A stretch of DNA of 64,000 bases from Clostridia bacterium (GTDB taxonomy: Bacteria; Bacillota; Clostridia; RUG12999): contig JAAWTG010000001.1 in assembly GCA_022801925.1 (NCBI GenBank), forward strand, positions 62,001 to 126,000, in the 5' to 3' direction. The translations under genes were made by a program, and so were the position numbers. Shown piece after piece: positions 1-64,000 of the stretch. Each line of letters opens with the position of its first letter. Position 1 is the stretch's first letter. The notes under the pieces are model-generated. The model saw only the letters and a program-made list of their open reading frames with translations. It was not told the DNA's origin and did not search any database.

Positions 1-1235
1 CCGGCGTAACGCGCGACCGTATTTATGCGGAAGGCGACTGGAGAAACAAACCGTTTATATTGATTGATACCGGCGGAATTGAGCCGGACAGTAAAGATGA
101 AATTTTGTCGCAAATGCGCCGTCAGGCGAACACGGCGGTGGATTTGGCGGACGTGATTGTGTTTGTGGCGGATTTGAAAACAGGTATCACGGCAACAGAC
201 GCGGAAGTGGCGTCTATGCTGATAAAATCAGGAAAACCGCTGGTGTTGGCGGTGAACAAGGTAGACAAGCCGGGAGAAAATCCGCCGGAGTTTTATGAAT
301 TCTATAATTTAGGGATAGAACCTGTTGCAGTGTCCGCGCTGCAAGGACTTGGTATCGGCGATTTGCTCGACGAGATATATAGCCATTTGGAACACGCGTG
401 GGACGAAGAAGAGGAGGACGAAGCCATTCATGTGGCGGTAATCGGACGTCCCAACGCGGGAAAATCTTCCTTAGTAAATCAGGTGTTGGGCGAAAATCGT
501 GTCATTGTCAGCAACATTCCGGGCACGACCCGCGATGCAATTGATACCAGATTCGAGCGGGACGGACAATCCTATGTGTTTATTGATACAGCGGGAATCC
601 GCCGCAAAGCAAAGGTAGATGAAGCAATTGAGCGTTATTCCGTTATGCGTGCGTTTTCCGCGGTGGAACGTGCGGACGTTTGCCTGCTGATGATTGACGG
701 CGATGAAGGCGTGGGTGAGCAGGACGCGAAAATTATCGGATATGCCCATGAAAAAGGAAAAGCGTCTATCATTGTGGTGAACAAATGGGACAAGATTGAA
801 AAAGAAACTAATACCATGCGCAACATGAAAATCAAGGTGCAGGAGCATTTGTCATTTATGCCCTATGCGCCGATTGAATTCATTTCCGCCAAAACCGGCG
901 CGCGGGTGGAACGGCTGTTTCCGCTGATTCAAGAAGTGGTGCAGCAGAACAATATGCGGGTGACAACCGGCGCGCTGAATGATATTATTAACGAAGCGAC
1001 GTTAAAAGTCCAGCCGCCGTCTGATAAAGGAAAAAGGCTGAAGATTTATTATGGTACGCAGGTGTCAACAAAGCCGCCGACCTTTGTGATTTTTGTCAAC
1101 GACAAACAATTGGCGCATTTTTCCTATATTCGCTATTTGGAAAATCAAATCCGCAGTGCGTTTGAAATGAAAGGAACGCCGGTACGTTTTATCATCAGAG
1201 AGAAAAACACAAGCAAAACAGGGCGTTATAAATAA
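1..1235 (+). CDS. der: GTPase Der (EngA), 5' end cut by window edge
   Basis: Ribosome-assembly GTPase with two tandem G domains, needed for 50S subunit maturation. The frame is open from base 3, and the first residues (GVTRDRIYAEGDW) are the switch region of G domain 1, so the true start lies upstream; the TTG at 60 is internal. Domain 1 shows DTGG and NKVDK. Domain 2 shows the P-loop GRPNAGKSS (about base 445), DTAGIRRK and NKWDK. A KH-like C-terminal domain follows and ends in the basic tail TSKTGRYK. The next gene starts 28 bases downstream. Identity is certain; only the N-terminus is missing. Confidence 0.97.
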   Translation, partial: GVTRDRIYAEGDWRNKPFILIDTGGIEPDSKDEILSQMRRQANTAVDLADVIVFVADLKTGITATDAEVASMLIKSGKPLVLAVNKVDKPGENPPEFYEFYNLGIEPVAVSALQGLGIGDLLDEIYSHLEHAWDEEEEDEAIHVAVIGRPNAGKSSLVNQVLGENRVIVSNIPGTTRDAIDTRFERDGQSYVFIDTAGIRRKAKVDEAIERYSVMRAFSAVERADVCLLMIDGDEGVGEQDAKIIGYAHEKGKASIIVVNKWDKIEKETNTMRNMKIKVQEHLSFMPYAPIEFISAKTGARVERLFPLIQEVVQQNNMRVTTGALNDIINEATLKVQPPSDKGKRLKIYYGTQVSTKPPTFVIFVNDKQLAHFSYIRYLENQIRSAFEMKGTPVRFIIREKNTSKTGRYK

Positions 1236-1262
1236 GCCGGACAGAAAAGGGAGGAAACTGTT

Positions 1263-2006
1263 ATGATGCTGAGAGCCGAGGAGATTGTGAAAAATTTTGG
1301 AAAGCTGGAAGTTTTGAAATCCGTTTCTGTCGAAGTGCAAAAAGGGGAAGTTGTGGCGATTATCGGTCCGTCCGGTTCGGGAAAAAGTACACTGCTGCGT
1401 TGCTTAAACTATCTGGAAAAAGTAGATGCGGGAAGTATTGCCATTGATGACGAGTTTATGGTGGAAAACGGCGTTTACAAACCGGAAGCGGAAATTCGCC
1501 GTATCTGCCTGAAAACAGGTATGGTGTTTCAGAGTTTCAATTTGTTTCCGCATATGACAGTGCTGCGCAATGTGATGGAAGCGCCAGTGGTGGTGGGCAA
1601 AGAAAACAAAGAAACGGTCAGGCAACGCGCACTGGAATTGCTGGAAAAGGTGGGATTGTCACAAAAAGCGGACGCGTATCCGTCTCAGCTTTCCGGCGGA
1701 CAAAAACAGCGGGTCGCAATTGCGCGCGCACTGGCAATGAATCCTGAAATTTTGTTGTTTGACGAGCCGACGTCTGCGTTGGATCCGGAACTGACGGGCG
1801 AGGTGCTGAGTGTTATGAAACAGCTTGCCGGCGAAAAGCGCACTATGGTTGTGGTGACGCATGAAATGGGATTTGCGCGGGAGGTAGCGGATAAGGTGAT
1901 TTTTATGGACGAAGGTGTCATTGTGGAACAGGGAACGCCGGAGGAAGTGTTTGAACATGCGCAAAGCGGACGTATGCGAGACTTTTTGCAGAGTATTTTA
2001 AAATAA
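1263..2006 (+). CDS. Polar amino acid ABC transporter ATP-binding protein (GlnQ-like), orphan
   Basis: Cytoplasmic ATPase subunit of a PAAT-type amino acid importer. In 247 residues it has Walker [10 protein letters not shown] (35-43), Q-loop Q90, the signature LSGGQ (143-147), Walker B ILLFDEP (163-169) and switch His200 (VVTHEMG). The TSALDP stretch and overall length match the GlnQ/HisP group. A GGGAGG site lies about 10 bases before ATG 1263; ATG 1266 is the alternative. No permease or solute-binding gene is adjacent: der is upstream and a DUF6483-like gene downstream. It must work with a permease encoded elsewhere or be left over from a larger operon. The substrate cannot be read from sequence. 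Confidence 0.9.
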
Positions 2007-2038
2007 TCGTTTTCGGAAAACGGAAGGGAAGCGGAACC

Positions 2039-2428
2039 ATGTTCAAACAGGACTATATCATGAACCAAATCCGAAATCTTGCAAAACTGTTGGTAAAAAT
2101 GGTGCTGAATAAAGAAACGGTGACGGTAGAATTACGAGACGAAACAAGCGCCACAGGACAGGAACAGTTGCTGCAAACTTTTTGCCGCATGGTGGAACAA
2201 GGTCAAATCAATGAGGCAGAAAATTTATTATATGAAGAATTGGATTTTGAGGATTTAGAACAATATGAAATTGCATTGGCATTTTATTTGCATGTGAACG
2301 AATTGGAAGACACATTTTTGGAAATGCATGATTATAGCCGCGCAGAAATCAGGGACGGTATTTGTGATGTTTCAAAAAAATTCAGTATTGCCTATGATGT
2401 CTCGTCCATGATTCCTGATTTAGAATAA
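2039..2428 (+). CDS. DUF6483-like small acidic protein
   Basis: Protein of 129 residues, predicted cytoplasmic and mostly helical, without signal peptide or membrane segment. The N-terminal MFKQDYIMNQIRNLAKLL resembles the opening of DUF6483 proteins, a family of unknown function common in Clostridia; I assign it from memory of the family pattern. The middle is rich in Glu/Asp and looks like helical repeats. A purine-rich site (GGAAGGGAAG) precedes ATG 2039. It lies 32 bases after the ABC ATPase gene and may be co-transcribed with it. No function can be proposed. Confidence 0.65.
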   Translation: MFKQDYIMNQIRNLAKLLVKMVLNKETVTVELRDETSATGQEQLLQTFCRMVEQGQINEAENLLYEELDFEDLEQYEIALAFYLHVNELEDTFLEMHDYSRAEIRDGICDVSKKFSIAYDVSSMIPDLE

Positions 2429-2584
2429 AACGCTGCTTGCAACGTCTCTTTTTTGCTTGCATGTTGTGTTGATAAGATAGGGCGTCGGCGATTTTACGGA
2501 TTGCAGCCAGAAAACAAAAATTGACTACGTGCAAAGCGGCACATCGGAACTTAAGCAGAAATTTATTTATTAGGAGAAATTGAA

Positions 2585-3265
2585 ATGATGAATAAGCAGA
2601 ACGCTTATATTGTAACATCAATTTTTATATTTTCTATCATAGTTAGTCTGATAGACGCCGTTGTGCATCCCAATTATTTTGTCAAAATACCGATCAAAAT
2701 CCTGTTCTTTTTAGTTTTCCCTATGATCTTTTTTGTTGTAAACAAAAAAGATTTTAATGAATTTAAAAAATTATTCAGGTTTCAAAAAAGTGGGATTTTA
2801 AAGTCATTATTCCTTGGAATTGCAGTTTATACGGTTATTATACTGGGCTATATTTTGGCGCGAAATATCATAGACTTTTCCGATGTTACATCAAATTTAA
2901 CAGAGGGAATGGGGATTACTGCCAATAACTTCATTTATGTATCGTTATATATTTCACTTATGAATTCATTTTTGGAGGAATTCTTTTTTAGAGGTTATGG
3001 ATTTATCACGCTAAAAAAATACACGACCAGAAAATTTGCCTATTTATTCAGTTCCCTGATATTCGCAATATATCATGTCGGTATGTTAATTGGAATGTTT
3101 CATATAAGCGCTTTAATTTTGCTGCTTGTGGGGCTGGTGATAGGAGGATGTATTTTTAATTACTTAAATGAATTAAATGATACTATTTACCCGTCATGGT
3201 TTGTTCATATGTTTGCTAATTTTGCTATTAACACTGTGGGATTCATTTTATTTGGCGTATTGTAA
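2585..3265 (+). CDS. CPBP-family intramembrane metalloprotease
   Basis: Membrane protein of 226 residues related to CAAX prenyl protease/Abi proteins. The three family motifs are present: EExxxR (E131, E132, R136 in LEEFFFRG), a second-motif His (H164 in IYHVG) and a third-motif His/Asn pair (H208 and N212 in VHMFAN). At least six hydrophobic helices surround them. AGGAG lies 8 bases before ATG 2585. Family members process peptides or act in bacteriocin self-immunity, but the substrate here is unknown. The gene is clearly more AT-rich than der or rpoB and uses many TTT/ATT/AAA codons, so it may have been acquired. A terminator lies about 110 bases downstream. Confidence 0.85.
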   Translation: MMNKQNAYIVTSIFIFSIIVSLIDAVVHPNYFVKIPIKILFFLVFPMIFFVVNKKDFNEFKKLFRFQKSGILKSLFLGIAVYTVIILGYILARNIIDFSDVTSNLTEGMGITANNFIYVSLYISLMNSFLEEFFFRGYGFITLKKYTTRKFAYLFSSLIFAIYHVGMLIGMFHISALILLLVGLVIGGCIFNYLNELNDTIYPSWFVHMFANFAINTVGFILFGVL

Positions 3266-3374
3266 GTTCCGATTTATCAGGCAGCGCCCTTGATATATTT
3301 TAGCAAAAGATTGGAAACGGCAGGGGCGGTAGTCTGAACAGTAAAAAGGAAGAATAACATCGCAGATGTACAAA

Positions 3375-3420
3375 ACAAAAGAACCGCTTGTGCCATGAAT
3401 GGTACGAGCGGTTCTTTTGT
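3375..3420 (+). terminator. Intrinsic terminator downstream of the CPBP gene
   Basis: Arms 3375-3394 and 3401-3420 pair over about 18 of 20 positions around the hexaloop ATGAAT. The base of the stem carries an A run on one side and GTTCTTTTGT on the other, so it could work in both directions. Confidence 0.75.
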
Positions 3421-3439
3421 ATATCACTATTTATCAAAA

Positions 3440-3512
3440 AGCCCCACAACAAACGTAAGAAAGGGGGATGCCCGGTCATACATCAACTCGTATGCCGGGC
3501 AATTTGTGGGGT
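3440..3512. other. Nested hairpin element containing a short ORF
   Basis: The outer stem CCCCACAA (from 3442) pairs with TTGTGGGG (to about 3511). Inside, TGCCCGG-T-CATAC pairs with GTATGCCGGGCA, with one bulged T. On the minus strand the outer stem is followed by GGGGCTTTTTG, so minus-strand transcripts would see a terminator-like end. On the plus strand AAGAAAGGGGG directly precedes ATG 3468, which opens 24 codons ending at 3542. It may be a structured RNA, a translated peptide or the end of a lost mobile element. Confidence 0.45.
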
Positions 3513-3542
3513 GTATATTTACAATCAATAAAAAGAAAATAG
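3468..3542 (+). CDS. Possible 24-residue peptide inside the hairpin (doubtful)
   Basis: ATG 3468 is preceded by a strong purine block (GAAAGGGGG) and reads 24 codons to TAG 3540-3542. The predicted peptide begins MPGHTSTRMPGNLWG and ends in a basic SIKRK tail. The two MPG motifs arise from the two arms of the inner stem. The ribosome site and start codon sit at the foot of that hairpin, so folding would block initiation. I recognise no family. The reading frame may be chance. Confidence 0.25.
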   Translation: MPGHTSTRMPGNLWGVYLQSIKRK

Positions 3543-3695
3543 CATAAATAACTCATCACTATCTCAATATATAACAGTATAACATAGAACGGTTAGAAAA
3601 GGAAGCATTTTTTTTAATTGTTAACAATTTGTTCATAATTTGGCTGCATGAACAAATTTTACCATAAAAAAATGCAAATTCATCAAAATCAACTC

Positions 3696-3724
3696 TTGAC
3701 TTGCTGGACTTCCTGTGATATAAT
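3696..3724 (+). promoter_or_regulatory. Sigma-A promoter of rpoB
   Basis: TTGACT (3696-3701), a 17-base spacer and TATAAT (3719-3724) with an extended -10 TGA in front. A second TATAAT lies at 3727-3732. Initiation near 3731 leaves a leader of about 240 bases before rpoB; apart from GAGGTG at the start codon I see no strong structure or gene in it. rpoBC therefore begins its own transcription unit. Confidence 0.8.
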
Positions 3725-3968
3725 GATATAATGCTATATATGTCTCTATGCACATAAATATCCATCTTTTCTATAGTATAACATATATGAATAAAAAAAT
3801 CAATAGTAGGCGATAATATTTAGAAGGTTATTTTTAGGTTGGAAACATATGGATGAAGAAGAAATGTGCAGGAGTTTTGGAAAGCAGTAAAAGATGAGAA
3901 GGCAATGGTAAAGTTTTTTGTCAAATAGGCAGATAGTATTTATCTGTTATTTAATGAGGTGATTTTTC

Positions 3969-6900
3969 ATGCAACGACCTAGTCCGGTTCAATTTGGGAA
4001 GACGACTAGAATGAGTTTTTCAAAAATCAACGAAGCACTTGAAATGCCGAATTTGATTGAAATTCAGAAAAATTCTTACGATTGGTTTTTGACTCATGGG
4101 CTAAGGGAGGTGTTTCACGACGTATCTCCAATCACGGATCATTCCGGCAATTTGAGTCTGGAGTTCTATGATTATTATTTCGACACGATGCCGAAATATG
4201 ATATCGCAGAGTGTAAAGAACGTGATGCGACCTATGCGGTAGCGCTGCGGGTGAAAGTGCGTTTAATCAACCGTGAAACAGGAGAAATTAAAGAACAGGA
4301 AATCTTCATGGGAGATTTTCCGCTGATGACGGAACAGGGAACGTTTATCATCAACGGGGCAGAACGTGTTATTGTCAGTCAGTTGGTGCGATCGCCCGGT
4401 ATGTACTATTCTTATGAACATGACCGCGGCGGAAAGAAACTGTATGCGTCAACTGTAATTCCGAACCGTGGTGCATGGCTGGAATATGAGACGGACTCCA
4501 ACGATATTTTTTCGGTGCGTCTGGATAAAACAAGAAAAATGCCGGTCACGACGTTGATTCGTGCATTGGGGATTGAAACCAATGAACAGATGTTGGAATT
4601 GTTTGGCGAAGATCCCAAGATTGTGGCGACAATGGAAAAAGACAGCGTGACGAATGAAGCGGAAGCATTGATTGAAATTTATAAAAAAGTGCGCCCGGGT
4701 GAACCGCCGACGGTTGACAGCGCCAAAACGTTGATTAACAACATGTTTTTTGACGACAGACGCTATGATTTTGCGCGTGTCGGACGTTATAAAGTGAATA
4801 AAAAAATGAGCATGAATCCTCGTATTGTCGGTTATAAACCTGCACAGCCCATTATTGATGAATATAGTGGGGAAATTTTGGCGGGTACGGACGATGTGAT
4901 TACGCGGGAAACGGCACAAAAAATTACAGATGCGGGAGTATCGCGCGTGGTGCTGAATGTAGATGGCGCAGAAGTGGTTGTGCTTTCCAACAACACGGTC
5001 AGTTTGTCGCATGTGCTGGATTTTGACGTCAGCAAACTGGAAATCACCGAGCGGGTCTATCAGCCTGTGCTGAAAGAGATTTTAGAGGAAAATAAAACGG
5101 AAGAGGACATTCTGGCAGCGCTGAAACAACGTCAGGATGAACTTGTTCCAAAACATATTACCATTGATGACATTATGGCGTCCATCAATTATGTATCGGC
5201 GCTGGATATGGGTGTTGGCAATGTGGATGATATTGACCATTTGGGCAACCGCCGTCTGCGCAGTGTGGGAGAATTGCTGCAAAACCAATTCCGCGTCGGT
5301 CTGGCAAGAATGGAACGCGTGGTGCGGGAGCGCATGACAATTCAGGATTTAGATGTAGCTTCCCCACAGAACCTGATAAATATTCGTCCGGTTGTGGCAA
5401 CAATTAAGGAATTTTTTGGAAGTTCTCAGTTGTCGCAGTTCATGGATCAAATCAACCCGTTAGGGGAATTGACACACAAAAGAAGACTCAGCGCGCTCGG
5501 ACCGGGCGGTCTTTCCAGAGAACGGGCGGGGTTTGAGGTGCGTGACGTTCACTATTCGCACTATAGCAGAATGTGTCCGATTGAAACGCCTGAAGGGCCG
5601 AACATCGGTCTTATCAACTCGCTTTCGACTTATGCACGCGTGAATGAATATGGGTTCATTGAAGCGCCATATCGCAGAGTGGATAAAGAAAAAGGCATTG
5701 TAACAGATGAAATTGTCTATATGACAGCAGACGAAGAAGATGGTTATGTAGTAGCGCCGGCAAATGAACCGCTGGACGCAAAAGGACATTTTCTCAATAA
5801 GAAAACGGCAGCACGTATCAGCCACGACATTTTGGAAGTGGAGACCAAAGACATTGATTATATTGACGTATCGCCTAAACAGTTTGTTTCCGTTGCAACG
5901 GCAATGATTCCGTTCCTCGAAAACGACGATGCGAACCGTGCCTTGATGGGTTCCAACATGCAAAGACAAGCTGTGCCGCTGCTCAAACCGGAAGCGCCGA
6001 TTATCGGAACCGGTATGGAATATAAAGCGGCAAAAGATTCCGGCGTTGTCATTCTGGCGAAAAACGATGGCATGGTGGAAAAAGTGTCCTCCAGTGAAAT
6101 TGTGATTCGCAACACAGACGGTAAGGCAGATGTTTATAATCTGATTAAATTTATGCGTTCCAACCAAGGAACTTGCGTGAACCAGCGTCCGATTGTGAGC
6201 AAGGGAGATGAAGTCAAAGCAGGGGATACCATTGCAGACGGGCCTTCCACGGATAATGGGGAAATCGCACTGGGACGCAACATTCTGATTGGATTTATGA
6301 CCTGGGAAGGTTATAACTATGAAGATGCTGTTTTGATTAGTGAAGAATTGGTACGCGACGACGTGTTCACGTCTATTCACATTGAAGAATATGAATCGGA
6401 AGCGCGTGACACGAAATTGGGTGCGGAAGATATTACGCGCGACATTCCGAATATCGGTGAAGATGCACTGAAAGATTTGGACGAACGCGGTATTATCCGC
6501 ATTGGTGCGGAAGTGCGCAGCGGCGATATTCTGGTCGGAAAAGTGACGCCGAAAGGGGAAACGGAACTGACAGCTGAGGAACGGCTGCTGCGGGCAATCT
6601 TCGGGGAAAAAGCGCGTGAAGTACGTGATACTTCTTTGCGTGTGCCGCATGGCGAAAGCGGTATCATTGTTGACGTGAAAATTTTTGAACGTGCCAACGG
6701 CGATGAATTGCCGCCGGGTGTAAATCAATTGGTGCGTGTTTATATTGCACAGAAACGAAAAATTTCCGTTGGAGATAAAATGGCAGGCCGTCACGGAAAT
6801 AAGGGTGTTATTTCCCGCATTCTGCCAAAAGAAGATATGCCGTTTTTGCCGGACGGAACGCCGCTGCAAATCGTGCTGAACCCCTTGGGTGTGCCGTCTC

Positions 6901-7751
6901 GAATGAACATCGGACAGGTGCTGGAGGTTCACTTGGGCTATGCAGCAAAAGCGTTGGGCTGGAAAATTGCAACGCCGGTCTTTGACGGCGCAAACGAAAA
7001 GGACATTGAAAATGCACTGGAAATGGCAGGCTATGATAAGAGCGGAAAGACGGTTCTGTATGATGGTCGAACCGGTGAACCGTTTGACAATCCGGTTACT
7101 GTTGGATATATGTATTATCTGAAACTGGCACACTTGGTTGACGATAAGATTCATGCGCGGTCTACAGGACCATACTCTCTCGTTACGCAGCAGCCGTTGG
7201 GCGGTAAAGCGCAGTTCGGCGGACAGCGTTTCGGGGAAATGGAAGTATGGGCACTGGAGGCATATGGCGCAGCATATACGTTGCAGGAAATTTTGACAGT
7301 CAAATCCGACGATATTGTTGGTCGTGTGAAAACCTATGAAGCAATCGTCAAAGGTGATAATGTGCCGCGTCCGGGCGTGCCGGAATCCTTTAAGGTATTG
7401 ATTAAAGAATTGCAGAGTTTGGCGCTGGATGTGAAGATTCTGGATGATAAGGGCAATGAAATCGAGTTGAAGGAAGATGAAGACGATGTGCCACACATTA
7501 ATCCGGAAGAATTGGAACAAGTCATGGGGAAAGATGATAATACCAGCAGTATGGAAAACTTCCTGACGCATATTGGCGAAAGCGATGACGATAGTGAAGA
7601 GGAAGAATTCACGCTGGATGAAATTGAGGAATCGGATGATATTGCCGACCCGGCGTTTATGATTGAGGAATTGGATGAGGATGCAGATGAACTGTCCGAA
7701 ATCGGCGGACTGGAACCACTGGAATTCTCTGACATGAACGAGGATATCTAA
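3969..7751 (+). CDS. rpoB: RNA polymerase subunit beta
   Basis: Catalytic beta subunit, 1260 residues. The rifampicin region, about residues 483-515, reads [16 protein letters not shown] then [13 protein letters not shown], with the wild-type residues at the usual resistance sites. The [12 protein letters not shown] motif near residue 935 is intact. The start ATG 3969 follows GAGGTG. The last ~90 residues form an Asp/Glu-dominated tail (for example [11 protein letters not shown]) beyond the conserved C-terminal region that contacts beta-prime, longer than in Bacillus. rpoC follows after 62 bases. The rplJ-rplL genes, which usually precede rpoB, are absent upstream. Confidence 0.99.
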
Positions 7752-7813
7752 AACAATCGTAAACAAACAGGAAACGGAATTAAAACGGTAAAGAACGAAG
7801 GGAGAGCTGAGAA

Positions 7814-11653
<3,840 letters not shown>

Positions 11654-11661
11654 AAAAGGTA

Positions 11662-11690
11662 TTGACAAAACGAGCCAAATGATATACAAT
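11662..11690 (+). promoter_or_regulatory. Sigma-A promoter of rpsL
   Basis: TTGACA (11662-11667), 17-base spacer, TACAAT (11685-11690). It starts 9 bases after the rpoC stop. The predicted start site, about 11697, lies inside the 5' arm of the following hairpin. Confidence 0.75.
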
Positions 11691-11692
11691 AT

Positions 11693-11734
11693 GATAGGTT
11701 TAGGGTATTTTGCCATATCCTAAGCCTATCTTTT
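11693..11734 (+). terminator. Terminator of rpoBC overlapping the rpsL start site
   Basis: GATAGGTTTAGG (11693-11704) pairs with CCTAAGCCTATC (11719-11730), twelve pairs with one G-U, 14-base loop, followed by TTTTGTTT. A transcript arriving from rpoC contains the whole stem. One starting at the overlapping promoter would lack the first bases of the 5' arm. Confidence 0.7.
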
Positions 11735-11771
11735 GTTTACCATAAATTTTTATTTTCAGGAGGTGAAAAGA

Positions 11772-12194
11772 TTGCCAACATTTAATCAATTGGTGAGAAA
11801 AGGAAGAAAAACCGTGGAACAGAAATCCACAGCACCGGCTCTGCAAAAAGGTCTGAACTCGCTGAAGAAAAAAGCGATTGATCAGAGTTCTCCGCAGAAA
11901 CGTGGCGTTTGTACAACGGTGAAAACAATGACGCCGAAAAAACCGAACTCTGCATTGCGGAAACTGGCGAGGGTAAAACTGACAAACGGAATCGAAGTAT
12001 CTGCTTATATTCCGGGTATCGGACATAACCTGCAAGAGCATAGCGTTGTTTTAATCCGTGGTGGCAGGGTGAAAGATCTCCCTGGTGTAAGATACCATAT
12101 CATCCGCGGAAGTCTGGATACACAAGGCGTTGCAAACCGCAACCAGTCCAGAAGTAAATATGGTGCGAAAAAACCGAAGGCTGCGAAAAAATAA
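11772..12194 (+). CDS. rpsL: 30S ribosomal protein S12
   Basis: Decoding-centre ribosomal protein of 140 residues. The frame extends upstream to 11733, but family alignment ([11 protein letters not shown]) and AGGAGGTG place the start at TTG 11772. The streptomycin-site segments are wild type: [11 protein letters not shown] (Lys42 region of E. coli) and [11 protein letters not shown] (Lys87 region). An insertion after the first 20 residues is usual for Firmicutes. The L7Ae-like gene often found between rpoC and rpsL in Firmicutes is absent. rpsG follows after 176 bases. Confidence 0.98.
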
Positions 12195-12250
12195 GACGCA
12201 GTGTGAGGTCAAACTTTTGAGATGATTATTACCACAGTAGGACTATTTCA

Positions 12251-12304
12251 GTGCGGCTGCGGATTACTATAAATGAATGGCTAATCCTAAACATGTAGCG
12301 GCAC
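12251..12304 (+). other. Possible structured leader between rpsL and rpsG
   Basis: The 176-base rpsL-rpsG gap holds nested pairings: GTGC/GCAC (12251-12254, 12301-12304), CTGC/GTAG (12257-12260, 12295-12298) and GGATTA/TAATCC (12261-12266, 12282-12287). A second small AT-rich hairpin, CGAAAAAA/TTTTTTCG, lies at about 12308-12328. In E. coli S7 represses its operon by binding the S12-S7 gap; a similar role here is inference only. Confidence 0.35.
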
Positions 12305-12370
12305 GAGCGAAAAAAAGAATTTTTTCGAGTACCTGTGAGATCATTTTAGTAATGAAGGAGGGAAGATACA

Positions 12371-12841
12371 GTGCCAAGAAGAGGTTATGTAGCAAAAAGA
12401 GATGTTTTGGCAGATCCGGTTTATAACAGTAAACTGGTCACCAAATTAATCAACAATATCATGCTGGACGGTAAAAAAGGTGTGGCACAGAAAATCGTGT
12501 ATCAGGCATTTGAAATTATCCAGGAAAAAACCGGTCGGGAACCGCTGGAAGTATTCAAAGAAGCACTTGAAAACATTATGCCTGTGCTGGAAGTAAAAGC
12601 ACGCCGTGTTGGTGGTGCGACTTACCAGGTGCCGATTGAAGTGCGTCCGGAAAGAAAACAGACCTTGGGATTACGCTGGCTGACAACCTATTCCAGAGCG
12701 CGTGGTGAAAAAACCATGAAAGAACGCCTTGCAGCAGAAATTCTGGATGCAATGAACGGAACAGGTGCGGCAGTGAAGAAACGCGAAGATACGCATAAAA
12801 TGGCTGATGCAAACAAAGCGTTTGCACATTTCAGATGGTAA
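12371..12841 (+). CDS. rpsG: 30S ribosomal protein S7
   Basis: Primary-binding protein of the 3' domain of 16S rRNA, 156 residues, full family length. It begins [11 protein letters not shown] and carries VGGATYQVP and [15 protein letters not shown], the rRNA-contact region. The start codon is GTG 12371 behind AAGGAGGG. fusA follows after about 100 bases with its own AAGGAGG site. Part of the str cluster and a possible autogenous repressor of it. Confidence 0.98.
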
Positions 12842-12942
12842 TGCGTACACGAAGAGATTCGCGAAAATAACAGAACTTTTGATAAGAGCGATGCAATGGG
12901 TGGGACTAGCTATTTGGCAGTCCTGCAAAAGGAGGAATTTCC

Positions 12943-15030
12943 ATGCCGAGAGAATATTCTCTTGACGTTACGCGGAATATTGGTATCATGGCGCACATTG
13001 ACGCCGGTAAGACCACCACGACAGAACGTATTTTGTTCTATACCGGTAAGGTGCATAAAATCGGTGAAACCCATGATGGTGCTGCAACAATGGACTGGAT
13101 GGAACAGGAGCAGGAACGTGGTATTACTATCACATCTGCTGCGACCACCTGTGTCTGGAACGGGCACCGTATCAATATTATTGATACGCCGGGACACGTG
13201 GATTTCACAGTTGAAGTGGAACGTTCTTTGCGTGTTCTGGATGGTTCCGTCACTGTTTTGTGTGCAAAAGGCGGCGTTGAACCACAGTCTGAAACCGTTT
13301 GGCGTCAGGCAGATAAATATGGTGTGCCGAGAATGGCATATGTAAACAAAATGGATATTATGGGTGCAGATTTCTACAATGTTGTCAGCATGATGAAGGA
13401 GCGGCTGCAGTGTAATGCGGTGCCGGTTCAACTGCCGATTGGTGCAGAAGAAGACTTCAAAGGTCTGATTGACTTGGTAGAAATGAAAGCCTATATCTAT
13501 ACTAATGATTTGGGAACCGACATTTCTGTGGAAGAAATTCCGGCAGATATGAAGGATAAAGCGGAAGAATACCGCAATGCAATGGTGGAAACTGTTGCGG
13601 AAACAGACGAGGAACTGATGATGAAGTACCTCGAAGGGGAAGAATTGACCGAACAGGAACTCAAAACAGGTATCCGTAAAGCAACGATTGGTTTGCAGAT
13701 GGTACCGGTTCTGTGCGGAACTTCCTACAAAAACAAAGGTGTTCAGAAATTGCTGGATGCAATTGTTGAATTTATGCCGGCTCCGACGGATGTACCGCAC
13801 ATCAAGGGTATCATTCCGGGAGATGAAAGCGAAGAAGAATATGAACGTATTTCCAGTGACGATGAACCGTTTTCTGCACTTGCGTTCAAGATTGCAACTG
13901 ACCCATATGTTGGGAAATTGTGTTTCTTCCGTGTTTATTCCGGTAAGGCGGAAGCAGGTTCCTACGTTTTGAACTCCACAAAAGGACAAAAAGAACGTTT
14001 GGGACGTATTCTGCAAATGCATGCAAACCACCGCGCAGAACTGAAAGAAGTTTATGCAGGGGATATTGCGGCAGCTGTTGGACTCAAAAACACGACAACC
14101 GGTGATACGCTTTGTGATGATGCGCATCCGATTATTCTGGAATCTATGGAATTCCCGGATCCAGTTATTCGTGTTGCAATTGAGCCGAAAACAAAAGCAG
14201 GTCAGGAAAAAATGGGTATCGCGCTGGCAAAACTGGCGGAAGAAGACCCGACCTTTAAGACCTACACAGATGAAGAAACCGGTCAGACGATTATCGCCGG
14301 TATGGGTGAACTTCATTTGGAAATCATTGTAGACAGATTGCTGCGTGAATTTAAGGTGGAAGCGGACGTTGGTAAACCGCAGGTATCTTATAAAGAAACT
14401 ATCACCAAAAACGTGGAAGTGGATAACAAATACTCCCGTCAGTCCGGTGGTAAAGGGCAATATGGTCACGTTAAAATCCGCGTAGAACCTTTGGAACCGG
14501 GCGCTGGTTACGAGTTCGTGAACGAAATCGTCGGCGGTGCAATTCCGAAAGAATATATTCCGGCGGTAGACGCTGGTATTCAGGGCGCTATGCAGGCCGG
14601 TGTACTGGCAGGCTACAATGTAGTTGACGTGAAAGTCACTTTATATGATGGTTCTTACCATGAAGTCGACTCTTCTGAAATGGCATTTAAGATTGCCGGT
14701 TCTATGGCATTCAAAGAAGCTTGCCGTAAAGCTAGTCCGGTCTTGAAAGAGCCAATCATGAAGGTTGTTGTCATTGTTCCGGAGGAATACATGGGCGACG
14801 TTATCGGCGACCTCAATTCCAGACGTGGACAAATTCAGGGCATGGACGACAGAAGTGGTGCGAAACAAATTGATGCATTTGTTCCGTTGTCTGAAATGTT
14901 TGGTTATGCAACAGATTTGCGTTCCAACACCCAAGGACGCGGACAATACAGCATGGAACCGGCACATTATGCTGAAGTTCCAAAGAGCATTCAGGAAAAA
15001 ATCGTATCGTTGCGTGCGAAAAACGACTAA
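12943..15030 (+). CDS. fusA: Elongation factor G
   Basis: Translocation GTPase of 695 residues. The G domain shows [25 protein letters not shown] (switch I/II region), DTPGHVDF and [10 protein letters not shown]. Domains II-V follow at normal length, with the domain IV tip region [12 protein letters not shown] and the C-terminal [17 protein letters not shown]. Start ATG 12943 follows AAGGAGG. It is the canonical EF-G, not a ribosomal-protection paralogue, judging from its place between rpsG and tuf and its length. Confidence 0.98.
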
Positions 15031-15046
15031 TTTTGGATGTGCTTAA

Positions 15047-15085
15047 ATTAATTTCATAAAACACTTGATTTTTTATGAAATTAAT
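15047..15085. terminator. AT-rich perfect hairpin between fusA and tuf
   Basis: Fifteen-base arms 15047-15061 (ATTAATTTCATAAAA) and 15071-15085 pair perfectly around a 9-base loop. There is little GC and no clean U-tract, so termination may be weak. The 3' arm forms most of the spacer of the tuf promoter. Confidence 0.5.
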
Positions 15086-15093
15086 ATTACAAT
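15065..15093 (+). promoter_or_regulatory. Sigma-A promoter of tuf
   Basis: TTGATT (15065-15070), 17-base spacer, TACAAT (15088-15093). It would let EF-Tu be transcribed independently of the str operon. The -35 lies in the loop and the spacer in the 3' arm of the 15-base hairpin. Confidence 0.6.
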
Positions 15094-15148
15094 ATATGTA
15101 TATACTTTGAATATTAAGAAGAAGATAATGTAAAGGGAGGAAAAACAA

Positions 15149-16351
15149 ATGGCAAAAGAAAAGTTCGAGAGAACCAAACCGCATATCAACATTGGAACCA
15201 TCGGTCACGTTGACCATGGTAAAACAACTCTGACAGCAGCAATCACAAAAGTTCTGGGTATGGATGGTAAAGCTGATTTCACAGCTTATGACCAAATCGA
15301 CAAAGCGCCGGAAGAAAGAGAAAGAGGTATCACAATTTCTACGGCTCACGTTGAATATGAAACAGAAAACAGACACTACGCACACGTTGACTGCCCGGGA
15401 CATGCTGACTATGTTAAAAACATGATCACTGGTGCTGCTCAGATGGACGGTGCTATTCTGGTTGTATCCGCTGCTGACGGTCCGATGCCGCAGACACGTG
15501 AACACATCCTGTTGGCTCGTCAGGTTGGCGTACCGTATATCGTTGTATTCATGAACAAAGTTGACCAGGTTGACGATCCGGAATTGCTGGAACTGGTTGA
15601 AATGGAAATTCGTGACCTGCTGAACGAATATGAGTTCCCGGGTGATGATACACCGATTATCAAAGGTTCTGCTCTGCAAGTTCTGGAAAGTGGTGCAACT
15701 ACTTCTGATGCTGCAGAATACAAACCGATTCTTGAACTGATGGAAGCTGTTGACAGCTACATCCCGACACCGGACAGAAAAATGGATCAGCCGTTCCTGA
15801 TGCCTGTTGAGGACGTATTCTCAATCACAGGTCGTGGTACTGTTGCAACAGGTAGAGTGGAAAGAGGTACTCTGCACGTTCAGGATGAAGTTGAACTGGT
15901 TGGTTTGGCTGAAGAAAGCAGAAAAATCGTTGTTACCGGTATCGAAATGTTCCGTAAATTGCTGGACGAAGCACAGGCTGGTGATAACATCGGTGCTCTG
16001 TTGCGTGGTATTGATAAAAAAGAAATCGAAAGAGGACAGGTTCTGGCTGCGCCGGGAACCATTCATCCGCACACAAAATTCCATGGTCAGGTTTATATCC
16101 TGAAAAAGGAAGAAGGCGGACGTCATACGCCGTTCTTTAACAACTACAGACCGCAGTTCTATTTCAGAACAACTGACGTTACTGGTATCGTTTCTCTGCC
16201 GGAAGGTACAGAAATGTGTATGCCTGGTGACAACGTTGAAATGGACGTTGAACTGATTACACCTATCGCTATTGAAGAAGGTCTGCGTTTCGCTATCCGC
16301 GAAGGCGGTAGAACTGTTGGATCCGGTATCGTAACAAAAGTGAACGAATAA
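15149..16351 (+). CDS. tuf: Elongation factor Tu
   Basis: Aminoacyl-tRNA delivery GTPase, 400 residues. Motifs: [43 protein letters not shown]. Domains II and III are complete, including [12 protein letters not shown]. Codon choice in this gene is more biased than in its neighbours (CTG, GTT, GGT), as expected for very high expression. GGGAGG precedes ATG 15149, and a strong terminator follows. Confidence 0.99.
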
Positions 16352-16398
16352 TTTTCGGACAGAGATATATTCTGCGAGAATATTTGTGAAATAGAAGA

Positions 16399-16432
16399 AG
16401 CCCATCAGCGTTTGTAACTGATGGGCTTTTTT
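16399..16432 (+). terminator. Terminator after tuf
   Basis: AGCCCATCAG (16399-16408) pairs perfectly with CTGATGGGCT (16418-16427), 9-base loop, followed by TTTTTTG. Confidence 0.9.
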
Positions 16433-16442
16433 GCATTTTATA

Positions 16443-16471
16443 GTGACAAATAGAGGGGAAAGTGATATAAT
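16443..16471 (+). promoter_or_regulatory. Sigma-A promoter of the nucleoside phosphorylase-like gene
   Basis: GTGACA (16443-16448), 17-base spacer, TATAAT (16466-16471) with extended -10 TGA. The gene begins 30 bases downstream behind GGGAGG. Confidence 0.65.
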
Positions 16472-16500
16472 CAGATTAACAAATTTGGGAGGAAAATAGT

Positions 16501-17313
16501 ATGGATTATAATAGCTTACTGTTAAATATGAAGATGTTTGGTGCAACTATGGAAGAAATATGCTTTCATACGTTAGGTATTTCTGCAGATAACATAAATG
16601 AAAATGTTATTGTATCTCCAGGATGGCAACCTGAAAGGTTGTTTCAAGCAAACGTAATCAATCAAATTGTTCAATCAAGTCCTCTATTTGGATATAAAAT
16701 ATGGAACATAGAACATGGAAACATTCATATATCGTATATCAAGACCGGGTTTGGCGCACCTATGATGTTGGATGCATTGTTACTTTTAGGCTTAACAAAA
16801 TGCAGGAAAATTTTATTTGTGAGTTCGGTTGGCGCGCTGTCTTCTGAAATGAATATAGGAGATATTATTATACCGGAATATTCAGCTTCAGGAGATGGGG
16901 CGAGTAGATATCTGTCAAATAATTTGTTTCATGATACTTTTGGAGATAAACAGTATCCAGATAATGACCTGTTCAGGTTTCTTATCAATGAAACAAAAAG
17001 AATTTGTGATATAAATAGTGTTAAATGGCATTTGGGCAAGACTCTTTGTATTGATACAATAGTGGCTCAATATAATTATTTAGAAAATATTATTGAAATG
17101 GGATATAACAGCATAGATATGGAAAGTGCAGCTGCGTTTAAAGCTGCGAAAATGATTAATATACCTATTGCGGCATTATTGAACGTGTCGGATAATTCTA
17201 CTATTAACAAATCGTTAATGACCGACCGTAGCAATCAACAAGAAAAGGAATATCGTAAATTTGTCAGAAGCGAGATATTACCTGAAATTATTGAAAATGT
17301 ATTTTCCAAATAA
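16501..17313 (+). CDS. Purine/uridine nucleoside phosphorylase-like protein
   Basis: Cytoplasmic protein of 270 residues in the PNP/UDP phosphorylase superfamily, which cleaves N-glycosidic bonds of nucleosides by phosphate or water. Visible motifs: SSVGALSSEMNIGDIIIP (central strand), SIDMESAAAF (ribose-binding Met-Glu) and NVSDNS with the Asp that contacts the base. The first ~70 residues are divergent, so phosphorylase cannot be told from nucleosidase. The gene is much more AT-rich than tuf and its own promoter sits right after the tuf terminator. It is probably accessory; salvage is the default reading, and a defence-type nucleosidase is possible but unsupported. Confidence 0.75.
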   Translation: MDYNSLLLNMKMFGATMEEICFHTLGISADNINENVIVSPGWQPERLFQANVINQIVQSSPLFGYKIWNIEHGNIHISYIKTGFGAPMMLDALLLLGLTKCRKILFVSSVGALSSEMNIGDIIIPEYSASGDGASRYLSNNLFHDTFGDKQYPDNDLFRFLINETKRICDINSVKWHLGKTLCIDTIVAQYNYLENIIEMGYNSIDMESAAAFKAAKMINIPIAALLNVSDNSTINKSLMTDRSNQQEKEYRKFVRSEILPEIIENVFSK

Positions 17314-17397
17314 CAAATATTCAGTTTGTTAAGTATTTGCTGAAATTTAAGAAAAGAGCAGTAGGAACACTTTTTCCAAAAGGAAAAAAGATAATGA

Positions 17398-17535
17398 GGG
17401 AATAAAAGATTTTACAGGAATGGTGAGAAATTTGGAAATAACTATACAAGTACCCGTCTTTCAGAGGATATGTGTGCGCTAGAGGATATACGCATGTTGG
17501 AGCAGGACACCTCAAAACATGTACGCTTTTGTTAA
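17398..17535 (+). pseudogene. Possible remnant of a coding sequence
   Basis: The 294-base gap between two AT-rich genes contains 45 open codons ending at TAA 17533-17535, entered from a TGA and lacking a start codon or ribosome site. The translation has protein-like composition (for example RLSEDMCALEDIRMLEQD) but matches no family I recognise. It may be the decayed 3' end of a lost gene. Nothing else is evident in the gap. Confidence 0.25.
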
Positions 17536-17607
17536 TCGGACATACATATAATTATTGCACCTTTTGAAGGGGCGGCGGTTGTAATTTTTAAACATAGGAG
17601 GTGAAAC

Positions 17608-17973
17608 ATGGCGATTGAAAAAATAATAAACTGCGGTGAAACACTGGCGCTTGTAACCGGTAATGAAAAAATAAGAACCAATGTACAATCTGCATTGGAG
17701 TTGGCAATGTCCGTTAAATATAGCATTGATACAAATAAAATTGTGATTCATAAAAAAGTGATTGCAGAAGATTTTTTTATTTTAGGCACAGGACTCGCAG
17801 GAGAAATTTTGCAGAAATTTATCAATTATGATGTGAAAGCCGCAATATATGGAGACTATTCAAGATATACAAATAAACCATTAAAGGATTTCATCTATGA
17901 AAGCAACCAAGGAAAAGATGTATTTTTCGTTCCCACAAAAGAAGAAGCTTTCTCCAAATTGCTGAGTGTGTAA
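17608..17973 (+). CDS. DUF4180 domain-containing protein
   Basis: Protein of 121 residues filled by a DUF4180 domain. Diagnostic segments are LALVTGNEKIRTNVQSALEL, EDFFILGTGLAGEILQKF and KPLKDFIYESNQG followed by DVFFVPTKEEA. The family has no established biochemical role. AGGAGGTG precedes ATG 17608. AT-rich like the upstream nucleoside phosphorylase-like gene, with which it may have arrived. A long bidirectional hairpin separates it from convergent glmM. Confidence 0.8.
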   Translation: MAIEKIINCGETLALVTGNEKIRTNVQSALELAMSVKYSIDTNKIVIHKKVIAEDFFILGTGLAGEILQKFINYDVKAAIYGDYSRYTNKPLKDFIYESNQGKDVFFVPTKEEAFSKLLSV

Positions 17974-18059
17974 AAGGCAGTATATTGTCAGATAGCGATA
18001 TTGTTACTGTTGGCATCTGAACACGAAAAAGAGAACAATATTATGGTAGGCATGTAGTT

Positions 18060-18128
18060 CCATAAATGTAAAAGAACGATATGCGCCCCAAAAAGGACAG
18101 GGCGCATATCGTTCTTTTACATTTATGG
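18060..18128. terminator. Bidirectional terminator, 29-base perfect stem
   Basis: Arms 18060-18088 and 18100-18128 are perfectly complementary over 29 bases around an 11-base loop. The GC core (GCGCCC/GGGCGC) is next to the loop; AAAAGAAC/GTTCTTTT lies within the stem and supplies the U-tract in either direction. It serves the DUF4180 gene and glmM. Unusually long for a bacterial terminator. Confidence 0.85.
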
Positions 18129-18148
18129 ATAAAAGTTGTTTTATAAAA

Positions 18149-19519
18149 TTATCCCAGACGGTCTGAAATCACTTTTGCCAGCATATCAGCGTCTATTTGC
18201 ATTTGGGATGGGGTTTGACCTTCAATCATGATGCGGACTAAAGGCTCTGTGCCGGACGGACGAATGAGTACGCGTCCGTTATCGTTATATTTTGCTTCCA
18301 GCGCATTGATATGCGCTATAATATCCTCGTTTTGACGGATTTTTGACTTATTTTCATTTGCAACTTTTGCATTGACGAGCACCTGTGGAAGAATTTCCAC
18401 ACAAGAAGCCAGTTCGCTCATTGGCTGGCGGCTTTCTTTTAATATGGATAGCAAACCAATTGCACTAACAAGCCCATCGCCGGTGGTGTTGCGGTTGAGA
18501 CAGATAATATGTCCGGACTGTTCGCCGCCAATCACATAGTCATCGGAGAGCATTTTTGCCAAAACATAGCGGTCGCCGACATGGGTTTGAATTACCTGTA
18601 TATCGTGCTTGCGCAGAGAAAGGGTTAGTCCCAGATTGCTCATGACAGTGGCGACAACGGTATTGTGTTTTAATAATCCCTTTTTCTTATAATGAATGGC
18701 AAGGATTCCCATAACAACATCGCCGTTCACATCGTTTCCTTGTTCGTCAATAACGAGCAGCCGGTCAGCATCGCCGTCAAATGCCAGACCGATATCTGCG
18801 GGGGTGCCTTTGATACGAAGTTCCGCCATAAATTCTCGCAGGGCGCGCAAATGCGTTGAACCACAATTCAGATTGATGTTGGTACCGTCCGGTTTATCAT
18901 GAATGACATGGACTTCCGCACCAAGTTCCCGCAGCGCTTGCGGAGCGACCTTAGACGAGGCGCCGTTTGCACAATCCATAGCAATGGTTAACCCTGTTAA
19001 GTCGCCAATATCGGATGACTTTTTTGCAAACTGAATATAGTCATTTTCCGCTGTATATACACGTGTGAGCGTACCAATATCTGTACCGACTGGTAACTGT
19101 TCAATATCTTTATCAGGGTTTAAAATATAGTCTTCAATTTCAGCTTCTATGTTGTCGTTTAATTTAAAACCTTCACTGTTGAAAAACTTAATACCATTAA
19201 ATTCAACAGAGTTATGGGAGGCGGAAATCACAACACCGGCGTCCGCATTATAAAATCTGGTTAAATAGGCGACTGCCGGCGTTGGAATAACGCCGAGCGC
19301 GATAGCCTCTGCGCCCACAGACAGGATTCCGGCAGTTAATGCACATTCCAACATATCGCAGGAAATACGGGTATCCGTTCCAATCAGAATGCGCGGACGA
19401 TGACTGGTGTGTTTTGTCAAAACATATGCGCCGTATTTCCCTACAGAAAAAGCAAGTTCCGGTGTTAATTCTTTATTGGCAATGCCTCGGACACCGTCCG
19501 TTCCAAATAGTTTACCCAT
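18149..19519 (-). CDS. glmM: Phosphoglucosamine mutase
   Basis: Converts glucosamine-6-phosphate to glucosamine-1-phosphate for UDP-GlcNAc and peptidoglycan synthesis. With the start at ATG 19519 (GAAAGGTGG upstream) it begins MGKLFGTDGVRGIAN and has 456 residues. The phosphoserine loop reads VVISASHNS (about residues 98-106), the metal loop FDGDADR, and the phosphate-binding loop RPSGTEPLVRI. An upstream in-frame Met at 19546 is rejected because the family starts at MGK. Own promoter at 19699-19727. Confidence 0.97.
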   Translation of the reverse strand: MGKLFGTDGVRGIANKELTPELAFSVGKYGAYVLTKHTSHRPRILIGTDTRISCDMLECALTAGILSVGAEAIALGVIPTPAVAYLTRFYNADAGVVISASHNSVEFNGIKFFNSEGFKLNDNIEAEIEDYILNPDKDIEQLPVGTDIGTLTRVYTAENDYIQFAKKSSDIGDLTGLTIAMDCANGASSKVAPQALRELGAEVHVIHDKPDGTNINLNCGSTHLRALREFMAELRIKGTPADIGLAFDGDADRLLVIDEQGNDVNGDVVMGILAIHYKKKGLLKHNTVVATVMSNLGLTLSLRKHDIQVIQTHVGDRYVLAKMLSDDYVIGGEQSGHIICLNRNTTGDGLVSAIGLLSILKESRQPMSELASCVEILPQVLVNAKVANENKSKIRQNEDIIAHINALEAKYNDNGRVLIRPSGTEPLVRIMIEGQTPSQMQIDADMLAKVISDRLG

Positions 19520-19698
19520 TCTGTTCCACCTTTCTTTTTTCTCCAATCAAAATTTTGAAAGTAAGTGTTGCTTGGTGTTGATATCTAGCACAAGAAGCAG
19601 CGTTGTTTCTGATATTATTCTGGTCGCAAAAGGATATGTTATTTTTTTGTGTTTTCTGATACAAAAATAGTATTCTATGAAAAATAACTATAATACCT

Positions 19699-19727
19699 AT
19701 TATAGCATTGTATCACATACTTTGCAA
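19699..19727 (-). promoter_or_regulatory. Sigma-A promoter of glmM
   Basis: On the minus strand TTGCAA (19727-19722), 17-base spacer, TATAAT (19704-19699). It gives a leader of roughly 175 bases. I looked for a glmS-type ribozyme there and recognise none. Confidence 0.65.
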
Positions 19728-19751
19728 CAGCTTTTTGGAGAAAAAACAGAA

Positions 19752-20600
19752 TTATGGTAAATCACGCAGAGATTGGAAGGTATAACCTTGTGCCTGTGCA
19801 TCCTTGATGATGCGGTCTAAAGCTTCGGTATTGTCTTTGGATACAGCATGCAATAACAGAATACAGCCGTTATGGATATAGTCCATAACTTCCTTGTAGG
19901 CAAAATCGCTGCCGCGCTGGAAATTGGTATCCCAATCTTTGTAAGCAAAACTCCAAAAGATAGTTTTCATGCCAAGTTCCCGTGTCAGCGCTAAAGTGCG
20001 TTCGCTATATTCACCCTTAGGCGGACGCATGAACAGCATGGTTTGACCGGTCAGATTATAATAGTCTTCACTGAGCTGCGTCATTTCCTGTTTTAGTTTT
20101 GCATTGTCAGAAACGGAGGGCATACTGGGGTGGTTGACCGTATGATTCCCAACGTCATGTCCTTCCGCAGCCATACGGCGCACCAATGCCTGTTCCGTTT
20201 TTAAATAGGGACCTGTGATAAAGAAACAGGCGGGAACTTGATTATCGCGCAATACATCTAAAATCTTTCCGGTATATCCGTTTTCATATCCTTCGTCAAA
20301 TGTGAGGTATAACACTTTTGCGGAAGTATCCCCCAAATAGTAGGCGTCAAACTGTTTTAACGTTGTCATAATACTGCTTGGGACTTCGGGAGCGGCGTTT
20401 TTTACTTTTTTCAGTCCCCAGCCATATGTTTTGTTATCCAGACCGGCAATATCAAGGGTTGTCAGCGGCATTAAAGTTGGCACGGGCGTTTGTGCGGGAG
20501 CAGAATTTTGTGGTTCAGAGAGATTCTGCTGTATTTGCTGCGGAGTGCAGCCGCAGCATAATAAAACGCAGAAGAGCAGAGCAAAAAGCATTTTTTTCAT
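19752..20600 (-). CDS. PdaA-like polysaccharide deacetylase lipoprotein
   Basis: NodB-fold enzyme resembling PdaA, which removes the acetyl group from N-acetylmuramic acid during muramic-delta-lactam formation in the spore cortex. The start chosen is ATG 20600 (AAAGGA upstream). A signal peptide ends in lipobox LLCCGC with Cys18, so it should be anchored to the outer face of the membrane. Catalytic motifs: LTFDEGYENGY (the DEGY variant typical of PdaA), GNHTVNHPSMP and MRPPKGEYS. A Pro/Thr-rich spacer follows the lipid anchor. It is transcribed away from a second deacetylase gene. Confidence 0.85.
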   Translation of the reverse strand: MKKMLFALLFCVLLCCGCTPQQIQQNLSEPQNSAPAQTPVPTLMPLTTLDIAGLDNKTYGWGLKKVKNAAPEVPSSIMTTLKQFDAYYLGDTSAKVLYLTFDEGYENGYTGKILDVLRDNQVPACFFITGPYLKTEQALVRRMAAEGHDVGNHTVNHPSMPSVSDNAKLKQEMTQLSEDYYNLTGQTMLFMRPPKGEYSERTLALTRELGMKTIFWSFAYKDWDTNFQRGSDFAYKEVMDYIHNGCILLLHAVSKDNTEALDRIIKDAQAQGYTFQSLRDLP

Positions 20601-20749
20601 AAGAACGTCATCCTTTCTTTGACATATTGGTAGGTAGCCATTCATACATATAAGAGATATGTAGATGTTGTAAAATGTGACAAATTACGGAATAAATAGA
20701 CAAACTTTTTTACAAGTCGGCAAAAATAGTTACAATTTGCGTATAACTA

Positions 20750-20779
20750 TTGAGTTTTAATAGCGGTGTATGTTATAAT
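20750..20779 (+). promoter_or_regulatory. Sigma-A promoter of the second deacetylase
   Basis: TTGAGT (20750-20755), 18-base spacer, TATAAT (20774-20779) with extended -10 TGT. The 229-base divergent region also carries pdaA upstream DNA, but no clear sporulation-sigma promoter could be assigned. Confidence 0.6.
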
Positions 20780-20829
20780 ACATATCGCAAGATGAAGTGA
20801 AATATGATTCAGGAGGAGATTTTAACGTT

Positions 20830-21714
20830 ATGAGGTTTGGGAAAAAGACTTGGATTGGAATCATAGTGGCAGTGGTGGTTGCTATCGGTGGTGTAGGAAC
20901 ATGGGCGGTACTGTACTATAAAAATAGAAGTGTAGCCACTGTGGCGAATGGAAGCGGTACAATAGATTCGGCGGAGGTAACAAATTTACCGGAGCAGACG
21001 CCGGAGCAGACGCCGGCACCAACCTATACGCCGACGCCGCTGGATGTACAAACACCGGGAAAAGCAGATGCGGATATTACAGACCGCCTTATTATAAAAG
21101 ATGGGCAGAGAAAGGCATTTTTGACATTTGACGATGGACCGAGTGAGAACACGGCAAAAATTCTTGATATTTTGAAACAATATGATGTGAAAGCAACCTT
21201 TTTTGTAATGGGAAAAAATGCGGAAAGCCATCCGGAACTAATAAAACGGATTTTCGAGGAAGGACATGCGATTGGAAATCATAGTTATAACCATAACTAC
21301 GGATATATGTATTCGAGGGCGGAAAATTTTAAAGAGGAAGTGGAAAAGACAACTGAGTTGATTGGCAGCATTATTGGACAGGAGAATGTGCAGAAACTGT
21401 TTCGGTTTCCGGGCGGGTCGTTTGAACAATCCAAAGCGCCATATAAACAAATATTATCTGAAATGGGATATTCCTTTGCAGATTGGAATTCCCTCAATGG
21501 TGATGCAGACGGAAAACCATATACACATGAGCATATCATGACAATGTTTCAGGAAACTACCATTAAGCATGAAGATGCAGTTGTGCTTATGCACGATACG
21601 GCAGCAAAAACGTTAACGGTGGATGCACTGCCGGAATGCATAGAATATTTGAAAAATTATGGGTTTACGTTTGAAGCGATTCATGTAGCCGATGGAGCGG
21701 AGGGGGCGGCTTGA
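20830..21714 (+). CDS. Membrane-anchored NodB polysaccharide deacetylase (PgdA-like)
   Basis: Predicted extracellular peptidoglycan/chitooligosaccharide deacetylase, 294 residues from ATG 20830 (AGGAGGAG 10 bases upstream). One membrane segment (about 9-29) is followed by a linker rich in PTPT/EQTP and then the NodB domain. Motifs: TFDDGPSENT (catalytic Asp-Asp), GNHSYNHNY (metal His pair), FRFPGGSF and LMHDTAAK, all intact. The substrate is probably GlcNAc in peptidoglycan by family analogy. Its last bases overlap the shikimate kinase start (TTGA), so the two genes form an operon. Confidence 0.85.
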   Translation: MRFGKKTWIGIIVAVVVAIGGVGTWAVLYYKNRSVATVANGSGTIDSAEVTNLPEQTPEQTPAPTYTPTPLDVQTPGKADADITDRLIIKDGQRKAFLTFDDGPSENTAKILDILKQYDVKATFFVMGKNAESHPELIKRIFEEGHAIGNHSYNHNYGYMYSRAENFKEEVEKTTELIGSIIGQENVQKLFRFPGGSFEQSKAPYKQILSEMGYSFADWNSLNGDADGKPYTHEHIMTMFQETTIKHEDAVVLMHDTAAKTLTVDALPECIEYLKNYGFTFEAIHVADGAEGAA

Positions 21715-22214
21715 GGCAATCAGTGATTTTAGTCGGTATGCCGGGCGCCGGAAAAAGCACAGTGGGCGTTATTTTAGCAAAAGCGTTAGGAATGCCGTTT
21801 ATAGATACCGATTTATTGATTCAGCAAAAAGAGGGAGCCTTATTGCAAGAAATCATTGACCAAAAAGGCGCTGCCTATTTTATGGATTGTGAGCAACGGC
21901 ATATCGTGGAAGAATCTTTTGCGGGGCAGGTGGTTGCAACAGGCGGCAGCGTCGTCTATAGCGCGGAGGCAATGCGGCATTTAAAACAGTTTGGTGCGGT
22001 GGTATATCTGGAGGTGTCGCCGGAGGAACTCGCGCGGCGGATAAAAAATTTTGAAGCGCGCGGTATTGTTAGAACAGACGGAGAAACGTTGTCAGAAATT
22101 TTACAGCGGCGCAGAAAACTTTATGAAACATATCAAGACATGACGATATCTTGTGACGGATTGCACATTGAGCAGGTGGTGTCACAGATAGCAGAACAGT
22201 TAAAAAACAGATAA
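21711..22214 (+). CDS. aroK: Shikimate kinase
   Basis: Phosphorylates shikimate at the 3-OH in chorismate biosynthesis; 167 residues. P-loop GMPGAGKST (9-17), substrate Asp in FIDTD, the GGSVV stretch (GGG in most members) and an Arg-rich lid (RGIVRTDG). Start is TTG 21711, overlapping the previous stop by four bases, with GGAGGGGG just upstream. No other aromatic-pathway gene is in the window; pairing with a deacetylase is unusual. Confidence 0.9.
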   Translation: MRQSVILVGMPGAGKSTVGVILAKALGMPFIDTDLLIQQKEGALLQEIIDQKGAAYFMDCEQRHIVEESFAGQVVATGGSVVYSAEAMRHLKQFGAVVYLEVSPEELARRIKNFEARGIVRTDGETLSEILQRRRKLYETYQDMTISCDGLHIEQVVSQIAEQLKNR

Positions 22215-22235
22215 TATTTTGGCGGTTCAACGATT

Positions 22236-22283
22236 AAAACGGCATGATTGTACAGATTATCTACTGTGCAATCATGCCGTTTT
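22236..22283. terminator. Bidirectional terminator between aroK and feoB
   Basis: AAAACGGCATGATTG (22236-22250) pairs perfectly with the arm at 22269-22283. A and T tracts at the stem base allow termination on both strands. Confidence 0.85.
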
Positions 22284-22326
22284 TATAAATTTTATATTAG
22301 TAGTCCATCCACTGAAAACCGATGTC

Positions 22327-24339
22327 TTACAGGAAAAAACTGCCTATCTGATAAATCAAAAACGAAACGATATAAGCGGCGCCCGTCTGGTAGGCGGCAG
22401 CGCCGAGTGCGCTGCGCAGAGACCCTAGTTCGCGGCGCGAAGCGGCGAAAGCGGCAACGCAGGGCATATATAAAATCGTAAATGCCAGAAAAGAAAAGGC
22501 ACTCAGCGGCGTAAAAATAGTGGAGAGGATACTGCTCAGCTCCGCGCTGCCGGAAGCGCCGCTCAAAACAGTTAAGGTGCTGACAACGGTTTCTTTTGCA
22601 GTCAGACCGGTAATCAGGGCAGTGGAAGCACGCCAGTCGTGAAAGCCCAGCGGCGAGAAAATAGGCGTAATCAATGACCCGATAGATGCTAGAATACTGT
22701 CAGCGCTGTTTTCCACCATGTGAAATGTCCAGTCATAGCTTTGCAGGAACCAAATGATAATTGCCGCCAAAAAAATCACGGTAAATGCCTTGTGCAGAAA
22801 ATCTTTTGCTTTCTCCCACATGTGCAGCAACACGCTACGCGCGGAGGGCAAACGGTATGCAGGCAGTTCCATCACAAAAGGCATGGGGTTTCCGCGAAAT
22901 AATGTTGTTTTCAGCAGCAGAGCGGATAGAATTGCTACCACAATTCCGGTGATATATAGGCTTATCATCACCAAAGCACCATGCTGCGGGAAAAATGCTA
23001 GGGTAATCATGCCATAGATAGGCAGTTTGGCGCTGCATGACATGAATGGCGTTAATATAATTGTCATTTTCCTGTCGCGTTCGCTGGACAGCGTACGCGT
23101 TGCCATAATGGCTGGTACGCTGCAACCAAAGCCAATGAGCATGGGGACAAAAGAGCGACCGGAAAGCCCGATTTTCCGAAGCAGTTTGTCCATCACGAAC
23201 GCTACTCGTGCCATGTAGCCGCTGTCCTCAAGTAAAGACAGGAAAAAGAATAGCACCACAATGATTGGCATAAATGATAAAACACTGCCGACGCCTGCAA
23301 AAACGCCGTCGATAAGCAATGCTTGCAGCCAAGGACTGACGTGTGTGGCGGCGAGTGTTTGGGATAACAGGTCAGTGAATGCTTCAATGCCGGTTTCCAG
23401 TAAATCTTGCAGCGGCGCGCCAATAACGGTAAATGTCAGCCAGAATACCAGTAGCATAATACCCAAAAATAAGGGGATACCCCATATTTTATGCGTTAAA
23501 ATGCGGTCAATTTTTTCCGAACGAATTTGTTCTCTGCTTTCCTGATGTTTAATGACACAGGTTTTGCAGATTTCTTCAATATAGTTATAACGCATATCCG
23601 CTAACGCGGCTTCGCGGTCTGTTCCCAGTTCTTTTTCCATATCGGTAACAATATGGTCAATGATGTGTTGGTCAGTTTCGTGAATGCAAAGCGCTAAACG
23701 CATAGGCTCATCGCCTTCTACCAGCTTGGTAGCGGCAAAACGGACAGGGTATCCGGCTTCCTGTGCGTGATCCTCAATGATATGCGAAATGGAATGAATC
23801 GCACGATGCACTGCCCCACGGCAGAAATCCAGCTTTACCGGCGGCGTATTTGATTGCACTGCCCCGCGTATATGGTGCATCAGTTCGGAAATTCCTTCAT
23901 TTTTACTGGCAGAGATAGGGACGACCGGTACGCCTAAGTGTTTGGAAAGTTTGTCATAGTCTACCACATTTCCGCTGGCAAGCACTTCATCCATCATATT
24001 GAGTGCAATGACAATGGGAATGCCGAGTTCCATGAGTTGAAGAGAAAGATATAAATTTCGCTCTAAGTTGGTTGCGTCAACAATATTAATAATGGCGCGC
24101 GGATGTTCCTCAAGAAGAAAATCGCGCGTGACCACTTCTTCGGAAGTGTATGGAGATAAAGAATAAATGCCGGGCAAATCTACCAGTGTCAAATCCTTTT
24201 GTTTTAAAACAGTTCCCTCTTTTTTTTCAACCGTCACGCCCGGAAAATTTCCGACATGCTGATTGCTTCCGGTCAGACAATTAAATAGAGTGGTTTTGCC
24301 GCAGTTTTGGTTGCCGGCAAGCGCCAAAAGATATGCCAT
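22327..24339 (-). CDS. feoB: Ferrous iron transporter FeoB
   Basis: Inner-membrane Fe(II) permease with an N-terminal G domain; 670 residues. G1 GNQNCGKTT, G3 DLPGIYSL, G4 NMMD, then a helical spacer and two Gate domains with about eight membrane helices, including VPMLIGFGCSVPAI and SCSAKLPIY, which carry the conserved Cys residues. The start ATG 24339 overlaps the feoA stop (TGATG), with GAGGTGG upstream; GTG 24342 is the alternative. Coupled translation with feoA is likely. Confidence 0.97.
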   Translation of the reverse strand: MAYLLALAGNQNCGKTTLFNCLTGSNQHVGNFPGVTVEKKEGTVLKQKDLTLVDLPGIYSLSPYTSEEVVTRDFLLEEHPRAIINIVDATNLERNLYLSLQLMELGIPIVIALNMMDEVLASGNVVDYDKLSKHLGVPVVPISASKNEGISELMHHIRGAVQSNTPPVKLDFCRGAVHRAIHSISHIIEDHAQEAGYPVRFAATKLVEGDEPMRLALCIHETDQHIIDHIVTDMEKELGTDREAALADMRYNYIEEICKTCVIKHQESREQIRSEKIDRILTHKIWGIPLFLGIMLLVFWLTFTVIGAPLQDLLETGIEAFTDLLSQTLAATHVSPWLQALLIDGVFAGVGSVLSFMPIIVVLFFFLSLLEDSGYMARVAFVMDKLLRKIGLSGRSFVPMLIGFGCSVPAIMATRTLSSERDRKMTIILTPFMSCSAKLPIYGMITLAFFPQHGALVMISLYITGIVVAILSALLLKTTLFRGNPMPFVMELPAYRLPSARSVLLHMWEKAKDFLHKAFTVIFLAAIIIWFLQSYDWTFHMVENSADSILASIGSLITPIFSPLGFHDWRASTALITGLTAKETVVSTLTVLSGASGSAELSSILSTIFTPLSAFSFLAFTILYMPCVAAFAASRRELGSLRSALGAAAYQTGAAYIVSFLIYQIGSFFL

Positions 24340-24569
24340 CACAGCACCACCTCTTTTAATGTGATTTTAGCAGCGTCATCTTTGCGAAGAGTCAAAACAT
24401 AGCCGCGCAAAAACAGTTCCAACGGGTCGCCCATTGGCGCAACTTTCCGTACGCAGATTGCCGTTCCAGGCGTTAGTCCCATATCCAGCAGCCGCCGGCG
24501 TAGAGCACCTTCGCCGCCTACCGTTTCAATGATTCCGCTTCCACCCGGATGCAGTTGGTCAAGTGTCAT
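24339..24569 (-). CDS. feoA: Ferrous iron transport accessory protein FeoA
   Basis: SH3-like cytoplasmic protein of 76 residues that supports FeoB. Family patterns RRRLLDMGLTPGT and DPLELFLRGYVLTLRKDDA are clear. GGAGGG precedes ATG 24569. First gene of feoAB; its promoter lies at 24608-24636. Confidence 0.95.
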   Translation of the reverse strand: MTLDQLHPGGSGIIETVGGEGALRRRLLDMGLTPGTAICVRKVAPMGDPLELFLRGYVLTLRKDDAAKITLKEVVL

Positions 24570-24607
24570 CGTAATATTCCCTCCAAAATATGAGTATCAT
24601 TAAGCAA

Positions 24608-24636
24608 AGAATATCATAGAATCTTTCAAAAGTCAA
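24608..24636 (-). promoter_or_regulatory. Promoter of feoAB
   Basis: On the minus strand TTGACT (24636-24631), 17-base spacer, TATTCT (24613-24608) with extended -10 TGA. Downstream of the -10, TTAATGATACTCATA loosely resembles a Fur half-site array, but it is not close enough to call. Confidence 0.6.
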
Positions 24637-24873
24637 GCAAGATATAGGACTCTATATACATGATATCAATAGAGGAATTGTGCTGTGCGGAGCATTTAGA
24701 AATGTTTGGAGGCACAGGAAAAAATCATAGGAAAACAAGCGGAAAATGAAGAAATTGAAATGCTCGGGAAGCCTACTGCATAAAGGAATTTAAGATTTTT
24801 TGTGTATTATATGATAAAAATTTAAAAAAATTAATGCACATTGAATAGAAATTTGAAATCTGAAGAATTTTTG

Positions 24874-24902
24874 TTGATTTTAATTTGAAAATATGATAAA
24901 AT
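24874..24902 (+). promoter_or_regulatory. Promoter of the SLH protein gene
   Basis: TTGATT (24874-24879), 17-base spacer, TAAAAT (24897-24902) with extended -10 TGA. Between 24640 and 24870 I see only short open frames without ribosome sites and no supported gene. Confidence 0.6.
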
Positions 24903-24978
24903 GAAATCAATAGGGATAAAGGGTGAAAGAGGTTTCATATAAAAGATGATAAGAACGTGAAACTAGGAGGAGAGAGAA

Positions 24979-27900
24979 ATGAAAAAGAGAGTTTTAACCT
25001 TTGTGATGTTCGTTTGCATGATGGTTTCTCTGATTCCGATGGCTGGGGTATATGCGTTCAGCGATGTAACGGAAGAAACTACATATGGGACGGCCATTAT
25101 GACATTGGAAAGCTGGGGCAAAATTGAAGGTTATGGCGATGGAACCTATAAGCCGGATGAACTGATTAACAGGGCAGAATTTGTAAAAATGCTGATGAGT
25201 TTGAAGGAAAACAGCGGCATTGAGTATATTGATAGCGATGTGAAAACAGGATTTGAAGATGTGGACAGTGAGAATCACTGGGCAGCCAAATATATCAAAT
25301 TAGCTGTGAATAAAAAGGTGATTCGGGGATATGAAGACGGGTCGTTCCGTCCGGAGAACAAGGTGACCTATGAAGAAGCGTTGAAAATGGTAACTTGTTA
25401 TCTCGGCTATGAACTGCGGGCAAAGGCGCGGGCGGACGCAAATGGTATGGATTTGTGGCCCAATGGATACATAGCGGTTGCTAATGAATTGATGATTACA
25501 AAATCCATTTCTGTGGAAAGCTTTTCATCACAGGTTACAAGAGGTGCAGTGGCGCAAATTATTTATAATGCTTCTTCTGTACCAGAGGTAGATCCAAATA
25601 CACAGCAGCCGATTACAACAGGAACGTCTTCCGTTACAGGTGTTACCGGCGGCGGTAGCGGTCGTCCGAGTGGCGGCGGTGGCGGTGGCGGCGGCGGTAA
25701 CAACAGTATCCGTCCCGGTACGCTGGAATCCTATGGCGTCATTGTAGCAACGAATGATACGTTTATTGATGATACTGCCTATCTTGAAAACAATGGTCGC
25801 ATCAGCAGTGCATATATGATTTTCAGAGAAGACAGAAGCGGTGCCTATATAAAACTTTTCACGGGATATAAAGCGGGAGAAACCGGCTATACCAATATGA
25901 TTGGATACCGTGTGAAACTGACCTATAAAGAAATAGACGATACTACGGTAAATTATCAGGTTGTGAAGGCGGATGTAAAAGACACCCAAACTGTTACGGT
26001 AGACGCAGAAGAGATTTTTAAGGTGGAAAATAATATATTCCGCTATGAAGAAAAGGTTGGCGGCAAATGGGTTTCTAAGTCCATTAAATATGATATTTCC
26101 AATATGCAATTTATGTATAATGGAGTCATTGTCAGAAATGAATATGGTATGACAGACAACATGGAGCAGCTGATGAGCGAAGAAGATTTGAAGCCGGAAG
26201 TGGGTTCTGTGAAGTTGGTGGATACGGATGGTAACGGTACTGCCGATTATGGTATCATTGAAGCATATACAACCATTGTTGTCGGAGAGTGCAAGACGGA
26301 AAGCGTTCAGGAAAATCCGAACGATGCAAACTCCAAATATAAAAGATATACGGTAAAAGATAAATTTGTAACAACCGGCGAAGGCGAAAATGCTACGCCA
26401 AAAACCTATGTATTTGATGATAAAAAGCTGGTGACGGAAACAGGGCAGGAGGCGAATCCGACGCTGAGTGCATGGGATGTTGTCTACTTGGCACAGCCCA
26501 AAGATTTGTCTAAAACCATTATTCGTGTTTCCTCCAAAACGACAAAAAAGACTGTCACAATTCAGGAAATTGATGTCAATGGATATACCATGATGGATAC
26601 CAGCAGAGTGACCTATACAACATCCCAGTATTTCCAGGATTACGTTTGGGAAACAATCAAAGAAGAAGCGCAGGAAAGCGGCGTAAAACTCGTGTTATAT
26701 ATGGATCCGGGCGGAAAAGTAGCAGCGGCGCAAATTGGAGAACCGAGTTATACGGCAGGGTATTTGATTCAGGCTGCGATGGATACACAGAGCAACGATT
26801 TGGTTTTGCGCATTGTAACAAGTGGCAACAAGACGAAAAAGGAAACGCAGCAATATGCAATTAGCAATACTGCAAAAATTGATGGGAAAGCAGTGAAAAA
26901 AGACGCTATTTTGCAAATGCTGAAAGACAATGTTGCCCCGATTCAAGCAGGAAAACCGCAGAACATCATGGTGAACGCAGAAATGGCGCAGCCCATTCGT
27001 TTTGAAGTCAGTGGCGTCTCCAAAAACTCTAATTTGCCGATGATTAAAAACTTGGATGTTGTGCCGGCTGAAGAAAACTATCTGTTCCAAGAAGGCGGAA
27101 CAGCGGAACATGGAGCGAAGAGATATATTAGTACGACTTCAGAAAAAGGGTTTGGAAGCAGTATAAATGCAATTGATTTTACAGTTTCGACTTCAGCAAC
27201 GGTGATTTTACTGCCAAACAATCGGTATGAAACGCAATATTATCAGATTGGAACACTAAGTTCGCTGGCATCGAAATATTTGAAAGCAAATGAGACTTAT
27301 AATGTAGAGCCTTATTTGATTCCAAAAGCAGAGGGTGGAGAAGAAATTGGTGTTGTTGTGATCTATTATGAAGATACCTATGCAACAGCAGCAGTTAGTT
27401 CTCCGGTAGCGATTGTAAAGGAAATCAAAGACGCACTTGATGCGGACGGTCAGCCGGTGAAAAAGATTGAAACGATTTCTGCATCTACATCAGCTAGCAC
27501 ATCATCTTCTATGACATATACAGCAGAAGTGTCTGAAGTGTTAAATGCAAAACATTATGGTGCGGAAGAAGGTGCTCCGCTCTATGAGGTAAAAACAGGA
27601 GATATTATTACGTTCGGTAAGACTATGGACGACAAGAATATTTGTAATATACAAATCCTCTTTGATGTGAGTGAACGTAACAGTGTGAATCAGCAAAAGC
27701 ACTTGCAGTTGAAAGAAAGCGGCAATGTGCATAATGATGATGAAACAGAAGCGCATTACCGTGTTGTGCTGGGAAAAGTTACGTCAATACCGGATGGGAC
27801 TACAGCGCAAATGCGGGCAAGAATTTATGTCGATGATGATAGCATAAGTGAACAATTAAGAAATGTTACTGTTAATGTACAAAATAAAACGATTTATGGC

Positions 27901-28317
27901 TATGATCCTGAAAACGCAAACGATAAACCAAGTTCACAGAATGAAGACAAAAAGACGCTGAAATTTATGGAATATGCAGAAGTTGGAGATTATGTGTTCA
28001 TTTTCCAAACGGGAAGCACAGAACGGTTTACTTATGTGATAAAGAATCGTGATGTTGTTTCCGGACAGACGGACGTAGAGACAGGGAACGAGCAAACAGA
28101 GATATCTTCCGGTGATGCAAATGAACAACAAAACGGCGACGAACAATCTGAAGTTCCGGAGGAAAAAGTGACGGAGAATGATATCGTGCTGCCGGATGAA
28201 GTTGTAGAGGACAGTATTGTTCCTTCGGACGAGACTGAAGAAAATAGTACAGAAGAAGCCGATGAAGAAATGGGTGAACCGGAAGCGGACGAAGAATCAG
28301 ACTCGCTAGAAGCATAG
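24979..28317 (+). CDS. Large secreted SLH-domain surface protein
   Basis: Predicted cell-wall-bound protein of 1112 residues. Signal peptide 1-26 ends at VYA. Two clear SLH repeats follow: about 28-75 (FSDVTEETTYGTAI...GYGDGTYKP) and 86-140 (FEDVDSENHWAAKYI...GYEDGSFRP), and a weaker third to about 200. They normally bind pyruvylated secondary wall polymer. A glycine-rich linker (GGGSGRPSGGG then nine Gly) at about 222-240 separates them from a long, beta-rich, domain-unassigned region. The last 80 residues are dominated by Glu, Asp and Ser. AGGAGGAG precedes ATG 24979. It could be an S-layer subunit or adhesin; no catalytic motif is seen. Confidence 0.85.
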   Translation: MKKRVLTFVMFVCMMVSLIPMAGVYAFSDVTEETTYGTAIMTLESWGKIEGYGDGTYKPDELINRAEFVKMLMSLKENSGIEYIDSDVKTGFEDVDSENHWAAKYIKLAVNKKVIRGYEDGSFRPENKVTYEEALKMVTCYLGYELRAKARADANGMDLWPNGYIAVANELMITKSISVESFSSQVTRGAVAQIIYNASSVPEVDPNTQQPITTGTSSVTGVTGGGSGRPSGGGGGGGGGNNSIRPGTLESYGVIVATNDTFIDDTAYLENNGRISSAYMIFREDRSGAYIKLFTGYKAGETGYTNMIGYRVKLTYKEIDDTTVNYQVVKADVKDTQTVTVDAEEIFKVENNIFRYEEKVGGKWVSKSIKYDISNMQFMYNGVIVRNEYGMTDNMEQLMSEEDLKPEVGSVKLVDTDGNGTADYGIIEAYTTIVVGECKTESVQENPNDANSKYKRYTVKDKFVTTGEGENATPKTYVFDDKKLVTETGQEANPTLSAWDVVYLAQPKDLSKTIIRVSSKTTKKTVTIQEIDVNGYTMMDTSRVTYTTSQYFQDYVWETIKEEAQESGVKLVLYMDPGGKVAAAQIGEPSYTAGYLIQAAMDTQSNDLVLRIVTSGNKTKKETQQYAISNTAKIDGKAVKKDAILQMLKDNVAPIQAGKPQNIMVNAEMAQPIRFEVSGVSKNSNLPMIKNLDVVPAEENYLFQEGGTAEHGAKRYISTTSEKGFGSSINAIDFTVSTSATVILLPNNRYETQYYQIGTLSSLASKYLKANETYNVEPYLIPKAEGGEEIGVVVIYYEDTYATAAVSSPVAIVKEIKDALDADGQPVKKIETISASTSASTSSSMTYTAEVSEVLNAKHYGAEEGAPLYEVKTGDIITFGKTMDDKNICNIQILFDVSERNSVNQQKHLQLKESGNVHNDDETEAHYRVVLGKVTSIPDGTTAQMRARIYVDDDSISEQLRNVTVNVQNKTIYGYDPENANDKPSSQNEDKKTLKFMEYAEVGDYVFIFQTGSTERFTYVIKNRDVVSGQTDVETGNEQTEISSGDANEQQNGDEQSEVPEEKVTENDIVLPDEVVEDSIVPSDETEENSTEEADEEMGEPEADEESDSLEA

Positions 28318-28363
28318 CCCAAAAAGTTTGATGATGGCGTAAAAAAACACCGAATGATAAATC

Positions 28364-28400
28364 AGTAAAATAGGCTGCCCTTCCGGCAGCCTATTTTACT
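28364..28400 (+). terminator. Terminator after the SLH gene
   Basis: Perfect 16-base arms 28364-28379 and 28385-28400 (AGTAAAATAGGCTGCC) around a 5-base loop. Works as a strong stem with internal TTTT on either strand. Confidence 0.8.
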
Positions 28401-28550
28401 GAAAATGCCGAATGAAAATGATGAAAACCCCGAAGAAGCGGAGAAAAAGTCAGTAGGCAAACAAAAGTCGAATCTTATGCCTACATAGAAGCAATACACA
28501 ACGTTTTACATAAAGTGAAACCGTGCATTTTATGGAATAGGGTGAGAGGA

Positions 28551-29183
28551 ATGGTGAATATCAATATGAAAAGAAAATACACAATTCAAAAAATAGAGGA
28601 AACGAATATTACGATGCATTCTGGCTGTTGGGATAACGTTACAGCGCTAAGCATTGACCAATACCCATGGGATGAAAATGGATATAAACCGGTAACAGAA
28701 GCAAAATTAATCTATAATGACATGGGTATTGCAGTTTTGTTCCAAAGTGACGAAACAGAAGTGCTGGCGCGGTTTACAGGAATAAATGAACCGGTATGCA
28801 AAGACAGTTGTGTGGAGTTGTTTCTCAATCCAAATCCGACGGGCAGCGAGGACTATTTAAATATTGAGGTAAGCGCGGCGGGCGGAATTCTCATTGGGAA
28901 AGGGCCATTGCGCGGCAACCGAAAAAATTTGGATACGATTGTACCGGCGCAGTTCCAGATTGAAAAAGAAATTAGAAAAGATGGCTGGACATTAAAACTG
29001 TTTGTGCCATTTGCTTTCTTAAAAGAACAGTATGGAACCATTGAAACAGTAATGGGTGGAAACTTACAAAAATGCGGTGATGATACAGTACATCCGCATT
29101 TTGGCTGCTGGAATCCTATTGTTGCGCCACAGCCGGATTTCCACCGCCCTGAATGTTTTGGTGAACTGGTGCTGGAAGCATAA
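28551..29183 (+). CDS. Carbohydrate-binding family 9-like protein
   Basis: Single-domain beta-sandwich protein resembling CBM9-like/DOMON-type modules, 210 residues from ATG 28551. Motifs: AKLIYNDMGIAVLFQSDE, VCKDSCVELFLNP (conserved aspartate and cysteine segment), YLNIEVSAAGG, and the C-terminal PDFHRPECFGELVL. No signal peptide or catalytic domain is present, so it appears cytoplasmic. ATG 28566 (MKRKYTIQ), with GGTGA 9 bases upstream, is an equally good start. Stand-alone copies occur in many Firmicutes; ligand unknown. Confidence 0.75.
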   Translation: MVNINMKRKYTIQKIEETNITMHSGCWDNVTALSIDQYPWDENGYKPVTEAKLIYNDMGIAVLFQSDETEVLARFTGINEPVCKDSCVELFLNPNPTGSEDYLNIEVSAAGGILIGKGPLRGNRKNLDTIVPAQFQIEKEIRKDGWTLKLFVPFAFLKEQYGTIETVMGGNLQKCGDDTVHPHFGCWNPIVAPQPDFHRPECFGELVLEA

Positions 29184-29223
29184 AGTTTTAGAAAATGTGA
29201 AAAAACGTATTGTGATAAAAACA

Positions 29224-29285
29224 GTACCATTGCCACGTGTAGATGGATATATTGCCTGCATGGAGCAATGGTACTTTGTTTTTTT
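29224..29285 (+). terminator. Terminator after the CBM9-like gene
   Basis: GTACCATTGC (29224-29233) pairs with GCAATGGTAC (29265-29274), followed by TTTGTTTTTTT. The 31-base loop is long. Confidence 0.65.
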
Positions 29286-29300
29286 ATTTATTCGCATGAT

Positions 29301-29363
29301 TTCCCATATATGGAGATCGCATATTTCATGGATTTTATCATATAAAATCTATGAATATGGGAA
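29301..29363. other. Overlapping alternative hairpins upstream of lonB
   Basis: CATATTTCATGGATTTTA (from 29320) pairs with TAAAATCTATGAATATG (to about 29359) with one interruption. TTCCCATAT (29301-29309) can pair with ATATGGGAA (29355-29363), enclosing it. It lies 150 bases before lonB, and no gene is present in 29184-29512. Confidence 0.35.
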
Positions 29364-29512
29364 AGAACAAAACGGATCGTAGAACAAAACCTCCCTGAAA
29401 CTTCCAACGAATGCCAAGGATAAAACAATTGCTCCGGTAAATACTAAAATTTGAAAAAAGATTCCGCTTAAGTGAAAATAGGCGGACAATGGCAGTAGAT
29501 GGAGGATGAATC

Positions 29513-31171
29513 ATGCTATCGACAATAGTATTGCTGGTACAATTATTATTTACGTTCATTATTGGCGTTTATTTTTTGGGTATGCTAAAAGAAAAATCCG
29601 TGACAAAAGATGCGGTGAAAACACAAAGCAAACGGGAAATGGAGAAGTTAAATAAACTGCGGCAAATCCGTTTGACAAAGCCGCTTACTGAAAAAACACG
29701 ACCGACCAGTTTTGATGAAATCATGGGGCAGCAGCAGGGGATTCGGGCACTTAAAGCGGCGCTTTGCGGCACCAATCCGCAGCATGTGATTATTTATGGA
29801 CCACCGGGTGTGGGGAAAACAGCAGCCGCGCGGTTGGTTTTGGAGGAAGCAAAAAAGAGTTTGCTATCCCCATTTGGAGCGGAGGCGCGGTTTATTGAAA
29901 CAGACGCAACAACAATGCGGTTTGATGAACGAAACATTGCAGACCCGCTGATTGGCTCTGTGCACGACCCGATTTATCAAGGGGCGGGCGCTTATGGCCC
30001 GGCGGGTATTCCGCAGCCGAAACCGGGCGCGGTGACAAAAGCAAACGGCGGCATATTATTTATTGATGAAATTGGAGAATTGCACCCGATTCAAATGAAT
30101 AAGCTGCTGAAAGTTTTGGAAGACAGAAAGGTGTTTTTGGAGAGCGCCTATTATAACATGGACGACACCAACATTCCGCGGCATATAAGAGATATTTTTG
30201 ATAATGGATTGCCGGCGGATTTCAGGTTGATTGGCGCAACAACGCGTTCGCCGGAGGAGATTCCGTCCGCGATCCGCTCCCGATGTGTGGAAGTGTTTTT
30301 CAAAGACTTGGATATAGAGCAACTGAAAAAAATCGCTGAAAATGCGGCGGCAAAAGGCGGATTTTCGCTGTGCCGTGGGGTGTGCGACTATATTGCACGG
30401 TACAGTCAAAATGGACGTGACGCTGTGAATATGGTGCAGATTGCAGGCAGCGTCGCCATGGTGGAAGGACGAACTAATGTGACGCTTGAGGATGCGCAAT
30501 GGGTTGCGGAAACAGGAAAATATAGCCCGCGTATGCAGCATGACATTTCGGGAGAATGGGAAATTGGGTGTGTGAATGGGCTTGCTGTAACAGGAACGTC
30601 CGGCGGCGTACTGATGGAAATTGAAGCGGATATTAGCGAGGGAAGCGGTATAGAACTTTGTGGTATTACAGAACAGGAGACGATTGAATCGGGAAACCGG
30701 AAATTGTGCCGCATGTCCACGGCAAAAGCGTCTGTTCAAAATGCGATTTTATTGTTATATAAATTTTTTCATGTTGACATTCGCCATAAACATGTCCATA
30801 TCAACATTCCGGGCGGTATGCCGGTGGACGGACCGTCGGCGGGAACTGCAATTTTATGCGCATTGTATTCAGCGGCAACAGGAAAACCAATTGATTCCCA
30901 TATCGCCATGACGGGAGAGGTATCCATGACAGGAAAAGTGAAACCCGTTGGCGGTGTTTATGCCAAAATTGAAGCGGCGCAAAATGCCGGCGCGGAAAAA
31001 GTATTCATTCCGGCGGACAATTGGCAGGAAACGTTTGCACATTTTTCGGTGCAGGTAGTGGCAGTAGACCGTATTACGACATTAATGCAGGAAGTTTTCC
31101 AGCCGCAGACAGCAATACTTGGTGCAGACTCCATGATGTCGGCAAGTCCGAGCGAAGGACTGCCTTCTTAA
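29513..31171 (+). CDS. lonB: Lon-family ATP-dependent protease LonB-like
   Basis: Membrane-associated AAA+ protease of the LonB type, which in Bacillus acts during sporulation. 552 residues: one N-terminal membrane helix (about 3-24), AAA+ domain with Walker A GPPGVGKTA (near 97-105) and Walker B ILFIDEIGEL (near 181), and a C-terminal Lon protease domain with catalytic Ser in VDGPSAGTA (near 442) and Lys in the VKPVGGVYAKIEAA segment. No Lon N-terminal substrate domain, which fits LonB rather than LonA. The usual lonA neighbour is missing. The ribosome site is GGAGG just before ATG 29513. Confidence 0.9.
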   Translation: MLSTIVLLVQLLFTFIIGVYFLGMLKEKSVTKDAVKTQSKREMEKLNKLRQIRLTKPLTEKTRPTSFDEIMGQQQGIRALKAALCGTNPQHVIIYGPPGVGKTAAARLVLEEAKKSLLSPFGAEARFIETDATTMRFDERNIADPLIGSVHDPIYQGAGAYGPAGIPQPKPGAVTKANGGILFIDEIGELHPIQMNKLLKVLEDRKVFLESAYYNMDDTNIPRHIRDIFDNGLPADFRLIGATTRSPEEIPSAIRSRCVEVFFKDLDIEQLKKIAENAAAKGGFSLCRGVCDYIARYSQNGRDAVNMVQIAGSVAMVEGRTNVTLEDAQWVAETGKYSPRMQHDISGEWEIGCVNGLAVTGTSGGVLMEIEADISEGSGIELCGITEQETIESGNRKLCRMSTAKASVQNAILLLYKFFHVDIRHKHVHINIPGGMPVDGPSAGTAILCALYSAATGKPIDSHIAMTGEVSMTGKVKPVGGVYAKIEAAQNAGAEKVFIPADNWQETFAHFSVQVVAVDRITTLMQEVFQPQTAILGADSMMSASPSEGLPS

Positions 31172-31180
31172 AAAGAATAC

Positions 31181-31222
31181 AAAACGAATCTGTGAGACAG
31201 ACGAAACACAGATTCGTTTTTT
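31181..31222. terminator. Convergent terminator between lonB and the XRE gene
   Basis: AAAACGAATCTGTG (31181-31194) pairs perfectly with CACAGATTCGTTTT (31207-31220), followed by TT and preceded by an A run. Confidence 0.85.
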
Positions 31223-31293
31223 CATATATCCTAATAAAGTCTTGATTTTTTGCTCGTCTTGAAAGGCGACGTATGATAAAAAGAAGATGTTTG

Positions 31294-31623
31294 TCAAAGT
31301 GCGATATAATTTTCAATAATGAAATCAATACTTTTTTGCTGTTTTGCGGACAAGTGACGGAAATTTTCAATATGACGCAGTTCCGTATCATTTAAATCAG
31401 TGGGGGTTATTTTTTCGAGTTTACGCTCTATATTGGTATAGCCGACAATGAAATCAATAGATGTGTTGAAATAATCAGCCAGTCTCTTTAATGTATTGAT
31501 ATCCGGTTCTACATTATGATTTTCATATTTGTTAATGGATTGTTGGCTTACGCCAACAATTTCTCCAAGTTTTTGCTGACTGATATTATTTTTTTCTCGG
31601 AGCAGTTTTATATTCTCCAGCAT
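31294..31623 (-). CDS. XRE-family HTH transcriptional regulator
   Basis: DNA-binding repressor-type protein of 109 residues from ATG 31623 (CAGGAGG 10 bases upstream). The helix-turn-helix, about residues 5-58, reads REKNNISQQKLGEIVGVSQQSINKYE followed by LKRLADYFNTSIDFIVGYT. The C-terminal 45 residues are charged and helical, probably for dimerisation. It is divergent from a superinfection-immunity-like gene, with a TTGTTG-A-CAACAA palindrome between them, so autoregulation and control of that gene are likely. Confidence 0.85.
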   Translation of the reverse strand: MLENIKLLREKNNISQQKLGEIVGVSQQSINKYENHNVEPDINTLKRLADYFNTSIDFIVGYTNIERKLEKITPTDLNDTELRHIENFRHLSAKQQKSIDFIIENYIAL

Positions 31624-31710
31624 AAGCGGTTCGCCTCCTGTTTTGGATTGCATTCTCTGTTACTTCTATTCTAACAACTTTTGAGAAATCTATAAAAAAC
31701 TTATTAATTG

Positions 31711-31742
31711 TTGTTGACAACAACTGTTTGTTGTGATACAAT
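31711..31742. promoter_or_regulatory. Divergent promoter with palindromic operator
   Basis: Plus strand: TTGACA (31714-31719), 17-base spacer, TACAAT (31737-31742), extended -10 TGA. The palindrome TTGTTG-A-CAACAA (31711-31723) covers its -35. On the minus strand TTGTCA (31720-31715) can serve as -35 for the XRE gene. A further TTGTTG copy lies in the spacer. Confidence 0.65.
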
Positions 31743-31821
31743 GTTTGTAATAAACGAACAAATCATAAGTGAAATGATTTGCATTGAAAATATAATAAAT
31801 GATACGGGGAGGGGCATTACT

Positions 31822-32208
31822 GTGGAAATGGGTGCAGCGGAGGCAGCGAGTTCAGTGAGTGTGAGTCCAGTGAGTCGAATGATGGTACCGATGGTAGTTT
31901 TATTATTAATTGCAATAGTAGTATTACTCTATTTATTGCCAACAATTATTGCTGTAAAGAAAAAACATTTGCAGAAAGTTCCGATAATATTAATAAATAT
32001 ATTTTTAGGGTGGTCGTTCATCGGCTGGGTGGTTGCTCTTGTATGGGCGTTTACGCAAAGTCAGCCTAATATTTTGCATATACATGAAGAAAATAAAAAT
32101 ATAGACTTAAGTGAGAAAATACGGTCACTTGAAGAATTGAGAAAAGATGGATTTATTACGGACGAGGAATTTGAAATGAAAAAAAGTGAATTATTAAAAA
32201 GCTACTAA
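31822..32208 (+). CDS. Superinfection-immunity-like membrane protein with SHOCT domain
   Basis: Protein of 128 residues from GTG 31822, chosen because GGGGAGGGG lies 7 bases upstream; ATG 31828 is the alternative and the longer frame from 31708 would overlap the promoter. Two membrane helices (about 20-40 and 55-75) carry the Imm_superinfect pattern YLLPTIIAVKKKH and LGWSFIGWVVALVWAF. The C-terminus is a SHOCT motif (LEELRKDGFITDEEFEMKKSELL). T4 Imm, the family founder, blocks phage DNA entry, but most bacterial members have unknown function. Possibly a phage-derived pair with the XRE gene. Confidence 0.75.
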   Translation: MEMGAAEAASSVSVSPVSRMMVPMVVLLLIAIVVLLYLLPTIIAVKKKHLQKVPIILINIFLGWSFIGWVVALVWAFTQSQPNILHIHEENKNIDLSEKIRSLEELRKDGFITDEEFEMKKSELLKSY

Positions 32209-32259
32209 ATTTTTAATGGGGAAGTCTTAAAAATACGGTCTCTTTCTGTATATAATAAA

Positions 32260-32292
32260 AAGTGCCGTTCTCTTTCAAAGAGAACGGCACTT
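32260..32292. terminator. Convergent terminator
   Basis: Sixteen-base perfect arms, 32260-32275 and 32277-32292 (AAGTGCCGTTCTCTTT), separated by a single base; in RNA the loop will open to 3-5 bases. Confidence 0.8.
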
Positions 32293-32309
32293 CTGCGTAT
32301 CGTACAATA

Positions 32310-33425
32310 TTAAGCATCATCTGTATCGGGTGATTTTTGCAATGCATATTCCTCGTCGCCTGCAAAAAGACCGTGAATCATACCGGAATCAAACATATCT
32401 TTTACAATAATCAGCAGTGCAGGACCAAGAATCACGCCGATAAATCCGAAGATTTTCAGACCAACATAAATAGACATAATGGTTAAAATCGGCGGCATAC
32501 CAATTTGCATACTAACCAGTTTGGGTTCCAAAAATTGGCGGATACCGAGCGCCGCCGCATAGGCGATGATTAACAAAACCGCTTTGAGATAATTATGTGT
32601 CAAAAGTGAGATAAGCGCCCATGGGATAAGGATACCGCCCGTGCCCAGAAACGGCAGCGCGTCAAAAAAGGAAATGACAAACGCGAGCAGCGTTGCATAG
32701 GGCTGGTGCAGAACCGCAAACCAAATCCGCAGTTCCACAAAGGTGATACACATTAAAATTGCCTGCGCTTTGACATACGCGCCGACTGCAAAAAACAGGG
32801 AATGCTTCATGCGGCGGGCATTATGCAAAAAGAATTTTGGCAGTTTTTTTCTGAGCAGTTGCATGATTTGGGTGCGTTCGCTGCTGATAAAATAGCTCGA
32901 CAGCAAAAATACCAAAAATGCAATCACGGCGCTTGGAATCCCCGAAAGGAAACTTGTAGTGAAATTCACAGCGCCCTGTGCCAAACTTTGCAGCAACGTC
33001 CAGAGCCAGTCCGTGATATTGGCGGTGATACCTTGCAGCATTTGTTTCACATCAGGAGAGAGCCAGCGCATAGAGGTAATGAAATAGTCATAGTATTCCA
33101 TGAAATTCGCTTGAATTTCACTGTAGTGCGTGATGAGTTCCTTGATTTCTTTAATGCCCTTGTTTACCAGCAAGGCAATCAGCAGAGATAAAACGGCTAC
33201 TGCCAGCAGCAAGATGAATGCGCTGCCGATTTTACGCGGAATTTTGCACCGCTGTTCGCAAAAGCGGACTAACGGTTCAATCAGTGAGGACAACAAAAAT
33301 GCCAAAATGAACGGCAAAAATAAAACCAACACTTTTGGCAACAGGAAATATCCTGCCAGAATAATAGCCGCCATATAAAGAATACAGCGTATTGGTTTTT
33401 CATGCCGTTTTGGTATAATAGACAA
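32310..33425 (-). CDS. AI-2E family transporter, YtvI-like sporulation membrane protein
   Basis: Polytopic membrane protein of the AI-2E/PerM superfamily, about 371 residues with seven or eight helices. The N-terminal LPFILAFLLSSLIEPLVRF and C-terminal FVISFFDALPFLGTGGILIPW followed by VGLKIFGFIGVILGPALLI are family hallmarks. Length and the RFCEQRCKIPRKIGS segment fit the YtvI sporulation group; this assignment is moderate. The SD AAGGAGGTGAT runs over the upstream GTG/ATG (33434, 33431), leaving TTG 33425 at 8 bases as the best start. Last gene of a glycosyltransferase-apgM-ytvI run. Confidence 0.75.
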   Translation of the reverse strand: MSIIPKRHEKPIRCILYMAAIILAGYFLLPKVLVLFLPFILAFLLSSLIEPLVRFCEQRCKIPRKIGSAFILLLAVAVLSLLIALLVNKGIKEIKELITHYSEIQANFMEYYDYFITSMRWLSPDVKQMLQGITANITDWLWTLLQSLAQGAVNFTTSFLSGIPSAVIAFLVFLLSSYFISSERTQIMQLLRKKLPKFFLHNARRMKHSLFFAVGAYVKAQAILMCITFVELRIWFAVLHQPYATLLAFVISFFDALPFLGTGGILIPWALISLLTHNYLKAVLLIIAYAAALGIRQFLEPKLVSMQIGMPPILTIMSIYVGLKIFGFIGVILGPALLIIVKDMFDSGMIHGLFAGDEEYALQKSPDTDDA

Positions 33426-33457
33426 GCGCATCACCTCCTTATAGAAAAATATACTCT

Positions 33458-34666
33458 TTATTTTTGCAAAAACAGATTCATCAATTGATGACCAGGTTCC
33501 ACGAATATGCCCGTTTTGGCAGCTTCTTTTTCACAATAGCGCTGGTCATGCTGCTGCACATCATTGCTGCGGTAAATCAAAAACGGTACAGCGTCGCGCG
33601 TATGCGTCCGCAAGGAAAGCGGCGTCGGATGGTCAGGAAGCACCATGATACTGTAATCTTCACCTAGTTTTTCAAGTTCCGGCAATAAATATGCAAGAAC
33701 GCGGCTGTCCAGATATTCAATAGACTTTATTTTGTTTTCCGTTTCATTGCGGTGCCCGCATTCGTCGGGCGCTTCAAAATGCAAATAGACAAAATTGCTG
33801 CCGCGCTGCAAAGCGTCAATCGCAGCTTTTGCTTTGCCTTCAAAATTGGTATCAACGTTTCCGGTTGCACCTTCTACTTCAATCACTTCCATATCAGCGC
33901 ATACGCCGATACCTTTGACCAAATCCACGGCGGAGACAACGCTGCCGTGCAGTCCGAATTTTTTTTCAAATGCATCCAAATGTGGTTTTTCCCCTTCGCC
34001 CCAAATCCAAATAGAGTTGGCGGGACGCAAACCGCGGGCGCGCCGTTTTTCGTTGATGGGATGATGGTTCAGCAGTTCATAACTGCGTTTCATATAATTA
34101 AAAATCACATCGCTGTTTGGACCTTTTGGCAAATAGTCCGTCACTTTGCGCAGCGTGATGTCGTGCGGCGGCGTCAGTTCAAAATCCAGCGATACGCCGT
34201 TCCAAACCATCAAATGCCGGTAGGCGATTCCACCATAAAAATGAATCGCATCTGTATCAAACGCTTTTGCCAAATCGGCAATGAGTGTGTGCGCTTCTTC
34301 GGTGGAAATTTCGTCAGAAGAATAGTCCACCATGATTTTCTCTTCGTAGGGTTCGTCCTCCGAAAGCGTGACGAGATTGCAGCGGAAGGTAATATCGCCT
34401 TCTTGCAGCGGCACGCCAATGCTGGCAGCTTCCAGCGGAGAACGACCGGTATAATACCGGTGCGGGTCATAGCCCATAACGGACAGGTTTGCAACATCGC
34501 TGCCCGGCTTATATGCTTCCGGCACCGTTTTCACCAGACCAAGCTGTCCCTGCGCGGCAAGCTTGTCCATGAGCGGCTTTTGCGCCAACTCCAGCGGCGT
34601 TTTGCCGTCATATGCCGCCAAAGGATAATCCGCCATACCATCGCCCAATACAACAATATATTTCAT
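33458..34666 (-). CDS. apgM: Cofactor-independent phosphoglycerate mutase, archaeal type (possible homoserine kinase)
   Basis: 402-residue member of the alkaline-phosphatase superfamily. It begins MKYIVVLGDGMADYP (metal-binding Asp), has GSDVANLSVMGYDP with the candidate phosphorylated Ser, and ends with PDHPTP plus a metal-site TRDAVPF region. The start ATG 34666 follows GAAAGGA; the longer frame is rejected because MKYIVVLGDG is the family start. Relatives next to aspartate-pathway genes act as homoserine kinase in some bacteria, and here hom-lysC lie about 1.6 kb away, divergently, with no thrB in the window. Glycolytic mutase remains the alternative. Confidence 0.85.
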   Translation of the reverse strand: MKYIVVLGDGMADYPLAAYDGKTPLELAQKPLMDKLAAQGQLGLVKTVPEAYKPGSDVANLSVMGYDPHRYYTGRSPLEAASIGVPLQEGDITFRCNLVTLSEDEPYEEKIMVDYSSDEISTEEAHTLIADLAKAFDTDAIHFYGGIAYRHLMVWNGVSLDFELTPPHDITLRKVTDYLPKGPNSDVIFNYMKRSYELLNHHPINEKRRARGLRPANSIWIWGEGEKPHLDAFEKKFGLHGSVVSAVDLVKGIGVCADMEVIEVEGATGNVDTNFEGKAKAAIDALQRGSNFVYLHFEAPDECGHRNETENKIKSIEYLDSRVLAYLLPELEKLGEDYSIMVLPDHPTPLSLRTHTRDAVPFLIYRSNDVQQHDQRYCEKEAAKTGIFVEPGHQLMNLFLQK

Positions 34667-34682
34667 TCTAAACGCGTCCTTT

Positions 34683-35627
34683 CTAATTTTTTTCATCCAT
34701 ATTAATTTCTTTTGCCACAATATAGAGCGGGCGGTCTTTGCTTTCCTCATAGATACGGGCAATATATTCCCCTACGATACCAAGTGACAGCAATTGAACG
34801 CCGCCGAAAAATGCAATGGTTGCCATCAGGGACGCCCAACCGCCGGATGTGGCAGCGGGAAAGAAGATTTTCCCTAAAACGGCATATAAAAAGAGCAGGA
34901 ATGCAATGAATGTCGCAATAAATCCAAGCAGCAAAACCAACCGCAAGGGTTTGACGGAAAAAGAAACGATTCCGTCGCTGGCAAATTTCAACATCTTTTT
35001 CAGCGGATATTTGGTTTCGCCCGCAAACCGTTCGTCGCGTTCATATTCAATCGGAATCTGCGAAAAGCCAATCCAGCTTACCATGCCGCGGATAAAACGG
35101 TTGCGCTCCGGCATGGTTTTGAACACTTCCGCCACTTTTCTGTCAATGAGACGGAAATCGCCGGTATCCGTTGGAATTTGAATATCCGTCATGGCGTCCA
35201 AAAACCGATAGAAAAATTTAGCTGTAATCAGTTTGAATTTGCTTTCGCCTTTGCGTTTTTTGCGTTTTGCATAGACCACTTCATGACCCTGCTGCCAGAG
35301 TTTCACCATGTCGGGAATCAGTTCCGGCGGGTCTTGCAGGTCAGCGTCAATGATGACGAGGGCGTCGCCCTGCGCTTTGGCAATTCCGGCAGTAACGGCT
35401 GCCTGATGCCCGAAATTACGAGCAAAACTAACAACCTTCACGCATTTGTCCACCGCTGCAATTTCCTCCAGAAGCGGCAGTGTTTTGTCGGTACTGCCGT
35501 CGTTGACAAATATCAATTCATAGCGGTATTTGTTATGTAAAACGTCGCACAGACGCTTATAACACTCCTGTACAACTTCTTCTTCAAAGTACATCGGTAC
35601 AACAACGGACAACAAAAAATCCTGCAT
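34683..35627 (-). CDS. Family 2 glycosyltransferase (polyprenyl-phosphate sugar transferase type)
   Basis: GtrB/DPM1-like enzyme that moves a sugar from a nucleotide donor to polyprenyl phosphate. 314 residues: GT-A domain with VVVPMYFEEEVV, FVNDGSTDKT, DADLQDPPEL (metal DxD), GDFRLIDRKV and RNRFIRGMVSWIGF, then two C-terminal membrane helices (about 230-255 and 265-290). The start ATG 35627 is 8 bases from AAAGGA; ATG 35636 would leave one base. apgM begins 17 bases downstream. No flippase or second transferase is nearby. Confidence 0.88.
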   Translation of the reverse strand: MQDFLLSVVVPMYFEEEVVQECYKRLCDVLHNKYRYELIFVNDGSTDKTLPLLEEIAAVDKCVKVVSFARNFGHQAAVTAGIAKAQGDALVIIDADLQDPPELIPDMVKLWQQGHEVVYAKRKKRKGESKFKLITAKFFYRFLDAMTDIQIPTDTGDFRLIDRKVAEVFKTMPERNRFIRGMVSWIGFSQIPIEYERDERFAGETKYPLKKMLKFASDGIVSFSVKPLRLVLLLGFIATFIAFLLFLYAVLGKIFFPAATSGGWASLMATIAFFGGVQLLSLGIVGEYIARIYEESKDRPLYIVAKEINMDEKN

Positions 35628-35762
35628 GGAGTTCATCCTTTCTGCAATTGTTAATTTTTTACATTCTGAGGTTTCTACCTTTAATCATACCATAATATTG
35701 TCCAATAAGCAAGGAAAAAACGGCAGTTTTTTATTCATAATGATAATTTTGGATACGCTCCC

Positions 35763-35791
35763 TTGCTTTTGTATACAATTTATGTTAAGAT
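35763..35791 (+). promoter_or_regulatory. Promoter of the ACT-hom-lysC operon
   Basis: TTGCTT (35763-35768), 17-base spacer, TAAGAT (35786-35791) with extended -10 TGT; the first gene starts at 35832. I see no lysine riboswitch or Thr T-box in the 40-base leader. Confidence 0.5.
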
Positions 35792-35831
35792 ATACGATAT
35801 AAAGACTTTTGTTTTTGGTGGGTGAACACGC

Positions 35832-36275
35832 ATGGAGAAAAAACAACAGCTTATGCTGGTAGACATGACGATTTTACCTAAGGTGTATCATGGCGTTTTA
35901 AAAGCCAAACAGTATTTGAGCAGCGCACAGGCGGCTACTGTTCATGAAGCGGCAGAAATGGCGGGCATTAGCAGAAGTGCATATTATAAATATAAGGACT
36001 ACGTATTTCCGTTTTATGAAATGAAAGATGAGCAAGTTGTCACGTTGTTTTTCATATTAACAGACCGCACAGGCGTTTTGTCGGAAATTTTGGCTGTTTT
36101 GGCACAGGCGCAGGTTAATATTCTCACCATCAATCAGAATTTGCCGGTAGACGGCGTGGCGGATTTGACGATATCCCTGAAAACACCGCATCTTTCGGCG
36201 GGGCTGCAGGAAATGCTGGATGCGCTGAAATTGGTGCCGGGCGTGAAAAAAGTGGATACAATAGCAAGAGGATAG
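35832..36275 (+). CDS. ACT domain protein (PheB/UPF0735 type)
   Basis: Protein of 147 residues: an N-terminal HTH-like segment (about 25-55, AATVHEAAEMAGISRSAYYKY) and a C-terminal ACT domain (about 69-145, with LTDRTGVLSEILAVLAQAQVNI). ACT domains bind amino acids. This family is historically called PheB but regularly sits before hom in Clostridia, suggesting an amino-acid-sensing regulator of threonine/lysine synthesis. hom begins 15 bases downstream. No enzymatic motif. Confidence 0.88.
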   Translation: MEKKQQLMLVDMTILPKVYHGVLKAKQYLSSAQAATVHEAAEMAGISRSAYYKYKDYVFPFYEMKDEQVVTLFFILTDRTGVLSEILAVLAQAQVNILTINQNLPVDGVADLTISLKTPHLSAGLQEMLDALKLVPGVKKVDTIARG

Positions 36276-36289
36276 AGGGAGGAACAGAT

Positions 36290-37507
36290 ATGTCAAAGGT
36301 AGCGATATTAGGATTTGGAACCGTTGGTTCCGGTGTATATGAGATTATCAAAAAAAATCATGACAGTATTGCGCGTAAAGTGGGAAAACCGGTCGAACTG
36401 GGACGCATTGTTGATATCAGAGATTTTCCGGGGCATGAAGCGGAAAAGTTTTTCACAAAGGATTTTAACTGTGTGCTAAACGACCCGGAAATTGATATTG
36501 TGACAGAGGTTATCGGCGGGTTGCACCCTGCATATGAATTTACCAAGCAGCTTTTGGAAGCAGGAAAAAGCGTTGTCACGTCCAATAAAGAATTGGTGGC
36601 AACACACGGCGCAGAGCTGCTGGCAATTGCAAAGGAACATGGCGTGCACTATATGTTTGAAGCAAGCGTGGGCGGCGGTATTCCAATCATTCGTCCCATG
36701 CACCAATGTTTGGCGGCAAATGAAATCAGTGAAATTATTGGTATTTTAAACGGTACCACAAACTATATATTAACAGAAATGTTTCAAAAGGGCAAAAGTT
36801 TTGAAACAGCGCTGAAAGATGCGCAGGAGAAAGGATATGCGGAAGCGAATCCGGCGGCGGATGTGGAAGGAAAAGACGCCTGCCGTAAGATTGCGATTTT
36901 GTCCTCCTTGTCCTTTGGATATCAGGTGGATGCGGATAAAATCTCAACAGAGGGAATTACCAAAATCACGCTGGACGACGTCAAATTGGCGGAATCTATG
37001 GGATATGTGATTAAGCTGATTGGGTGCAGCAAACGCATGGGCGATAAGATTATGGCATATGTCAGTCCGGTGCTGATTCCGGAAAATCATTCGCTGGCAG
37101 GGGTGGTAGATGTATTTAATGCTATCATGATTCAAGGCGATTCTATTGGCGATGTGATGTTCTATGGACGCGGCGCAGGAAAACTGCCGACGGCAAGCGC
37201 TGTGATGGCGGATGTGATTGACTGTGCGCGCAATGAAGAGGTGACACACCCCATTATCTGGAAAAAGAGCGATAAGGACATTTTGGAGCGCACAGAAGAA
37301 AATGAATGCGCAATGTATGTGCGGCTGAATCGTGCGGCGGCACAGCGGGTGAAAGAAGTTTTTGGCGATGTGGAATTCTACTATCTGCCGGGAGACGACA
37401 GCGAAGCGGCGTTTATCACGGAAAAAATGAAGGAAGGCGAGTTCCATAAGAAAATCGCCGGCATACAGGGTGTACAGCAAATGATGCGGGTAAGATGTCA
37501 AGACTAA
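36290..37507 (+). CDS. hom: Homoserine dehydrogenase
   Basis: Reduces aspartate semialdehyde to homoserine. 405 residues: Rossmann GFGTVGSGV (7-15), catalytic region with NGTTNYIL, the family signature around ANPAADVEGKDACRKIAIL, and a C-terminal ACT domain (about 335-405, beginning ECAMYVRL) that usually confers threonine feedback inhibition. GGGAGG precedes ATG 36290. Middle gene of ACT-hom-lysC. Confidence 0.97.
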   Translation: MSKVAILGFGTVGSGVYEIIKKNHDSIARKVGKPVELGRIVDIRDFPGHEAEKFFTKDFNCVLNDPEIDIVTEVIGGLHPAYEFTKQLLEAGKSVVTSNKELVATHGAELLAIAKEHGVHYMFEASVGGGIPIIRPMHQCLAANEISEIIGILNGTTNYILTEMFQKGKSFETALKDAQEKGYAEANPAADVEGKDACRKIAILSSLSFGYQVDADKISTEGITKITLDDVKLAESMGYVIKLIGCSKRMGDKIMAYVSPVLIPENHSLAGVVDVFNAIMIQGDSIGDVMFYGRGAGKLPTASAVMADVIDCARNEEVTHPIIWKKSDKDILERTEENECAMYVRLNRAAAQRVKEVFGDVEFYYLPGDDSEAAFITEKMKEGEFHKKIAGIQGVQQMMRVRCQD

Positions 37508-37526
37508 AATAGAGGAGGAAATAGCA

Positions 37527-38735
37527 GTGGCGTTAATTGTACAGAAATTTGGCGGCAGCTCCGTAGCGGACAAAGAACGTGTCATGCGGGTTGCAAACAG
37601 AATTGTCGATACGTATAAAGAAGGAAATTCTGTGGTGGTGGCAGTGTCTGCCCAGGGGGATACAACGGATGATTTAATTGCAAAAGCGCAGGAAATCAAT
37701 CCGAATGCCTCCAAACGGGAGATGGATATGCTGTTGTCCACAGGCGAACAGATTTCCATTGCTTTGCTGGCAATGGCGATTGAAAGTTTGGGGTATCCGG
37801 TTGTTTCTTTGACAGGACGGCAGGCGGGTATCAAATGTGATTCCAACTATGGCAGTGCCAAAATTGACAATATTCAGGTGCAACGGCTGAAAAATGAACT
37901 GGATTCCAAAAGGATTGTGATTGTAGCAGGGTTTCAGGGCATCAACAAAGCGGATGATGTTGTGACCTTGGGGCGCGGTGGCAGCGATACCACGGCAGTT
38001 GCGCTGGCGGCGGCGTTGGGCGCAGATGTGTGTGAAATTTTCACAGATGTCGAAGGCGTTTATACGACAGACCCCAGAATTGTGAAAGAAGCAAAAAAAC
38101 TGGATGATATTTCTTATGATGAAATGCTGGAATTGGCAAGTTTAGGCGCGAATGTGCTGCATAACAGGTCGGTAGAAATGGCGAAAAAATATAATGTGAA
38201 TTTAGTGGTACGTTCAAGTTTTAACCGGGAGCCGGGAACAGTTGTGAAGGAGGTAAACAGTGTGGAAAAAATGTTGGTAAGAGGGGTAACAAGAGATAAT
38301 GACGTGGCGAGAATTGCATTGCTTGGAATTGAAGATGCACCGGGCGAGGCATTTAAAATATTTTCACTGCTGGCAAAACATGGTATCAATGTAGATATCA
38401 TTTTGCAGTCCATTGGTCGTGACACAAAAGATATCAGTTTTACAGTGACAGAAAGCAATTTAGACAAAGCAATCAAATTGCTGGAAGAGAAAAAAGATTA
38501 TATCGGATATCATGAACTGAAACAGCGCAGCGATGTGTCCAAAGTTTCTATTGTTGGCGCGGGTATGGTGAACAATCCGGGCGTGGCAGCGCAGATGTTT
38601 GAGGCGCTGTATGACGCGGGTATTAACATCCATATGATTTCTACATCGGAAATTAAAGTGTCTGTGCTGGTGAACAGCAAAAATGCAGAGCGCGCGGTTG
38701 CGGCAATCCATGACAAATTCCATTTGGCAGACTAA
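37527..38735 (+). CDS. lysC: Aspartate kinase
   Basis: Phosphorylates aspartate, first step to lysine, threonine and methionine. 402 residues: KFGGSSVADKERV (6-18), GRGGSDTTAVALAAAL and FTDVEGVYTTDPR in the kinase domain, and two tandem ACT domains (about 265-402) for allosteric control. GTG 37527 is the start, behind GAGGAGG. A possible internal start for a beta-type subunit exists at GTG 38261 (VEKMLVRGV, preceded by GGAGG), as in Bacillus lysC. A terminator follows. Confidence 0.97.
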   Translation: MALIVQKFGGSSVADKERVMRVANRIVDTYKEGNSVVVAVSAQGDTTDDLIAKAQEINPNASKREMDMLLSTGEQISIALLAMAIESLGYPVVSLTGRQAGIKCDSNYGSAKIDNIQVQRLKNELDSKRIVIVAGFQGINKADDVVTLGRGGSDTTAVALAAALGADVCEIFTDVEGVYTTDPRIVKEAKKLDDISYDEMLELASLGANVLHNRSVEMAKKYNVNLVVRSSFNREPGTVVKEVNSVEKMLVRGVTRDNDVARIALLGIEDAPGEAFKIFSLLAKHGINVDIILQSIGRDTKDISFTVTESNLDKAIKLLEEKKDYIGYHELKQRSDVSKVSIVGAGMVNNPGVAAQMFEALYDAGINIHMISTSEIKVSVLVNSKNAERAVAAIHDKFHLAD

Positions 38736-38758
38736 AATTTGAGAAAAAGCGTATAGAT

Positions 38759-38815
38759 AAACTGACCTTCCTAAGGTGGATTTTTTAAATCTACTTTGGG
38801 AAGGTCAGTTTTTGT
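38759..38815 (+). terminator. Terminator after lysC
   Basis: AAACTGACCTTCC pairs with GGAAGGTCAGTTT, and the intervening AAGGTGGATTT/AAATCTACTTT also pairs with G-U wobbles, giving one long stem of about 24 pairs followed by TTTTTGTTT. Confidence 0.8.
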
Positions 38816-38830
38816 TTATGTAGTATCTTT

Positions 38831-40012
38831 TTATGACGTGGCATGGGTTTTACGAAGGATAAACAGTCCAAACAGCATGACGACAGGGAAGACCAGCGCA
38901 AAGCCCAGTCCCAGTTTCAGTGCGCCGCCGGCAGTATCGGAGATAAGTCCGACAAGACCCGGGCCGCCGGCACAGCCGATATCACCTGCCAATGCCAGAA
39001 ATGCAAACATCGCGGTACCGCCGGTGGGACAGGTCTGGGAGGAAAGACTGAGCACGCCGGGCCACATAATGCCAACCGAAAAACCACATAGAGCGCAGCC
39101 TGCCAGCGACAGCAGCGGATGCGGCGCAAAAACAGCAATCAGGTAGCTTGCCATACACAGCAGAGCGCTGCCGCCAAGCAAAGATTTTAAAGGACGGGAA
39201 CTGCCGAATTTGCTATAGAGCAAACGGGACAGCCACATGAGTACAGCAAACAGGCAGGGACCGAGGAGGTCGCCTGTTGTTTTGGAGACGTGAAGTCCGG
39301 TTTCAGCAAACAGAGAAGCCCATTGCGCCATAGCTTGCTCGGCAGCACCGGAGCAAAGCATGAGCAGCAAAAATAGCCAAAACACTTTGATACCAAAAAG
39401 CCGGCGGAAACTGTGCGGCTGTTCACTGCCCGGCAGGGGGTAGAGCGGTACTTTGGAAAAGGCAATGCAATTCAGCAGCGGAAAAATTGCCCAAAGTAAT
39501 GGCAGCAGGTACCAATGCTCCAACCCAATGCAAACGAAGAACAAAGTGGACAATAAAACAACGCACACATGTCCAATGCAGTAAAAAGAGTGCAGCAGCC
39601 CCATGGCGGCAGCTTTGTTTTCTGTCGGCAACGCCTCCATAATAGGACTAATCAATACCTCCAGCAGTCCGCCGCCGAAGGCGCAAAAAAGAACGGACGC
39701 AAGCAGACCTGCATAGGCGTTTGGAAATAGAAATGGGAAAATGCCAAGCCCGACCAGCCCCAGTGCGGAACAGGCATGTGCAAGCACCACGGAAGGGCGG
39801 TATCCCATGCGGTCGGCAAATTTTGCCGCAAAGAAATCCGTAATGATTTGAATGGTAAAATTGAAGGTCACCAAAAATCCGATTTGTTCCAAAGAAAGCT
39901 GAAACTGCTGCTGAAATGTCACAAACAAAAGCGGCGCTAAATTGACATTGGCAGCTTGCGTCATGGAACCTGCATAGCAGGCGGCTTGCGTATGTTTTGC
40001 ATGTAATTTCAT
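38831..40012 (-). CDS. MFS transporter
   Basis: Twelve-helix major facilitator protein of 393 residues. It has an MFS loop 2-3 motif variant (KFADRMGYRPSVVL) and similar spacing in the second half (FGSSRPLKS). The opening AGSMTQAANVNLAPLLF resembles sugar/organic anion MFS members of Firmicutes; the substrate cannot be read. GGAGGAATTG precedes ATG 40012. Monocistronic, convergent with lysC. The gene is GC-richer than most neighbours. Confidence 0.85.
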   Translation of the reverse strand: MKLHAKHTQAACYAGSMTQAANVNLAPLLFVTFQQQFQLSLEQIGFLVTFNFTIQIITDFFAAKFADRMGYRPSVVLAHACSALGLVGLGIFPFLFPNAYAGLLASVLFCAFGGGLLEVLISPIMEALPTENKAAAMGLLHSFYCIGHVCVVLLSTLFFVCIGLEHWYLLPLLWAIFPLLNCIAFSKVPLYPLPGSEQPHSFRRLFGIKVFWLFLLLMLCSGAAEQAMAQWASLFAETGLHVSKTTGDLLGPCLFAVLMWLSRLLYSKFGSSRPLKSLLGGSALLCMASYLIAVFAPHPLLSLAGCALCGFSVGIMWPGVLSLSSQTCPTGGTAMFAFLALAGDIGCAGGPGLVGLISDTAGGALKLGLGFALVFPVVMLFGLFILRKTHATS

Positions 40013-40178
40013 GAATCAATTCCTCCGCTGATTTTTCGTAATGTGTCCATTATAAATTGTTTTGCTGTCAAATGCAAGCGTTTTCTAAAAAAACAAAAAG
40101 ATTTTGCAGGAATAGGCTTGTGAAACAAGGCGGATTGTGATAAAATACTATCATGACACAACGAAAGGGAGAAAGAAA

Positions 40179-40724
40179 ATGGATTTTTTTAATGAAAATT
40201 TAGTGCAGCGAAAAAAAACAGGAAAAGATGTTGCTATTATCGTTGGAATTATTTTGCTCGGTATTGTCCTGACATGCGCATTGTTGCTGTTTTTGCTTGG
40301 AATGCCCATCGTGGGACAATTCTTCTTGCTGCTTATCGCCGGCGTCTGGTTTTTGGCATATAGACTGATTTCAGGCAGAAAAGTGGAATTTGAATATATT
40401 GTCACCAACTCGGATATGGACGTGGACAAGATTGTCGCAAAACGGAAACGTACACGGATACTTTCTTTGAATGCAAAAGAGATTGAAATCATGGCGCCGG
40501 TGAACGACCCTGATTTTCAGCGGGAGCAGCAGAATGTGAACATTGTGGAGCGAATGGATATTTCTTCCGGCAATCCGGAGGCGCGGCGTTATTTTGCCGT
40601 TTTCATGAGAGAAGGAAAACGGACGATGATTATTTTTGAACCGACGCGCAAAATGCTGGCAATTTTTAAACGTTACCGCCCGCAGGATGTTCATTTGGCG
40701 CCGGAGGATGTGGCGGAACTATGA
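40179..40724 (+). CDS. DUF6106-like membrane protein
   Basis: 181 residues from ATG 40179 (AAAGGGAG upstream; the longer frame to 40137 has no ribosome site). Two membrane helices lie at about 18-40 and 44-62, followed by a hydrophilic cytoplasmic domain with the segment EFEYIVTNSDMDVDKI, a pattern I associate with DUF6106 from memory. Unknown function. Its last codons overlap acpS (ATGA), so the two are translationally coupled. Confidence 0.65.
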   Translation: MDFFNENLVQRKKTGKDVAIIVGIILLGIVLTCALLLFLLGMPIVGQFFLLLIAGVWFLAYRLISGRKVEFEYIVTNSDMDVDKIVAKRKRTRILSLNAKEIEIMAPVNDPDFQREQQNVNIVERMDISSGNPEARRYFAVFMREGKRTMIIFEPTRKMLAIFKRYRPQDVHLAPEDVAEL

Positions 40725-41089
40725 TAGCGGGTCTTGGGACAGATATTGTAGAAATCAGCCGGATTGCGCACAGCATGGAGAAAAAACGGTTTTTGCAGGA
40801 CTATTTTGGACAAGAAGAACACGCCATGCTGCAAGAACGTGGGTTTCCTGTGGAATCTGTGGCGGCAAATTTTGCGGCAAAAGAAGCGTTTGCCAAAAGT
40901 CTGGGGACGGGGGTACGCGGCTTTTTGCTGCGGGAGGTACAGGTGCTACGCGGCGATTTGGGAGAAGTGATATTACAGCTGGAGGGAAACGCGGCGGCAC
41001 TTGCGCAAGCACATGGGTTGACACGTTTTCATGTGAGCGTGTCCCATTGCGGGGAGTATGCCGTGGCAACGGTGATTGCAGAATCGTAA
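40721..41089 (+). CDS. acpS: Holo-[acyl-carrier-protein] synthase
   Basis: Transfers 4'-phosphopantetheine from CoA to apo-ACP. 122 residues, normal AcpS length. Mg-binding Asp in GLGTDIVEISRI (Asp8) and Glu in NFAAKEAFAKSLGTG, plus the C-terminal VSVSHCGEYAVATVI. Start ATG 40721 overlaps the previous stop. acpS followed by nnr is a common Firmicutes arrangement. Confidence 0.96.
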   Translation: MIAGLGTDIVEISRIAHSMEKKRFLQDYFGQEEHAMLQERGFPVESVAANFAAKEAFAKSLGTGVRGFLLREVQVLRGDLGEVILQLEGNAAALAQAHGLTRFHVSVSHCGEYAVATVIAES

Positions 41090-41133
41090 CGGTTGCCGCA
41101 GAATAAAAAATGACGGCGGAGAAGGTGAGAAGT

Positions 41134-42633
41134 GTGAAACGGCTTATCACAGCGAAACAAATGAAACATCTGGACGCCCTTTGTACCTCGGAGGCAGGCA
41201 TCAGCGGCTTGCTGTTAATGGAGAATGCGGCGCTAGAAGCGGTTCATGCGATGGAACAACAGTTTGGAAGGCTCGGCGGGCGGCAGTTTATCATTGTTTG
41301 CGGCAAGGGGAACAATGCCGGAGACGGATTCGCCATGGCGCGCCATTTGCAAAACCGCGGCGGCAGAGTGGAGATTGTGTTTTTGAATGATGGTGAGGAA
41401 TTGCCGCCTGACGCGCGGACGAATTATGACATCGCGCAAAATATGGGAATCATCGTCAGCGGGGAATTTCCAGCGGAACTGGAGACAGACGCGGTGATTG
41501 TTGATGCCATCTTTGGCATTGGCGTACACGGAGAGATTACCGACCGCACGTACCGCAGTGCGATAGAATGGATTAACCAGAGCGGCGCGGCGGTGGTGGC
41601 GGTGGATATCCCAAGCGGCATTGACGCAGACCGCGGCAGTGTTTGCGGATGCGCCGTGAAAGCAGATTTGACCTGCACGTTTGCATTTTGCAAGCCGGGT
41701 CTGGCGGTGCTGCCCGGGGCGGCATATGCGGGCAAAGTGGCAGTCTGCCACATATCTACGCCGGACTATGTAGCAAATATGGAGCCGGCAGACACATTTT
41801 TGCTGGAAGAAGATTGTTTGCAGCTTCCACCCGTCGCGCCCGATGCAAATAAAGGGAGCATGGGACGTGTGTGTATCGTTGCGGGCAGTACCGGCATGAC
41901 AGGGGCTGCCTGTTTGGCAGCGGAAGCGGCGCTGCGGACGGGGGCGGGGTTAATTCGTGTGGCGGCACCGCGAAATTTGAATGCGGTGTTAGAGGTGAAA
42001 TTAACAGAACAGATGACGGTTCCCCTTCCGGCAGACCATCAGCTGGACGAATCGTGTCTGGATATGGTGCGGCGGCAGTGCAGACAGTCGGACGTACTGC
42101 TTTTGGGACCGGGGCTGGGGCGTGCGCCGGAAACGGAACGTGCGGTGCAGCAAGTGGTGAGAGAAACAGAAATTCCAATCATTCTTGATGCAGATGGCAT
42201 AAATGCAGTTAGCCGGAATATAAATATACTACAAGAAAAACAGGCACCTGTGATAGTAACGCCCCATCCGGGCGAATTTGCAAGGCTTACAGGATTGCCG
42301 GTGGCAGAAATCCAACAAGACCGGCTGAGACTGGCACGTACGTTTGCAGTGCAGTATGACGTGGTCTTAGTCCTCAAAGGAGCAAAAACCATTATTGCAT
42401 ATCCCGACGGGACGGTATATGTAAACCCGACGGGAAATCCGGGCATGGCAACGGGCGGCAGCGGCGACGTGCTGGCGGGCATCATTGCGGCGCTGGAAGC
42501 GCGCGGTGTTCCGAATAGTGCGGCGGTTGGAACATTTCTGCATGGCATGGCGGGTGACCGTGCGGCGGTGGAACTGGGAATGGCTTATATGGCGCCAACG
42601 GACATCATTCGTCATCTGTCCGGCTGTTTGTAA
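41134..42633 (+). CDS. nnr: Bifunctional NAD(P)H-hydrate epimerase / ADP-dependent dehydratase
   Basis: Repairs hydrated NAD(P)H. The N-terminal YjeF/NnrE epimerase domain (about 1-205) has GKGNNAGDGFAMARHL and AVDIPSGIDAD. The C-terminal NnrD dehydratase (about 215-499) has HPGEFARLTG and GNPGMATGGSGDVLAG. GTG 41134 (MKRLITAKQM) is preferred because family members begin there and AAGGTGAG precedes it; ATG 41110 gives 8 more residues without a ribosome site. Confidence 0.95.
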   Translation: MKRLITAKQMKHLDALCTSEAGISGLLLMENAALEAVHAMEQQFGRLGGRQFIIVCGKGNNAGDGFAMARHLQNRGGRVEIVFLNDGEELPPDARTNYDIAQNMGIIVSGEFPAELETDAVIVDAIFGIGVHGEITDRTYRSAIEWINQSGAAVVAVDIPSGIDADRGSVCGCAVKADLTCTFAFCKPGLAVLPGAAYAGKVAVCHISTPDYVANMEPADTFLLEEDCLQLPPVAPDANKGSMGRVCIVAGSTGMTGAACLAAEAALRTGAGLIRVAAPRNLNAVLEVKLTEQMTVPLPADHQLDESCLDMVRRQCRQSDVLLLGPGLGRAPETERAVQQVVRETEIPIILDADGINAVSRNINILQEKQAPVIVTPHPGEFARLTGLPVAEIQQDRLRLARTFAVQYDVVLVLKGAKTIIAYPDGTVYVNPTGNPGMATGGSGDVLAGIIAALEARGVPNSAAVGTFLHGMAGDRAAVELGMAYMAPTDIIRHLSGCL

Positions 42634-42657
42634 GCGGGAAAGGATTGCTGGAATTTG

Positions 42658-43284
42658 ATGCGAAAAGCAGTATGTGTATCGTTACTAATGATAATGCTGG
42701 CTTTCAGCGGATGCTCAAACATGAAGATAAGCTATGATGTGTATGAACGGCTGTATCAGGCGTATAACAGTATGGTCTCTTACGAGGCGGAAGTGGAAGT
42801 CACATCATTTTCCAATCATTCCAAGAATGTTTATGTCGCAAAACAATATTTCAAAGACCCTGGTAAAATGCGCAGCGACGTTCTTTCGCCGCAACCGGTG
42901 GAGGGCGTGCAAACCGTGATTAACGGAGACCGTGCGCAGATTTTACAACCGGGAAGCGGCGGGAATTTGACATTGTCGGAACTGAAAAACGGGGATTCCA
43001 ATTTTTTGTTTTTAAACACCTTTTTTTCGCTCTATTATAAATCAGAAAGCACTTCTGTCAGTGTGAACAACACAGCGGAGGGAGAAATGATTGTTCTGGA
43101 GACGGAAACAGGTTTATCGAATCCATACCGCAGCAATATGCGGCTGAAAGTCAGCAGCAAAACGCTGAATCCTGTTCAGATGGATATTTTGGGCAAAGAC
43201 GGCGAAGTGTATATGACGGTCATATATAAATCGTTTACGCCAAATAAACCAATGGAAGACAGTTTGTTTGAAATCAAGGAGTAG
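42658..43284 (+). CDS. GerS-like germination lipoprotein
   Basis: Exported lipoprotein of 208 residues with lipobox LAFSGC and a LolA/LppX-like beta-sheet body (AEVEVTSFSNHSKNVYVAKQ, YFKDPGKMRSDV, LETETGLSNPYRSNM). In Clostridioides difficile the lipoprotein GerS, needed with CwlD for cortex modification and germination, is encoded next to alr2; the same gene pair occurs here, with alr seven bases downstream. Start ATG 42658 (TTG 42655 is adjacent), AAAGGA upstream. Assignment rests on fold pattern plus context. Confidence 0.75.
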   Translation: MRKAVCVSLLMIMLAFSGCSNMKISYDVYERLYQAYNSMVSYEAEVEVTSFSNHSKNVYVAKQYFKDPGKMRSDVLSPQPVEGVQTVINGDRAQILQPGSGGNLTLSELKNGDSNFLFLNTFFSLYYKSESTSVSVNNTAEGEMIVLETETGLSNPYRSNMRLKVSSKTLNPVQMDILGKDGEVYMTVIYKSFTPNKPMEDSLFEIKE

Positions 43285-43291
43285 TTAGAAC

Positions 43292-44467
43292 ATGGAAACG
43301 CAAATGATAACAAAAGGCAGCAGAACATGGGCGGAAATAGATTTGGACGCAGCAGCATATAATATGAATCAAATCCGCGCGATTACAAATGCAAAGATTC
43401 TGGCAGTTGTCAAGGCGGATGGCTATGGACATGGCTGCATTCATATGGCAAAAACTGCGCTGGAATGCGGCGCGGCATATTTGGGTGTTGCGTGTATTGA
43501 TGAAGCGCGGCAGCTGCGGCGGCATGGTATTTCAGCACCCATTTTGATTTTGGGATATACCGAGCGGGAGGATTTGTCGGAAGCGGTGAAGTATGACGTG
43601 ACGGTGGCGGTCTATTCCTATGAAAATGCGCAGGCGCTCAGCCATGCGGCGGCGCAACAGAGCAAGACCGCAAAAATTCATTTGAAAATTGATACCGGAA
43701 TGAACCGTATTGGACTGATGGCAGAGCGGGAAGAATCGGTGGAGGAAGCCGTGAAAATTGCGGCTTTGCCGTGCGTAGAAGTGGAAGGGGTTTTCAGCCA
43801 TTTTTCCTGTTCAGACGAGCCGGATAATCCATATACGCAGTTGCAGTTTGACCGTTTTATGGCATTTTGCGCCAAGCTGGAAGCGCGTGGGATACGTCCC
43901 GGTCTGCGGCATATCTGCAACAGTGCGGCAACGATTTTATATCCGGAAATGCATTTGGATATGGTGCGCCCCGGTATTATTTTATATGGTTCCTATCCAT
44001 CGGAGGAGGTGCGGCGGGAAGGATTCTCTCTGCGCCCGGTGATGAGCGTGAAAGCGCATGTGACGCGGGTGGAAACGGTAAAAAAAGGCAGCATTGTCAG
44101 CTATGGCGGCACCTATGAAGCGGAACAAGATGTGAAAATTGCAACGGTTCCGATTGGATATGCGGACGGATATCCGCGCATTCTCTCCGGTAAGGCGCAT
44201 ATGATTGCAGGCGGGGAGCGCGCGCAAATTGTTGGAAGAATTTGTATGGATCAATGTATGATTCGCCTTTCAGAAGGGAATACTGTTTGTGTGGAGGAGG
44301 AAGTGGTTATCATTGGCAATCAAAACGGATTGTCTGTTCAGGCAGAGCAGCTCGCACAGCAGATGGGGTCGATTTCTTATGAGTTGTTTTGTATGATTGG
44401 CAAACGCGTTCCCAGAATTTATTTGAAAGGAGGAAGCATATGCGATGTGGTTCGCTTTTTGGCGTAA
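43292..44467 (+). CDS. alr: Alanine racemase
   Basis: PLP enzyme making D-alanine for peptidoglycan and for spore physiology. 391 residues. PLP lysine in AVVKADGYGHG (Lys42 region), substrate region HICNSAATILYPEMHLDMVRPG split by the barrel, and a C-terminal beta domain with catalytic Tyr in SYGGTYEAEQ. AAGGAG precedes ATG 43292. Followed by ndoAI-ndoA, the same order as in Bacillus. Confidence 0.97.
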   Translation: METQMITKGSRTWAEIDLDAAAYNMNQIRAITNAKILAVVKADGYGHGCIHMAKTALECGAAYLGVACIDEARQLRRHGISAPILILGYTEREDLSEAVKYDVTVAVYSYENAQALSHAAAQQSKTAKIHLKIDTGMNRIGLMAEREESVEEAVKIAALPCVEVEGVFSHFSCSDEPDNPYTQLQFDRFMAFCAKLEARGIRPGLRHICNSAATILYPEMHLDMVRPGIILYGSYPSEEVRREGFSLRPVMSVKAHVTRVETVKKGSIVSYGGTYEAEQDVKIATVPIGYADGYPRILSGKAHMIAGGERAQIVGRICMDQCMIRLSEGNTVCVEEEVVIIGNQNGLSVQAEQLAQQMGSISYELFCMIGKRVPRIYLKGGSICDVVRFLA

Positions 44468-44484
44468 AAAGACGGCGGAATTGG

Positions 44485-44525
44485 TGTAAATTGCATTTGC
44501 AATTTACATAAAGATATAGTATACT
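44485..44525 (+). promoter_or_regulatory. Promoter with palindrome before ndoAI
   Basis: The hairpin TGTAAATTGC (44485-44494)/GCAATTTACA (44499-44508) contains the -35 TTGCAA (44497-44502); 17 bases later TATACT (44520-44525) forms the -10. The palindrome could be an operator for the RHH antitoxin or a weak alr terminator. The remaining leader to 44737 shows no gene. Confidence 0.5.
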
Positions 44526-44737
44526 ATATACGGGCGATAAGTTGGAGGATAAAATACAGACGGAAAGGCGGCGTGGGTCGTATTTGAAAACTTTAGACCG
44601 TATTACAAAAAAATAGGATACAATTTCAAATACAAGCATATACTATAAAAGGAGCACCCATAAGGTCCGAGGTTGGTATTTTATTCAAGCTTAAAATATC
44701 CACACTGTAAAAGGTATGGAGCGAGGGGGCGTAATGA

Positions 44738-45013
44738 TTGCCGCAGTTAAAGAAAATTTTAATCACCCTTCCGAATTCTCTGCTTGAAGAAGTAGATGCG
44801 CTGGCATTACAAGAAAATACAAACCGTAGCGAATTTATTCGGGAAGCTATGAAGTATTATATTAAATACAAAAAAAACTTAGAGATTAAAGAAAGATTAA
44901 AAAAGGGATATCAGGAAATGGGCGAGATAAATCTTGCCATTGCCGAAATGTGTTTTGAAGCCGATAACAAACAATTAGACGGATATGAGGAAAAATTGGC
45001 GGAGTGTGAATAA
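44738..45013 (+). CDS. ndoAI: Ribbon-helix-helix antitoxin (NdoAI/MazE type)
   Basis: 91-residue CopG-like protein. The RHH DNA-binding part, about 3-42, reads [19 protein letters not shown] then [16 protein letters not shown]; the helical C-terminus should bind and neutralise the toxin. Start TTG 44738 lies 10 bases after GAGGGGG; the nearby ATG 44734 is out of frame. The toxin gene starts 2 bases after the stop. Position after alr matches Bacillus ndoAI. Confidence 0.9.
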
Positions 45014-45015
45014 TT

Positions 45016-45363
45016 GTGATAGTTAAAAGAGGAGATATCTATTATGCAGATCTCAGTCCTGTTATAGGTTCAGAACAAGGAGGCGTCCGACCTGTGTTGG
45101 TTGTGCAGAACGATGTGGGAAATAAGTATAGCCCGACCATCATTGCGGCGGCGATAACGTCGCAGATTAATAAGGCGAAACTTCCGACGCATATCGAAAT
45201 CAGTGCAGAAGAATATGGTCTTACCAAAGATTCTGTGATTCTGCTGGAACAAATCCGCACGATTGACAAACGGCGTCTCAGAGAAAAAATCGGTCATTTA
45301 GATGAAACTTTGATGGAAAAGGTCAACGAAGCAATTAATATCAGTTTTGGTTTAAATGATTAA
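45016..45363 (+). CDS. ndoA: MazF-type endoribonuclease toxin
   Basis: 115-residue sequence-specific mRNA interferase. [22 protein letters not shown] contains the catalytic Arg region split by the loop, and [10 protein letters not shown] contains the conserved Thr/Ser. The rest ([25 protein letters not shown]) matches MazF/NdoA closely, so the toxin looks intact. GTG 45016 is the start, coupled to the antitoxin stop. Stress response is the usual role. Confidence 0.95.
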
Positions 45364-45410
45364 AGGGAACAAACAGACAAAAAGGAACTACTTTAAAGGG
45401 GGCAAAACAA

Positions 45411-45848
45411 ATGAAGAAATCGTTTTTTGCAGGGATGACGCTATCATTGGCGATTATGATAGTGTTTGCGGTGGTGGTCATTGCCGCGCCGGGTTCAGAA
45501 GAGGACCCTGTGGTGTCCGTTAGTTATCTGGAAAATATTTTCATGACAAAGGTACAGAGTTACATAGATCAAAAAGCTGTACCGCAATATGACGTCGTGA
45601 CGCTGAAAGAAGGACAAACCCTGATGGCAGAAAAAGGGACAGAGCTGATTCTGCGTATGGGAACAGCAAACGTGATTGCTTCGCAAAAGGGCGGTCTTTC
45701 TGATGTGACGGGTGGTGTGGACATCGCGGATGGCGGGCAAATGCCATCGAACCATTTGCTGATTGTACCGCTTGGCGATGGTCGCGGTGTGAAAGCGACT
45801 GCGGCGGAAGTATTGGTGATGGTACGCGGCGGGTACACGATTCAATAG
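45411..45848 (+). CDS. Exported protein of unknown function
   Basis: 145 residues with an N-terminal hydrophobic helix (about 8-26, ending VVVIAAPG) that is a signal peptide or anchor. The body has a conserved-looking beta core: YDVVTLKEGQTLMAEKGTELILR, GGLSDVTGGVDIADG, PSNHLLIVPLGDGRGVKA and a C-terminal VRGGYTIQ. I recall similar short exported proteins in Clostridia, all unnamed. An AAAGGGGGC site precedes ATG 45411. A terminator follows, so it may be the last gene of the alr-ndoA run. Function not inferable. Confidence 0.7.
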   Translation: MKKSFFAGMTLSLAIMIVFAVVVIAAPGSEEDPVVSVSYLENIFMTKVQSYIDQKAVPQYDVVTLKEGQTLMAEKGTELILRMGTANVIASQKGGLSDVTGGVDIADGGQMPSNHLLIVPLGDGRGVKATAAEVLVMVRGGYTIQ

Positions 45849-45861
45849 CAAGAATAAACGG

Positions 45862-45897
45862 TGAGACCACTTCGGCAAGAGGTGGTCTTATTTTTTT
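45862..45897 (+). terminator. Terminator after the exported protein gene
   Basis: AGACCACTTC (45864-45873) pairs with GAGGTGGTCT (45879-45888) with one mismatch, followed by TATTTTTTTG. Confidence 0.85.
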
Positions 45898-45974
45898 GCA
45901 TAGAAGGCTTGCAACGGAGAAAAAATCATGGTAGGATAGAAGAAGAGAAAATATTGATAAGGGGATTGACAGCT

Positions 45975-46226
45975 ATGCAGAGTGATTTGACAAACATTCC
46001 GGGAGTGGGAAAAAATATTGCGCAGGACTTCATGAACATTGGTATCTCTTGCGTTGCGGATTTAAAAGGAAAAGACCCGGAGGAACTATATCAAAAAAGT
46101 TGTCTATATGAAGGGGCTGTGCAGGATCGCTGTTTGCTTTATGTTTACCGGTTGGCGGTATATTATGCGGAGAATGAAACCTATGAGGCTGAAAAACTGA
46201 AATGGTGGAATTGGAAAGACAAATAG
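45975..46226 (+). CDS. Helix-hairpin-helix protein (Cdd1-like)
   Basis: 83-residue protein. The helix-hairpin-helix LTNIPGVGKNIAQDFMNIGI lies at about 5-24; LKGKDPEELYQKSCLYEGAVQDRCLLYVYRLAVYYA split over the rest matches the Cdd1/'pathogenicity locus' family. That name is historical and no virulence role is implied. Start ATG 45975 follows AAGGGG; the frame upstream to 45861 runs through a terminator and is rejected. Nucleic-acid binding is likely; role unknown. Confidence 0.75.
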   Translation: MQSDLTNIPGVGKNIAQDFMNIGISCVADLKGKDPEELYQKSCLYEGAVQDRCLLYVYRLAVYYAENETYEAEKLKWWNWKDK

Positions 46227-46265
46227 GCGGGCGAACAGAATTTCCTGAAAAATAGGAAAAAAGAT

Positions 46266-46294
46266 TTGATATATCTTCCATTATGTGGTATAAT
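46266..46294 (+). promoter_or_regulatory. Sigma-A promoter facing the repeat element
   Basis: TTGATA (46266-46271), 17-base spacer, TATAAT (46289-46294). The first ATG of asnA is about 520 bases downstream, and the predicted start (about 46301) lies just before the first inverted repeat. Confidence 0.65.
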
Positions 46295-46314
46295 ATACGC
46301 AGGAGCGTTTTCGA

Positions 46315-46703
46315 AAGGGGGACTAATTCCGGCTTGTTTTACTCGCCGTCATATCGTCCCCCTTGTTACCCTCTGGGGCACGCGCGGAATCCCCCAATTA
46401 TCGCTACGGATATTTCTTCCCTTGAAAATGTCCTCCGACTTTGTGTAAAGCACAAAGTCTCCCCCTCTTACTTTTCTTGGGAAGAAATATTCTCCGCTCT
46501 TTGTCCCGTCAAAGTCTCCCGATTTGCCTCCCGCCTCGCCTCCCTTGCCTAAAGGGAGGTGGCAGCCGCAGGCTGGCGGAGGGATACAAAGGGAGGGGGA
46601 CCAAACGAAGTTTGGTGGAGGGATATGCGCGGTACTCCGAACGCTGTAGGGTATGAAATCTTCGGCACGCGCGTGCCCCAGAGGGTATGTCCGAAGATTT
46701 CAT
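46315..46703. repeat. Structured non-coding repeat element with nested inverted repeats
   Basis: This 390-base stretch has no supported gene. Inverted repeats: AAGGGGGAC 46315-46323/46356-46364; 20-base perfect pair 46367-46386/46668-46687; ATATTTCTTCCC 46410-46421/46479-46490 enclosing GACTTTGTG 46437-46445/46451-46459; CCTCCCTT/AAAGGGAGG around 46539-46559; ATGAAATCTTCGG 46653-46665/46691-46703. Two tandem units, 46551-46587 and 46588-46626, share AAAGGGAGGkGG and GGyGGAGGGATAy ends around different small hairpins. Resembles intergenic repeats I recall from Clostridia; a MITE-like or RNA-structured element. Confidence 0.75.
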
Positions 46704-46819
46704 GAATGAGAAAGCGCCGCCGAATCGTTTCAACGCTTCGCTCGGAACCGGCGATACGATTATGATAGAATGAAAAAATATGAGATTACATAAATCATGG
46801 ACTACAGGAGGTTTGATGC

Positions 46820-47830
46820 ATGTCAACACAGCTACTTTTGCCGGAGGGATACCATTCTTCACTTAGTTTGAGGGATACGGTATCTGCAATTAAATTGATT
46901 AAAGACTATTTTGAAGCACAGCTCGCCGGCGCATTGCGCCTGCAAAGAGTGTCAGCTCCACTGTTTGTGCGACCGGAAAGCGGTTTGAATGATAATTTGA
47001 ACGGAAGCGAACGACCTGTGTCGTTTGATATACCGGCAGTGGGGAGTAATGTGGAGATTGTGCATTCGCTGGCAAAATGGAAACGGATGGCGCTCAAACG
47101 ATACGGATTTGAGCCCGGTTATGGATTATATACGGATATGAATGCAATCCGGCGAGATGAAGAGACGGATAATCTGCATTCTGTTTATGTAGACCAGTGG
47201 GATTGGGAAAAAGTGATTGAAAAATCTCAGCGCAATTTGGAAACGTTGAAAACAACTGTTGAGACAATATATGGCGCGATGCGCAAGACACAGCAATATG
47301 TTTGTGATCGCTATCCTTCTGTGAAAAATAACATGCCGGAGCGGCTTACGTTTATCACGGCGCAGGAATTGGAGAACCGCTATCCGGAATTGACGCCCAA
47401 AGAACGCGAGAATCGGGCAGCAAAGGAATATGGCGCGATTTTTGTTATTGGAATCGGTGATAAACTTGATTCGGGGGAAAAACATGACGGACGTGCACCG
47501 GACTATGATGACTGGACGCTCAACGGAGATATTTTGTGCTGGTTCCCATTGCTGGACTGCGCGTTTGAATTATCCTCCATGGGAGTGCGTGTAGATGAAG
47601 AAGCGCTGCGCACACAACTGGAAAAAGCAAATTGTCAGGAGAGAATGGAGTTGGATTTCCACAAGCAATTGTTGGAAGGAAAGCTGCCTTATACCATTGG
47701 CGGCGGAATCGGACAGTCACGGCTATGTATGTATATGTTATCAAAGGCGCATATCGGTGAAGTGCAATCATCTGTGTGGCCGGACGAAACAATGGAGCAG
47801 TGCGCCGCACATCAGATAAATTTACTTTAA
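46820..47830 (+). CDS. asnA: Aspartate-ammonia ligase
   Basis: Makes asparagine from aspartate and ammonia with ATP; 336 residues, the normal AsnA length. Class II synthetase-like fold: [48 protein letters not shown] and the C-terminal [20 protein letters not shown] precedes ATG 46820. asnS follows after 28 bases, so asparagine is made and charged from one operon. No T-box is recognised upstream. Confidence 0.97.
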
Positions 47831-47858
47831 TATTTATGAAAAGGATTGATTAGTAGCT

Positions 47859-49253
47859 ATGAAGCGGACAGAAATCAAAAAACTATATCGGAATACACAG
47901 GAATTTGCAGACCAAACTGTAACCATTGCGGGCTGGGTAAGAACGATTCGTTCGTCAAAAGCATTTGGATTCATTGAACTCAATGACGGAAGCTTTTTCA
48001 AAGGTTTGCAGGTGGTGTTTGAAGCGGAAAAAATCAGCAATTTTGCAGAAATAGAAAAACTGAATGTAGGTTCTGCGCTGGTGGTAACAGGGAAACTGGA
48101 ACTGACGCCGCAGGCAAAACAGCCGTTTGAAATCAAAGCAGAATCCATTGAAGTGGAGGGAACCTCCACGCCGGACTATCCGCTACAGAAAAAACGTCAC
48201 TCTATGGAGTTTTTGCGTACCATTGCGCATTTGCGTCCCAGAACCAACATGTTTTCTGCGGCATTTCGTGTCCGGTCAGTGGCGGCATATGCTCTGCACA
48301 AATTTTTCAATGAGAATGGTTTCGTGTATGTGCACACGCCGATTGTCACAGGAAGCGACTGTGAAGGGGCGGGAGAAATGTTCCGTATCACAACGCTGGA
48401 CGCAAAAAATCCGCCGCTGAAAGAAGATGGCAGCGTGAATTTTGAAGAAGATTTCTTTGGAAAAGCGGCGAACTTAACGGTGAGTGGACAGCTGAACGCG
48501 GAAACTTTTTGCATGGGATTTGGCAAAGTCTATACGTTTGGGCCAACGTTCCGTGCGGAAAACTCCAATACGGCGCGCCATGCGGCGGAGTTTTGGATGT
48601 TGGAGCCGGAAATTGCGTTTGCAGACTTGCAGGACGACATGGATTTGGCAGAATCTATGCTGAAATATGTGATTGAATATTGTATGGAAAACGCAAGAGA
48701 AGAATTGGAATTTTTCAACCAGTTTGTGGACAAAGGATTGTTGGAACGCCTGAATCACATTGTCTGCAGTGATTTTGGACATGTGACCTATACGCAGGCG
48801 ATTGAACTGTTGGAAAAACAAAAAGACAAGTTTGAATATCCTGTTTATTGGGGCGCGGATTTGCAGACGGAACACGAACGGTACCTAACAGAAGAAGTGT
48901 TTCAAAAACCTGTGTTTGTGACAGACTATCCGAAAGAAATCAAAGCGTTTTATATGCGCCAGAACGATGACGGTAAAACCGTTGCGGCAATGGATTGTTT
49001 GGTGCCGGGCATTGGTGAAATCATTGGCGGCAGTCAACGTGAAGAACGGCTGGATGTGTTGCTTGCGAAAATGAAAGAATTGGATTTGCATGAAGAAGAT
49101 TATAGTTGGTATCTGGATTTGCGCAAATATGGCGGTACGAAACATGCCGGATTTGGTTTAGGGTTTGAACGGCTGATTATGTATTTGACAGGAATATCCA
49201 ATATCCGCGATGTATTACCGTTCCCAAGAACGGTTGGCAACTGCGAATTTTAA
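47859..49253 (+). CDS. asnS: Asparaginyl-tRNA synthetase
   Basis: Class IIb synthetase of 464 residues. An N-terminal OB-fold anticodon domain (about 1-110, [24 protein letters not shown] split by the beta barrel), motif 2 with [25 protein letters not shown], and motif 3 [15 protein letters not shown]. The [11 protein letters not shown] signature separates it from AspRS. ATG 47859, AAGGATTG upstream. Second gene of asnA-asnS. Confidence 0.97.
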
Positions 49254-49256
49254 ATA

Positions 49257-49294
49257 AAAAAAGGGGTGTCGTGCCAGCGCGGCACCCCTTTTGG
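49257..49294 (+). terminator. Terminator after asnS
   Basis: AAAGGGGTGTCG (from 49260) pairs with CGGCACCCCTTT (to 49291) with one G-U. A tract before, TTTT at the 3' end. Confidence 0.85.
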
Positions 49295-49450
49295 GAATGT
49301 GAGCGAAGAGACAGATTAGCTAAAACAAATCAGGGACAGAACAAAAAAGTTCCCCCAAATGAGAATGATTTGTGCTAAGCGGATTCAACTCTCTTATGCC
49401 TAGCCAATGCCAAAATGAAAAGCAGATAAGAGCGATAGGAGGTGCAGCCG

Positions 49451-50626
49451 GTGATTGAAAATTTAACAAATTTAACATTTTCACGCTATGGGTATATTGA
49501 ACGTGGCGGTATGCAAGTTGCAATGCAGAACCATCATTATACTTTGATGAAACAGCGTGACGTGCAGGAGAAACGAATGCCGTTTTTATATATCAGCCGT
49601 AGTGCGCCGGTTCTGCTGGATATTTTGGAGGGCAGCGCTGTTCTGCTATGTGGCATCTCACCAGAAGAATTGGAAACATTTCTGTTAGACAAAACAGTTG
49701 TCATTCAGCCGGATATCTATTTTTTTGTGATTCCGCTGCTCGCTTCTGCTCAAATTGCCATCGCTTCCGAAACAGATGCCATTCAGACAGAATCTATCGG
49801 AGAACAGCAAATTCAAACGGAAGTTACGCCGGTACTTGAACTCGGGCGGCTATATACGCTGCTGTATCATGAGAAAGAGCTGGGATTTCATTTTAAAGGA
49901 GAACAGCATGACTGCTGGGAACTGACATATGTTGATAAGGGATCTATGTATAATGTTATTGGGGAGACGAAGGAATATTCGCTCCGGCAGGGGGAATTGA
50001 TGCTTTTTGCACCGGGACAACGGCACAGACAATATGCTGATGAACATGTGTCGGTTTGTTATATGACAGTAACTTTTGACATGCAGCTTGGGGAGACGGA
50101 ACTTCTGTCGGATACAGTGTTTCAAAGTGATTATGAAATCAAAAATCTTTTGGAAAAAATTATGCAGGAAAAAGAGGCACAGCGCATATATAGTTATGAT
50201 TTAATTTTGTGCTATTTGAAAGAAATTTTAATTCGGCTTTTGCGGGCGCAGCGGCTGGAGCACATCATTCATAAAACGGATACGGAAATAAAACATACCA
50301 TTGAAAGTGATATCATTGTAGATGTGATGCAATATGTGAGAAATCATTTGGATAAAAAACTTACGGTGTCGGAGATTGCGAAAATGATTCCTGTCAGTAG
50401 CAGCTATCTGTCCACTCTATTTCGCAAAAATACAGGGAAACATTTGGTGGAATATATTTCAGCAGAAAAAATGAAACGTGCAAAAGAGTATATACGGGAA
50501 GGAAAGTATACTTTTACGCAAATTTCCGAAATGCTGGGGTTTAATTCGATTCACTATTTTTCTAAGTTGTTTAAAAAGCAATTTGGCATTACGCCAAGCG
50601 AATATTCTAACGCAATTAAGAAATAA
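49451..50626 (+). CDS. AraC-family transcriptional regulator
   Basis: 391-residue regulator from GTG 49451, chosen because AGGAGG ends 8 bases before it; the GTG at 49442 is within the SD. A poorly conserved N-terminal region is followed by a cupin-like sensor domain (about 150-240: CWELTYVDKGSMYNVIG, LRQGELMLFAPGQRH). Two HTH motifs sit at the C-terminus (about 290-391: LTVSEIAKMIPVSSSYLSTLF and FTQISEMLGFNSIHYFSKLFK). The effector is unknown; no sugar operon is adjacent. The 150 bases upstream contain possible pairings (CTCTTA/TAAGAG, TTAGC/GCTAA). Confidence 0.9.
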   Translation: MIENLTNLTFSRYGYIERGGMQVAMQNHHYTLMKQRDVQEKRMPFLYISRSAPVLLDILEGSAVLLCGISPEELETFLLDKTVVIQPDIYFFVIPLLASAQIAIASETDAIQTESIGEQQIQTEVTPVLELGRLYTLLYHEKELGFHFKGEQHDCWELTYVDKGSMYNVIGETKEYSLRQGELMLFAPGQRHRQYADEHVSVCYMTVTFDMQLGETELLSDTVFQSDYEIKNLLEKIMQEKEAQRIYSYDLILCYLKEILIRLLRAQRLEHIIHKTDTEIKHTIESDIIVDVMQYVRNHLDKKLTVSEIAKMIPVSSSYLSTLFRKNTGKHLVEYISAEKMKRAKEYIREGKYTFTQISEMLGFNSIHYFSKLFKKQFGITPSEYSNAIKK

Positions 50627-50750
50627 ATCATAAATACAGTTCTATTATTTATGAAATCAAATGCGGGTGAGAATACTAGTATAGATTGTTTGCAAATTTG
50701 CGCAAGACAATAACATGTTTGCACTGAGCATTTAGTATATTTCAGAGAAA

Positions 50751-50790
50751 AAGCGAAGGCGTCCGAAAACAGGTTCGGACGCCTTCGCTT
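50751..50790. terminator. Convergent terminator between the AraC gene and spo0A
   Basis: Perfect 17-base arms 50751-50767 and 50774-50790 (AAGCGAAGGCGTCCGAA), loop AACAGG. GC-rich and usable in both directions. Confidence 0.85.
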
Positions 50791-50811
50791 TATGTAGAAA
50801 ATAGGGAACTA

Positions 50812-51618
50812 TTAGGAATTGGCAGAATGGTTTTGTTTCGTTTTTAATTGCAAACGGATTTTATCTGCAATCATAGCAATAAATTCAGAGTTTGTCGGTT
50901 TTCCTTTTGAAACTTGAATGGTATAACCAAACAGTTTGTTAATGGTTTCTAAGTCGCCGCGCTGCCAAGCAACTTCAATTGCGTGACGGATAGCTCGTTC
51001 AACGCGTGAAGCAGTCGTATTATAGCGCTTTGCAATGCCAGGATACAACTCTTTTGTAACAGCATTAATAATTTCATTGTCTTTTATTGTCCAAATGATG
51101 GAATCGCGTAAAAACTGATAACCTTTTATGTGTGCAGGAACACCAACAATTTTGATAATATTGCTGACGGTAACCTCTAAATCCTCGCCAGGATTACCTT
51201 GAAGCATGGATTCTGCGGTTGGCGTTTTTGATATCACATAATGTTCTGTTAACATAACCATGCGTTGGTAGAAAGTGGGGAAGTCGATTGGCTTTGCCAT
51301 GTAATAATCTGCACCAGCACAAGCTGTCTTGGTGATTAAATTGTCATTTCCAAAGGAAGAAACAACAATAATTTTAGGACGCTTTGACATATTAATACTG
51401 TTTAATTTGTCTAAAATACTAAGACCGTCCAAGGTTGGCAATACCATATCCAAAATAACAACGTCAGGTTCTGTTTCCAGAATCATATTGTAGCCAACTG
51501 CGCCATCATCCGCACACCCTACAACTTTTATACCGTTTTGGCTTTCCAGATAATGTTGCAGTTTATTACTCTCCTCCAAATTATCTTCTAGAATTAGTAC
51601 TTCTAAACTAGATTTCAT
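50812..51618 (-). CDS. spo0A: Sporulation master regulator Spo0A
   Basis: Response regulator that commits the cell to sporulation. 268 residues. Receiver domain: LILEDN acid pocket (Glu11/Asp12), phospho-acceptor Asp57 in VVILDMVLP, Ser/Thr in VVSSFG, and Lys in YYMAKP. The C-terminal Spo0A-specific DNA-binding domain (about 150-268) contains [20 protein letters not shown], the DNA-recognition helix. GGAGGGAC precedes ATG 51618. The usual upstream neighbour spoIVB is not adjacent; the next gene on that side is putP, transcribed away. Confidence 0.98.
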
Positions 51619-51691
51619 TCTAGTCCCTCCAATTTAATAATATTAGATTGATTAATATACAAACTCCATTTATAAATAGCGAAGTAAATTA

Positions 51692-51726
51692 TTTTGTATT
51701 CAAATTTGTTAATTCTGAATACAAAA
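51692..51726. promoter_or_regulatory. Inverted repeat in the spo0A upstream region
   Basis: TTTTGTATTC (51692-51701) and GAATACAAAA (51717-51726) are perfect inverted repeats 15 bases apart, 74-108 bases upstream of spo0A. Spacing of about two helical turns centre to centre suits a dimeric regulator. I could not place a confident sigma-H promoter or a TTTGTCRAA 0A box. The rest of 51619-52197 is very AT-rich and shows no gene. Confidence 0.45.
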
Positions 51727-52038
51727 AGTAGTATATTATAAATTTTTGTAAAATACAATAGTAAAAAAACAGGTTTGGTAATTTCAATAAATTTGAACAC
51801 AACTTGAAGTGATGACTTATTTTAACCAACTTATAGAAGTTTAGTCGATTTTTATCTTCTTGTTAGAGATTTGGAAAGAAGAAAATTTACTAATCTTGCA
51901 AGAAATTTAAAAAATGCATTTTTATATACATAATTTAACATTTAAGTAAATAAATGAATTGTATATACAAAAAAATTGTATTACTGTGAAATATAGATAA
52001 TAAAAACCATGTAAAACTAGTTGAAATAAAGCTGTCTA

Positions 52039-52067
52039 TTGACAAAATAATGAAATATGCATATAAT
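52039..52067 (+). promoter_or_regulatory. Consensus sigma-A promoter of putP
   Basis: TTGACA (52039-52044), 17-base spacer, TATAAT (52062-52067): a perfect consensus. The 130-base leader contains a GCCGTA/TACGGC pairing at about 52122-52170. Confidence 0.8.
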
Positions 52068-52197
52068 TATTAAGAAAGAAAAAGGCGAAGCTTGGAAAAA
52101 ACCAGAAAAAAAGTTAGAATTGCCGTATGGAAGTGGAAAATGAGACGTTTTTTGGAATTTACTGTGTACGGCATCAGAGGAAGAGGGGAGAAGAGTT

Positions 52198-53751
52198 ATG
52201 GAACTTAGGACAAGTATTTATGTGATTGCAACCGTATTCATACTATATGCGGGACTCATGCTGGTAATCGGCGGCATCACATATCGGAAAACAGCGGGTA
52301 TTTCAGACTTCTTTTTAGGAGGACGGAATTTAAATCCTTGGGTTGGGGCGCTGAGTGCACAGGCGTCTGATATGAGTGGCTGGTTGCTTATGGGACTGCC
52401 GGGTCTTGCCTATGTGTCAACAGGTGGTATGGCAGAGGCATTTTGGACAGCGCTTGGTTTATTGATAGGAACTTTGCTTAACTGGATTATTATTGCAAGA
52501 CGGTTCCGGCGTTATACGGAAATTGCCGGTGATTCCATCACATTACCAGATTATTTTGCAAACAGGTTCCACAGTAATAAGAGTACGCTACGCATGATTG
52601 CTGCGCTGTTTATTTTGATTTTCTTTATTTTATATACAGCGGCACAATTTAATGCCGGTGCAAAATTATTTACAGTTGTGTTCCCTGGGCTATCCTATCA
52701 AGGCGCGTTAATGATTGGCAGTATCATTATTATCGGATATACTTTCTTGGGCGGATTTCTGGCGGTATGCTGGACAGATTTTATTCAAGGGATTTTGATG
52801 TTTGTTGCGCTGATTTTGGTGCCAGTATTTGCATTCCGTTCCATGGATACGGCGCAGCTGGGCAGTTTTGTGAATGAATTTTCAGCACTCATTCCGGGAA
52901 AAGGGAGCGATTCAGTCGGCGTGCTGGCGGTTGTCTCTGCCATTGCATGGGGACTCGGATATTTTGGAATGCCGCATATTTTAACGCGGTTTATGGGAAT
53001 GAAATCGTCAAAAGAAATTAAACCTGCAACTGTGATTGCGATGGTATGGGTAACATTTTCACTGGCGGCCGGCGTATTGGTGGGCTGGCTCGGACGTTAT
53101 GTCATGCCGGGAATTAATGCAGTGGATAGCGAAAAAATATTCATGGGAATGAGCGACCGGTTTTTCCCGCCTATCATTGTTGGGATTTTGCTCACGGCTA
53201 TTTTGGCAGCCATTATGAGTTCGGCGGATTCTATGTTGCTGGTAGCATCGTCTGCGTTTTCTAAAGACCTATATAAAAATAATATTCGCAAAGCGGCAGG
53301 AGAAAAAGAATTGATGTGGGCAAGTCGTATTACGGTGTTGGCAGTAGCGTTGATTGCTATTGTTCTGGCAAGTGATGAGGAAAGTACGGTATTTTCTCTG
53401 GTATCTTATGCGTGGGCAGGATTTGGCAGCGCGTTCGGACCGGCAATTTTGCTGTCGCTCTATTGGAAACGTATGACAGGGAAAGGCGCATTGGCGGGCG
53501 TGGTTTCCGGAGGACTGGTGTCACTGTTCTGGACATACAAAGCAACGGGACTTTTTGGTATTCCGTGGCTGCTGAAATTTGAATTTATGCAGGGCGGATT
53601 ATATGACATCTATGCACTTGTTCCGGGATTTGCCATTTCTTTGATTTGCATTATTGTGTTCAGTTTGTTGGATAAAAAACCAAGCGCAGAAATCGAAAAA
53701 GAATTTGACCTTGCAGCGTCGCGCGAACTGCTGTCGTCAGAACGCGGCTAA
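52198..53751 (+). CDS. putP: Sodium/proline symporter
   Basis: Solute:sodium symporter of 517 residues with about 13 membrane helices. Family markers: helix I-II region SDFFLGGRNLNPWVGALSAQASDMSGWLLMGLPG (split by a loop; Asp of SDMSG binds sodium), GYTFLGGFLAVCWTDFIQG, and AILAAIMSSADSMLLVASSAF of the signature helix. All match PutP. GGGGAG precedes ATG 52198. In spore-formers it imports proline for nutrition and osmoprotection. Monocistronic. Confidence 0.93.
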   Translation: MELRTSIYVIATVFILYAGLMLVIGGITYRKTAGISDFFLGGRNLNPWVGALSAQASDMSGWLLMGLPGLAYVSTGGMAEAFWTALGLLIGTLLNWIIIARRFRRYTEIAGDSITLPDYFANRFHSNKSTLRMIAALFILIFFILYTAAQFNAGAKLFTVVFPGLSYQGALMIGSIIIIGYTFLGGFLAVCWTDFIQGILMFVALILVPVFAFRSMDTAQLGSFVNEFSALIPGKGSDSVGVLAVVSAIAWGLGYFGMPHILTRFMGMKSSKEIKPATVIAMVWVTFSLAAGVLVGWLGRYVMPGINAVDSEKIFMGMSDRFFPPIIVGILLTAILAAIMSSADSMLLVASSAFSKDLYKNNIRKAAGEKELMWASRITVLAVALIAIVLASDEESTVFSLVSYAWAGFGSAFGPAILLSLYWKRMTGKGALAGVVSGGLVSLFWTYKATGLFGIPWLLKFEFMQGGLYDIYALVPGFAISLICIIVFSLLDKKPSAEIEKEFDLAASRELLSSERG

Positions 53752-53873
53752 AAAGAAACGGTGTGGCAGAGGGCGGCAGCGCAAAAGGACGGACATTGGA
53801 GGATGCGCTGTCATTGAAACGTTTGGTGTGGAATAGAATTGATAACAGTGGTTATACTGAAAGCAGGGAAAGA

Positions 53874-53921
53874 GCGGCATTGTGTTTCGTGGGTGCGAAA
53901 TGCAGTGCCGTTTTTTGCTGA
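53874..53921 (+). terminator. Probable terminator after putP
   Basis: CGGCATTGTGTTTCG pairs imperfectly with CGAAATGCAGTGCCG around TGGGTG, followed by TTTTTTG. It sits 120 bases after the putP stop. Confidence 0.6.
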
Positions 53922-53951
53922 ATAACGGCTGGCAAAAATTATGGAAATCCG

Positions 53952-53980
53952 TTGACATTTATTGCATATTATTTTATAAT
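53952..53980 (+). promoter_or_regulatory. Consensus promoter of the phosphoglucomutase gene
   Basis: TTGACA (53952-53957), 17-base spacer, TATAAT (53975-53980), 42 bases before the start codon. It probably also drives hisS and aspS, which follow closely. Confidence 0.85.
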
Positions 53981-54021
53981 GAAGGTATGACTTTAATAGG
54001 AATGAAAGGCAGGTTGGAAGT

Positions 54022-55749
54022 ATGGATTACCGGAAGCAATATGAAGCTTGGTTGGGATATGAAGCATTGGAACCGCAAATGAAAGCGGAACTGAAAGAAA
54101 TTGCTGGGGACGAAACGGAAATAAAAGAACGTTTTTATAAAGACTTAGAGTTTGGAACAGCAGGTCTGCGTGGGATTTTGGGCGCAGGTATCAACCGAAT
54201 GAATATATATACGGTACGCCGTGCAACGCAGGGATTGGCAAGTTTTGTTGTTTCGTGCGGACAGGAAGCCATGGACAGCGGTGTTGTGATTTCCTATGAC
54301 AGCAGAATCAATTCCACGCTGTTTGCGCAGGAAACTGCTCGCGTATTGGCAGCGAATGGCATTGCGGTATATTTATCAAACCGCTTGCGTCCGGTGCCGG
54401 AACTGTCTTTTGCTGTCCGGCATTATGGTGCGGCAGCAGGCGTAATGATTACGGCAAGCCATAATCCTCCGAAATATAATGGATACAAAGTATATGGTAA
54501 GGACGGCGGGCAATTGCCGCTTGCGGAAGCGGATACTGTCCTGCAATATATTGAAAAAACAGATATTTTCAGTGGTGTGAAGCTGTGTGATTTAGAGGAA
54601 GCGATTGCGGCAGGCAAAGTGAAAGTGTTTGGAGACGAACTGGACGAGGCGTTTTTGAATGAAGTGGTGAAACAGCAAGTCAATCCGGAAGTCATGCAGG
54701 TGATGAAAGATTTTCAGATGGTCTACACGCCCATCCATGGCAGCGGCAATATTCCGGTGCGCAAGGTGCTGGAACGCATTGGTGTGAAGCACGTGGAATT
54801 GGTAAAAGAACAGGTGGAGCCGGACGGAAATTTCCCAACGGTAGACTCGCCCAATCCTGAAAACAGAAGCGCACTGGAAATGGCAATTGCGCTGGCAAAA
54901 GAAAAAGATATTGATATGCTGATTGGAACAGACCCTGACTGTGACCGAGTGGGTGTGGCAGTGCGCGATGACAACGGAGAATACTTGCCGCTGACGGGCA
55001 ACATGGTGGGCGCATTGCTGGTGAACTATGTACTGGCGGGCAAAAAACTGAACCATACGCTGCCGGAAAACGGCGTTGTGATTAAAACCATTGTTACCAG
55101 CCGTATGACGGACGCTATCTGCAAAGATTATGGCGTTGAAGTCATGAATGTGTTGACAGGTTTTAAATTTATCGGAGAGAAAATAAAAGAGTTTGAGCAA
55201 ACCGGAGATCATACCTATGTCTTTGGGTTTGAGGAAAGCTATGGATATTTGGCAGGCACTCATGCGCGGGATAAAGACGCGGTGGTTGCAAGTATGCTGA
55301 TTGCGGAGATGGCGGCGTGGTATAAAATGCGCGGTATGTCACTGTATCAGGGGCTTTGTGAACTCTATCAGAAATATGGCACCTATCGTGAACGGCTGTT
55401 GTCGGTGACATTGGAAGGCGCAGACGGACTGGAAAAGATTTCACAGATTATGGCGGAAATTCGTGCGAATCCGCCCAAACAGGTGGCAGGTCTTGAGGTT
55501 GTGAAAGTTGCCGACTATGATAACAACACGGTGAAAGACCTTATGACCGGAACAGTAACGGAAACGGGACTGCCGAAATCCAATGTGCTGGTGTTTGATT
55601 TGCAGCAAGATACATGGGTTGCAATGCGTCCGTCCGGTACAGAACCCAAAATTAAATTCTATTTCGGAACCAAGGCGGAAAATATAGAAGTGGCGGAAGC
55701 GCGTCTGCGTCAAATGGAAAACGAAATGAAACTATTAATCGAAAGATAA
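54022..55749 (+). CDS. Phosphoglucomutase/phosphomannomutase (PgcA-type)
   Basis: Alpha-D-phosphohexomutase, 575 residues. It interconverts glucose-6-P and glucose-1-P (or mannose phosphates) for cell-wall sugar and glycolipid synthesis. Motifs: FGTAGLRGILGAG at the N-terminus, phosphoserine loop MITASHNPPKYNGYK (near 141-155), metal loop IGTDPDCDRVG, sugar loop GFEESYGYL, phosphate loop RPSGTEPKIKFY. Length and the AGLRG opening fit PgcA rather than GlmM, so the two mutases in this window are not redundant. ATG 54022, AGGTTGGAAG upstream. Confidence 0.93.
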   Translation: MDYRKQYEAWLGYEALEPQMKAELKEIAGDETEIKERFYKDLEFGTAGLRGILGAGINRMNIYTVRRATQGLASFVVSCGQEAMDSGVVISYDSRINSTLFAQETARVLAANGIAVYLSNRLRPVPELSFAVRHYGAAAGVMITASHNPPKYNGYKVYGKDGGQLPLAEADTVLQYIEKTDIFSGVKLCDLEEAIAAGKVKVFGDELDEAFLNEVVKQQVNPEVMQVMKDFQMVYTPIHGSGNIPVRKVLERIGVKHVELVKEQVEPDGNFPTVDSPNPENRSALEMAIALAKEKDIDMLIGTDPDCDRVGVAVRDDNGEYLPLTGNMVGALLVNYVLAGKKLNHTLPENGVVIKTIVTSRMTDAICKDYGVEVMNVLTGFKFIGEKIKEFEQTGDHTYVFGFEESYGYLAGTHARDKDAVVASMLIAEMAAWYKMRGMSLYQGLCELYQKYGTYRERLLSVTLEGADGLEKISQIMAEIRANPPKQVAGLEVVKVADYDNNTVKDLMTGTVTETGLPKSNVLVFDLQQDTWVAMRPSGTEPKIKFYFGTKAENIEVAEARLRQMENEMKLLIER

Positions 55750-55767
55750 AAAAGGGGAAAATACATT

Positions 55768-57057
55768 TTGGAAAAAATCAGAGCAATCAAAGGAACACAT
55801 GATATTTTACCGGAGGAAATGTTTAAATGGTATCACATGGAGGATACTGTCCGGCAGCTATGCAGCCGGTTTGGGTTTGAGGAAATCCGCTTTCCGGTAT
55901 TCGAATATACAGACTTGTTTGCGCGCGGCGTTGGCGACACAACGGACGTGGTGCAAAAAGAGATGTATACATTTGAGGACAAGGGCGGACGGCGTATGAC
56001 GCTGCGCCCCGAAGGAACGGCGGGTGTGGTGCGCAGCGTGCTGGAGCATTCTTTGCTGACGGGCGTGCTGCCGCTGAAACTGTTTTATCTGATTACCTGC
56101 TACCGCAATGAGAATCCGCAGGCGGGACGGTATCGGGAGTTTCATCAGTTTGGAACAGAAGTGTTTGGCAGCAGCGACCCCAAGATAGACGCAGAGGTCA
56201 TCTCCCTTGCAGTCTCACTGATTCGCTCGGTGGGGTTGAAGCACTTTAGCGTGCATTTGAACAGTATTGGCTGTCCTACCTGCCGCAGTCAATATAATGA
56301 AGCATTAAAAGAATTTTTGCGCGAGTGTAAAGACGCGCTTTGCCACACATGTCAGGACAGGTTGGAACGTAATCCCATGCGGGTACTGGACTGTAAATCA
56401 CCGGAGTGCCAAAAGCTGGTGGAAGGTGCGCCGGTGCTGCGAGACTTCTTGTGTGAGGAATGCTGCGAGCATTTTGAAAGTTTGCAGGAAACACTGCGGG
56501 CGATGGACATTGATTTTGTGCTGAATGACAAAATTGTCCGCGGACTGGATTATTATACCAAGACCGTGTTTGAAATCAAATCAGAGCATCTGGGGGCGCA
56601 GAGTACCATTTGCGGCGGCGGACGCTATGACGGATTGGTGGAACAGCTCGGCGGGAAACCAACGCCGGCAATCGGTTTTGCGGCAGGTCTGGAACGGCTG
56701 CTCATGTGCATTGAAGCGGAACAGGCGTTTTTGCCACAGCCACAGAGACCACAGCTTTTTGTGGCATATTTGGGAGAAGAAGCGAACCAATTTGCATCAA
56801 AACTGATATATCAATTGCGCGGTGAGGGGATTTCCTGCCAGCGTGATTACATGGGACGAAGCCTGAAAGCGCAGATGAAATATGCAGACAAGCTTTCGGC
56901 GGAATTCACTATGGTGCTGGGAGACGATGAATTGGAATGCGGACAAGCTGCGCTGCGGCGAATGGTAGACGGACAGGAATTTCCGGTTCGGTTGGATGCG
57001 GTGGCACAGCAACTAAAACAAATCGCACAACAAACCAACGTGGGAGGAACAAAATAG
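55768..57057 (+). CDS. hisS: Histidyl-tRNA synthetase
   Basis: Class II synthetase of 429 residues. Motif 2 with TLRPEGTAGVVR and CYRNENPQAGRYREFHQFGTE, histidine loop RGLDYYTKTVFE, motif 3 AIGFAAGLERL and a C-terminal anticodon domain (about 335-429). The presence of that domain separates it from HisZ. Start is TTG 55768, behind AAAGGGG. aspS starts directly after the stop. Confidence 0.97.
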   Translation: MEKIRAIKGTHDILPEEMFKWYHMEDTVRQLCSRFGFEEIRFPVFEYTDLFARGVGDTTDVVQKEMYTFEDKGGRRMTLRPEGTAGVVRSVLEHSLLTGVLPLKLFYLITCYRNENPQAGRYREFHQFGTEVFGSSDPKIDAEVISLAVSLIRSVGLKHFSVHLNSIGCPTCRSQYNEALKEFLRECKDALCHTCQDRLERNPMRVLDCKSPECQKLVEGAPVLRDFLCEECCEHFESLQETLRAMDIDFVLNDKIVRGLDYYTKTVFEIKSEHLGAQSTICGGGRYDGLVEQLGGKPTPAIGFAAGLERLLMCIEAEQAFLPQPQRPQLFVAYLGEEANQFASKLIYQLRGEGISCQRDYMGRSLKAQMKYADKLSAEFTMVLGDDELECGQAALRRMVDGQEFPVRLDAVAQQLKQIAQQTNVGGTK

Positions 57058-58830
57058 ATGGAAACGATGAAAGGAATGAAACGGACGGCGCTGTGTACGG
57101 ATATTACGGAATCTATGATAGGGCAGTCCGTGACAGTGATGGGATGGGCTGCCAAGGTGCGCGATATCGGACAATTGGTGTTTTTGGACGTCCGCGACCG
57201 CAGCGGATTGTTGCAGGTGGTTGTAGAACAGTCCGATGAAGTGCTGCTGAAAAAAGCAAAAGGCGTCCATATAGAATATGTAGTAGCAGTAACCGGAAAA
57301 GTGCGTGCACGTGGCGAAGGCGGCGTCAATACGGCAATGAAAACCGGTACCATTGAGGTGGTGGCGGAGGAACTGCGGATACTGAACGCTTCCAAAGCGC
57401 TGCCGTTGCAGTTAGACGGCAACGCAGGAGATGAAATCCGCTTAAAATACCGGTATTTGGATTTGCGCCGCAAAGAATTGCAGCGTAACTTGATGGTGCG
57501 CCATCAACTGACAAAATTAGCGCGTGATTACTATGATGAAAACGGTTTTTTGGAAATTGAAACCCCCATGCTGACCAAAAGCACACCGGAGGGGGCGCGG
57601 GACTATCTGGTTCCCAGCCGTGTTCATGCGGGCGCGTTTTATGCGCTGCCGCAGTCGCCGCAGCAATATAAACAGCTTTTGATGCTGGCGGGATTCGATA
57701 AATATTTTCAAATTGTTCGCTGCTTCCGCGACGAAGATCTGCGTGCGGAACGGCAGCCGGAATTTACACAGATTGACCTAGAAATGTCTTTTGTGGACAT
57801 TGACGATGTCATTTCTGTCAACGAACGGTTTTTGCAGAAAATGTTTCAGGAAATGCTGGGCATTGAACTGACGTTGCCGCTGCCGCGCATGCGTTATCAA
57901 GAAGCGATGGAACGCTTCGGAAGCGACAAACCGGATACGCGTTTTGGTCTGGAATTGCAGGATATTACCGCGTGTGTGAAAAACAGCGGGTTTAAAGTGT
58001 TTGCCGACAACATTGCAGCGGGCGGAAGCGTGCGTGCAATCAACGGAAAAGGCTTGGCGGACAAGCTGTCGCGCAAAGAGATTGACGCGCTGGGCGAAGT
58101 GGTGAAACTGTTCAAAGCCAAAGGTTTGGCATGGATTACCGTCAAAGAGGACGGCGTGAAATCGCCGATTGCCAAGTTCCTGTCGGAAGAAGAAATGCAG
58201 GCGATTTTTGACACGTTGCAGGTGGAGACAGGCGACGCAGTCTTTATCGTATCGGATAAAGATGAAGTGGTGTTTGACGCACTGGGCAATTTGCGTTTGG
58301 AATTGGCAAGAAAATTCGATTTAATTGATAAAAACAGATATGATTTGCTGTGGGTGACAGAATTTCCGCTGCTGGAATACAGTGAGGAAGAACAACGTTA
58401 TGTGGCAAAACATCACCCCTTCACCTCTCCCATGGACGAGGACTTGGAATTGCTGGACAGCGCGCCCGAGAAAGTGCGCGCCAAAGCCTATGATATCGTT
58501 ATCAACGGTATGGAAGCGGGCGGCGGCAGTATCCGAATTTATAACAGCGAACTACAGGAAAAAATGTTCCGCGTGCTGGGATTCACAAAAGAATCTGCTT
58601 GGGAACGGTTTGGCTATTTGATGGAAGCATTCCAATATGGTACGCCGCCGCACGGCGGAATGGCATACGGACTGGACAGACTGGTGATGATTTTAACCGG
58701 CTGTGATTCTATCCGCGACGTCATTGCATTCCCAAAAGTGCAGAATGCATCAGAATTGATGACCAATGCGCCTTCATTGGTAGATGAAACGCAGCTACAG
58801 GAATTGCACATCAAACTGCGGGAAGAATAA
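57058..58830 (+). CDS. aspS: Aspartyl-tRNA synthetase
   Basis: Bacterial-type AspRS, 590 residues. N-terminal OB domain (VTVMGWAAKVRDIGQLVFLD), motif 2 FQIVRCFRDEDLRAERQPEFTQIDLEMSF split over the sheet, a GAD insertion (about 290-410) found in bacterial enzymes, and motif 3 GMAYGLDRLVMILTG. ATG 57058 abuts the hisS stop, with GGAGG in the end of hisS. Whether it is discriminating or non-discriminating cannot be read; asnS and asnA in the window reduce the need for Asp-tRNAAsn amidation. Confidence 0.97.
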   Translation: METMKGMKRTALCTDITESMIGQSVTVMGWAAKVRDIGQLVFLDVRDRSGLLQVVVEQSDEVLLKKAKGVHIEYVVAVTGKVRARGEGGVNTAMKTGTIEVVAEELRILNASKALPLQLDGNAGDEIRLKYRYLDLRRKELQRNLMVRHQLTKLARDYYDENGFLEIETPMLTKSTPEGARDYLVPSRVHAGAFYALPQSPQQYKQLLMLAGFDKYFQIVRCFRDEDLRAERQPEFTQIDLEMSFVDIDDVISVNERFLQKMFQEMLGIELTLPLPRMRYQEAMERFGSDKPDTRFGLELQDITACVKNSGFKVFADNIAAGGSVRAINGKGLADKLSRKEIDALGEVVKLFKAKGLAWITVKEDGVKSPIAKFLSEEEMQAIFDTLQVETGDAVFIVSDKDEVVFDALGNLRLELARKFDLIDKNRYDLLWVTEFPLLEYSEEEQRYVAKHHPFTSPMDEDLELLDSAPEKVRAKAYDIVINGMEAGGGSIRIYNSELQEKMFRVLGFTKESAWERFGYLMEAFQYGTPPHGGMAYGLDRLVMILTGCDSIRDVIAFPKVQNASELMTNAPSLVDETQLQELHIKLREE

Positions 58831-58832
58831 AT

Positions 58833-58868
58833 ATCAGGCTGCAAATGGTGCGTTATTTGCAGCCTGAT
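58833..58868. terminator. Terminator after aspS
   Basis: ATCAGGCTGCAAAT (58833-58846) pairs perfectly with ATTTGCAGCCTGAT (58855-58868), 8-base loop; only TGTC follows, so the U-tract is poor. From 58869 to 59070 there is no gene; GGACAGCT/AGCTGTCC is a minor inverted repeat there. Confidence 0.65.
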
Positions 58869-59070
58869 TGTCGTGGAATTTACAAATCGTTCATAGTCCG
58901 TTCATGAAATATAGATACAATGGAACCAAATGTAGGCAGAGCTTGGGACAGCTTTTCAAAACGTGGTAAACAGTTTGTATGAGCTGTCCGTACGGCGTGC
59001 GCAACCATTGTACAAGCACGTTTGACGCTGCCAGCAGATGGAAAGGGATACAATAACAGGAGGGATTGGC

Positions 59071-60198
59071 ATGGAAGAAAAAGACCGCAATGAAATCCTG
59101 CAAGAGAAACCGGAGGAACTGGAACCGGCAGAACCGGAAACTATGCAGGAACAGCCGGAATCCGCAATGGAAGCGGCAGAAGAAGAAAAAACGCCGCCGC
59201 ATGTGGTAGTGGAAATCAAAAATTTGGTGAAACGCTATGGCAGTAAAGCGGCAGTCAACAACATCAGTTTCCAAGTGAAACGCGGTGAAATTTTAGGGTT
59301 TTTAGGACCGAACGGCGCAGGAAAATCAACGACAATGAACATATTGACCGGATATATTTCCAGTACGTCCGGCAGCGTCAAAGTGTGCGGCTATGATATC
59401 CTGGACGACCCGGACGAGGTAAAAAAACGTATTGGTTATCTGCCGGAAAATCCGCCGCTTTATATGGACATGACCGTGACGGAATATCTGGAGTTTGTCT
59501 ATGATCTCAAAAAAGTGAAAATCAATCGCCAAGACCATTTGAAAGATATTTTGGCGTTGGTAGGGCTGACGCAAGTGAAGGGCAGACTGATTAAGAACCT
59601 GTCCAAGGGATATAAACAGCGTGTGGGATTGGCGCAAGCGTTGATTGGCAATCCGGAAGTGCTGATTTTGGACGAGCCGACCGTTGGACTTGATCCCAAA
59701 CAGATTATTGAAATCCGTAATGTGATAAAACGTCTCGGGTTGAACCGGACGGTTATTTTAAGCACGCATATTTTGCAGGAGGTCAGCGCCATTTGCGACC
59801 ATGTTGTTATTATCAACAACGGGCGGATTGCGGCAATGGATTCCACGGAAAATCTGGAACGCGGCACGGGACGCAGCGGCAAATTCACGCTGCGTATTGC
59901 CGGCGACGAATATCAGGTGAAAAATGCGCTGTCCGGACTGCAGGGCGTGAAATTTATTGATGTGCTGGGCGTGCGTGAAGCCGGAACGGTGGATGTTTAT
60001 ATTGAATCCGTGCCGGAAACAGATATCCGCAAAGCCTTGTTTGACACGTTGGCGCAGAAAAATCTGCCGATTTACATGATGAAACCGTTTGAAATGACGT
60101 TGGAGGATGTGTTCCTCAAAGCAACCAGCGGGGACATGCCTGTGTCGGAGGAAAAAGAGCCGGTGGCGGAGAAAACAGCAAAGGGGAGTGAGAAATAA
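59071..60198 (+). CDS. ABC transporter ATP-binding protein (GldA-like)
   Basis: ATPase of a DrrA/GldA-type exporter, 375 residues from ATG 59071 (AGGAGG upstream). The first ~45 residues are an unusual acidic extension (EELEPAEPETMQEQPE). The ABC domain has Walker A GPNGAGKST, Q-loop region YLPENPPLY, signature NLSKGYKQRVGLAQAL, Walker B VLILDEPTVGLDP and His in LSTHILQEV. A C-terminal ~90-residue domain follows. It overlaps the permease gene by one base (TAATG). It is the first gene of a four-gene cassette. Confidence 0.92.
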   Translation: MEEKDRNEILQEKPEELEPAEPETMQEQPESAMEAAEEEKTPPHVVVEIKNLVKRYGSKAAVNNISFQVKRGEILGFLGPNGAGKSTTMNILTGYISSTSGSVKVCGYDILDDPDEVKKRIGYLPENPPLYMDMTVTEYLEFVYDLKKVKINRQDHLKDILALVGLTQVKGRLIKNLSKGYKQRVGLAQALIGNPEVLILDEPTVGLDPKQIIEIRNVIKRLGLNRTVILSTHILQEVSAICDHVVIINNGRIAAMDSTENLERGTGRSGKFTLRIAGDEYQVKNALSGLQGVKFIDVLGVREAGTVDVYIESVPETDIRKALFDTLAQKNLPIYMMKPFEMTLEDVFLKATSGDMPVSEEKEPVAEKTAKGSEK

Positions 60199-60905
60199 TG
60201 TCGGCGATTTATAAACGGGAACTGCGTGCCTACTTTAGTTCTCCTATGGGATATATCATTGTGGCAGCGATTATGGCTGTTTTGGATTTTAGTTATTTTC
60301 TATTACTCTTTTTTTACGGTCGTCAAATGGAAATTGGATTTATGCTGGCATATCTGAACATTCCATGCCTGATTTTGATTCCGATTATGACCATGCGGCT
60401 GCTGTCGGAAGAGCGCAACAAAAAAACAGACCAGCTTATTTTGACCTCGCCGGTCAGTCTGCTGCAAATTGTACTAGGGAAATATTTTGCCGCCTGCACG
60501 GTATTTTTGGCAGGAATTGTACTGTCTTTTGTTTTCCCTGTTATATTTTTTCTGTTTGGAAAACCTTCTCTGGCAATGATTATCGGTAACTATTTGGGAT
60601 ATATTCTCTTGTGGTGCGCGATGATTTCCATTGGACTGTTTGTTTCTTCCATTACAGAAAATCAAATGATATCGGCAGTGATGACCTGCATTATTTTGCT
60701 GGTGCTGTATCTGCTGGAAATGCTGGTGCCCAGCATCAATATTCCGATTTTGCAGCCGGTTTTGAAAAGTCTGCTGTTGTTCAGCCGGTTCAATGATTTT
60801 TCACAGGGACTTTTAAATGTCACAACAATTGTTTATTATTTGAGTTTTATCGCCGTATTCCTGTTTGCAACAGTGCGTGTGCTGGATAAACGGCGGTATA
60901 GTTAA
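60198..60905 (+). CDS. ABC-2 type permease (GldF-like)
   Basis: Integral membrane protein of 235 residues with six predicted helices, no cytoplasmic domain. It opens MSAIYKRELRAYFSSPMGYIIVA, typical of GldF/NosY permeases, and has the MRLLSEERNKKTDQLILTSPVS cytoplasmic loop split around helix 2. Start ATG 60198 overlaps the ATPase stop. Partner of the upstream ATPase and of the downstream GldG-like protein. Confidence 0.9.
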   Translation: MSAIYKRELRAYFSSPMGYIIVAAIMAVLDFSYFLLLFFYGRQMEIGFMLAYLNIPCLILIPIMTMRLLSEERNKKTDQLILTSPVSLLQIVLGKYFAACTVFLAGIVLSFVFPVIFFLFGKPSLAMIIGNYLGYILLWCAMISIGLFVSSITENQMISAVMTCIILLVLYLLEMLVPSINIPILQPVLKSLLLFSRFNDFSQGLLNVTTIVYYLSFIAVFLFATVRVLDKRRYS

Positions 60906-60919
60906 GGAGGTGTTGACCG

Positions 60920-62320
60920 GTGAAAAAAGGAAGATTGAAATATAAAATAAACGGAACCTTTTTGATGATTGCGATGCTGGTCGGCGCCGTGTTAGTCAAC
61001 CTCATTTTGGGCGCAATTGATACAAAAGTGCCGCTGGAAGTGGATTTGACAAAAGAGAATTTATATGAATTTTCGCAGCAGACAAATGATATCATGAAGT
61101 CGCTGGATCAGGATATCACGATTTATGCCATCTATGGAGACGGGTCGGTGCCGAGCATGATAGAAAAATATTTGGATCGCTACAAGGCGCTGAGCAGTCA
61201 TGTGACGGTAACGACAATTGACCCTTATAAAGACCCGACAAAAATTCAGCCGTTTGAAGCAAAAGGCGATACCATCAGCAACGGCAGTTTGATTGTGGAA
61301 TGCGGAGACAAATTTAAAATTATTACATCAGAACAAATGACAGCAACAGATTTTCTGAAACAACAAAATTTTGTGCTGGAAAACAGAATCACCAATGCGG
61401 TCTATTATGTGACAGGCGCCGGTGAACAACAGAAATTATATTTCACAGAAGGACATGGCGAATCGGAAAACAGTCAGCTGCAAACCGCACTGAAAAATGA
61501 AGATTATTTAACAGAAATGGTGAATTTGTCTATCAATGATGTGCCGGAGGACGCAGATGCACTGATTGTTTTGGCACCGCAAAAGGATTTCACGGAGGAG
61601 GAACGCAACCGTCTGGCGACATATATGGAAAACGGTGGCAATGCAGCGTTTATCTTTACACCCGGCGGCGATAAACTGGAACGTTTGAGCGCATATTTGA
61701 CGGAATGGGGCATTACGCCGATGTATAATTTGGTGGTGGAAGGCGACCAGTCTAAAAATCTGATGACGCAGTTGGGCGCAAGTCCGGTGCCGGAGATTAT
61801 GGAGCATGATATTACAACGAATTTGATTGCACAAAAAGCGACATATGTGGCATTTCCGACCATGAGCCTCAGCGTAAATACGACCAATCCGCAGTATGCA
61901 CAGGTGACGCCGCTGCTGAAAACCGGCGCTGATTCTTATGGAAAAGTGAATGTGCGGGCGCAGTCCGCCGCTTATGAAGAAGGCGACACGATGGGACCGC
62001 TTGATGTGGCAGCGATTGCGGAAAAACAGTATGACGACGGCAGCTATTCCAGATTGTTTGTTTCAGGCTCGGTTTGGGCGGTGGAATATCCGAATATTTT
62101 ATCGGAAGCGACTTATGCGAACGGCGATTTAACGCTCAATACGTTTTCGTGGATGACGGAGAAGCCGTCGGGACTCAGTATTCGTCCCAAGCTTGTTAAT
62201 ACGGAATCGATGAAAATAACACTGACGCAGGCAACGGTTACGATTGTGATTGTTGTGTTGATTCCGATTGCATTGTTAGTCTTTGGAATTGTGATTTGGT
62301 TCAGAAGGAGATATTTATAA
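60920..62320 (+). CDS. GldG-family ABC auxiliary protein
   Basis: 466 residues with an N-terminal membrane helix (about 13-32), a large extracytoplasmic domain and a C-terminal helix (about 437-460) ending in RRRYL. Family features: DLTKENLYEFSQQTNDI, AIYGDGSVPSMIEKYLDRY, YFTEGHGESENSQL and LIVLAPQKDFTEEERNRL, matching ABC_transp_aux/GldG. GTG 60920 behind AAGGAGGTG. In Bacteroidota GldG works with GldA/GldF in gliding; here it is probably an envelope transporter partner. Confidence 0.88.
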   Translation: MKKGRLKYKINGTFLMIAMLVGAVLVNLILGAIDTKVPLEVDLTKENLYEFSQQTNDIMKSLDQDITIYAIYGDGSVPSMIEKYLDRYKALSSHVTVTTIDPYKDPTKIQPFEAKGDTISNGSLIVECGDKFKIITSEQMTATDFLKQQNFVLENRITNAVYYVTGAGEQQKLYFTEGHGESENSQLQTALKNEDYLTEMVNLSINDVPEDADALIVLAPQKDFTEEERNRLATYMENGGNAAFIFTPGGDKLERLSAYLTEWGITPMYNLVVEGDQSKNLMTQLGASPVPEIMEHDITTNLIAQKATYVAFPTMSLSVNTTNPQYAQVTPLLKTGADSYGKVNVRAQSAAYEEGDTMGPLDVAAIAEKQYDDGSYSRLFVSGSVWAVEYPNILSEATYANGDLTLNTFSWMTEKPSGLSIRPKLVNTESMKITLTQATVTIVIVVLIPIALLVFGIVIWFRRRYL

Positions 62321-63807
62321 TGGCAGGAAAAAATAAAACCATACGGAATGTTGTCATTGGCGTGGTGGCGCTGGCAGTGCTGGCAGGCGTATATTTCCTT
62401 GTGACCAAATGGGAACCAAAGCAGGAGACGGAGGAACAGCCGCAGCCGACGCAGCAAAAAATCCAGATTTTTCAAGCGTCTGCCGCCGATGCCGCGCAGG
62501 TGGACGTATCCGGCAGTGACGGCAACTTGAAATACTACAAGAAAAAAGAAAACAAGACAGTGAAAGACGCCAGCGGCAATGATACTACAAAAGAAGCGGA
62601 CGTCTGGTATATTGCAGGATATGAGGAAGCAAAACTCACTGCGACAAAGATTGAAAACACCATCTATGATTTTTCGGACATGAAAGCGGAAATGGAAGTC
62701 ACTTCCGACATGAGCAAAAAAGCGGACTATGGGCTGGAAACGCCGTCCGCACGAGCGACATTGTCCATGCAGGACGGTACACAGTATACTATGCTGCTCG
62801 GCGCGAAAGTCCCGACAAGCGACAACTACTATGCTATGCTGGAAGGCAAAGACACGATATATGTTATTACCGGATATAAAGCAAATATCATGTTAGCAAA
62901 ACCGTTGTCCTATAAAAACACCATGATTGGCAGCATTACAGTAGATGATTTCCAGACTTTCTCTTTGAGCGCAAACGGACAAAAAGTGATTGACGTGCGT
63001 AAGCTGAAAGAGGACGACAATCTGCTCAATGCAAACATGACTACTTATGTGATGACATACCCCAATTATGAGGCGGTGCGCGCGGAAGAATTTAAAGAAA
63101 TTTTGGATAGCGTGGCAAGCGTCACAGCAACTGAATTTGTGGCGTTTGCACCGGCGGATTTGTCCGTCTATGGGCTGAGTCAGCCGCGATATGTGGTTTC
63201 GTTAGCGGATTCTAAAAATTCTTATCAGATAAGCATTGGGGCGAATGTGCCAAAAGAAGAAGGAGAAACAGTGCAGCGGGTTTATGCCATAGCGGAAGGC
63301 GACCCATGTGTGTTTACCATGCCGGCGACAATGCTGGATTCGCTGAAAAGTGTGGATCCGTTTTCTTTGATGGAAAAATTCATGCATTTGGTGAACGTTT
63401 CAGACGTGCAAAGCGTTGTTGTGGAAAGCGAAGGAAAAACCTATACGCTGGACGTGGAACATTTCATGGATAAAAATGATGTAGGCGAAGAGTTTGAGGA
63501 ACAGCGTTACAAAATCAATGGCAAAGACGCGAATCAAAAACGCAGTAAAGCGGTATACCAAAGCATTATCGGGCAGCGGGCAAGCGGCAATGCAAACGGT
63601 GCGCCGGGAGCGGTGCGCTGCACGATTACCTTCCGCATGACAGACGGAACACAAAGCGTTATGCAGTATGCGGACTATGATGAACGGAATGATACCGTCA
63701 TCAAAGATGGGACGCCCAGCGGTTTCACGGTGCTCAAACAAGGCATTACCGATATGATGAAACAACTGGAAGAATTGGACGCAGACCCTGCAAAAGCAGC
63801 TTCGTAA
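62320..63807 (+). CDS. DUF4340 membrane-anchored protein
   Basis: 495 residues from ATG 62320, which overlaps the gldG-like stop by one base (TAATG), with AAGGAG upstream. One N-terminal helix (about 8-28, VVIGVVALAVLAGVYFLV), then an extracytoplasmic body with repeated DUF4340 patterns (DYGLETPSARATLSM, YGLSQPRYVVSLADS), in which a short 'YGL-P-A' motif recurs. No catalytic residue is evident. Its constant link with GldG genes suggests it forms the extracytoplasmic part of the same complex. Terminator downstream ends the operon. Confidence 0.88.
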   Translation: MAGKNKTIRNVVIGVVALAVLAGVYFLVTKWEPKQETEEQPQPTQQKIQIFQASAADAAQVDVSGSDGNLKYYKKKENKTVKDASGNDTTKEADVWYIAGYEEAKLTATKIENTIYDFSDMKAEMEVTSDMSKKADYGLETPSARATLSMQDGTQYTMLLGAKVPTSDNYYAMLEGKDTIYVITGYKANIMLAKPLSYKNTMIGSITVDDFQTFSLSANGQKVIDVRKLKEDDNLLNANMTTYVMTYPNYEAVRAEEFKEILDSVASVTATEFVAFAPADLSVYGLSQPRYVVSLADSKNSYQISIGANVPKEEGETVQRVYAIAEGDPCVFTMPATMLDSLKSVDPFSLMEKFMHLVNVSDVQSVVVESEGKTYTLDVEHFMDKNDVGEEFEEQRYKINGKDANQKRSKAVYQSIIGQRASGNANGAPGAVRCTITFRMTDGTQSVMQYADYDERNDTVIKDGTPSGFTVLKQGITDMMKQLEELDADPAKAAS

Positions 63808-63857
63808 AAATGTTGTGAAACGGAAATGTGCTATGTAACAACGGAACGTTATTATAA

Positions 63858-63899
63858 AAACAAGCATATCGCCACAGAGGGCGGTATGCTTGTTTTTTT
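63858..63899 (+). terminator. Terminator of the Gld/DUF4340 operon
   Basis: AAACAAGCATATCGCC (63858-63873) pairs with GGCGGTATGCTTGTTT with one G-U, followed by TTTT. The last 100 bases of the window show no feature. Confidence 0.9.
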
Positions 63900-64000
63900 G
63901 CCGCTTGCCGGAATCAAGAGCAGCGGTTATTGAATAGAATATTAGATTTATTCGTACCGCCAGAGCGCGTGTTGGTCAATTTGATATTTTACGCTGGTTC

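Follow-up and report, generated by a model that had tools for sequence, protein, structure and literature searches.

A predicted XRE-controlled switch for an Imm-SHOCT membrane protein in a chromosomal cassette of Clostridia

Introduction

Why does a small membrane protein of the Imm_superinfect family stand opposite an XRE repressor gene on a bacterial chromosome, and what would that repressor control? The question is raised by a locus in a window of 64,000 nucleotides of DNA (G000:C42:62001-126000), the whole stretch analysed here, which comes from a gut Clostridia genome (G000) of 2.95 Mb in 96 contigs. The name "superinfection immunity" was given to this family for other members, and the original prediction read the locus as a lysogeny-type control unit that lies outside a phage. 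We compared it with two genomes of the same genus, a sister genome (G001) and a third species (G002), and with relatives of both proteins in other bacterial genomes and in viral records.

Results

Identity of the two divergent genes

The XRE protein is encoded where it had been predicted and matches Pfam HTH_3 with 58.7 bits against a cut-off of 23. Its longer frame starts at 31653 and encodes 119 aa; since an AGGAGG at 31639-31634 precedes the ATG at 31623, the protein is probably 109 aa long, and the alignments of its six best relatives outside the genus begin at residues 6-12 of the 119-aa frame. The protein is identical in the sister genome, where the gene carries 1 silent change. By sequence, the nearest solved structure is CylR2 (E 2.8e-08). 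XRE relatives are present in 124 phage records, and one viral contig contains a relative at 52%. A PADLOC search of the XRE protein returned generic HTH matches and no more. With HTH_3 found by profile search at 88 places in G000, several of them as two per frame, a lone XRE neighbour would prove little.

The divergent gene encodes a protein with the predicted Imm_superinfect signature (PF14373, 63.6 bits against a cut-off of 27.9) and SHOCT tail (PF09851, residues 98-125, 32.1 bits against a cut-off of 27), and it matches PHROG 1039, "immunity to superinfection", with 89.1 bits. In an AlphaFold2 model (mean pLDDT 72.5, pTM 0.29), long helices at residues 16-46 and 52-78 correspond, with moderate confidence, to the two transmembrane helices of the Imm_superinfect domain, and a two-helix tail follows at residues 90-108 and 114-126. 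No solved structure matching Imm by sequence was found, nor did Imm match any toxin-antitoxin family. In PADLOC, XRE and Imm together fit the models of no one system, and Imm gave only weak membrane matches (best E 6e-4). A 166-aa frame from the TTG at 31708, open in both G000 and G001, was rejected because it would begin within the promoter, and because the Shine-Dalgarno sequence precedes the GTG at 31822. The coordinates of all features are collected in Table 1.

Imm_superinfect is present in 1 copy in G000, in 2 of the 9 genomes of its own family, and in 6 of the 398 genomes of a phylum sample; relatives of Imm occur in 592 phage records. A SHOCT-bearing Imm gene in one phage record (L029:4844-5182) adjoins tail-like genes, as judged by eye, and an Imm gene in a prophage-like plasmid record (L296:2311-2898) adjoins annotated tail genes. 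The Imm leader in the window contains an inverted repeat, caaatcat-N7-atgatttg (31759-31781), that is kept in the sister genome, making a leader hairpin possible; a 16-bp inverted repeat is found in the Imm leader of L197 as well.

Table 1. Positions of genes and predicted control elements at the XRE-Imm locus (window coordinates)
Feature	Position	Strand	Basis and remarks
Terminator-like hairpin, left cassette border	31182..31222	+	Read from sequence; 3' of Lon-type gene; counterpart in G002
XRE repressor gene (HTH_3, Cro/CI type)	31294..31623	-	HTH_3 profile; probable start ATG 31623, 109 aa
Shine-Dalgarno AGGAGG of XRE gene	31634..31639 (31639-31634)	-	Read from sequence
XRE promoter	31668..31696	-	Promoter scan; TTTATA 31696-31691, TAGAAT 31673-31668, TG before -10
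Second half-site ACAAC/GTTGT (O2)	31674..31678		Abuts XRE -10; probable autorepression site, inferred
Palindrome GTTGTTG-A-CAACAAC of the original prediction	31710..31724		Read from sequence; one mismatch in sister genome
Imm promoter	31714..31742	+	Promoter scan; TTGACA-17-TACAAT, TG before -10; 11/12 consensus
Main operator O1 (predicted)	31717..31734		ACAAC-N8-GTTGT; inner ACAAC-N5-GTTGT 31720-31734; in Imm promoter spacer
Shine-Dalgarno GGGGAGGGG of Imm gene	31806..31814	+	Read from sequence
Imm_superinfect + SHOCT protein gene	31822..32208	+	Pfam, PHROG, AlphaFold2 model; GTG start, 128 aa
Terminator hairpin, right cassette border	32258..32294		From the scan that gave the promoters; between Imm and convergent AI-2E transporter gene; counterpart in G002

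Setting of the gene pair and its divergence from the sister genome

The surrounding genes encode a Lon-type protease, an AI-2E transporter, a phosphoglycerate mutase, a glycosyltransferase, amino-acid biosynthesis functions, an SLH protein, and CBM9 and MFS proteins. All 10 flanking proteins tested are of housekeeping or envelope types and none is encoded by a phage gene, which supports the earlier description of a compact XRE switch that lies outside a phage and would control an Imm-type membrane protein. In the third species, the flanks align at 88% identity, the counterpart of 31226-32278 is missing at the same junction, and that genome has its own versions of both hairpins, separated by under 100 bp. 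Neither repeats nor mobility genes were seen at the borders. As judged from these alignments, XRE and Imm are a discrete cassette between two terminators in housekeeping surroundings, and its presence or absence among the three congeners compared may reflect gain or loss alike.

Six changes separate the Imm genes of G000 and G001, 5 replacement and 1 silent, and all lie within codons 1-43, whereas the 3' part of the Lon gene and the transporter gene have 2 replacement and ∼30 silent changes (Fisher p 2e-4 for the contrast). Ten differences fall within the 233 bases of 31713-31945; five of the six Imm changes alter the protein, and the rest of the gene has none. The promoter region has 4 changes in 168 bases. 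It is possible that the first Imm helix evolves fast or that a short tract has recombined, and we treat this as a lead, given how few the changes are.

Palindrome and predicted operator

The palindrome named in the original prediction, TTGTTGACAACAA at 31711-31723, is real, extends to 15 bp, and covers the -35 element of the Imm promoter as proposed, but not that of the XRE promoter, which lies 14 bp away. Its arm length was reached in 13 of 2000 shuffles of the promoter window and in 89 of 2000 shuffles of the whole intergenic region; the bare palindrome is just mildly unusual and is weak alone. There are 2 exact copies in G000, the other of which (L003) lies within a coding frame, as does a one-mismatch copy (L005). 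In the sister genome one arm reads GTTATTG, and ACAACA-N6-TGTTGT is perfect in both genomes. The palindrome was rejected as the main operator because of this one-base break, because relatives mostly have GTTATTGACAACAAC, and because ACAAC-N5-GTTGT persists. The element conserved across species, and hence the better candidate for the control site, is this ACAAC-N5-GTTGT at 31720-31734.

The predicted operator O1, ACAAC-N8-GTTGT, is the sole match in the window, where 0.06 would be expected. The exact sequence TTGACAACAACN5GTTGT occurs nowhere else in G000, and TTGACAACAAC-N5-GTTGT has a single exact occurrence in each of G000 and G001. A conserved TTGTCA overlaps the Imm promoter region on the opposite strand, and no XRE-side -10 that would partner it at 16-18 bp is conserved among relatives. 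Elsewhere in G000, four regions (C49:7838-8295, C19:514-970, C55:206-664, and C55:54522-55513; L290-L293) encode XRE proteins with two HTH domains in tandem. At three of these regions, short proteins of a similar type (ending LLKLLG) are encoded divergently or nearby, and the promoter sites, of the form TTGACA-N3-AC-N5-GTTRT, have the same layout.

Operator and cargo genes of XRE relatives

A search of 391 Clostridia genomes with the XRE protein found a match at E 1e-10 in 150 of them; 30 loci were taken and joined by one viral contig, and these 31 loci were examined for an exact ACAAC-N8-GTTGT within 350 bp upstream of the XRE gene. The counts leave out the 2 loci of the same genus, and the recognition helix was readable at 28 of the 29 others (all but L257). 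Eight of these 28 relatives share the helix [ST]QQ[SA][IV]NKYENH, and the site is found upstream of 7 of the 8, compared with 1 of the 20 with another helix (Fisher p 5e-5); the exceptions are L246, which has the helix without the site, and L255, which has the site but another helix. At every locus with the site (the same genus, the seven, and L255), it lies in the 17-base spacer of the divergent TTGACA-17-TAnnnT promoter in the same register. L241 has a second operator copy upstream, and L238 departs from the pattern in the inner left arm (ACACC). This is the arrangement of a predicted promoter-occluding XRE protein, with a conserved operator in the promoter it controls.

Most XRE relatives have an extended -10 of the (A)GTTGTTA type in the XRE promoter. 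At L244, whose helix differs, the geometry is kept as ACAAG-N5-CTTGT, and CTTGT also stands at the XRE -10, where most have GTTGT; by alignment, this is one example of a co-varying site pair. The recurrence of GTTGTTA at the XRE -10 and the presence of CTTGT at both places in L244 argue that O2 is a probable autorepression site. As a natural variant in both helix and operator, L244:1498-2334 is useful for helix-operator matching.

Imm lies near the XRE gene at 2 of the 31 loci, both from the same genus, and the genes divergent from same-helix relatives outside the genus are never Imm. They encode a CHAP + fn3 secreted protein (L247), a GH26-type protein (L248), a collagen-like membrane protein (L238) and, as judged by eye, a signal-peptide protein that matches no Pfam family (L241) and a membrane-anchored protein (L243); non-envelope or unclassified cargo is found at L242 and L245 (unclassified genes) and at L244, the relative with another helix (a response regulator). 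Because this cargo is so varied, XRE and its operator would make up a reusable unit that is often, not always, beside an envelope gene. Because the close XRE relatives found in other genera all lack an adjoining Imm gene, the XRE and Imm families of the window, as far as comparison goes, are not long-standing partners.

Pairing of Imm with other repressors

Among the best 80 of 302 Imm loci in genomes, a divergent XRE gene lies ≤300 bp upstream of Imm at 4 (L032, which is the sister genome, L067, L076, and L082). All four are among the 7 loci titled Clostridia, Clostridiales, or Oscillospiraceae; the count for the others is 0 of 73. Among the best 80 of 243 viral Imm loci, none has a divergent XRE gene within 300 bp, which counts against descent of the pair from a phage. 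In the order of G145, Imm is found at 14 places in 12 of 394 genomes; a divergent XRE gene is present at 6 of the 14, and these 6 are among the 7 best-scoring places. Overall, the XRE-Imm pair was found in 10 genomes (L076 and G729, whose frames are identical, were counted once). The pair thus recurs in other Clostridia, and the possibility that it is conserved nowhere is ruled out.

The repressors of these other pairs, where alignable, are 30-43% identical to the window XRE protein, and their promoters have other palindromes: TAGCGGA-N3-TCCGCTA in the spacer (L067, L082) and AAGATAA-N4-TTATCTT at the -35 (L076). A perfect palindrome over the Imm promoter was found at none of L018, L194, L195, L197, and L193, and the promoter of the one unpaired Imm gene of similar size used as a control (L196) is free of palindromes. 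That Imm is repeatedly found opposite unlike repressors suggests a need to keep it repressed until required.

A patatin-like gene next to Imm

A patatin-like protein is encoded directly 3' of Imm in 7 of the 10 pair genomes (G145, G746, G799, G833, G982, L067, and L082); another gene takes this position at L076/G729. By eye, the patatin motifs (GGxAKGAY, the serine motif SAASxG or SASSIG, and DGA) look intact, and all 4 of the proteins tested match Pfam Patatin, with 55.8-66.1 bits. A search of 394 genomes gave 29 patatin places, and the top five by score (38-42% identity) are exactly those linked to Imm. Imm is present at none of the other 24, and a divergent XRE gene at one (L221). The window locus contains no patatin gene and no trace of one. 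PADLOC gave no match for the patatin at E 0.01 in 3 of 3 tested, no defence genes were seen by eye among the neighbours of the patatin loci, and viral scans with a patatin and with a short Oscillospirales Imm protein found no relatives. The XRE-Imm-patatin set recurs in Oscillospirales-type genomes (L067:3579-5415, L082:3579-5411, L018:979-2489, L194, L195, L197, and L193), and the gene order in L067 and L082 is Imm-patatin-Imm.

Discussion

The conserved sites and their match to the recognition helix give good support to autorepressed control of a membrane protein gene. We assign a probability of roughly 0.6 to the reading of this locus as a switch in which the repressor regulates both its own gene and that of a small membrane protein, the two forming a cassette between two terminators. 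An XRE dimer would sit on O1 and hold Imm off, while O2 would damp the XRE gene itself. A signal would then free the promoter, probably through a ligand, a protein partner, or titration, as the XRE protein lacks the length for a LexA-type domain and the only peptidase gene beside it is the Lon-type one. The two-helix Imm protein would build up in the membrane, its SHOCT tail presumably cytosolic, and might act like phage T4 Imm by hindering the entry of foreign DNA or protect the membrane otherwise. The regulatory half of this proposal is its strong part; the exclusion function comes from family resemblance only and is put forward tentatively, at less than even odds. An antiphage role of the cassette is plausible; the envelope-stress module that the original prediction also named stays conjectural. 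A counterpoint to the switch is that the stretch most changed from the sister genome includes the operator and promoter themselves.

The varied genes opposite the XRE relatives invite a broader view in which XRE and its operator control any adjoining divergent gene, often one for the envelope, and phages are irrelevant. Secreted and membrane types are among the products at L241, L247, L248, L238, and L243, and one report (PMC3709268) describes CylR2, the nearest solved structure, as working at divergent promoters together with CylR1, a membrane protein; the non-envelope or unclassified genes at L242, L245, and L244 do not fit, and the pairing of Imm with unlike XRE proteins elsewhere speaks for a need to repress Imm itself. 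We consider this view possible though doubtful. Somewhat more doubtful is the idea that the window holds a cut-down form of an XRE-Imm-patatin system of Clostridia, a module for suicide, defence, or membrane remodelling; in the window, SHOCT would have been kept or gained and patatin lost or never present. The downstream position of patatin in most pair genomes, its Pfam scores, and the exclusive link of Imm to the five best of the 29 patatin places argue for it, but the low identity of the alignable XRE proteins and their different promoters do not support common descent, PADLOC recognised none of the patatins tested, their neighbours look non-defensive by eye, and the window lacks any patatin trace.

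Two further explanations carry less weight than these. Unrepressed Imm could be a small membrane toxin with XRE as its transcriptional antidote, as the strong promoter, tight-looking repression, small hydrophobic product, and patchy presence of the cassette among congeners would allow; such an arrangement is unlikely, as Imm matches no toxin-antitoxin family and the 73 loci outside Clostridia (among the best 80 of 302), all without a divergent XRE gene, indicate that Imm is tolerable without such control. That the locus is the remnant of a prophage immunity region is very improbable: the many phage records with relatives of either protein and the 52% XRE relative in a viral contig are set against the lack of phage genes among the 10 flanking proteins, the clean presence or absence between terminators with no repeats seen, the identity of the XRE protein in the sister genome, and the absence of the pair from the 80 viral Imm loci (best 80 of 243).

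Returning to the preferred reading of an autoregulated switch, its widest extension is that Clostridia hold an undescribed inducible membrane system of XRE and Imm, with or without patatin, that was put together repeatedly from different repressors, each lineage with promoter sequences of its own. Such a system would be a chromosomal superinfection-exclusion or suicide device, silent until a phage or membrane insult lifts the repressor; the window Imm-SHOCT protein, with its fast-evolving first helix, would be the stand-alone form. We hold this extension to be speculative and on balance doubtful. The literature searched, with subscription journals and preprints outside its scope, yielded no description of an XRE-Imm or Imm-patatin module. 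If the switch is as proposed, a family with a phage-derived name is seen as part of a chromosomal module under regulation, whose operator is precisely placed and open to testing. One XRE and operator design would serve a variety of divergent genes, and the recurrent XRE-Imm-patatin set is a candidate for phage defence.

Among known systems, the XRE protein has the RstR family of repressors (NF041951) as its best NCBIfam match (residues 13-117), yet its 62.8 bits fall below the curated cut-off of 80. Patatin defence systems include CBASS, and the Oscillospirales relatives share with these a patatin beside HTH control; unlike CBASS, the loci read have no cyclase, as judged by eye, and no PADLOC patatin match, and the window has no patatin. 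The proposed likeness to a lysogeny-type unit holds in part. The same 29-nt promoter/operator pattern is found in one viral contig (L289), between two divergent frames that by eye encode HTH proteins, as in the CI/Cro switch of a temperate phage, but the divergent gene of the window encodes the Imm-SHOCT membrane protein and not a Cro-type HTH protein, and the flanks tested are without phage genes. With T4 Imm and PF14373 (PHROG 1039) the window Imm protein shares the two-helix domain and the conserved P40, N59, FLGW..GW, and W75; Imm proteins with SHOCT are common at viral loci and in other bacteria. T4 Imm, which blocks genome passage across the plasma membrane according to a review (PMC9311878), is encoded by a phage gene, whereas the window Imm gene is chromosomal and predicted to be under an XRE repressor. 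Like the window locus, the CylR1/CylR2 system of Enterococcus has a small XRE protein at divergent promoters that is tied to a membrane protein (PMC3709268); CylR1, with three predicted helices, and CylR2 are encoded together, opposite the controlled operon, whereas in the window the membrane protein would itself be the product of the repressed gene.
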